Assembly (NCBI GenBank): GCA_913061235.1
Contig: CAJXTB010000039.1
Coordinates: forward strand, 1-33,164
DNA length: 33,164 bases
Direction of reading: 5' to 3'
DNA from: an uncultured Pseudomonadota bacterium
Lineage (GTDB): Bacteria > Myxococcota_A > UBA796 > GCA-2862545
Each line of letters opens with the position of its first letter. Within the stretch, counting starts at the first letter, position 1. Of the stretch, positions 1-33,164 are shown in pieces. The notes under the pieces were generated by a model. That model worked only from the letters and a program-made list of their open reading frames with translations, did not search any database and was not told where the DNA came from. A program made the translations under genes and the position numbers.

Positions 1-142
1 CGTCGGTGTTGACGTCTGCCTGGTCGGCGTTTGCGATGCCTAGACAGTTGTCCGTGGTGTCGTCAACTCCGTCAGAGTCGAGGTCCGCGGCGGATGCCGT
101 GGCGGTGAACAGTGCGCAGAGCACGAGCGAACGCAGGACCAT
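1..142 (-). CDS. Secreted thrombospondin type 3 repeat protein, N-terminal fragment
   Basis: This is the 5' end of a minus-strand gene whose remainder lies beyond the left edge; 47 codons are visible. The ATG at 142 follows a GGGGAG ribosome binding site seven bases upstream. Residues 1-18 form a signal peptide (Arg at 4, a hydrophobic stretch, then Ala-Ser-Ala as a signal peptidase I site). The mature part opens at once with an acidic calcium-type repeat, DLDSDGVDDTTDNC, followed by an ANADQADVN-like spacer. This resembles the repeat near the C-terminus of the exported protein at 15175-16428. The family binds calcium through regularly spaced Asp residues and is extracellular or on the cell surface. 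The function cannot be set from this fragment. It lies downstream of the lectin gene on the same strand but behind a terminator, so it is probably transcribed separately. Confidence 0.8.
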   Translation of the reverse strand, partial: MVLRSLVLCALFTATASAADLDSDGVDDTTDNCLGIANADQADVNTD

Positions 143-264
143 TATGTCTCTCCCCAGAGTAGGAGCCGTCGGTGCGCCAACTCCTGCGTCCAGTTTACTC
201 TGCCTGGAAGAGCAATAAGAGGAATGTAAGTCTGCCGTCATCTGTAGCGAGTGTTCGTGAAACG

Positions 265-299
265 GGAAAGCCCCCCAGAGAGAGTCTCTCTGGAGGGCG
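265..299 (-). terminator. Intrinsic terminator of the lectin/type 3 repeat gene
   Basis: A perfect 19-base palindrome (CCAGAGAGAGTCTCTCTGG, 276-294) is extended by GCCC/GGGC pairing with a small mismatch to about 270-298. Read on the minus strand it starts about 25 bases after the stop codon of the 323-4195 gene, and the stem is followed by CTTTCCCGTTT, a short broken U-tract. The stem is strong and the tract mediocre. Confidence 0.7.
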
Positions 300-322
300 G
301 TCAGGACGACGCGTCGTTGGGA

Positions 323-3300
323 CTAGCGCTGAGTGGAGCGGCGGCGGCGGATGAGGCCCGCGGCTAGGACAATCCACAAGGAGCCCATCGCGGAGCCACC
401 GGTCACCGAGCAGCTTCCGCCAGCCAGGGTTCCGTTGAGACCGGGAGTCAGCGGGTCAGAGCCGTAGTCGACTTCGTCGCCGTCGTTCATGCCGTCGCCG
501 TCTGTGTCGACAACTCTTGGGTCGGTCTCCAGGGCGTCTTCTTCGCCATCATCGAGGCCGTCGCCGTCGGTGTCGGCCAGCAGGGCGTCCGTTCCGTTGA
601 CGTACTCCTCGCCGTCGGTCATGCCGTCAGCATCGGTGTCGTCGCTGTTCGGGTCGGTCAGGCTGTTCACCTCATCGCCGTCCTTGCGGCCGTCGCCGTC
701 GCTGTCATCGTCCATGGGGTTGGTCTGGGCGTAGGCTTCGTCGCCGTCGTTCAAGCCGTCGTCGTCGCTGTCATCGTCCATCGGGTCGGTGCCGTTGTCG
801 CGCTCGTCGCCGTCGGTCATGCCGTCGTTGTCACTGTCTGCGGCCAGGGGGTCGGTTCCGTCGTCGAGCTCGTCACCGTCTCGCACGCCGTCATCGTCGG
901 AGTCTCCATCGAGGGGGTTGGTTCCCTCTAGGCGCTCATCGGCGTCAGAGATGCCGTCGTTGTCGCTGTCGGACCGGTTCGGATTGGTGCCTTCGTCGAT
1001 CTCGTCACCATCGGAGATGCCGTCGTTGTCGCTGTCCGGGTTGAGCGGGTCTGTGCCGACGAGCAGCTCGGTGCTGTCTTCGCTGCCGTCGTCATCGGTG
1101 TCGCTGTTGAGCGGGTCGGTTCCGGTGACGAAGAGCTCTTCACGGTCGGAGAGACTGTCGTTGTCGGTGTCCCAGCTGTACGGGTCGGTTCCGACGAGTG
1201 GGTCGACTTCTTCGTCGTCGGTCATGCCGTCGTCATCAGAGTCGGTGTCGCGGAAGTTGGGCAGGCCGTCTTCGTCGGGGTCGCCTGCACCTTCGTCGTC
1301 GTTGCTCAGGCCGTCACCGTCAACGTCGTCGTCTTCCGCATCGCTACAGCCGTCGGCGTCGAGGTCGGTCTCTTCGGCGCTGGTCCAGTCGCTCTGGCCG
1401 TTTGGACAGCTGTCTGCTGCGTCCAAGATGCCGTCGTTGTCGTCGTCATCGTCTTCGTCGTCGGAGCAGCCGTCGCCGTCTTGGTCTTCGCCGCCATCGC
1501 CGAGTGCGCAGGCATCTTCGGTGTCAGAGACGCCGTCGTTGTCGTCATCTGCGTCTTCTTCGCTGTCGTCTCGGCAGCCATCGGCGTCGTAGTCGGTGAG
1601 GGGGCTTGAGGCCCACATGGCGTCGCCGCGGGCACAGTCGTCTTCGGCGTCGCTGATACCGTCGTTGTCGTCGTCTGTGTCTTCATCGCTGGAGTCTTGG
1701 CAGCCGTCGGAGTCGTTGTCGGTCTCTGGGCCAGCGACCCAGCTCATCTCACCGGTGGCGCAGGCGTCATCGGTGTCTGAGACGCCGTCGTTGTCGTCGT
1801 CTGTGTCTTCATCGCTGTCTTTGCAGCCGTCTTGGTCACGGTCATTGTCCAGGGCGCTAAGCCAGCCGGTCGTTCCTCGTGCGCAGATGTCGGCGGCGTC
1901 GCTGATACCGTCGTTGTCGTCGTCTGTGTCTTCTTCGCTGGAGTCTTGGCAGCCGTCGGCGTCATGGTCAGACTCGTTGTCTGAGAACCAGTCGATGTCT
2001 CCGGTTGCGCAGGAGTCGTCACCGTCTGAGATGCCGTCGTTGTCGTCGTCCTCGTCTTCGTCGCTGTCGTTGCAGCCGTCGGCGTCGTGGTCGCTGGTGT
2101 TGTCAGCGACCCAGCCCATCAGGCCGGTGGGGCAGTTGTCGCTGACGTCGGCAACCGCATCGTTGTCGTCGTCCTCGTCTTCGCTTGCGTCCTGGCAGCC
2201 GTCGCCGTCGAAGTCGGTCTGTGGGGTGCTCACCCAGCCGCTCTCGCCGGCGGGACACGCGTCGTTGTCGTCGTCAATGCCGTCGCCGTCTTCGTCGAAT
2301 CCTTGGGCATCTTCAATGATGAGCGGAGCGTCTTCCTCGGTGAAGGTGCAGCCGTTTCCGTCGTCAATACGAACGGTGTACTGGCCGTTTGCCAAAGACT
2401 CTTGCGGGATGTCGTAGTCGGAGCTTGTGGCGCCATCAATGGCTTGGCCGTCGAGGAACCACTGGTAGGAAACGCCCTCGACCTGCGGAGCGCTCAGGGC
2501 GTAGCCGGATTCTGCATCACCGCCGACGCCCATTGTGGCGCTGAAGGCTTCGGTGTGGTTGATGTTGATCTCGTCAAACATCAAGTGCACGTACCCGGAG
2601 TCGGGGTGGGTCATGGCGGCACCCGGGCCAATGATGATGCCGGCGTAGTCGCTGGTTGGGGTGAATGTGGTCGAGACCTTGACCCAGCCATCGGACGGCT
2701 GCAGGTCAACCGGAATGCGCACCAAGACGTCTTGCGGAATGTTGGCGTCGGTCTCCAAGTCTCCGCTGGTGTTGAGCGGGAAGGACGTGGCCGTGGTTCC
2801 GAACACGGTGATGTCGCCTGCCGAAGCGCCGCCGTAGGAGGTGGCACTGGGGACCGCGGTCCAGAACTCCAAGGTGTATTCTTGTCCGGAGATAAGCGGC
2901 TCAACGGTGTTGTTGCCGATGTACTCGATGTAGCTGCCGTTGGAGAGCGCGCCTACCCAGGCGTCTCCAGCGGGGAACTCGCCTTCAATCGCGCCAAATC
3001 CTGAGTAGTAGAACCCGCACGCGAAGTAGTCCGAGGTGGCCCCAGTCGCTTGGCTCCAGTGTTCCGCGTAGCCAGTGATCTGACTCGGAGAGTTCGGGCA
3101 GTTTCCGTCGATCTGGTCTTGGAACGACGGGTTTAGGATGAGGCTGGTGACCTCAAAGTTGGCGAAGAGGTCCGCATCGCAGGTGCAGTCGGGGTCGTCG
3201 TAGTCGACCAATCCATCCCCATCACTATCTAGGCCGTCGGCACAGGCGTTGACGCCGGACTCTGGGAAATAGGCGGGGTCGAAGTAGTCGGGAATGCCGT

Positions 3301-4195
3301 TTTGGTCGGCATCTCCGGCTCCCTCATCTGCGTCTGAGACGCCGTCGCCGTCGCTGTCGTCGTCATCTACAGCATCGATTCCGTCGCCGTCAACGTCGCC
3401 GTAGAGGGCTTGGTCTCGAATCTCTTTGCCCTGTGGAATACCGTCGTCGTCGCCATCTTCACAGACGTCAGGAATGCTGTCGCCGTCGTCGTCGCCGATT
3501 GCGCTGTCGGCCATGGTGACGGTTGGGAAGGCGTGACGGGACTTGGACCCTCCGGTCGAGCCGGTGAGGCCGACCCAGAAGTCGTCTCCGAGAATGCCGG
3601 CAACGTCAACGGTCTCAGTCATGACGGGCGAGGCTGGCTTGACGTTGGTCTGGGCGGCGTACACTTCAATCACGCCATTGACGACGTCTACCCAGACATG
3701 TGTGCGAGAATTCTCAAGGGTCCAGGCGGGTGTGTAGGTGGCCGTGTGTGAGGTGGCGTTGCCGCCGGTGACCAGGCCAATGTGGTTGTCGTCGGGGTCG
3801 CCTGAATTGGTGTAGGTGTCGAACTCAATCGCGATGCTACGGGCGAGGCCGTTGTAGCCAATGCCGCCACCGGAGGCGCCAATGGTTGATGCGCTCTCGT
3901 TCTGCATGACGAACGCAACGCCGTCTGCGCCGGCTCCTTGCGAGGTAATGTTGGCTTCGAAATACGCGTGGAGTTCACCAGATGTGGAGACCTTCTCGTT
4001 GAACCAGATGGCTCCGGACTGGGTGTTAAGGTCGGCGGTGACCTGAAGTTCGCCATTGTTGATGACGGCGTTGTTGACCAGTGCCAGGGGCGTTGCGTCG
4101 CCCCCTTCGGTGTAGCAGACCTCAACGGCGCTGGCGGTGGATGTCAGGACCAACAGGAGAAGTCCCATTGGCGCGGGGAATGCGGCCCAGTTCAT
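323..4195 (-). CDS. Giant surface protein: L-type lectin, adhesin-like domain, two type 3 repeat arrays, MYXO-CTERM-like tail
   Basis: 1290 residues. The ATG at 4195 has GAGG five bases upstream and begins a clear signal peptide (cleavage near Ala23), so longer upstream frames are not used. Residues 25-235 resemble an L-type (legume-like) lectin domain, with DGVAFVMQN, GIGYNGL, IAIEFDTYTN and the acidic DPDDNHIGLV loop that in this family helps bind calcium and sugar. Residues 235-340 are type 3 repeats. Residues 345-545 start with LILNPSF and look like the galactose-binding-type beta-sandwich of bacterial cell-surface proteins. Residues 555-630 are Ig/PKD-like (YQWFLDG). Then come eight 41-42-residue Cys-containing repeats and about eleven 22-residue GTDPxxxDSDNDG repeats. 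The C-terminus has a GGSCSVTGG motif, a hydrophobic helix and RRRR, as in myxosortase substrates. Inferred role: a calcium-stabilised adhesin or matrix protein anchored in the outer membrane. Confidence 0.9.
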   Translation of the reverse strand: MNWAAFPAPMGLLLLVLTSTASAVEVCYTEGGDATPLALVNNAVINNGELQVTADLNTQSGAIWFNEKVSTSGELHAYFEANITSQGAGADGVAFVMQNESASTIGASGGGIGYNGLARSIAIEFDTYTNSGDPDDNHIGLVTGGNATSHTATYTPAWTLENSRTHVWVDVVNGVIEVYAAQTNVKPASPVMTETVDVAGILGDDFWVGLTGSTGGSKSRHAFPTVTMADSAIGDDDGDSIPDVCEDGDDDGIPQGKEIRDQALYGDVDGDGIDAVDDDDSDGDGVSDADEGAGDADQNGIPDYFDPAYFPESGVNACADGLDSDGDGLVDYDDPDCTCDADLFANFEVTSLILNPSFQDQIDGNCPNSPSQITGYAEHWSQATGATSDYFACGFYYSGFGAIEGEFPAGDAWVGALSNGSYIEYIGNNTVEPLISGQEYTLEFWTAVPSATSYGGASAGDITVFGTTATSFPLNTSGDLETDANIPQDVLVRIPVDLQPSDGWVKVSTTFTPTSDYAGIIIGPGAAMTHPDSGYVHLMFDEININHTEAFSATMGVGGDAESGYALSAPQVEGVSYQWFLDGQAIDGATSSDYDIPQESLANGQYTVRIDDGNGCTFTEEDAPLIIEDAQGFDEDGDGIDDDNDACPAGESGWVSTPQTDFDGDGCQDASEDEDDDNDAVADVSDNCPTGLMGWVADNTSDHDADGCNDSDEDEDDDNDGISDGDDSCATGDIDWFSDNESDHDADGCQDSSEEDTDDDNDGISDAADICARGTTGWLSALDNDRDQDGCKDSDEDTDDDNDGVSDTDDACATGEMSWVAGPETDNDSDGCQDSSDEDTDDDNDGISDAEDDCARGDAMWASSPLTDYDADGCRDDSEEDADDDNDGVSDTEDACALGDGGEDQDGDGCSDDEDDDDDNDGILDAADSCPNGQSDWTSAEETDLDADGCSDAEDDDVDGDGLSNDDEGAGDPDEDGLPNFRDTDSDDDGMTDDEEVDPLVGTDPYSWDTDNDSLSDREELFVTGTDPLNSDTDDDGSEDSTELLVGTDPLNPDSDNDGISDGDEIDEGTNPNRSDSDNDGISDADERLEGTNPLDGDSDDDGVRDGDELDDGTDPLAADSDNDGMTDGDERDNGTDPMDDDSDDDGLNDGDEAYAQTNPMDDDSDGDGRKDGDEVNSLTDPNSDDTDADGMTDGEEYVNGTDALLADTDGDGLDDGEEDALETDPRVVDTDGDGMNDGDEVDYGSDPLTPGLNGTLAGGSCSVTGGSAMGSLWIVLAAGLIRRRRSTQR
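464..1192 (-). repeat. 22-residue (66 bp) tandem type 3 repeat array
   Basis: About eleven units fit G-T-D/N-P-x3-D-S/T-D-x-D-G-x2-D-G-D-E-x3. Ten are exactly 22 residues and the outermost is 23. The DNA shows the matching 66-base period of gccgtcg/tcgtcgctgtc motifs. Each unit presents the DxDxDG loop typical of calcium binding. The units are diverged, so this is an old expansion rather than a recent slippage array. Confidence 0.85.
1310..2257 (-). repeat. 41-42-residue Cys-paired type 3 repeat array
   Basis: Eight units begin at Cys647 of the encoded protein (codon ending at 2257). The consensus is C-P/A-x-G-x3-W-x6-T/S-D-x-D-x-D-G-C-x-D-x3-E-D-x-D-D-D-N-D-G. Each unit has two Cys about 20 residues apart, and most have one Trp in between. 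The seventh unit is shortened to 34 residues and has lost the Trp segment. The even Cys count suggests one disulfide per unit. Confidence 0.8.
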
Positions 4196-4328
4196 GTGTA
4201 CCTCAAGGTGGGGAGAAACGTGACACCGCTCTGGGGAGAGGAAGGTGCACTGATGGTCGTCGTCACCTGGCAGGCGGATGTTTAGGAGCGAGCGGTTAGA
4301 GGGCGGAAAACTGTTCTCTGGAGAGTCC

Positions 4329-4973
4329 ATGTACGACCGCATTGCCTTCACCTGGCTGCCTATGAAAGACGTCACCCGCACGCGCGCCTTCTACGAAGAC
4401 ACCCTCGGCCTGACCCTTGGGCTCAACGGCGGCGGCGGAGCGATGAACTGGATTGAGTACGACCTGCCGAACGGCGGCTGTTTGGCGCTGTTCGACGGGG
4501 TTCCAGACGCGCCTCTTGGCGGAAACGTGGTGTTTGAGGTGCTCGACCTTGTTGGCGAGATGGAGCGACTCAAGGGGTTGGGGGTGGTCTTCGTCTCCGA
4601 CATCATCAACTCGCCGGTGTGCCAGATGGTGGGGTTTGTAGACCCGGACGGAAACCAGCTTATGCTGCATCAGCTCCGCGACCAGACCCGCGTTCAGCCC
4701 GCTACTTACGGGCTCATCGGCAAGTTCACGGCCACAGCGGGGGACCGGGCGGCCCTCATGGAGGCGCTTCCCTCCAACCACCGCCAGATGCCTGGGTGCA
4801 AGCGCTACGACGTGCGGCCGGATGCGACAGATGCGGATGTTGTCTGGGTCACCGAGCAGTGGGTGAGCGCGCAGTTTCACAGCGACTCGCTGAAGCTGGA
4901 GTATGTGCAGGCGGCGATTGCCAAGGGACGCCCGTTCATTGCGGGAATGGAGCGGATTGCCACGACCGGTTAG
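4329..4973 (+). CDS. VOC (glyoxalase-type) domain fused to an ABM-type domain
   Basis: 214 residues. ATG 4329 has GGAG five bases upstream; an earlier frame opening lacks this. Residues 1-117 fit a glyoxalase/bleomycin-resistance (VOC) module: KDVTRTRAFYEDTLGL near the N-terminus, a central FEVLDL strand and the closing GFVDPDGNQLML. Residues 126-212 look like an antibiotic-biosynthesis-monooxygenase (ABM/YgiN-like) ferredoxin-fold domain, with YGLIGKFTATAGDR, a middle PGCKRYDV, a VTEQW strand and a C-terminal helix. VOC proteins use a metal to handle small molecules such as methylglyoxal or quinols; ABM domains are often cofactor-free oxygenases. The substrate cannot be told. There is no signal peptide, so it is cytoplasmic. 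It lies 48 bases before the next gene, likely one transcript, and diverges from the lectin gene. Confidence 0.85.
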   Translation: MYDRIAFTWLPMKDVTRTRAFYEDTLGLTLGLNGGGGAMNWIEYDLPNGGCLALFDGVPDAPLGGNVVFEVLDLVGEMERLKGLGVVFVSDIINSPVCQMVGFVDPDGNQLMLHQLRDQTRVQPATYGLIGKFTATAGDRAALMEALPSNHRQMPGCKRYDVRPDATDADVVWVTEQWVSAQFHSDSLKLEYVQAAIAKGRPFIAGMERIATTG

Positions 4974-5021
4974 GGCACGCGTTCAGGTTGAGTGCGAGGG
5001 GCGACCTCCCGGAGGCTGTTG

Positions 5022-6479
5022 ATGTCGGAAGTATGGAACGTCCTTGAGTCAGACAGCCGACTGGCTGGACCCACGCCGCGTCCGGTCGGGACCGTTGTTC
5101 AGGTCGTGTTGATTGTGCTCGGGGTCCTAGGCGCGGCCATCGTTGGAGCGCTGGTGGCGTACAACTCGCCATCTGGGTGGATGTACGGCGAAGAAGAAGT
5201 CGGCGGAATGTTGCTCGCGGGTGCCGCAGCGGTGCCGTATGGACTGCACGTCGCGTTGATTGGGCCACGGCGCTCGTTGTGGGCGGGTGCGTTCTTGCTC
5301 CTAGGCATACCCACGGTTCTACCCCTGTCTTGGTATTTGTTGTACCTGGGCATCGGTGGCATTGTGGCTCCGTTTCCATGGGACTTCGCGGCATGGTTTG
5401 TTGAGTACACCTCTGGTATCGGACGGCCAATGCCGGGTGGAGAGTGGGTCCCGGTAGGAGCCGAACCGCATGTGATGAACATGCTCTTGGGCGTCACCGC
5501 GGGCCTAGCGACAGGACTTCTACCTTGGACCCGGGCCACCTGTCCGTCGTGCGACAGTCCAGCATCCAATCGCATTGCAGGCATGTTCAACGCGGACTTG
5601 GGGTCGACCGTTCCCTCCAGACATGCTGTCCACGCTGCGCATGCGCTGGCGGATGGCATTGAGGTGGACCCAGACAAGGCAATTGCCGATTGGTTGGCCA
5701 CCGAGCCGTATCCAGACCGGCTGGAGCCAGGTGCAGAGCACTTTGTGGTGCGGTGTTCACGCTGCAGATGGTGCAAGCAGGAGCTGTTGGATGTTCGGCA
5801 GCATCCGCGCAAGGTGTCCATTGGCCACATTCCACTGCCTGCGAAGTCCTATGAAGCGCTCCTTCCGGCGGTTGCGAAAGCGGCGGCTGCACGAAAGTCG
5901 GCCGGAGTGGCGAAGGTGCTCGAGTGGCGAGGGGGCAACCTACTGATCCCAATCGGGTCGGCCCTGCCAACGTGCTGTCCGGTGTGTGCGGAGCCGGGCG
6001 TGGAGAAGACTCGGCTGTCGTTTACGAAGACGAGCCCAGGCTCTGTTCTCTGGTTATTCATCTTCTGGCCGTTGTTCTTTATGTCCAGGAAGGTCTACTA
6101 CTTTGAGGCGCACATGTGCTCGGCCCACATGCACCATGAGCGACGCACGGGACAAGCCGGCATGGTCATCATTGCGAGCGTCTTGGTAGCGTTCACCGCT
6201 GCGGTCTTCTTCGTGCTCGTGGCGTCCGACTACCCAGGCATCGGCTGCTTAATGATGGCGATGGTACCGGTCATGCCGCTGGTACTTGGAGCGTGGTGGT
6301 CGTGGAAGTGGCCGAAGCAGATCAACCAAGTGTCCTTCACAGCGGATGCTGTGTTGGCCAGCGGCTTTCACCCGGACTTCCTCGAATCCCAACAGTCCGA
6401 CAGCGCCCCTAGCTCCGACGTCGTAGCCCCGACCTCGGTCGGCGTGGCCCCAGACTCGGTCGTCGTAGACCCAGGCTAG
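5022..6479 (+). CDS. Polytopic membrane protein with three Cys pairs, unknown function
   Basis: 485 residues. ATG 5022 has a perfect GGAGG six bases upstream. I do not recognise the family. About four hydrophobic segments lie in the N-terminal 165 residues, then comes a soluble region of about 200 residues, then three more helices before residue 450. The soluble part holds CPSCDSP, CSRCRWC and CCPVC, an arrangement suggesting one or two zinc-ribbon or rubredoxin-like knuckles on the cytoplasmic side. The final 30 residues are a Ser/Pro/Val/Asp-rich tail with near repeats (SDVVAPTSV, DSVVVDPG). It follows the VOC-ABM gene by 48 bases. Its stop codon interlocks with that of the convergent methyltransferase in a shared CTAG. 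Confidence 0.8.
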   Translation: MSEVWNVLESDSRLAGPTPRPVGTVVQVVLIVLGVLGAAIVGALVAYNSPSGWMYGEEEVGGMLLAGAAAVPYGLHVALIGPRRSLWAGAFLLLGIPTVLPLSWYLLYLGIGGIVAPFPWDFAAWFVEYTSGIGRPMPGGEWVPVGAEPHVMNMLLGVTAGLATGLLPWTRATCPSCDSPASNRIAGMFNADLGSTVPSRHAVHAAHALADGIEVDPDKAIADWLATEPYPDRLEPGAEHFVVRCSRCRWCKQELLDVRQHPRKVSIGHIPLPAKSYEALLPAVAKAAAARKSAGVAKVLEWRGGNLLIPIGSALPTCCPVCAEPGVEKTRLSFTKTSPGSVLWLFIFWPLFFMSRKVYYFEAHMCSAHMHHERRTGQAGMVIIASVLVAFTAAVFFVLVASDYPGIGCLMMAMVPVMPLVLGAWWSWKWPKQINQVSFTADAVLASGFHPDFLESQQSDSAPSSDVVAPTSVGVAPDSVVVDPG

Positions 6480-7165
6480 GAGGGCTTCTGCGCCATCCAC
6501 AAGATGTGCTGGCCACTATTGTCGGGTGTGGCCCGTCCGCGCTCGACGTACTGGATGACCTCAACATCGAAGCCCTGCGCTTCGAGCATGTCGCTCAGCT
6601 CATCGTCGTCCAATACCGACCAGATACCGAGCACGCCTCCGGGAACCAGCGCGTCCCAGGCGGCCTTCAAGCCAGCGTGCGAGTACAGCCAGGTGTTGTA
6701 CGGACGGGTCAGCGCCTTGGGGCCGTTGTCGACGTCCAGCAGAATGGCGGTCCACGGCTCTGGAGGCATGTCGATGACCGCGCCAACGTCGCCGATGTAC
6801 ACGTCACAGCGTGAGTCGCGCAGGGGGTGTCCTGAGGCGACGCCCATGAGCTCTCGGTTCCAGCGCTCGACGGCTGGGATGAGCTCGGCCACCGTCACGC
6901 GCCCGGTTTCGTCTACGCGCCGTAGGGCTGCCGCAAGGGTGAAGCCAAGGCCAAGCCCACCGACCAAAATCCGGGCACCTGTCAGGTCTGCTATTAGGTC
7001 ACAGGCTTCGTCAGCCAGGGCGTCTTCGGACCCATGCATGCCGTTGCTCATCAGCTCACGGCCGTTGACGAAAATGGTGTACTCGTCTTGGCACTTCATT
7101 AAGTACAAGACCGAATCCGGGTCGCCAGGAATCACGTCCTGGTCGAGAGTAATCCAGTCTTCCAT
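6476..7165 (-). CDS. Spermidine-synthase-like SAM-dependent methyltransferase
   Basis: 229 residues. ATG 7165 with AGGA about nine bases upstream. The Rossmann motif I is ILVGGLGLGFTLA (residues 66-78), followed by an acidic motif II (VTVAELIPAVERWNREL) and a motif resembling the DVDNGP loop of polyamine aminopropyltransferases. The segment SNGMHGSEDALADEACD before motif I matches the substrate-side region of that fold. It is shorter than true spermidine synthases, which have a larger N-terminal beta domain, so aminopropyl transfer is doubtful; a spermine/spermidine-synthase-like methyltransferase is the safer name. It is cytoplasmic. It is convergent with the membrane protein gene (4-base overlap) and divergent from rarD across 96 bases. 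Confidence 0.85.
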   Translation of the reverse strand: MEDWITLDQDVIPGDPDSVLYLMKCQDEYTIFVNGRELMSNGMHGSEDALADEACDLIADLTGARILVGGLGLGFTLAAALRRVDETGRVTVAELIPAVERWNRELMGVASGHPLRDSRCDVYIGDVGAVIDMPPEPWTAILLDVDNGPKALTRPYNTWLYSHAGLKAAWDALVPGGVLGIWSVLDDDELSDMLEAQGFDVEVIQYVERGRATPDNSGQHILWMAQKPS

Positions 7166-7261
7166 GGGGCTTGTCCTTTGGGGCCGGCGGCATAAGCCAT
7201 CCGGGTGGAAGCGCACGATTTATCTGGATTTCGCGACTTTTAGACTGAGGTGGACCTGAAC

Positions 7262-8143
7262 ATGACCTCTCCCTCAAGTCAGCGAACGGGCATTGTGTAC
7301 GGGGTGCTAGCGTTTGGTCTATGGGGCCTACTGCCCATCTTCTGGAAGCAGCTCGGCTCGGTTCCGAGCGTGGAGCAGACTCTGTACCGCCTGGTGTTTG
7401 GTGCGGTGACCTTCGCCTTGGGGGCTCTACTGTTCGGACAGTGGCCAGAGGTGCGCCGTCTACTGGCAGACCGCGGCAAGCTCCGGTGGTTCGCGCTGTC
7501 GGGCCTGCTCATCTGTACGAACTGGCTGGTGTTTCTGTACGCCGTTGAGTCCGAGCGCATGGTGGAGTCGAGCCTTGGTTACTACCTCAATCCACTTCTG
7601 AATGTGCTGTTGGGAACCCTACTGTTGGGGGAACGGCTGTCGCGCCTGCGCTGGGCTGCGGTGGGGGTGGCAGGACTTGGAGTGCTGGGGCTTGTCATCG
7701 CAACCGGCACGTTGCCGTGGATTGCGCTGGTGTTGGCCGGCTCGTTTGGCTCGTACGGACTGGTGCGCAAACAGGCGCCGGCGAGTGCGATGGTCGGCAG
7801 CACCCTTGAGCTTGGGTTTTTGATTCCTGTGGCGCTTGGCGTGCTGGTCTGGCGGGGTGGGGGCGCGCTTGCGACCGCCTCTCCGTGGATAGCGAGTCTC
7901 ATCCTGCTCACTGGCCTAGCCACGGCGGTTCCGATTGGGCTGTTTGTGGCGTCGGCACGGCGGGTCCCGCTGTCCACTCTGGGCTTCCTTCAGTTCTTGG
8001 CGCCAACGCTTCAGTTGTTGTTGGGCGTGGCTGTGTATGGAGAGGAGTTTGGTCCAGTGCGCGCTGGCTGCTTTGCGGTGATCTGGCTGGCTTGTGCGCT
8101 GTTTAGTGTAGAAGCTCTGCGTCCTCATCGTACATCCACCTGA
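7262..8143 (+). CDS. rarD: RarD-type EamA/DMT family transporter
   Basis: 293 residues, close to the usual length of about 295. I chose ATG 7262, with AGGTGG eight bases upstream; a GTG at 7250 lies inside that site. The opening G-x-VYGVLAFGLWGLLPIFWK and the central SSLGYYLNPLLNVLLGTLLLGERLSRLRW are hallmark RarD sequences, and the protein has about ten hydrophobic helices. The family sits in the inner membrane and exports or exchanges small metabolites; the name comes from a chloramphenicol-sensitivity phenotype and the natural substrate is unsettled. The gene for the MopE/FG-GAP protein starts 42 bases after its stop. Confidence 0.93.
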   Translation: MTSPSSQRTGIVYGVLAFGLWGLLPIFWKQLGSVPSVEQTLYRLVFGAVTFALGALLFGQWPEVRRLLADRGKLRWFALSGLLICTNWLVFLYAVESERMVESSLGYYLNPLLNVLLGTLLLGERLSRLRWAAVGVAGLGVLGLVIATGTLPWIALVLAGSFGSYGLVRKQAPASAMVGSTLELGFLIPVALGVLVWRGGGALATASPWIASLILLTGLATAVPIGLFVASARRVPLSTLGFLQFLAPTLQLLLGVAVYGEEFGPVRAGCFAVIWLACALFSVEALRPHRTST

Positions 8144-8185
8144 AGGATGGGGCGGCGCGGTTACACCGCAGTGGTGGAGGAACAC

Positions 8186-11100
8186 ATGCGACGTCGGCTC
8201 GGTCTGGTGAGGGTGCTCACGCTGATAGCAGCCACGGTCGGTCCGGCCGAGCAGGCCTCAGTCTCCTTGGTTGCGTCTGTCGTCAGTACAGACGGTGGCG
8301 ACGTGGACGTGATTGTGGAAAACCAGGGGGATGGAGATGCCTGGGTGTCCGACATTCGCGTGCAAGGCACCGCGTGGAGGCTTGTGGAGGCGTGGCAACC
8401 GGTCACCCTCTCTGCGGGTGAGAGTCTGACGGTCGCAGTGGGTCTCGACTCCCAAGCCGACCCCGAGGACGGACAGCTCGTCATCCAAGCCGACGGCGCA
8501 TCCGTGCCGGCTGCGGGGTGTCATCCCGGCGTACAGGTCGCATCGGACTCGGTCAGCGTTCCGCTCTTGGGTGAAGCGCCGGATGACTGTGATGCAGACA
8601 GTGACGGTGTTGTCGCGGTGTCGTGTGGAGGCGATGACTGTGATGATGCCAATGCGGACATTGGCCCAACGGTCGCCGAGCGCTGCAACGGAGTGGACGA
8701 CAACTGTGATGGCCTAGTGGACGACCGTGGCTCCGAAGACGAGAGTGAGTTCTTCGTCGATGCCGACGGTGATGGCTTTGGCCAACCCGATGTCTCGGTC
8801 TGGGCCTGCATCGCACCGGAACGGATGGTGCCCAATGCGCTCGACTGTGACGACTGGAATCCACTGGTGAGTCCGTCCGCTGAGGAGACCTGCAATCATG
8901 TCGACGACAACTGCGACGGTGAGGTCGATGAGCCGGGCTCGCTGGGGGAGCAGGAGTATTTTGTCGACCGAGACGCAGACGGCTTCGGCGGAGACGTCTC
9001 TGCCGGCTGGGCGTGTACAGCACCTCCGTCAACCCGCACCAACAGCCTGGACTGCAACGACGACGATGTGCGCATTCGTCCAGGTGCCGAGGAAGTCTGC
9101 AATGACGTGGATGACAACTGTGACGGCAGCGTAGACGAAGAGGCGATTGACGCCATCGCGTTCTACGAAGATGCAGACACCGACGGGTTCGGAGCGGTTC
9201 TTGAGGCCGGCCGTGCGTGTGCCATTCCCAGCGGGATGTTGGTCGACGGGGCTGACTGTGATGATTCGGACCCGCTGGTCAATCCGAGTGGGGTCGAGAC
9301 GTGCAATGGCACGGACGACGACTGCGATGGTGACGTTGACGAGGGCCTTCGCAGGCTCTTGTACCCAGACGGCGACGGCGATGGGTCAGGCCGAAGCACA
9401 GCCAGTCCGCTACCGACCTGCGGTCCCATTGCGGGAATGGTGGAGAACGACTGGGACTGTGCGGACGGAGACGCAACCACAACAGACTGCGCGTGTTTCG
9501 TGGCCGGGCCAGACGGGTTCGTGGGGTCGAAGGAGTTCTTTGTAGATGGCTACGTGGACGGTGAGGCCGTGCTCACCGGCAGTCCAGGCGCGTTCGGTGA
9601 GGCGGCGTTGCTGACAGACACCAACGGGGACGGGTGCTCCGAGGTTGTCATCGCGGGTGCGGGAGACGTGTGGGTGTTCGCGGGACCGGTGGTCGGGGAG
9701 CAATCGACAGACGACGCGTTGGCCACGCTGCATGGCGAGGATGCGTCGTTCGGCACGGTGATGTCCGCGGGGGACTTCAACGCAGATGGGCTGATGGACC
9801 TTGTCGTAGCGGCTCCGAGCGCGGGTGCGGTGTACCGGTTCGACGGCCCGCTCATCGGGGACATCACCGTGGACAGCGCCTCTGCCGTGTTCACCAGTCA
9901 GCACGCAGCGGGCGGTCTAGGAACCAGCGTGGCAGTGGGCGACCTGGACGCGGACGGGCGTGTAGACCTTGTCCTCGGTGAGCCCTTCGACCCGACAGCC
10001 GACGGCTCGGCGTGGGTGTTCTATGGCCCGGTATCTGGCTCACACCTGGTGTCCGTGCGGGCTGACGTCGCCATTCAAGGCGGCTCTGCGGGGACCAGCA
10101 TTGCACTTGTGGGGGACGTAACGGGCAACGGGCAGCCCGACTTGGTTGTGGGAGGAACGCCTTCCGAGCGGCAGCCTGCCTTTGAAGGCGTGGACCAGCG
10201 AGGCGCTGTGGGCCTGTATAGCGGCCCGCTCAACGGTGACCTCATGCACCCAGTGCAGGCGACGCGGTCTTGGCTGTCAGACACCTTCTCGCTTGGCCAG
10301 CCGGCCGGAACGGCGGCCGGATATGCAGCGATTGCCGCCGGAGACACCAATGGGGATGGGGTTGCCGACTTCGTCGCCTCCGCACCCGAGCCAGCGTCGT
10401 TTCTCTACTCATCCACCGGGCCATTTGGGGCCTTCGGTTTGTTCTTTGGGGCGACTTCCCCCGAAGCTGTGGCGCCGAGCCGAATGGTCGTCGGTCGGGC
10501 GTCGCGCAGGGGCCCTGGGTACCGACTCGCGAGTGCTGGAGATGTAGACGGCGACGGGCTGAGTGACTTCATGGCCACTCGTGCCGGAACCTTCGGGTGT
10601 GACCACATTGGGGGCAGTGTCTCGCTGATTCTTGGGTCGTCCACGCGCGGCCCCGGCGACTCGGTCTCTCCGTTCTGGACGCGCAGCAGTTGGCAGGAAG
10701 ATGCAGAGGTTGGCGCTGGATTCGCGGCGGGTGACACCAATGCGGATGGGTTGTCGGACATTGTGGTTTCGGCCCCCGGCGCCGGTGAAGCGCGCGTCTA
10801 TCTAGGAGCCCCCCGCGCTCTGCCAGCCGACCCTCTTCCTTGGACCGGGATTGGGCTGTGTATGGAGGGGCCAGAGTCCTCGGCGTTGTACCCGTTGGCG
10901 ATGGGCGAGTCCTTGCTGGTACAGGGAACGATTGTAGAGGCGACGACGGTGGTTCTTCCCGACCCGTCGGCCGGTGGCTTCAATGACTGCACGGCGTCGC
11001 ACAACACATTGGTGGCGGCGGCCGAGGCGGCGAACGGGGACATCTGGGCGGTCTACGGAACAGCGGCACGACCGAATGCGGACCTCAACATCGGCGCGCC

Positions 11101-11455
11101 GTTCTCGGTCGGCTACTCGGGACGCGAATTTTTGGGCGGAGATTGTGGTGAGGGAGAGACCGCCGCATTCGCGGATAGCCGTGGCATTCTGTACGCCGCA
11201 TCCACGTCTGGCTGGGTGCGCAATCCGTTGAGCGCTCTGCTGAACGTTGCTGGGGCCTGTCTGAACAATGGCCACGACGGTCAGTCGAGGATTGTGGTTG
11301 AGGGTCAGCCGCTTCGTTGGGAGGGGTCGACGGTCATCGAAATCCCTGGGGGACGCGCTGTTGCGAACGGCTCGGCCCAGAGAAACGGTGGCACGTTTGC
11401 CTGCCAGTCGGAGACCTTTCAGGTCGCACGTGACCCGTCGGTTTTGCCGCTGTAG
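8186..11455 (+). CDS. Exported MopE-repeat and FG-GAP (integrin-like propeller) protein
   Basis: 1089 residues. ATG 8186 has GGAGG five bases upstream. The N-terminus (MRRRLGLVRVLTLIAATV) is a signal peptide; there is no lipobox and no sorting tail. Residues 25-110 look like a CARDB/Ig-type sandwich. Residues 133-435 carry four or five MopE-type metal-binding repeats, each pairing a DCDD loop with CNxxDDNCDGxVDE (CNGVDDNCDG near 167, CNHVDDNCDG near 236, CNDVDDNCDG near 305, CNGTDDDCDG near 373). Residues 440-890 contain at least six FG-GAP repeats (GDFNADGLMDLVVAAP, GDLDADGRVDLVLGEP, GDVDGDGLSDFMATRAG), which would build an integrin-alpha-like seven-blade propeller with calcium loops. The last 200 residues match nothing I know. 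A calcium-rich surface or secreted protein is likely; ligand unknown. Confidence 0.92.
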   Translation: MRRRLGLVRVLTLIAATVGPAEQASVSLVASVVSTDGGDVDVIVENQGDGDAWVSDIRVQGTAWRLVEAWQPVTLSAGESLTVAVGLDSQADPEDGQLVIQADGASVPAAGCHPGVQVASDSVSVPLLGEAPDDCDADSDGVVAVSCGGDDCDDANADIGPTVAERCNGVDDNCDGLVDDRGSEDESEFFVDADGDGFGQPDVSVWACIAPERMVPNALDCDDWNPLVSPSAEETCNHVDDNCDGEVDEPGSLGEQEYFVDRDADGFGGDVSAGWACTAPPSTRTNSLDCNDDDVRIRPGAEEVCNDVDDNCDGSVDEEAIDAIAFYEDADTDGFGAVLEAGRACAIPSGMLVDGADCDDSDPLVNPSGVETCNGTDDDCDGDVDEGLRRLLYPDGDGDGSGRSTASPLPTCGPIAGMVENDWDCADGDATTTDCACFVAGPDGFVGSKEFFVDGYVDGEAVLTGSPGAFGEAALLTDTNGDGCSEVVIAGAGDVWVFAGPVVGEQSTDDALATLHGEDASFGTVMSAGDFNADGLMDLVVAAPSAGAVYRFDGPLIGDITVDSASAVFTSQHAAGGLGTSVAVGDLDADGRVDLVLGEPFDPTADGSAWVFYGPVSGSHLVSVRADVAIQGGSAGTSIALVGDVTGNGQPDLVVGGTPSERQPAFEGVDQRGAVGLYSGPLNGDLMHPVQATRSWLSDTFSLGQPAGTAAGYAAIAAGDTNGDGVADFVASAPEPASFLYSSTGPFGAFGLFFGATSPEAVAPSRMVVGRASRRGPGYRLASAGDVDGDGLSDFMATRAGTFGCDHIGGSVSLILGSSTRGPGDSVSPFWTRSSWQEDAEVGAGFAAGDTNADGLSDIVVSAPGAGEARVYLGAPRALPADPLPWTGIGLCMEGPESSALYPLAMGESLLVQGTIVEATTVVLPDPSAGGFNDCTASHNTLVAAAEAANGDIWAVYGTAARPNADLNIGAPFSVGYSGREFLGGDCGEGETAAFADSRGILYAASTSGWVRNPLSALLNVAGACLNNGHDGQSRIVVEGQPLRWEGSTVIEIPGGRAVANGSAQRNGGTFACQSETFQVARDPSVLPL

Positions 11456-11467
11456 GCATGACCGCCG

Positions 11468-12271
11468 TCACTCCATCCACACCGTCTTACCGAACCCGCT
11501 CAGCGTCTTTCCTGTCGCCGCCCGGAAGTCCCGCGCCAAGTGCGCTTGGTCGGCGTAGCCCAGTGAATACGCCAGGTCTGCCAGCTGCTCGCCAGTCCCG
11601 TTCTCCACTCGGTCTGCCGCTTCTTGCAGGCGAAAGCGTCGCAACACCCACTTTGGGCTCGCACCCACATGTGTGGCGAACAGTCGCTGAAGGGCGCGCA
11701 CGCTGATGCCGTGTGCGTTGGCGACCTCATCGACCCGGGTGAGGGGACTTGTCTGCATGAACGCAACAATCGCAACGGCAGTTTGGGTGTCTCGGTGGTC
11801 GAATCGATTGGCGCGCAACCATGCTGAGAGGTGCTCACTAGCAGCGCCTTCGTCGGACGCGAGTGCATGAATGAGCTCGTCCTCATCTCGGGGGGAGCGC
11901 GTGTTCGACAGGCTCTTAGCGGGTGCACATGCCAATGCCTGACAGGCACCCGGGCGCAGCTTGATGCCGAAGACATGGCCGCGTCCAGCAAGCGTTCGTG
12001 TCCATAGGTCGGTCCACACACCCACCACTCGGCATGCTGGTCCGGCGTCACCAAGCTCAACAACCAGGTGCATGCTGGGGTCGCTCAACAGCTGGGTGGT
12101 GTGCGGTTCCTGGTCCACCAAGTCCCAGCGTCCGTGCCACAAGCACTCCACTACGTCTGCCAGATCGCTCGGCGGCGGCCAACGTTCGGCGTGGACCCGT
12201 GAGCCGCTGACCCGTCCGGAGACCAATCCGCGTGTGCGTCGTGTTTGTTCAAGACCGTTCGCTTTGCCCAC
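11468..12271 (-). CDS. AraC-family transcriptional regulator
   Basis: 267 residues. GTG 12271 is preferred because GAGGA lies eight bases upstream; a TTG at 12286 has no such site. The C-terminal part is an AraC double helix-turn-helix: first HTH around RVDEVANAHGISVRALQRLF, second around LADLAYSLGYADQAHLARDF, ending RAATGKTLSGF. The N-terminal 120 residues (LWHGRWDLVD, SMHLVVELG, VFGIKLRPGACQAL) resemble the sensor domain of AraC-type regulators found beside cupin or small-molecule enzymes. It diverges from the cupin gene with only 32 bases between starts, so it probably controls that gene and itself. It is convergent with the FG-GAP gene, 12 bases apart. Confidence 0.88.
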   Translation of the reverse strand: MGKANGLEQTRRTRGLVSGRVSGSRVHAERWPPPSDLADVVECLWHGRWDLVDQEPHTTQLLSDPSMHLVVELGDAGPACRVVGVWTDLWTRTLAGRGHVFGIKLRPGACQALACAPAKSLSNTRSPRDEDELIHALASDEGAASEHLSAWLRANRFDHRDTQTAVAIVAFMQTSPLTRVDEVANAHGISVRALQRLFATHVGASPKWVLRRFRLQEAADRVENGTGEQLADLAYSLGYADQAHLARDFRAATGKTLSGFGKTVWME

Positions 12272-12303
12272 CGTAGACTTCCTCAACTTCCAAAGGAGAC
12301 CGC

Positions 12304-12684
12304 ATGTCCATTCCGACCGTGCACAACATCAGCGACATTCCTGCCTACGAAGGCCCTCACGCGATTCCCGGTATTCGTTTTCGTGCGGCGCGCACTGCTC
12401 TGGGGGTGTCGAGCTGGGGCATGAATGTGCTCGACCTAGACCCCAACTGTGAAGGACATCCCGAGCACAACCACGAGCACGACGGTCAAGAAGAGGTGTA
12501 CGTAGTGATGTCCGGCGCCGTGCGGCTTGTTGTGGACGGAGAGGCCCTGGAGCTGCACGCAGGAGACATGGTGCGGGTCTCACCACAGAGCACGCGAAAG
12601 CTTGTGACGACGGACTCAGCGGTGAGCATCCTGGCAATGGGCGGGACACCCGGAGCGGCGTTCACTGTCACTCCGGGCGTGTAG
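12304..12684 (+). CDS. Small single-domain cupin protein
   Basis: 126 residues. ATG 12304 has AAGGAG five bases upstream. This is a single conserved beta-barrel of the cupin superfamily. Motif 1 is present as HNHEHDGQEEVYVVMSG, with His55, His57 and Glu63/64 as likely metal ligands. Motif 2 (LHAGDMVRVSPQSTRKL) lacks the usual His, so the metal site may have only three ligands or be altered. Such cupins include small dioxygenases, isomerases and ligand sensors, and sequence alone does not separate them. It is cytoplasmic. It pairs divergently with the AraC regulator and is likely its target. 148 bases follow before the convergent sulfatase gene, with no terminator or gene that I can see. Confidence 0.88.
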   Translation: MSIPTVHNISDIPAYEGPHAIPGIRFRAARTALGVSSWGMNVLDLDPNCEGHPEHNHEHDGQEEVYVVMSGAVRLVVDGEALELHAGDMVRVSPQSTRKLVTTDSAVSILAMGGTPGAAFTVTPGV

Positions 12685-12832
12685 TCAGTGGTGTTCCGCA
12701 ACTGTTTGCGATGAGCCAGAACGCAGAAAGGGCACGGCAACCATGCAGTTGGCGTGCTCTTCAATGGTGTCGTCACTCGGGATACCCGCGCGGCGTGCCT
12801 AGTTGCAGATGGCGACTGAACTGTGACGCCGT

Positions 12833-15142
12833 TCACTGAGTCGAGTCAGAATCCGCGTCTGCTGGGGCAAATCCCAGAGCCCGGCGGAGGTCGGGTGGGA
12901 GCCTGTCCAGGTCGCCGTCCACCAGGGTCGGGCCGGCTTGGGTTCGCCGTGCTGCTGGCTCCGCGTGGCTGTCGCGAATCCGCTGCATGACCGCCTTGAA
13001 ATCCTCCCTTTGCCGGAGCGTCACCAGGTCTGGGTCACCGCGCAGGTGGCGCAACCTTAGAAACCCGTGGTCCACAGCACGTTGGAGTGCTGGAACAGCG
13101 ACGTCTGGATTACCGGCCAACGCTTCGACACATGCGAGGTTGTAGTCGACTCGCCATCCGTCGGGCCGGTACTGTCGGGCGGCGTCTAGTGTGGTGCGAG
13201 CGCCGTCGAAGTCCCCTTTGTAGGCGAGTGCGAGACCGACAAGGTTGTGCAGGATGTAGTGGCTCGGGGAGAGGGCCAATCCAGCAGTGTAGTGGACAAT
13301 GGCGGCGTCCCAATCCCCATGCTGGGCGGCAATCTGTCCGCGAACCTGATGGCTGTCGGGTCGGTTGGGGTCAGCGTCGATGACGGCCTGCATGTGTGCG
13401 TCAGCAGCCGGGTAGTCGCCACGCGCGACATCGATGCTAGCGAGCTGCGTCATTGTTGCGATGTGGTTTGGGACCATGGCGAGGGACGCCTGGGTCGCTG
13501 CCTCTGCCTCGTCCAGATTACCGGCCCGGAGCTCAATGGTTCCAAGTGAGGTCAGCGCACGGCTCTGGCTCGGGTCAATCTCGAGGGAGTGAACGATGAA
13601 CGCACGTGCCGCATCCCAGTCCTTCTGCTGACGTGCGATGATGCTCTGTGTGTTGATGGCGGCGATGTGGTTGGGGACGTCTTCGACGAGGGACGCCAGA
13701 ATGGTCTGTGCAGACTTGGTGCGCCCCACGGCCATGGCGTGTCGAGCCCGCTGTAGGCGCGCTTGGGTACGCACTGCCTGTTTCGGGTCGAGACCTGCGA
13801 CGGACACGCGCTGTTCTTGCGGCGCGAGGTAGCCGAGGGCGTACAAGGTCTCCAGGGTGGCTTGGTCCATGGGGCGCTCGTCGACATCAATAGCGGCTTG
13901 TTCTGCGGACGTACGCAGAGCGATGAGTGCTGCAGACAACGAGACGTTCTCTGGGTCTGCCATTGGGGATGCTGGGGCCAGATTTGTGAGCTCACCCGGG
14001 TCGGACGCGAGGTCGTACAGCTCTTCTTCTGGCGCCTCAATGAACTTGTGGTGACCCAGATGAATGCCGAACAGCGGTGCGGTTCCGAAACCACTGCTCG
14101 CCAGCATGGATTCCATGTATTGGGGGTTCGCCGGTGCTGGAACGTCGCCGCGAAGGGCGGGGCCGAGGTCGAGTCCTTGCATACCCGGTGGGGATTGCAG
14201 CCCGAGCATCCCCAAGGCAGTCGGCATGACGTCGATCAGGCTGATGTTGCCGTCGTATGAGACGTCCGAGATGAGGCTCGGATGTGCCCACACCATCGGC
14301 ACCTTGATGGTTGCGTCGTACACGAACAATCCGTGGGTCTTCTCGCCGTGCTCACCCAGCGATTCACCATGGTCTGCGGTCACAATGACCAAGGTATCCT
14401 GTAGAACCCCTTGAGCCTCCAGCGCGGCGAACAGGCGGCCCAGCTGCTGGTCGGCAAAGGAGACTTCGGCATCGTACTCACTGATGGCCAGCGGGAAGGC
14501 GCGCGACGCGTCTGGGTTGTGGGGAAGGTGCGGGTCGAACAGGTGCACCCAGGCGGCAAAGGGTCTGTTCGAGTCACGGTCGTTGGTGACCCAGTCTATG
14601 ACGGAGTCGACAGTCCGGTTCGCGGGTCGATTGCGAAGCATGAATGCCGGAGCATCGTCTTCTGCCCACAGGTTGTCGTCGTACAGATCAAAGCCCTGGT
14701 CGAGCTGATAGCTCCGCTCCAGCACGACACTCGAGACGAATGCTGCTGTCTGATAGCCGGCGGCCTGGGTGACCTCTGCCAGGGTGACGGCGTCCGTAGA
14801 CAGCGCGTTCACTGAGTTGTCGCGCACACCATGTGTGGGGGGCAGCAGACCGGTGAGCAGGGAGCTGTGTGCGGGTAGCGTGACCGGGGCGGTGGAACGG
14901 GCTTCGCTACACCAAACGCCGCGCTCGGCCAGCCCATCGAGTGTGGGCGTGTGGGTCAGCGGACCTCCCGAAAAGCCAACGCGGTCGTGGCGCAGCGTGT
15001 CGATGGTGACCACCAGCAGGTGGACCGGCCTCGCGGGCGGCTGTGCGGTCGTACAAGGGCCAATGCAGCCGGTGGCAAGGAGCGGAAAAATTAATCGCAA
15101 TGCACGCAATGGTGTTTGTCCGACTTGACGAATGGGTGTCAC
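12833..15142 (-). CDS. Sulfatase-fold hydrolase with C-terminal TPR repeats, lipoprotein
   Basis: 769 residues from GTG 15142; TTG 15109 gives a shorter signal peptide and is also possible, and neither has a good ribosome site. The lipobox LATGC places the lipidated Cys at 26. Residues 40-400 are an alkaline-phosphatase/sulfatase fold: VVTIDTLRHDRVG (metal Asp48), APVTLPAHSSLLTG, and TADHGESLGEHG (Asp257, His258). Where sulfatases have the Cys or Ser that becomes formylglycine (C/S-x-P-x-R), this protein has Thr88 in a T-L-P-A-H context, so the nucleophile is probably Thr. That favours a phosphodiesterase, phosphotransferase or modified hydrolase over a true sulfatase. From about 455 to 720 there are some seven TPR units (e.g. 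ALTSLGTIELRAGNLDEAEAAT), a protein-docking scaffold. An envelope location is inferred. Confidence 0.88.
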   Translation of the reverse strand: MTPIRQVGQTPLRALRLIFPLLATGCIGPCTTAQPPARPVHLLVVTIDTLRHDRVGFSGGPLTHTPTLDGLAERGVWCSEARSTAPVTLPAHSSLLTGLLPPTHGVRDNSVNALSTDAVTLAEVTQAAGYQTAAFVSSVVLERSYQLDQGFDLYDDNLWAEDDAPAFMLRNRPANRTVDSVIDWVTNDRDSNRPFAAWVHLFDPHLPHNPDASRAFPLAISEYDAEVSFADQQLGRLFAALEAQGVLQDTLVIVTADHGESLGEHGEKTHGLFVYDATIKVPMVWAHPSLISDVSYDGNISLIDVMPTALGMLGLQSPPGMQGLDLGPALRGDVPAPANPQYMESMLASSGFGTAPLFGIHLGHHKFIEAPEEELYDLASDPGELTNLAPASPMADPENVSLSAALIALRTSAEQAAIDVDERPMDQATLETLYALGYLAPQEQRVSVAGLDPKQAVRTQARLQRARHAMAVGRTKSAQTILASLVEDVPNHIAAINTQSIIARQQKDWDAARAFIVHSLEIDPSQSRALTSLGTIELRAGNLDEAEAATQASLAMVPNHIATMTQLASIDVARGDYPAADAHMQAVIDADPNRPDSHQVRGQIAAQHGDWDAAIVHYTAGLALSPSHYILHNLVGLALAYKGDFDGARTTLDAARQYRPDGWRVDYNLACVEALAGNPDVAVPALQRAVDHGFLRLRHLRGDPDLVTLRQREDFKAVMQRIRDSHAEPAARRTQAGPTLVDGDLDRLPPDLRRALGFAPADADSDSTQ

Positions 15143-15152
15143 GGAGTGTAAC
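15125..15152 (+). promoter_or_regulatory. Candidate sigma70-type promoter for the MYXO-CTERM protein gene
   Basis: TTGACG (15125-15130), a 16-base spacer and TGTAAC (15147-15152) match the -35 and -10 consensus at 5/6 and 4/6 positions. The ribosome site GGAG at 15165-15168 would lie a few bases inside the transcript. The site falls within the first codons of the divergent sulfatase-fold gene if that gene starts at GTG 15142. Confidence 0.35.
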
Positions 15153-15174
15153 CAGCGGGTACTTGGAGATGACA

Positions 15175-16428
15175 ATGCGTACAGTTATTTTTCTTAGCAT
15201 GCTCGTGGCCGGTCCGGCATTTGCCGGTAGTGAAACCCAGGTTGAGGGCCCTGACGGCCTTGAGTGGGACGTGAGCAGTGGTGTGTTTGATGACGCCACG
15301 TTCTTCATCGACCCACCCCGAGTCGAGACGAGCACGTACACCACGACCACCACCACGACCGAGGGTGCTGTCTCTACGTACACCACGACCACCACCACGA
15401 CTGTCTCTACAGAGCGCTCGGATGCGTTTGACGGCTACCTGTATGTCTTCAGTGTGGCGGCTGCGCCTGATGCCGTCGCGGGTACGGTCTCGGACTATGA
15501 AGGCCTAGCAAGCGACACAGTGCGCTCTGCTTCCTTCGAATACGAACCCAGCACCACCGAGTGTGAAGGACAACAGCTTCGTTTTTCGCAGGCTCCGATT
15601 TTGGTCGAAGAAGAGACCCCTCGTCGCGGCGGTCCTCAGCCTACCGAAGCCACAGTGTTGTCGTTTGAGCGTGTGGTCTATGTGAGCCCAACCCAGACCT
15701 TCGGACGCCTGCTGACGCTCGCAACGAATGAGACCGATACGGCGGTCACCGCTTGGATTGCGCATGACGGCAACCTGGGCTCAGACTCCGATACGATTAC
15801 CGTCGCAACCTCCAGTGGAGACACCACCATTGGTGTAGACGATAACTGGGTAGTTACGGGCGGTGACCCCGACGACCCCGAGGTCGGACACCTCATTCAA
15901 GACGATTCAGGCAGCTCGCGCGCGGTTGTTGCCGTTCGCTACGATGACGATTCTCTGGCGTGGATCTACCCCGTCACGGTCGCACCCGGTGAGACGGTCG
16001 CCATTGCCAGCTTCGCAATGCTGACTGCGGATGACACCAGCACGGCACTGGTGTCCGGCGCTGTGGACAGCGTTGGTGCCGACCTGCTCGCGTGTATGAC
16101 CGATGACGAGAAGGCAGCTGTCCGTAACTTCGACTTCAGCGACACAGACGAGGACGGCGTTGAGGCCATCTTCGACAACTGTCCCGATGATGCGAACGCC
16201 GACCAAGCAGATGCAGATGACAACGGCGTGGGTACGGTCTGTGACTCGGATGAAGAGGCCGACACCGAAGTGGACACGGACACGGACACGGACGCGGACA
16301 CGGATGCGGACTCGTCCGACCCCGTTGACGAGCCTTCCGGCTGTGGCTGCACGAGTGCACCTGTTCCAATGAGCGCCATGTGGCTTGTCGGTGCACTTGC
16401 TCTCGTTGGACTTCGCCGCCGTCGCTAG
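15175..16428 (+). CDS. Exported protein with type 3 repeat and MYXO-CTERM-like sorting tail
   Basis: 417 residues. ATG 15175 has GGAG six bases upstream; the ATG at 15169 abuts that site and is unlikely. The signal peptide is MRTVIFLSMLVAGPAFAG. A Thr-rich segment near residues 53-80 contains a 14-residue tandem duplication (STYTTTTTTT twice). The central 220 residues, beta-rich and with few landmarks, match no family I can name. Residues 320-350 hold a type 3 repeat (DTDEDGVEAIFDNCPDDANA), followed by an Asp/Thr linker (DTDTDTDADTDAD). The end is PSGCGCTSAP, a hydrophobic helix (MSAMWLVGALALVGL) and RRRR, close to the MYXO-CTERM signal thought to be processed by a myxosortase, leaving the protein on the cell surface. 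No sortase gene lies in the window. Stop 14 bases from a convergent gene. Confidence 0.88.
   Translation: MRTVIFLSMLVAGPAFAGSETQVEGPDGLEWDVSSGVFDDATFFIDPPRVETSTYTTTTTTTEGAVSTYTTTTTTTVSTERSDAFDGYLYVFSVAAAPDAVAGTVSDYEGLASDTVRSASFEYEPSTTECEGQQLRFSQAPILVEEETPRRGGPQPTEATVLSFERVVYVSPTQTFGRLLTLATNETDTAVTAWIAHDGNLGSDSDTITVATSSGDTTIGVDDNWVVTGGDPDDPEVGHLIQDDSGSSRAVVAVRYDDDSLAWIYPVTVAPGETVAIASFAMLTADDTSTALVSGAVDSVGADLLACMTDDEKAAVRNFDFSDTDEDGVEAIFDNCPDDANADQADADDNGVGTVCDSDEEADTEVDTDTDTDADTDADSSDPVDEPSGCGCTSAPVPMSAMWLVGALALVGLRRRR
15334..15401 (+). repeat. 42-bp in-frame tandem duplication encoding Thr-rich units
   Basis: A 26-base stretch starting acgtacaccacgaccacc occurs at 15334-15359 and again, identical, at 15376-15401. 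The period is 42 bases, or 14 codons, so the frame is kept. Exact identity at the DNA level suggests a recent duplication or slippage. The Thr-rich product looks like a flexible, possibly glycosylated stalk. Confidence 0.85.
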
Positions 16429-16433
16429 CCATT

Positions 16434-16458
16434 GCTGAGGCGCTACACGCTCCTCAGC
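16434..16458. terminator. Possible bidirectional hairpin between convergent genes
   Basis: GCTGAGG (16434-16440) and CCTCAGC (16452-16458) form a 7-bp stem with an 11-base loop spanning the end of the FAD-enzyme gene and the gap after the MYXO-CTERM gene. It has no T-tract on either side, so it is at best a weak terminator or a 3'-end protecting stem. Confidence 0.3.
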
Positions 16459-18032
16459 CACCCCATCGCTCGCCGCGGCTCCATGGCTGCGGCAGCGAGA
16501 ACGCCGCCCATCATTGCGCCAATCACGCCCACAGCGCTGACCTCCGAGCCGGCGAAGTACAGGCCCGGAATCGGTGAGCGTGGGCGCAGACCGTCTGTCG
16601 CGAACCGCTCGGGTGTGGGCTCCAATCCGTAGATGGAGCCGTTGACGGGACGTACGAAGTGGTCGCTGGTCACGGGTGTGGACAGCTCTGAGTACTTGAG
16701 CAGTGGCTTGAGACCTGGGTTGTGTCGGAAGTACTGCTCGAGTAGCGAGTCGTGGATTCGCTTCTTCAGCGCTTCGTACTCGGCTCCTCGGCGCTTCCAT
16801 CGCGTGCCCTTGAACGGCTCGAACGTCTCCCACGGCACGAATGTGACGACCTCGCCGGTGTGTAGATGGTCGGGGCCAGCCTCGTGCAGCGGGTCTTTGA
16901 GGGACGGGTAGCTGCAGTACAGAATGGGGGCATCGTCTAGCTTGTCGGCGGTCACGTCCCACACGTCCAGCTCGGGGTCCCAGGTGCTCCAGAACCACTG
17001 ATTGGCTCCGCCGGCACCATGCTCACGGATGTCCCCCTCAAAACCAAGGTACAGGCACACGTGTGCCGAGGCCGGACGGAGTGCATCAACCGGCTTTGAC
17101 CAGGAACCAAGGGCATCTTTGGGGAGTAGCCGCTTGATGGTGGACTGAACTCCCGCTGCGCTGATGATGCGCGGTGCGCGAATCTCCTCGTCGTTGGACA
17201 AACGCACGCCAACAGCGACGCCGTTCTCAATGACAATTTCTTCGACGTCTGCGTAGATGCGCGTCCATCCGCCGGCGTCTGCGACGGTCTTCAGCAGCTG
17301 GGTCGCGATTTGGCCGGACCCGCCGATTGGGTAGTACGCACCATGGATAAAGTGGCGCACGACGAGCGCCTGCATGGCGAAGGAACAGCGACTGGGCACG
17401 GAGCCCAAGTAGCCCCACTGGGCGGCGAAGACGGCGCGCAGCTTGGGGTTGTTGGTCAGCTCTGTGGTGACCTCTAAGGTGGTCTTGGCGAGCCACTTCT
17501 CTGCGGGACGGGCCATCATGAAGCGCGTCGCCCTCCGTAGCCCTGGTGGCGCTGCCTTGGCCATGTAGTAGCCGCGCATGGTTCGGCTGACTTCGGATGT
17601 CAGCTCTAGGTACCGGTCAATCGCTGCCACTTCGTCTGGAAACGCGGCGACAAGGTTCTCACGGAACTGGTGCTTGTTGTCGGGAAAGTCAATGCGCACG
17701 TCGTCTGGGAAGTTGAACTCTTCGTAGTGCGGGCCCAGTGAGGCCCACTCCAGCCGGCCGTCCGTCAAGCGCTTCAGAATACGCCCCGGAAGGCTCTTTT
17801 CTGTGACCTCGCCCACTGCATGAACCCCAACATCCCAGGTCCATTTCTTGCGACGGAAGGTGTGGGTGTAGCCACCCGGCGTGTAGTGCTGCTCGAGAAC
17901 AAGCACCTTGTTGCCCCACTTGGCAAGCATCGCCGCGGCTGTCATTCCACCCATGCCAGACCCAATGACAATCACGTCGTAGTCTTGGTTGTCTTTGCCT
18001 TTCTTGTCCCAGTACTTGCCGTCTTTCGCCAT
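16443..18032 (-). CDS. Phytoene-desaturase/carotenoid-isomerase-like FAD oxidoreductase
   Basis: 529 residues. ATG 18032 has GGAGG five bases upstream. The dinucleotide-binding motif is VIVIGSGMGGMTAAAMLAKWG (GSGMGG at 24-29) with Glu47 at the end of the second strand (KVLVLEQ). GGYTHTF and the C-terminal PIPGLYFAGSEVSAVGVIGAMMGG complete the FAD site typical of the CrtI/CrtISO/retinol-saturase group. The length and the GVHAVGE region sit nearer to carotenoid isomerase or all-trans-retinol 13,14-reductase than to bacterial CrtI. Its likely work is a redox change or isomerisation of a polyene or other lipid, membrane-associated. No other carotenoid gene is nearby. It diverges from the MAPEG gene across 38 bases. 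Confidence 0.9.
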   Translation of the reverse strand: MAKDGKYWDKKGKDNQDYDVIVIGSGMGGMTAAAMLAKWGNKVLVLEQHYTPGGYTHTFRRKKWTWDVGVHAVGEVTEKSLPGRILKRLTDGRLEWASLGPHYEEFNFPDDVRIDFPDNKHQFRENLVAAFPDEVAAIDRYLELTSEVSRTMRGYYMAKAAPPGLRRATRFMMARPAEKWLAKTTLEVTTELTNNPKLRAVFAAQWGYLGSVPSRCSFAMQALVVRHFIHGAYYPIGGSGQIATQLLKTVADAGGWTRIYADVEEIVIENGVAVGVRLSNDEEIRAPRIISAAGVQSTIKRLLPKDALGSWSKPVDALRPASAHVCLYLGFEGDIREHGAGGANQWFWSTWDPELDVWDVTADKLDDAPILYCSYPSLKDPLHEAGPDHLHTGEVVTFVPWETFEPFKGTRWKRRGAEYEALKKRIHDSLLEQYFRHNPGLKPLLKYSELSTPVTSDHFVRPVNGSIYGLEPTPERFATDGLRPRSPIPGLYFAGSEVSAVGVIGAMMGGVLAAAAMEPRRAMGWLRSV

Positions 18033-18070
18033 GGAAGCCTCCGCTTAAGCGCCGTGCGATAGGGTGGGGC

Positions 18071-18511
18071 ATGCAGTTCGACCCACAGATGTACGCTGGC
18101 CCCATCGTTGTGACCGTAGTCTACACCCTGGTGTACTACGCCACCCAGATTCGCGGCATGCGCACCAAGTCCCGGCTGGTGCGTGAGTATCAAAGCCGTG
18201 GCGAGAAGTTCGACCGGTACTTCGGCCAAGACCGCGAGATGCTGGCCTCTGACCGCGCTCAGCTCAATATGCTGGAGCACATGCCGGTGTTCTTGGCGCT
18301 GTTGTGGCTCAATGCGGCGTTTGTGGGGCCGCTCGGTGCGACCGTTGCCGGCGGCATCTATGTGGCGGCTCGAATCGCCTACCCAATACTGATGGGGCAA
18401 CGCATGGGACGCGGGATTCGAGTGAGTCTGCTCGCGGCGACCGTGCCTGGCTACCTTGTGATTGGCTACTTCTCGGTTCGACTCATTGTGGCCGCTATAA
18501 CGGGCCAATAG
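18071..18511 (+). CDS. MAPEG-family membrane protein
   Basis: 146 residues, usual for the family. The ATG at 18071 is directly preceded by GGGTGGGGC. Four hydrophobic segments lie near residues 7-25, 70-90, 93-108 and 118-142. Characteristic features are the RxxxNxxE-like region here read as DRAQLNMLEHMPVFLALLWLNA and the following R-I-AYPILM segment. MAPEG proteins are trimeric inner-membrane enzymes related to microsomal glutathione transferases and eicosanoid enzymes; many bacterial members are uncharacterised. Its lipid-type chemistry would fit with the divergent FAD polyene enzyme, though that is only proximity. It is convergent with the MFS gene, 4 bases apart. Confidence 0.88.
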   Translation: MQFDPQMYAGPIVVTVVYTLVYYATQIRGMRTKSRLVREYQSRGEKFDRYFGQDREMLASDRAQLNMLEHMPVFLALLWLNAAFVGPLGATVAGGIYVAARIAYPILMGQRMGRGIRVSLLAATVPGYLVIGYFSVRLIVAAITGQ

Positions 18512-18515
18512 CCGC

Positions 18516-19751
18516 CTAGGCTGCGTTCGACCTGGCGGGACTGCGCCGCTGACGTCCTACTGAGACGGCTCCAAAGCCGAGCGCTGCCACCATGCCGGCA
18601 GCCGCGACTGCGGCCAGCATTGTGAACAGGTGTGCGTGACCGGTTGGGCCTGGGTTCGCGTCCAAGATGCTCCCCATTGTTGGGCCAAAGAAGATGTCGG
18701 GTGTGTAGCCAACAAGGCTGACCAAACCGACCGCGGTTCCAGTTGCCGCGACGGGGACTCCGGCCTCGCCGAACAGGGCAAAGTAAACGCCGCGTAGGCC
18801 ATACACGCCAATGCAGCTGGCGATGATGCCCGGAAAGAGCAGCGTGATTCCGGTGGTGGCGTTCACGATGGCCAGGTTCGCCGCAATCAGAAGGCCAAAG
18901 CAGAAAGCGATGGTCTTCCAACCGCCGAACCGGTCGGCAACGAGTCCCGCAGCCACAGCGGCAACGGGGCGGATCCAGAAGGCGAGGGTTCCAACGATTG
19001 CCGCCTCCACATCGCTGTATCCGAGCACGTCTTTGGCCAAGAGTGACAGGTCATCCGTTCCCTTGTAGGTCACATAAGCGCACACCACAATGACCGCTTG
19101 AAGCCACACGGCGGGGTTTCGCAGCGTGCCTACAATGTGTCCCCACTGAATGCCGGGCACACGCTCTTTGGGGTCGGGAAGCACGGCCCAGACCAGCACA
19201 CCCGCCAGGGCGGTCAGCAGGCTGTAGACGACGATGACAGCCTGAAGCGGCAGGAACTCAGAGCCTGCGGCAACGGGTATCCACGCAAAAAGTACCGTTG
19301 CTAGTGTGGAGACGACTGCGGCGAAGAGCCCACGCCCTCCGTCGAGCAGCCCGAAGGCGCGCCCTTGGGTATCGGCGCCACCCCACTCGCGTGTGGCTCG
19401 CTGTAGGCCGGCCCAGAAGAGCAGAATGGTGCTCGCTCCCCACAGTCCGTACAGGGTGACGAGTGCTGTGTACGAGGGCAGGGTGGCTAGCCACAATCCG
19501 CCGAGAGCGGTCGCCCACAGGGCGACAGCCATCATTCGGCGCACGGCGAAACGGTCGGCGAGGGGACCACCGAATCCGTAGCTAAGGAGTGCGACAATGC
19601 CGTACAAGCTGAAGGCGTAGCCAAGCTGGGTATTGTCGATAGCTAGGGCGTCGAGCAGCACCGGTCGGAAGACCCGAGGCAGCACGAAGGGAAGCGCGAA
19701 TATCGCTTCACCTGCCATGACCAAGGCAATGAGTTGTAGGACACGCGACAT
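18516..19751 (-). CDS. Major facilitator superfamily transporter
   Basis: 411 residues from ATG 19751; a GTG lies one codon earlier at 19754. About twelve helices arranged as two six-helix halves. The cytoplasmic loop between helices 2 and 3 has the MFS signature in the form GGPLADRFAVRRMM, and a related copy, GLVADRFGGWKTI, occurs in the second half, marking the internal duplication. The substrate cannot be told; the sequence does not resemble drug-exporter subfamilies I know and the C-terminus is a basic tail. It starts 12 bases after the stop of the small helical protein, with no clear ribosome site of its own, so it is probably translationally coupled to that gene. Confidence 0.88.
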   Translation of the reverse strand: MSRVLQLIALVMAGEAIFALPFVLPRVFRPVLLDALAIDNTQLGYAFSLYGIVALLSYGFGGPLADRFAVRRMMAVALWATALGGLWLATLPSYTALVTLYGLWGASTILLFWAGLQRATREWGGADTQGRAFGLLDGGRGLFAAVVSTLATVLFAWIPVAAGSEFLPLQAVIVVYSLLTALAGVLVWAVLPDPKERVPGIQWGHIVGTLRNPAVWLQAVIVVCAYVTYKGTDDLSLLAKDVLGYSDVEAAIVGTLAFWIRPVAAVAAGLVADRFGGWKTIAFCFGLLIAANLAIVNATTGITLLFPGIIASCIGVYGLRGVYFALFGEAGVPVAATGTAVGLVSLVGYTPDIFFGPTMGSILDANPGPTGHAHLFTMLAAVAAAGMVAALGFGAVSVGRQRRSPARSNAA

Positions 19752-19763
19752 CACTGCGGTGGA

Positions 19764-20108
19764 CTAGCTTTCAAGCTTTTCGACGATGAGGTCTACAAAG
19801 TCGTCCCGGTCGAACTCGCTGTAGCTGTGGTTTTCTTCGAACCACTTCACAATGATGTCCGACTGGCCTTCACGGGCCATGCGCTTGACGGTAGAGCTGG
19901 CGCCAAACAGGGCGACAATGCGGCCCAATACCCCTTCAGACGCCGAATGACCGGCATGGTAGCGGTTGCGTAGCCACGCGATGAGCAGGGCGACCAAGGC
20001 CGGGTCGGCGTCTTCGTACAGAGACCGGATGTCCGCGGTGTCCATGCCGCCGTCTTCGAGAGCGCGCAACAAGTGCGCTGCTTCGCGCTTTTCTACGTCA
20101 AAAGCCAT
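19764..20108 (-). CDS. Small acidic helical protein, unknown function
   Basis: 114 residues. ATG 20108 has GGAG six bases upstream. No recognisable family. The sequence is all-helical in look and alternates acidic and hydrophobic residues: EKREAAHLLRALEDGG, DADPALVALLIAWLRNRYH, a central LGRIVALFGA, then an acidic end (EFDRDDFVDLIVEKLES). No signal peptide or membrane span; cytoplasmic. It is the first gene of a two-gene unit with the MFS transporter (12-base gap) and diverges from the formate-tetrahydrofolate ligase gene across 77 bases. Confidence 0.75.
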   Translation of the reverse strand: MAFDVEKREAAHLLRALEDGGMDTADIRSLYEDADPALVALLIAWLRNRYHAGHSASEGVLGRIVALFGASSTVKRMAREGQSDIIVKWFEENHSYSEFDRDDFVDLIVEKLES

Positions 20109-20185
20109 CGTATTCTCCAACTTGCGCACGGTGTATCGCGGGCTGACGGCCTTGCGTGAGATACGCGACAAGCACTGGAGGCTCC

Positions 20186-21790
20186 ATGCTCAACGACGTC
20201 CTTAGCCAGCTCGACCTTTCCCCAGATGACGTGATTCCGTACGGTCGTGACAAGGCCAAGCTGCCTGCCACTGTCCGTGGAGCCTGTTCGGGCAAGTTGG
20301 TCTTGGTCACAGCCATCAGCCCGACGCCTGCGGGCGAAGGCAAGACCACAACCAGCATTGGTATTGCTGATTCGCTCAACCACTTGGGAGAGCGCGTCAT
20401 TGTGGCGCTTCGCGAGCCGTCGCTCGGACCGTGCTTTGGTATCAAGGGTGGGGGAACTGGCGGTGGACGCGCCATCTTGGTGCCCACCGCAGACATCAAC
20501 CTGCACTTCACCGGCGACATGCACGCCATCACCGCAGCACACAACCTCGTGTCTGCCATGATCGACAATGCGCTTCACTTCCGCACGACCAACCTCGACC
20601 CGCGCAAGGTCAGCTGGCCACGGGTGCTGGACGTGAACGACCGCTCGCTGCGTCACTGCACCATTGGTCTTCAAGGAGACGGTGTTCCGCGTGAGACGGC
20701 GTTCGACATCACCGCAGCGTCTGAAGTCATGGCGATTCTGTGCTTGGCCAGCGACGAAGCGGACCTGCGCGTCCGTCTGGACAGAACGGTTGTGGGCATG
20801 TCCACGGAACGAACGCCGGTCACGATTGCGGACCTCGGAGCCACCGGAGCGATGATGGCGCTGTTGCGTGACGCGCTGATGCCGAACATCGTTCAGACAT
20901 CCGAGGGCACACCGGCCTTCGTTCATGGGGGACCGTTCGCGAATATCGCTCATGGCTGTAGCTCCGTCATCAGCACACGTGCCGCTCTGACGCACGCCGA
21001 CTGGGTCATTACTGAAGCCGGCTTTGGCGCGGACCTCGGCGCTGAAAAGTTCTTCGACATCAAGTGCCGAAGCTCAGGACTCGACCCCAGTGCAGTCGTG
21101 GTTGTAGCCACCGTACGCGCGCTCAAGTACCACGGCGGGACAGAGATAAAAGACCTCACTACACCGGATATTGACGCGGTTGGGCGCGGCCTAGAGAATC
21201 TTGCCGCCCACCTGGACACCATTGCGGCGTTCGGAAAGCCTGCGGTTGTCGCTATCAACGGCCGACTCGAAGACACCCCGGAAGAAGTCGCTGTTATCGA
21301 AGCCTTCTGTGCCGAGCGCGGCGTTCGTTGTGCTGCGGCCACCCACTTTGCAGACGGCAAGAGCGGCGCTGTTGCTGTTGCCAAGGCTGTCATGCTGGCC
21401 GTTGAAGAAGACAGCGGGCCATTCACGCCAATGTACGAAGATGATGCCAAGGCCGCCGACAAGATTCGTGCGGTTGCGAAGACCGTCTACGGCGCAGATG
21501 ATGTGGTGTTCACCCAGACCGCTACGCGCTCCCTGCGTCGCTTTGCCAAGCGTGGCTGGTCCGACCTGCCCATCTGTATGGCCAAGACGCCCGCCAGCCT
21601 GTCAGACAACCCCAAGCGTCGTGGCCGCCCGACTGGCTTCACCGTCACCGTCAAAGAGGTGCTTGTGAACACTGGAGCGGGCTTCTTGGTGGCGCTGTTG
21701 GGAGACGTCAGCCGCATGCCTGGACTTCCGCGCAGACCCGCCGCGTTTGACGTGGACTTGGTAGACGGCGTCATTCACGGCGTCGAATGA
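20186..21790 (+). CDS. fhs: Formate-tetrahydrofolate ligase
   Basis: 534 residues, slightly under the usual 555-560. ATG 20186 has GGAGG four bases upstream. The enzyme joins formate to tetrahydrofolate with ATP, giving 10-formyl-THF for purine and one-carbon metabolism; it is cytoplasmic and tetrameric in known cases. The P-loop is PTPAGEGKTTTSIG (residues 46-59). Other conserved blocks are GPCFGIKGGGTGGGRA, DINLHFTGDMHAITAAHNL, PAFVHGGPFANIAHGC, TEAGFGADLGAEKFFDIKCR and the closing GDVSRMPGLPRRPAAFDVDLVDG. All blocks are in order with no break. No other Wood-Ljungdahl or folate gene lies near, so a housekeeping role is likelier than acetogenesis. It is convergent with the transglycosylase gene, 9 bases apart. 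Confidence 0.97.
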   Translation: MLNDVLSQLDLSPDDVIPYGRDKAKLPATVRGACSGKLVLVTAISPTPAGEGKTTTSIGIADSLNHLGERVIVALREPSLGPCFGIKGGGTGGGRAILVPTADINLHFTGDMHAITAAHNLVSAMIDNALHFRTTNLDPRKVSWPRVLDVNDRSLRHCTIGLQGDGVPRETAFDITAASEVMAILCLASDEADLRVRLDRTVVGMSTERTPVTIADLGATGAMMALLRDALMPNIVQTSEGTPAFVHGGPFANIAHGCSSVISTRAALTHADWVITEAGFGADLGAEKFFDIKCRSSGLDPSAVVVVATVRALKYHGGTEIKDLTTPDIDAVGRGLENLAAHLDTIAAFGKPAVVAINGRLEDTPEEVAVIEAFCAERGVRCAAATHFADGKSGAVAVAKAVMLAVEEDSGPFTPMYEDDAKAADKIRAVAKTVYGADDVVFTQTATRSLRRFAKRGWSDLPICMAKTPASLSDNPKRRGRPTGFTVTVKEVLVNTGAGFLVALLGDVSRMPGLPRRPAAFDVDLVDGVIHGVE

Positions 21791-21799
21791 CCCTGCGAA

Positions 21800-23260
21800 C
21801 TACGCGCTGACGAACTGCTGGTAGTGCTCGTAGCGGGTGAGAATGCGGGAGACGTAGTCGACAGGCTCGCTTCCGCGGCAGTAGCCGTGCTCAACGCTGC
21901 TGTGCTCGAACCACTCGGGGTCTTCGAGGCGTTCCATCCACACCTGGACATCGTCCCAGGCCAGTGGGTTGTCGCCGTGGGCGACGGCCAAGCGCTGAGC
22001 GTCCTGAACATGGCCTAAGCCGGCATTGTACGAGGCCAGGATGAACTTCACCCGCTCGTGCGAGTCCGGTATGTCCGCGATGAGCTGCTCTTCGAGCCAC
22101 ATCAGGTACGCAACAGCGCCGCGCGTATTGTCAGACGGGTCCATGGCGTCGTGAACGCCGACTTCGCGGGCCGTTGCAGGCATGAGCTGCAGCAGACCTT
22201 GAGCACCGGACCATGACTGAGCGGTGGGGTTGAACGTGGATTCTTGGAAGGCCTGGGCAGCGAGTAGGCGCCAGTCCCAGCCCATCTGTGGGGCGAAGGC
22301 GCGGAACAGGTCGTCGTAGTCGGAGACGCGGGCGATTGGGCCGTCAAAGGGGCTGTCATCGGTGCGGCGCAGGCTCGCATCGCGGTCGTCGAAGTAGCGG
22401 TGATGGAGTTGGTCCACCAGCTCGGCGTTGGCCAGCAGCCAGGCGTCCAGGGCCGTGCCCAACTGGGTAGCGGGGGTGCGCACAGCAAACGCGATGTCCG
22501 CTTGGCGTCCAACAGGTACGCTCACCACGAGGTTGTCGTAGACCTGCTCTCCGATCTCCGCGACGCGCCGTGATGCAATGGTGCGCTCAATCCGTCCGGT
22601 TGCGACCCAACGAAGCAGCGTCTCGGTAGAGACCTCTTCCTGTACGCCGCGAATCTCGATGTCTCCGTGCTCACTCTCAAGCTCGTTGACGGCGGACACC
22701 CACTGGCTGTCGTTCTGTAGCCACACGGTCTCGCCAACCAAGTCTGCAGGTTGGTTCAGCGCTTGTGCGTACATGGCGAAGGATTCAGACTCGGCGAATT
22801 CGACGCCGTCGTCGAACAAAGGGAGGTCAGGGTTGGCCTGAACAATGACAGGCTGTGCTGCGTACAAGGGCTCGCTAAAGGACAAGCCGTTGGACAGGGC
22901 AGGGTCTGCGGCAAGTCGACCCGCGGCAATGTCGACCGCTCCTCGCATGACGGAGGACAGGCGGTCTTCGCGCCCGTGGATGACGTGAACATTGAGTGCG
23001 ACGTCTAGGCTGTCGGCGAAGGCTGTAAGGACGTCATATTCGAAGCCCATGGGCTGGTTCCGGTACAAGAAATAGCCCGTGGAATCCGTAGTCAGGGCCA
23101 CCGACAACACGCCTCGCTTCTGAATATCCGCTAGGTCAGTCTGTACGGGGATGCCGAGCTGCAGCTGTGCTGTGGGCTCATCAGTGACCGTGGCGACAGT
23201 TGCAGGTTCAGGGGCAGCGCATGCTGTGAAGAGCAACAATGCGGCGATGTTCTTGTACAT
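21800..23260 (-). CDS. mltF: MltF-like membrane-bound lytic murein transglycosylase, lipoprotein
   Basis: 486 residues. ATG 23260 begins a short lipoprotein signal peptide with lipobox LFTAC and Cys14; its ribosome site is weak. Residues 45-280 form a periplasmic solute-binding (SBP_bac_3) domain, from LADIQKRGVLSVAL through MGFEYDVLTAFADSL. Residues 310-470 are a soluble-lytic-transglycosylase (SLT) domain, with catalytic Glu340 in AAQAFQESTFNP, then SGAQGLLQLMPATA and KFILASYNAGLGHV. The order and length match MltF, which cleaves peptidoglycan glycan strands to anhydro-muropeptides; the binding-like domain regulates it. Pro-rich or amidase genes are absent nearby. It diverges from the calpain-like gene across 339 bases that carry several inverted repeats. 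Confidence 0.93.
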   Translation of the reverse strand: MYKNIAALLLFTACAAPEPATVATVTDEPTAQLQLGIPVQTDLADIQKRGVLSVALTTDSTGYFLYRNQPMGFEYDVLTAFADSLDVALNVHVIHGREDRLSSVMRGAVDIAAGRLAADPALSNGLSFSEPLYAAQPVIVQANPDLPLFDDGVEFAESESFAMYAQALNQPADLVGETVWLQNDSQWVSAVNELESEHGDIEIRGVQEEVSTETLLRWVATGRIERTIASRRVAEIGEQVYDNLVVSVPVGRQADIAFAVRTPATQLGTALDAWLLANAELVDQLHHRYFDDRDASLRRTDDSPFDGPIARVSDYDDLFRAFAPQMGWDWRLLAAQAFQESTFNPTAQSWSGAQGLLQLMPATAREVGVHDAMDPSDNTRGAVAYLMWLEEQLIADIPDSHERVKFILASYNAGLGHVQDAQRLAVAHGDNPLAWDDVQVWMERLEDPEWFEHSSVEHGYCRGSEPVDYVSRILTRYEHYQQFVSA

Positions 23261-23599
23261 GGACGGGACCCAGCGCAGAGCGAGTGGCACGGCGCGATAT
23301 TCAGCGGCACAGTGCCGGCGAGATTCAAGGACAGCAGGTAAGTATCTGTGGTTCCACCACGCGCAAATCTAGTTTACGGTCCGTAACAGGTCTGTGTCTA
23401 AACACGGCATTTGAACACCTCTTGAGAGGGCGACTATTTTTGTGTTCAAGAGGCTTGTCTTCTGGAATGGTGGGGATGGACCGTGAGTGAGCGTACGGAG
23501 TGGCGGGTGTGTCGCCTGCGGGTACGCACACGATTGCGTGAAAATTGCGTTGCACCTGCTTGGCGCGACAATATGCGGGCCTCTCTGTAGGGGTTTTGT
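23261..23599. other. Divergent intergenic region with three inverted repeats
   Basis: No gene is visible. It separates the mltF-like and calpain-like starts. It contains CGGCACAGTGCCG (23305-23317), TTACGGTCCGTAA (23374-23386), both perfect 13-base palindromes with a one-base centre, and TTGAACAC (23411-23418) facing GTGTTCAA (23442-23449). The last pair is doubled by CCTCTTGA (23418-23425) facing TCAAGAGG (23446-23453). These look like operators; their regulator is not known. The ribosome site AGGGG for the calpain-like gene is at 23589-23593. Confidence 0.6.
23411..23440 (+). promoter_or_regulatory. Candidate promoter overlapping an inverted repeat, upstream of the calpain-like gene
   Basis: TTGAAC (23411-23416), an 18-base spacer and TATTTT (23435-23440) fit a sigma70-type promoter at 4/6 and 4/6. 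The -35 is the left arm of the TTGAACAC/GTGTTCAA inverted repeat and the right arm falls at the expected start of transcription, a layout typical of repressor control. The predicted leader is about 150 bases. Confidence 0.3.
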
Positions 23600-25480
23600 A
23601 TGTTGCGTTCGTCTGTATTGTTGGTGTCTTTGCTCGCTATCACTGGTTGTACCGAAGGTTCCGACCTGGAGCTCAGCCCGAGCCTCAGCCAAGTGCGCTA
23701 CGGCGTTGTGTTGGCGGAAGACCTGGATGAACAAGTCATTCTTCCAGAAGCACGCTTCATTCGCGGCGTGACCATCGGCAGCGAAGACGACGCCGCCTAC
23801 CCCCAAGTTCCGGGCCTGCTCACGCCAGAGCAGTTCGAGAACCTCGCGGACTTCGAAGACGACCCCACCCCTCTCGATAACCACACGTCGAACAGCTACA
23901 CCCGCGCCATCGGTGACCTGTACGACCAGGAAGAGGGACGCATCAACTTTGATGACGTCAAGCAGGGCGCCATTGGCGACTGCTACTTTGTAGCCGCACT
24001 CTCCGCAGTGTTGTACGCAGATGTCGACGGCCGCGTTCGGGACAGCTTCATTCGCCCCGTGCGCGATTCAGCCGGTGACCCCGAGCACTACGCGGTTCGC
24101 TTCTACGACTACGCCGGCCGCCCGCAAGACGTCGAGGTCGACGCCGACCTGGTTCGAAGCGGAAGCGGAAACCCAACCTACGCGCGCTCCGCAGACAGCG
24201 TTCGCGGAGACGAAGAGTGGGCCATCAGCTTGCTTGAGAAGGCCTACGCCAAGTGGCACGGCGACTACGAAGAGATCGGTGACGGCGGCTCCCCCGGAGA
24301 CGTCATGCAGGCGCTCACCGGCAGTCACAGTAGCTACCGTCGGGTCAAGTACCTGTCGGACAGCTCGGTGCTCAAGACCATCCGCGATGGTGTCGCTGAG
24401 AACCGCCCACTCACGGCCCTGACCTACGGCGAAGACGATGGTGTCGACTACGCTGGAACCGGCGTCTACGCATGGCATGCCTACACTCTGATGGGCGCGC
24501 GTGAGACCGAAGAAGGCGTGGTCATGGTCCAGCTACGCAACCCTTGGGGAAGCGGCGAGCCAGCAGACAACGGAGACGACGACGGTATCTTTGAGATTAC
24601 CGGCGAGACCTTCCGTCGCTTGTACGTTGGCATTGGCATTGGTGGCGGCTTGAACCCGGACACCGTGGCTCCCAACGCAGTCAATGACTTCGCTACCGAG
24701 AGCCAGACAGACGGCGCTGTGGTCCTGACCTGGACCGCCACTGGCGATGACGGGCGCAATGGCCTGGCCTACCGCTACGACCTGCGTCAGTCGGCAAGCC
24801 CCATCACCGCTGACAACTTCTACGAAGCCACCACGGTCCCCGTTGCAGACCCGCAAGCACCGGGCAGCGACGAGACGGTTGAAGTCACCGGCCTGACAAA
24901 TGGCGCTGCGGCGTACTTCGCGATTCGCATTGAAGATGAGTCGGGCAATGTCTCGGGTGTCAGCAACGTGGTCACCGCGACACCGGCTCCAGTGAATGTG
25001 GAGCTCGACCCGAACGCTGTCGTGCTCGACTTCGAGTCCACCCACTCCAACATCCTCGAAGATGGCTTGTTCCACTTGTCATCCACTCACACCGTAGACG
25101 GCGACACCGCAATGTACTGCGGCGACGAAGCCTCGGGAACGTACGACGTCTCGAACCCCGAAGGTGCCCTGTACATCGCGGAAATCGACCTGTCCTTGTA
25201 CGCCGCACCGGTGGTCATGTGGCAGCAGCGCATTCAGACCGAACAGACCAGCGCCTACGACCGCGCATGGTTGGAAGTCTCCAGTGCTGACACTAGCTGG
25301 GCGGTTGTGTGGGAGCGCGCAGAAGTCAACAACGGCGCACTTCAGACCATTACGGTGGACCTGTCCCAGTTTGCCGGTGAGACCATCGACCTGTTGTTCC
25401 AGTTCGACGCCAACGGCGACGCTGCCAACGACTACGCTGGCTGGATGATCGACGACATCACCTTCACAACCGCCCCTTAG
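23600..25480 (+). CDS. Calpain-like cysteine protease lipoprotein with FnIII-like and jelly-roll domains
   Basis: 626 residues. ATG 23600 has AGGGG six bases upstream. The signal peptide ends in lipobox AITGC, so Cys17 is lipidated. Residues 110-345 are a calpain (C2 peptidase) core with the whole triad: Cys128 in KQGAIGDCYFVAALSAV, His293 in YAWHAYTLMG and Asn314 in LRNPWGSGE. Residues 355-460 resemble a fibronectin type III domain (DGAVVLTWTATGDDG, ITGLTNGAAAYFAIRI-like). Residues 470-626 are a beta-sandwich of the MAM/immune-inhibitor-A type, ending NDYAGWMIDDITF. Calpains cleave proteins at few sites and are often calcium-dependent; the calcium sites cannot be seen here. Likely on the outer membrane facing substrate proteins. 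It heads a tight group with the acyltransferase and hydrolase genes. Confidence 0.92.
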   Translation: MLRSSVLLVSLLAITGCTEGSDLELSPSLSQVRYGVVLAEDLDEQVILPEARFIRGVTIGSEDDAAYPQVPGLLTPEQFENLADFEDDPTPLDNHTSNSYTRAIGDLYDQEEGRINFDDVKQGAIGDCYFVAALSAVLYADVDGRVRDSFIRPVRDSAGDPEHYAVRFYDYAGRPQDVEVDADLVRSGSGNPTYARSADSVRGDEEWAISLLEKAYAKWHGDYEEIGDGGSPGDVMQALTGSHSSYRRVKYLSDSSVLKTIRDGVAENRPLTALTYGEDDGVDYAGTGVYAWHAYTLMGARETEEGVVMVQLRNPWGSGEPADNGDDDGIFEITGETFRRLYVGIGIGGGLNPDTVAPNAVNDFATESQTDGAVVLTWTATGDDGRNGLAYRYDLRQSASPITADNFYEATTVPVADPQAPGSDETVEVTGLTNGAAAYFAIRIEDESGNVSGVSNVVTATPAPVNVELDPNAVVLDFESTHSNILEDGLFHLSSTHTVDGDTAMYCGDEASGTYDVSNPEGALYIAEIDLSLYAAPVVMWQQRIQTEQTSAYDRAWLEVSSADTSWAVVWERAEVNNGALQTITVDLSQFAGETIDLLFQFDANGDAANDYAGWMIDDITFTTAP

Positions 25481-25488
25481 GGGTTGTG

Positions 25489-26127
25489 GTGGGCGGTCAT
25501 TGGCTAGATGTTGCCACGTGGCCGCGAAAGCAGGCGTTCTCGTTCTTCTGTGGCTTTGATGACCCGTGGTTCAACCTCACGGTAGAAGTCGATATTGCGC
25601 CGTTCAAGGCGTGGTGTCGTACACACGATGTTCGCCTAAGCTTAGGGCTGTGGTTCGTTGTCGCCCAGGCGGCAAACGCGGTGCCGAACTTTCGGTACCG
25701 AGTGCGTGAGGACCGGGTGTGGGTGCACGATGCCGTGCGCGTGGGGGCGACTGCACTGCGTGATGACGGTAGCTTCCTGTACGTCTACTACCCGCATGAT
25801 GCCGATGTCTTCGCGTTCCAGGCTCTAGCGGGTGCCGAGCTCCGGGCCCGTCTAGACGACGGCCTGCTTCTCCCTGAGCAGGGAGACGACGACCTGCTTC
25901 ACTGCACCAGCATTCCGTGGTTGCGCTTTACCAGCCTCAAGCATGCGAGCCCGGGCCCGAACAGCGGCTCGGTGCCGAAGATTGCGCTAGGCAAGGCGAC
26001 TCCAGACGGCGATGCGTGCTGGATGCCGGTGAATATTGAGGCGCACCACGCACTGGTCGATGGCCTGCATGTTGGACAGTTCATCGAGGCCATGACCGCG
26101 GCCATGAAGACGCTTTCGGCATCGTGA
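25489..26127 (+). CDS. Chloramphenicol-acetyltransferase-like acyltransferase
   Basis: 212 residues. GTG 25489 is chosen because GGGG (25480-25483) then sits five bases upstream; a GTG at 25486 is too close. The fold markers of the CAT family are present: TWPRKQAFSFFCGFDDPWFNLT near the N-terminus and the catalytic HHALVDGLHVGQFI near the C-terminus, where the second His (187) is the general base and Asp191 its structural partner. CAT enzymes form trimers and move acetyl groups from acetyl-CoA to hydroxyls. Resistance to chloramphenicol cannot be assumed, since many chromosomal relatives act on other molecules. No signal peptide, so cytoplasmic. The ribosome site overlaps the stop codon of the protease gene, and its own end overlaps the hydrolase start. 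Confidence 0.88.
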   Translation: MGGHWLDVATWPRKQAFSFFCGFDDPWFNLTVEVDIAPFKAWCRTHDVRLSLGLWFVVAQAANAVPNFRYRVREDRVWVHDAVRVGATALRDDGSFLYVYYPHDADVFAFQALAGAELRARLDDGLLLPEQGDDDLLHCTSIPWLRFTSLKHASPGPNSGSVPKIALGKATPDGDACWMPVNIEAHHALVDGLHVGQFIEAMTAAMKTLSAS

Positions 26128-26717
26128 GCCCAGCGCCTGCCCATCACTGGTACGGTCTACCGACCGCGCCGTGGCTGGTTGTCATGGCACCTGGCGATTG
26201 TGGACAGCTGGAAGACGTCTGTGGCACCGTGATTGCCGAGGCTCTGGCTTCCCACGGTCTCCGAGTGGTGCGATTCGCGGCTCCGGTCGACGGGACAGAT
26301 ACCGACTGGGCGGACGCCATCACGGCCTTCGCCGCCATGCGTACGGATGGGCAACGGTTGGTTATCGGCGGACAGTCCCGTGGCGCTCGTGTGAGTGTTC
26401 CGCTTGCCACCGCCGTAGGTGCGGACGCGTTGCTGTTGTGGAGCTATCCGTTTCACCCGCGTCGCTCGCCAACGTCTCTCGCTGCACGCGATGCGTTGAA
26501 CGACTGCCGCCTACCGATGTGGCTGTGCCAGGGGTCGAGAGACGCCCTGGGAAACCGTGAGCAGGTGCTTGGGTATGGGCTACCGGAGCGGATTGATGTG
26601 CACTGGCTTGAGGACGCAAACCACGACCTTGTGCCGCGAGAACGTTCGGGGCTTCAGCGTGCGGTCTTGTTGCGCGAGGCAGTCGCTCACGTCGTCGAAG
26701 GTCTGCTCTGTAGCTGA
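26124..26717 (+). CDS. Small alpha/beta hydrolase (Tex30/KANL3-like)
   Basis: 197 residues. The GTG start at 26124 overlaps the previous stop as GTGA, a standard coupling arrangement. The nucleophile elbow is GGQSRGAR with Ser85. The acid is probably Asp140 in CQGSRDALG, and His167 in LEDANHDLV closes the triad. The small size, lack of a lid and the WSYPFHPRR segment fit the dienelactone-hydrolase-like group of Tex30/KANL3 relatives, whose substrates are mostly unknown. Cytoplasmic. It shares a unit with the CAT-like gene, so the two may act on the same ester or alcohol. Its last 31 bases overlap the end of the convergent AlkB-like gene. Confidence 0.85.
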   Translation: MSPAPAHHWYGLPTAPWLVVMAPGDCGQLEDVCGTVIAEALASHGLRVVRFAAPVDGTDTDWADAITAFAAMRTDGQRLVIGGQSRGARVSVPLATAVGADALLLWSYPFHPRRSPTSLAARDALNDCRLPMWLCQGSRDALGNREQVLGYGLPERIDVHWLEDANHDLVPRERSGLQRAVLLREAVAHVVEGLLCS

Positions 26718-27535
26718 TGCTGCCAATACTCGCTGTGTTCGGCGAGGCGCTGGACGTACGGCAGAGCGACAGCTTGGGCCTGGGACGACAGACCGCCAAA
26801 GTCGACAATGGCTGACTCGGGAACATGGCGGAAAGACACGCTCACCCGTCGTACATTGAACGCCGGTAGCGGTGTGGTGAGCACAGGGTCTTGGCCGTGT
26901 CGCACGCGTGTGATGCGGTGGTACAGACGGTCTTTGTACTCGTCTCCGCTGATCACCACGATGGACCGATTGCGCACCCACTGGCTGTACTCTGGCGCCT
27001 TGGCTTCGGGCATGGCGAACTCGAACTGCGCGGGCTGACCAATGCTAAACATGGCCACAGCACCCGGCTCAGCATCTCGGTGCAGTCGCAGCCGCGCGTA
27101 GTCGACCGGTGGGCCTTTGGGGTCGAGGCGCTCGCTGCCGTAGTAGTTGATGAGGCAGGTGTTCGGCAGCTCGGTGTCTCCGTGGTCCGCCAGGACAGGA
27201 CGCAGCGCCTGTAGAAGGCGCTGAAACACTGGTGGAAAGGGCTCTGCTCGCACGCATCGGTCGTGTACGTGCTCGGGAGGCGCGTAGTAGCCAAGGCCCG
27301 CGAACTGCCAAGCGCCGAGCCAGTAGACCGGCCGGGTGAGCCTGCTGTTGGACCCTCGGGCTCGCGGGTCTCCGTCTGCGTAGCGAGACTCCCAGACCGG
27401 GTGCAGGCTGTTGAAGTACGCGACCAACTCCACGGCGTCCTCTTGGCTGATGAAGCGAGGAACGTAGGTAAAGCCGGGCTCGTCAACGCGAACATCACCG
27501 CGGAGCGGCGTCGGACTCTCGGGTGGGGCGCGCAT
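26687..27535 (-). CDS. AlkB-like 2-oxoglutarate/Fe(II) dioxygenase
   Basis: 282 residues. ATG 27535 lies six bases after the stop of the upstream lipoprotein gene. The iron ligands of the double-stranded beta-helix are visible: His152 and Asp154 in LRLHRDAEPGAVAMFSIG, and His206 in RLYHRITRV. The 2-oxoglutarate and substrate arginines lie in the RxxxxxR motif at 230-236 (NVRRVSVSFR), which is the AlkB signature. NTCLINYYGSERL is the usual segment before the first ligand. AlkB proteins remove alkyl groups from DNA or RNA bases by oxidation; some relatives act on proteins or lipids. The long N-terminal part (residues 20-110) may give nucleic-acid contacts. Being next to a lipoprotein gene looks incidental. 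The 3' end overlaps the hydrolase gene by 31 bases. Confidence 0.9.
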   Translation of the reverse strand: MRAPPESPTPLRGDVRVDEPGFTYVPRFISQEDAVELVAYFNSLHPVWESRYADGDPRARGSNSRLTRPVYWLGAWQFAGLGYYAPPEHVHDRCVRAEPFPPVFQRLLQALRPVLADHGDTELPNTCLINYYGSERLDPKGPPVDYARLRLHRDAEPGAVAMFSIGQPAQFEFAMPEAKAPEYSQWVRNRSIVVISGDEYKDRLYHRITRVRHGQDPVLTTPLPAFNVRRVSVSFRHVPESAIVDFGGLSSQAQAVALPYVQRLAEHSEYWQHQLQSRPSTT

Positions 27536-27541
27536 TTGGGG

Positions 27542-28846
27542 CTACTCGACTGTGACCGTCACGCGGGACAGGTTGTTGTCTTCGTCGGACTCGGTGACTT
27601 GGTTGTTGGTGTCGGCGAACAGGACGGACGACCAGCTTGCGAGCGGAGCGTCGTCGACGGAGAAGACCAGAATGCGGGTCTCACCGGCGGCGAGAGTCTC
27701 TTGGAACTGGAAGTCGTCGCCCAAATCGTCCACCACGGGGTCGGCAGAGACGTCCAAGAAGAGGTCGACCCAGAAGCCTTCCGCCGGCGCGCTCCCTGTG
27801 TTGGTCAGCTCCACTTCGTACAGCGTACTGATGCCGTCGGACAGGCTCTCAACGTTACGAATGGACAGGTCCGGACGTTGGGAGGACACCACCACATTGC
27901 GCGGGCCGCTGACGTTGTTGCTCTCGTTGGTCTCGGAGACCCGATTGTCCAGGTCCACGGTGACCCAGGAGCTCATGGTTCCGGACGGCAAGTCGGTCAA
28001 GGTGAGGCGAACCGGAAGGGAGGTCCCGGCGGCGAGGCCCGGAATCCACGCCAAGTCGTCGAGTGGGTCGCTGGTGGTCGGTGCTGACGGCTGGTCGGTG
28101 AACAAGTCGAGCCAGAAGCTGCCGGCGTTTCCGGCGCCTCCGTTGGTGATGACGACGTCATACGCGACGTCTGTTCCGCTGACGGTGGCTTCAAAGAACG
28201 TGATCTGAAGGTCCGACTGAACAATCGGCTCGCCTTCTGGCACCACGGTGACGCTGACGGCGGCGGGAGAGCGCTCGGGACAGGTGGCCGAGATGTCTGT
28301 GCTGCCGGCGCGAATGGCCCGTACATTTCCACCCGTTACCGTGGCAATGGCGACGTCAGAGGAAGACCACTGGCACGACCCGCCGATCTGACCGGTGGTG
28401 GTGTCAGCGTAGGTGGCAATGACCTGGATGTCTGCGCTGTCGCCGATTGCCAGGGTGAGCGTGCTCGGCGTAGCGGCGACGGAGGTGGGCGGGTCCTCCG
28501 CGTTGCGAACGGTTGTCGCGGTTCGCGCGGAGAGCTCACCGAAGGTGGCAATGACCGAGGTCTCTCCGACCGCAACCGCTGTCCCAACACCCTCGTTCAT
28601 GGTCAGGACACGCGTGTCTTCGCTAATCCAGCTGACGCCTTCCAGAAGCGTAGACGTCTCGTTCTCGTAGAAACCGCGGGCCTCGAAGGTCAGCGTGTCA
28701 CCCTGGGTCAGAGTGGGCGAGAACGGTGTGATGCTCATGCCCACAAGCTCACCACGGTCGGGTTCCGTTCCGGTGTCGCCCGTGTCGGTGCCTGGGCAGC
28801 CGGCGAGCAGGAGGGGAAGGAGAATAAGTGAGGGGCGGTACAGCAC
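27542..28846 (-). CDS. Lipoprotein with bacterial Ig-like and CARDB domains
   Basis: 434 residues from GTG 28846, which has GGAG five bases upstream and starts exactly at a lipoprotein signal peptide; longer frames do not. The lipobox LLAGC gives Cys16, followed by PGTDTGDTGTEPD, an acidic linker. Residues 35-215 hold two Ig-like (BIG_2-type) domains with SWISEDTRVLTM and CQWSSSDVAIATVTGGNVRAI. Residues 220-434 are two CARDB repeats with matching NNQVTESDEDNN and NRVSETNESNN turns (DLSIRNVESLSDG marks the second). CARDB domains are adhesion-like spacers in surface proteins. There is no catalytic domain. It is probably an outer-membrane surface protein. It may share a transcript with the AlkB-like gene six bases downstream. 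Confidence 0.9.
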   Translation of the reverse strand: MLYRPSLILLPLLLAGCPGTDTGDTGTEPDRGELVGMSITPFSPTLTQGDTLTFEARGFYENETSTLLEGVSWISEDTRVLTMNEGVGTAVAVGETSVIATFGELSARTATTVRNAEDPPTSVAATPSTLTLAIGDSADIQVIATYADTTTGQIGGSCQWSSSDVAIATVTGGNVRAIRAGSTDISATCPERSPAAVSVTVVPEGEPIVQSDLQITFFEATVSGTDVAYDVVITNGGAGNAGSFWLDLFTDQPSAPTTSDPLDDLAWIPGLAAGTSLPVRLTLTDLPSGTMSSWVTVDLDNRVSETNESNNVSGPRNVVVSSQRPDLSIRNVESLSDGISTLYEVELTNTGSAPAEGFWVDLFLDVSADPVVDDLGDDFQFQETLAAGETRILVFSVDDAPLASWSSVLFADTNNQVTESDEDNNLSRVTVTVE

Positions 28847-29043
28847 ATTGGCTCCGGGCAGAGTGTGCCGGATAACCGATGGGCGCGTCCCAGAATGATT
28901 TCTGGTCATCGCCCGATGCAAGGTCCGGTGGATGCCGTCGCCTCACCACACAAGAAAGGTCGCAGCCCGCGTCTCCAGCACTACGCGTTCAGTGAGGACA
29001 ACATCCGCAGCAGCGGTGCGACAGGTAGATCTGCTGCCCACGC

Positions 29044-29078
29044 AAAACGCCCGCTAGACATACGGTCCGGCGGGCGTT
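29044..29078 (-). terminator. Intrinsic terminator of the lamin-tail lipoprotein gene
   Basis: AACGCCCGC (29046-29054) pairs perfectly with GCGGGCGTT (29070-29078), a 9-bp GC-rich stem with a 15-base loop. On the minus strand it lies about 18 bases beyond the stop of the 29097-30653 gene and runs out into TTTTGCG, a short U-tract. This separates that gene from the CARDB lipoprotein gene. Confidence 0.7.
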
Positions 29079-29096
29079 GTGAACGACGCGGTTTCG

Positions 29097-30653
29097 CTAC
29101 AGAGCGCAGGTATTCGCGAGTCCCGGAGAACCGGTGCCGCCCGGGTAGGTGCCCGAGTCGATACACCAGTTGCTTCCAGCGTCGTTAGCGATCTCTGGGT
29201 CAGCATCCGTGACCACTGTAGGAGACAGGGCAACGCTGATTCCGCCTGCTGGCGCGGGGAACGTGTCATCGTTGCCGTTGTCGCTGTCGCCCCAGGCGAT
29301 GACGTCAATGAGCTGCTCTCCGCATGAGATACGGGCTTCGTCTCCGCCGGACAGGGCCACGCCGCCTGCGTACACGTAGTCAGGCACAAATCCGGCTTCC
29401 GCGGCATTCTTGGCCAAGGTTGCGTAGCCGCCCGACTCAACGATGACGGTGTCGGCGATAGTGTGGTTGTCCGTGTCGAGGTCGCCCACCGTGCAGCCGC
29501 CGAGGTTCAGCGGTCCGCCGGTGGTGTTGTACACCTCAATGAACTCGCCTTGGGTCGGGGAAATCATGTACTCGGTCACAATGACTTCGCCGGCCACGGA
29601 GGGGTTCGGTGGAACGCACTCGCCGTCTGTGCTGCAGCTAAAGCCGTCCTCCGAACACGAGCCGAACAGGTTGCTCGGGCTGCAGGGCTCTGATTCGCAG
29701 GCGCTGGCACACTCGGGGTCGGTGCAGTCGCTCAGGCCGTCGCCGTCGTCATCTAGGGTGTTTCCGCAGTCTTCGTTGACCGACGTGCACACGGTGATGG
29801 CGGGGTTGGCGTAGCAGTTGTTGTCCGCGCAGTCGATGCTGCCGTCGTTGTCGTTGTCGAGGCCATCTGTGCAGGCCGCGTCATCGTCTTCACCGTTGCA
29901 GTGAGGGCTGTCCGAGCAGCCTCGGAAGTCGTCGCAGTCGATGAGCGCGTCGCCGTCGTTGTCTAGGCCGTCTTCGCACAGCTCTTCTTCTTCGAAGGAC
30001 ACGCAGTAGCCGACTTCGTCGCAGTCGCTGTCATCGCAATCCACGCGGTCGTCGCCATCATTGTCTAGGCCGTCTCCGCACAGTGTCGCGGTGTTTTCAA
30101 CGCCGTCATCGCTGTCGCAGACGGTGACGTCCGGAGATTCCGTGCACTCGCGGCTCAAACAATCCGTACGGTCGTTGCCGTCATTGTCGATGCCGTCGCT
30201 GCACAGGTCGTTGGTGTTCTCGTCTGGGCAGGCGGCGTCACCGAGACAAGCGAAGTCGGCACAGTCGGCGAATCCGTTGCAGTCGTTGTCGATGCCATCG
30301 TCGCAGCTGGTCTCGCCGTCTTGGCGTAGAGGGTCCCCGATGGGCGGACAGATGGAGCATCCGAGCTCGTCTCCGTCAAAGACGGCGTTGCAGTCGTTGT
30401 CCACGTTGTCCGAGCAGTCCTGCCACGAGACCTCAGCGGTCACGCTGGCCACGCAGTCGTCATTTGTGTCGGGGTCCGTGTCTGGATCGGTATCGCCCTC
30501 CGTATCTGTGTCGGTGCCGACGTCGGTATCGGTATCGACTTCGGTGCCTTCTGCGGTGTCCGTACCCAGATCGGTGTCACCGGTGTCTTTGTCTGGGCAG
30601 CCGAGTGTGCACAGTGCGGCTCCGAGTAGGAGCGAGCGAAGAAGGCGGTTCAT
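29097..30653 (-). CDS. Lipoprotein with Cys/Asp repeats and lamin-tail domain
   Basis: 518 residues. ATG 30653 has GGAG five bases upstream. The lipobox CTLGC places the lipid on Cys19, followed by a long Asp/Thr/Gly linker (residues 20-68). From about 70 to 350 there are seven repeats of the form CxDGxDNDxDxxxDCxDxxC (CSDGIDNDGNDRTDC, CGDGLDNDGDDRVDC, CEDGLDNDGDALIDC and others), a calcium-type loop with paired Cys common in myxobacterial surface proteins. Residues 355-518 are a lamin-tail (LTD) domain: VIVTEYMISPTQGEFIEVYN and LNLGGCTVGD through the C-terminal SPGLANTC. Bacterial LTDs occur in secreted nucleases and surface proteins; here no nuclease is attached. Probably an outer-membrane surface structural or binding protein. 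Confidence 0.92.
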   Translation of the reverse strand: MNRLLRSLLLGAALCTLGCPDKDTGDTDLGTDTAEGTEVDTDTDVGTDTDTEGDTDPDTDPDTNDDCVASVTAEVSWQDCSDNVDNDCNAVFDGDELGCSICPPIGDPLRQDGETSCDDGIDNDCNGFADCADFACLGDAACPDENTNDLCSDGIDNDGNDRTDCLSRECTESPDVTVCDSDDGVENTATLCGDGLDNDGDDRVDCDDSDCDEVGYCVSFEEEELCEDGLDNDGDALIDCDDFRGCSDSPHCNGEDDDAACTDGLDNDNDGSIDCADNNCYANPAITVCTSVNEDCGNTLDDDGDGLSDCTDPECASACESEPCSPSNLFGSCSEDGFSCSTDGECVPPNPSVAGEVIVTEYMISPTQGEFIEVYNTTGGPLNLGGCTVGDLDTDNHTIADTVIVESGGYATLAKNAAEAGFVPDYVYAGGVALSGGDEARISCGEQLIDVIAWGDSDNGNDDTFPAPAGGISVALSPTVVTDADPEIANDAGSNWCIDSGTYPGGTGSPGLANTCAL

Positions 30654-30722
30654 GGGGACTCCGGGGGCGAGATTTGGAGATGTGGCCGGCGATGTAGCAC
30701 AGTGAGGTCGGAGCGGTAGTGG

Positions 30723-31010
30723 CTACTCGTTGTCGGGTTGCGGCAGGCCGAAATCACCGAGCAGCTCTGGGTCCCCGGTACATCCGCATCCGCAGTCGCG
30801 GTTGATGATCTCCGGATAGGCACCGGAGATGAACTCGGTGCCGGTAGGACAGAAGAAGTCGGTCCACATGCACTCGTCTCGTTCTGCCCAAGTGTCGTGG
30901 AGGTACCGGACGTCTTCGCGTCCGGGGTTGGAGCAGTGGCTCGGCCAGTCTTCGCGGTCGGGTTCGCAGCCAGTGAGGCAGAAGAGGGCGAGCGTGAGCA
31001 GGCGAAGCAT
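30723..31010 (-). CDS. Small Cys-rich lipoprotein, unknown function
   Basis: 95 residues. ATG 31010 has GAGGG seven bases upstream. The signal peptide MLRLLTLALFCLTGC is cut at the lipobox LTGC, so Cys15 is lipidated. The mature 80 residues have six Cys, including a tight cluster, NRDCGCGCTGD, close to the C-terminus, and a Trp/Glu-rich middle (YLHDTWAERDECMWTDFFCPTGTEF). No known family. The Cys pattern could bind metal or form disulfides. It lies 48 bases after the sugar-dehydrogenase-like gene and 69 bases before the lamin-tail gene on the same strand, and appears to have its own promoter. Confidence 0.8.
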   Translation of the reverse strand: MLRLLTLALFCLTGCEPDREDWPSHCSNPGREDVRYLHDTWAERDECMWTDFFCPTGTEFISGAYPEIINRDCGCGCTGDPELLGDFGLPQPDNE

Positions 31011-31036
31011 ACGGTGTCCCTCAACGTGATGGCATG

Positions 31037-31045
31037 ACTATAACA
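31037..31045 (-). promoter_or_regulatory. Extended -10 promoter candidate for the small Cys-rich lipoprotein
   Basis: On the minus strand the sequence reads TGTTATAGT: a TATAGT -10 (5/6 match to TATAAT) with the TGn extension that can replace a -35. It lies in the 48-base gap after the sugar-dehydrogenase-like gene and would give a leader of about 20 bases with GAGGG inside. No -35 is visible. Confidence 0.4.
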
Positions 31046-31058
31046 AGAACGCCAAGGG

Positions 31059-32303
31059 CTACGGCGTTGCTTCTGCCGGCTGCTCTGACAAGGGAACGGT
31101 GGTGATGGGAAGCCCAAACATCCACAATCGGCCGGTGCCGTAGTCAGCGACGTACATGCGTCCAGAGGCATCCACACCGAAGGTACTGATCAGCATGCCC
31201 GTGCTTCCGAGTCTGTGAAGTTCGCCGGGCGTTCCGGTGTCATCGGGTAGTGCCATGGCCCACATTCGACCCGTGACGAAGTCTGCGAATACGTATTTTC
31301 CAGTCAGGTCGGAGATGGAGCGGCCCTTGTAGACGTAGCCACCGGTGATGCTGACGCCGGCGTCATGGTCGTAGACGTGGAACGGGGGGACCGAGCCGTC
31401 ATTCTCGCAGTCTTGGCCGTCAACAACCGGGAAACACACCCGTCCTTCTCGGTTGTTCCAGCCCAGATTGTCGCCTGAAGAAGCGACGGACAGCTCCTCC
31501 CAGGTGTCTTGGCCAACGTCCGCCACAACGAGCCTGCCGTCGGGAGCGAAGCTGAAGCGCCAGGGATTGCGTAGGCCATAGGCCCAGATCTCAGGCTGGA
31601 CATTGGCCTCACCCACAAACGGGTTGTCTGCTGGGATGCCGTAGGGTTCGACTGCGGCGTCTACGTCAACGCGCAGGATGTTGCCGAGCAGGGTGGAGCG
31701 GTCCTGGCCGTTTCCGAAGGGGTCGTCTTTGAGGCCGCCGTCGCCCATCCCGATGTACAGCATCTTGTCGGGGCCGAACTGAAGCTGTCCGGCGTTGTGG
31801 TTCTGGTACGGCTGCTCCACCTGGAGAACATGCTGAATCAGGGTAGGGGAGGTGTGTACATCTGCGGCCTGGTACTCGCTGATTCGCGTCACTTCTGGAG
31901 ACACACCACTCGGGGTGTGGTTGATGAAGAAGCGGCCATTCGTCGCGAAGTCGGGGTGGAAGGCCAGGCCGAGTAGGCCTTGTTCAGAGACCGTGACGAC
32001 GTCTACGCGGAACCACTCGGTGACTGTACCGGCTGCAATGTCTACGGTGTACGCCACGCCGGGTTTGGTGAGCACGACCGCATGAGTGGAGTCTCCGGGG
32101 GCGAACTGAATGTCCGTGGCTTGCTCCAAGCCCTCCGCCACAGGGATGAAGCCGATTTCGATGCGTGGATGGTCCGCGTCTACGGTGTCGGGGCCTTCCA
32201 CTGAAGACGCTTCGTAGTCACCGTCCAAGACCCGGACCGCCGTCCGCTCGACAGCGCGGCATCCGGTGAGCAGGACGGCAGAGAGTAGGGCGAATCGAAA
32301 CAT
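31059..32303 (-). CDS. PQQ-type sugar/sorbosone-dehydrogenase-like beta-propeller lipoprotein
   Basis: 414 residues. ATG 32303 has GAGG six bases upstream and begins a lipoprotein signal peptide (MFRFALLSAVLLTGC, Cys15); frames further upstream add unlikely residues. The body is the six-blade propeller of soluble glucose dehydrogenase and sorbosone-dehydrogenase-like proteins: EQGLLGLAFHPDF, NHNAGQLQFGPDKMLYIGMGDGG, ILRVDVD, WAYGLRNPWRFSFAPDGRLVVADVGQDTWEE and the last blades GGYVYKG and GKYVFADFVTGRMW. Family members oxidise sugars or aldoses with PQQ and bind calcium. Many lipoprotein relatives have unproven substrates, and I did not confirm every PQQ contact. An outer-membrane, periplasm-facing or surface location is inferred. 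Confidence 0.92.
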   Translation of the reverse strand: MFRFALLSAVLLTGCRAVERTAVRVLDGDYEASSVEGPDTVDADHPRIEIGFIPVAEGLEQATDIQFAPGDSTHAVVLTKPGVAYTVDIAAGTVTEWFRVDVVTVSEQGLLGLAFHPDFATNGRFFINHTPSGVSPEVTRISEYQAADVHTSPTLIQHVLQVEQPYQNHNAGQLQFGPDKMLYIGMGDGGLKDDPFGNGQDRSTLLGNILRVDVDAAVEPYGIPADNPFVGEANVQPEIWAYGLRNPWRFSFAPDGRLVVADVGQDTWEELSVASSGDNLGWNNREGRVCFPVVDGQDCENDGSVPPFHVYDHDAGVSITGGYVYKGRSISDLTGKYVFADFVTGRMWAMALPDDTGTPGELHRLGSTGMLISTFGVDASGRMYVADYGTGRLWMFGLPITTVPLSEQPAEATP

Positions 32304-32928
32304 GGACGGCCTCGGCGGTGTGGGGGCCGTGTATCCGTTGCGAGTCCAGGCGTGCCAAGCCGCTTCACCGGACCCTACGACCGCTACTCGGTGGGACCTC
32401 CACGTTGAACTCGAACCTGACGCTCTGGCACGCCACATTCGGCCGCCGTATTCCTAGTGGTGTCCAGTTACAACGTGGATAGTTTCCGGTCGTCCAGAAC
32501 GTGCACTGGCGCTGGTTTCTTTTGTCCACGACGTCGGCTGCCCCTGTCGCCGCCGGTCATCTCCAATTTTGCCCAGCTTCTCTTCGCAGCAGGGGTAGCC
32601 GAAAACGGAGTTTTCTGGTGGGATCTGTAAAGTGAGGCTGGTTGATGGAAGTGAAACGTATGAGCCAGGCATTTAGAAGATGTAACCTTTGAACCTGGTA
32701 TGTTTCCGGTTCGGATCACCTGTGTTGCTCGTCATGAAATCCCTCGTTGATGCTATTTTCGGGTGTTTTCTTTCGCTAGGGTTAGGTGCTCGCGTTGCCA
32801 ACGGGGATGAGCGTGAAAACGACACCCTCGGGAACAACAGGGTCGCCACTCGGGCGACCTGCAGTCCGGGCCTCCTGCCCGACATTCGCGACCGAATAAA
32901 AGGTCGCATCGAAAGATGAGTATTAAAA
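32304..32928. other. Long intergenic region and 5' leader of the RRM gene
   Basis: No gene is visible in these 625 bases; short open frames here lack ribosome sites and recognisable sequence. Composition is visibly more AT-rich from about 32480 on (runs such as tttctttt, gctattttcggg, gtgttttcttt). No convincing -35/-10 pair was found for the RRM gene. The last 90 bases hold three consecutive hairpins, described separately. A weak ribosome site, GATGAG, ends eight bases before ATG 32929. Confidence 0.55.
32841..32907 (+). promoter_or_regulatory. Three-hairpin 5' leader element of the RRM protein gene
   Basis: Three stems follow one another: GGTCGCC/GGCGACC (32841-32847 with 32853-32859, loop ACTCG), CGGGC/GCCCG (32867-32871 with 32877-32881, loop CTCCT) and GCGACC/GGTCGC (32888-32893 with 32902-32907, loop GAATAAAA). 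The first and third stems have interchangeable arms, so the leader could refold. The loop CTCCT of the middle stem could pair with a purine-rich ribosome site. Leaders of cold-induced RNA-binding genes are often regulatory; a thermosensor or autoregulation site is possible but unproven. Confidence 0.5.
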
Positions 32929-33138
32929 ATGGGTAAGAAGCTTTTTGTTGGTGGCCTTTCTTGGGGAACCGACGACAATAGCCTCCACGCAGCCTTTGAA
33001 GCATTTGGTGAAGTCACCGAAGCTAAGGTTATCTCCGACCGTGAAACCGGTCGTTCACGCGGCTTCGGCTTCGTGACCTTCACCGATGGCGCTGCAGCCG
33101 ACTCTGCAATTGCCAAGATGGACGGATCCGACCTCGAC
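32929..33138 (+). CDS. RRM-domain RNA-binding protein, 3' end missing
   Basis: 70 codons are present before foreign adapter sequence. ATG 32929 opens directly into one RNA recognition motif. RNP-2 is KLFVGGLSW (residues 4-12) and RNP-1 is RGFGFVTF (44-51), with the aromatic residues that stack on RNA bases. The helices DNSLHAAFEAFG and DSAIAKMDG are in place. Family members are usually 80-100 residues with a Gly-rich tail and act as cold-induced RNA chaperones in cyanobacteria and many proteobacteria. The real gene must continue: a Gly-Arg pair typically follows the last real residues, MDGSDLD. Codon use looks more AT-tolerant than in the neighbours, as is usual for highly expressed genes. 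Confidence 0.93.
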
Positions 33139-33164
33139 CTGTCTCTTATACACATCTCCGAGCC
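33139..33164. other. Nextera transposon adapter, not genomic
   Basis: CTGTCTCTTATACACATCT (33139-33157) is the Tn5/Nextera mosaic end, and the following CCGAGCC (33158-33164) is the start of the Nextera read-2 adapter arm. It replaces the expected continuation of the RRM gene in mid-codon context. Read on the minus strand it yields the well-known artefact peptide beginning MCIRDR. These 26 bases should be trimmed. Confidence 0.98.

Follow-up and report, generated by a model that had tools for sequence, protein, structure and literature searches.

The 33,164-nucleotide stretch of DNA analysed here (the window), one whole contig of a 7.2 Mb source genome in 72 contigs, comes from an uncultured myxobacterium-like bacterium and encodes a 626-residue protein (lipo-calpain; 23600..25480, + strand, ATG start) whose identification as a non-classical calpain with a lipid anchor and an intact catalytic site is well supported. 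The calpain family itself is already known; what is unusual in this calpain is its lipidation and its FnIII-MAM tail. Its gene is paired with that of a second lipoprotein, an Ig-fold protein built of Big_2 and CARDB domains, and on the basis of sequence and gene arrangement we favour, with moderate confidence, a reading in which lipo-calpain is an extracytoplasmic, probably surface-located, C2-family protease that would act with or on this partner.

The N-terminus of lipo-calpain is well constrained, since the open frame extends just 3 codons upstream of the ATG, and because other genera have full-length homologues that are 44-48% identical, the ORF cannot be due to chance. The protein begins MLRSSVLLVSLLAITGC, a lipoprotein signal peptide (23600..23650, +) with the lipobox ITGC and the predicted lipidated Cys17, followed by TEG; those homologues whose N-terminus is covered also carry a lipobox-type N-terminus. 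We infer that Sec exports the protein and that a lipid on Cys17 then anchors it in the envelope. Its location is probably the outer membrane, because the residue after the lipidated cysteine is Thr and not Asp.

The protease core occupies residues 21-351 (23660..24652, +). Peptidase_C2 (PF00648) matches residues 115-320 far above threshold (E 1.2e-23; 84.1 bits, where the cut-off is 23.8), and a sequence search of the PDB gave strong matches to calpains alone (best E 3.8e-12). Among the filled rows of an alignment of 40 sequences, the catalytic Cys128 (codon 23981..23983, +) is Cys in 39/39 rows, His293 (24476..24478, +) is His in 37/37, Asn314 (24539..24541, +) is Asn in 36/37, and the oxyanion Gln122 is kept in 39/39. 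These counts bear on whether the core might be a non-catalytic binding module, with the FnIII-MAM part as an adhesive tail. Non-peptidase calpain homologues do exist (PMC4631099), but without selection for catalysis the triad would be expected to be lost, and since almost every filled row keeps both the triad and the oxyanion Gln, we consider such an adhesin very improbable.

We also modelled lipo-calpain with AlphaFold2 from the 40 sequences (mean pLDDT 81.9) and compared the model with the PDB. Residues 21-351 adopt the two-part PC1-PC2 calpain core fold and superpose on the calpain-1 core 1zcm with Z 26.6 and an rmsd of 3.4 over 261 residues (VIA-align), the best match; among the PDB matches listed for the catalytic core, no papain-like family other than the calpains appeared. 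Residues 21-110 align with the beginning of the calpain core, and their assignment as a propeptide is not favoured. The best structural matches (Z about 26) are inhibitor- or calcium-bound cores, and the whole m-calpains 1df0 and 1kfu, which are calcium-free forms, align with Z 17-18. As modelled, the active-site arrangement appears assembled, with a possible prediction bias toward solved forms: many solved calpain cores show the active, calcium-bound arrangement, and AlphaFold may lean towards it for that reason.

The cores of human calpain-1, -2 and -3 share with lipo-calpain the fold (Z 25-27, 21-24% identity), the triad and the site-1 calcium acids. Calpain-1 D106 and E185 of site 1 correspond to D119 and E205/206, the alignment being ambiguous by one residue between the two glutamates; D119 is kept in 37/39 and E206 in 38/39 filled rows. 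Site 2 is partial, with E320 and D328 kept in most relatives and Ile330 at the position of the third acid, E333. Site 1 is present in only some bacterial calpains (Rawlings 2015, PMC4631099), and here calcium may stabilise the core through Asp119 and Glu205/206. Whereas the human calpains are cytosolic, lipo-calpain is predicted to be extracytoplasmic, with site 2 only partly kept. It differs from the classical calpains also in what follows the core, where FnIII and MAM stand in place of the C2-like and penta-EF-hand domains; Pfam gave no EF-hand match in lipo-calpain, which places it outside the classical calpains.

In the model, the FnIII domain (residues 355-464; 24662..24991, +) matches PTP-delta Fn1-Fn2 with Z 12.5 and an rmsd of 2.1 over 98 residues, and its sequence gives a weak match to the C-terminal part of the NCBIfam hCaCC model (E 2.2e-8, far below cut-off). 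The MAM-type jelly-roll (residues 470-626; 25007..25477, +) aligns over 141 residues with 8a28, the zymogen of a LAST-MAM astacin (Z 15.7, rmsd 2.5), with the meprins at Z 15.3 and with gingipain adhesin domains at Z about 12. Its Pfam InhA-like_MAM score of 19.3 bits lies below the cut-off of 26.9, and we therefore call it a MAM-like fold only. Meprins and LAST-MAM astacins likewise place a secreted protease before the MAM domain (Z about 15 to that of lipo-calpain), although their catalytic domain is a metalloprotease unrelated to calpain. Signal, FnIII and MAM parts are common to the homologues at 44-48% identity. A first-pass annotation of this DNA had described a lipoprotein signal, a calpain core with the triad C128, H293 and N314, and FnIII-like and jelly-roll modules, and had proposed an overlay on calpain and on other papain-like families; the signal, the Pfam and PDB matches, the near-invariant triad, the two tail folds in the AlphaFold model and the overlay all bear it out.

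That annotation also called calpain cores uncommon in bacteria. The statement fits the published survey of bacterial calpains (Rawlings 2015, PMC4631099), but it does not describe this order, in which 45/63 genomes encode a calpain domain, mostly C-terminal and without a signal peptide, nor the source genome, where only the window copy among four calpain ORFs has a lipoprotein signal. What is unusual is the lipidation and the tail, rather than a calpain domain in a bacterium. The surveyed bacterial calpains (MEROPS C2) have Peptidase_C2 and the Cys-His-Asn triad in common with lipo-calpain; among them, however, a signal peptide occurs in 3/66 members, the peptidase domain is usually C-terminal and the terms lipoprotein and fn3 are absent from the survey (PMC4631099). 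In lipo-calpain, by contrast, a lipid-anchored core comes first, at the N-terminus, and FnIII-MAM comes behind it. The same survey describes a Cyanothece calpain homologue with nine CARDB domains in one protein. A literature search on myxobacterial lipo-calpains found nothing relevant.

A GTDB genome search with an alignment of calpain cores as query returned relatives mostly from Myxococcota MAGs, in which the calpain domain almost invariably closes the protein and none showed a convincing lipoprotein signal; a single-protein query gave no match, and a full-length alignment had no stretch conserved enough to serve as one. A plasmid search gave a single weak Calothrix match (29.7% identity). 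Nine lipo-calpains form one clade with support 100/100, so lipidation is a property of the clade, which includes two short members without the tail (L071 and L124). One genome, G018, has expanded its lipo-calpains to several copies (L006, L038, L045, L046, L047); one member of a tandem pair there is without the MAM domain, and one copy has its FnIII region broken by a TAG stop.

Elsewhere in the source genome, two calpain-domain ORFs without a signal peptide were found (G000:C51:4510-5139 and G000:C23:20703-21179; L036 and L037), one with SH3_3. A 2672-aa protein with eCIS_core (DUF4157) has a calpain as its final domain, C-H-N residues included (G000:C5:78154-78747; L035:8077-16092:-), and has the appearance of an effector that an extracellular contractile system would inject. 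It shares catalytic family and genome with lipo-calpain but has no signal peptide, carries its calpain domain C-terminally and belongs to a separate clade.

The calcium-repeat-rich surroundings of the gene had been taken to point to nearby repeat proteins (TSP3 and MopE) as possible substrates. This neighbourhood argument fails because such repeats occur throughout the genome, with at least 120 TSP3 and 150 MopE matches on many contigs, and no recurrence of repeat proteins was found beside the homologous calpains; on these grounds we reject the neighbourhood as evidence for those substrates. The window also encodes a protein that joins a legume-lectin domain to bacterial TSP3 repeats (326-4381, -), a predicted lipoprotein with a sulfatase domain followed by TPR repeats (12836-15175, -) and a lamin tail domain (LTD) lipoprotein (29100-30653, -) that adjoins the partner gene.

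The partner gene (27542..28921, -; likely start near 28846) encodes a protein with a lipoprotein signal and, by Pfam, two Big_2 and two CARDB domains. It lies tail-to-tail with a full-tail lipo-calpain in 7/7 genomes from seven genera, a convergent orientation that does not imply co-transcription, and comparison of the flanks of the homologous lipo-calpain loci found no other shared gene. The stop-to-stop gaps are 3 bp (L006), 175 (L039), 723 (L040), 495 (L041), 64 (L042), 801 (L043) and 2065 bp in the window, where the two are separated by three genes, for a CAT-family protein, an alpha/beta hydrolase and a 2OG-Fe(II) oxygenase. The CAT-family acyltransferase (25486..26127, +; Pfam CAT E 1.6e-20) begins 5 bp past the calpain stop, has no counterpart at the homologous calpain loci and separates the calpain from its partner in the window alone; the alpha/beta hydrolase gene overlaps this upstream chloramphenicol acetyltransferase-like gene. 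Modelled with a pLDDT of 81.6, the partner is a string of beta domains that matches the Big_2 pair of Leptospira LigA (Z 14.8) and the CARDB of PF1109 (Z 13.6), whose structure holds two metal ions, with a weak match to the two C-terminal barrels of animal transglutaminases. Unlike LigA and PF1109, the partner combines two Big_2 and two CARDB domains in one protein, beside a calpain.

Presence and absence of the two genes agree. The calpain-side clade of partners (type A) is absent from 55/56 other genomes of the order; in the exception, G007, the type A gene lies 366 bp from the contig end, and the contig stops before a calpain could appear. Calpain and partner are present or absent together in comparisons within the same genus (G014 versus G002, G018 versus G009) and the same family (G031 versus G022). 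The hypergeometric probability of the co-occurrence is 1.4e-8, uncorrected and made too optimistic by kinship, and the contrasts within genera g3 and g10 and family f3 agree with it. Because the partner gene lies near the full-tail lipo-calpain in all seven genomes that have this calpain, the enzyme would seem to act on this lipoprotein, or together with it, outside the cell.

The same data speak to a less likely account, in which lipo-calpain serves scavenging or predation, as a general extracellular protease breaking down foreign proteins for food, the partner gene being an inherited and functionally unlinked neighbour. Secreted enzymes with a degradative role often carry adhesive FnIII-MAM tails, and calpain domains are abundant in Myxococcota. 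G018 has expanded calpain copies without the partner, none being found within 1.8-2.8 kb of three further copies, and the loci of the short lipo-calpains L071 and L124 also have no partner. In addition, the divergences of calpain and partner over the seven genomes show no correlation (r = -0.18, p = 0.73), and co-divergence is rejected. Against these points stand the pairing across seven genera, in which other neighbours were not kept, and the same-genus genomes that have both genes or neither; moreover, calpains are limited-cleavage rather than bulk-digesting enzymes. We consequently give the scavenging account a minor share, and prefer a lipo-calpain that would make limited cuts at the envelope, as a cysteine endopeptidase using Cys128-His293-Asn314, with the FnIII-MAM modules holding it to its target and the Big_2-CARDB lipoprotein as its most likely cognate partner, whether substrate, docking site or regulator.

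Big_2-CARDB paralogues without a calpain partnership are widespread in the order. In a tree, the calpain-side partners, with G007 and one G005 copy, separate from a sister clade of 16 paralogues (split 100/99), and at 14/22 paralogue loci a TGase_elicitor match lies directly before the paralogue on the same strand. The three such neighbours read with Pfam are lipoproteins with TGase_elicitor and HHH_3, and a GHCNGW motif is conserved in 5/5 neighbours read. TGase_elicitor-type lipoproteins fused to a ComEA-like HHH_3 domain were seen at L148:8786-11161:-, L149:3178-5385:+ and L156:4392-6629:+, each ahead of a Big_2-CARDB lipoprotein.

Since the paralogues adjoin a different papain-like enzyme, a putative transglutaminase, a role of the partner as substrate or dock is slightly preferred over that of a regulator. 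One regulatory role would be that of an Ig-fold inhibitor, chagasin-like, keeping the membrane-bound calpain off the cell's own surface. Chagasin-type and Ig-like inhibitors of papain-like peptidases are known, the partner is a string of beta domains, and its paralogues pair with two different papain-like enzymes. No chagasin-type structure was found among the partner matches listed, which does not prove its absence, and no short invariant inhibitor-type loop could be picked out of the partner alignment; by analogy, such an inhibitor would be conceivable but improbable.

GP42 transglutaminase is the Phytophthora enzyme of the TGase_elicitor type. With GP42 and calpains both treated as papain-like (PMC10318531) and the paralogues beside TGase_elicitor lipoproteins, one lipoprotein family is thus paired with two papain-like envelope enzymes. 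We tentatively propose, at well under even odds, a modular envelope system in which every lipid-anchored papain-fold enzyme, calpain in one branch or TGase_elicitor-type in the other, has a Big_2-CARDB lipoprotein of its own, from one family, to which it is genetically coupled; in such a system, and as tentatively, this lipoprotein might be the cognate substrate, dock or regulator of each enzyme.

Almost nothing is known of the roles of bacterial calpains, and the 2015 survey lists one that had been studied biochemically, Porphyromonas gingivalis Tpr (PMC4631099). A membrane-anchored calpain clade with a conserved candidate partner turns this open question into a two-protein experiment, and it raises the question of whether calcium controls calpain proteolysis outside the cell. 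If the modular system is true, a bacterial extracytoplasmic calpain would have a defined partner.
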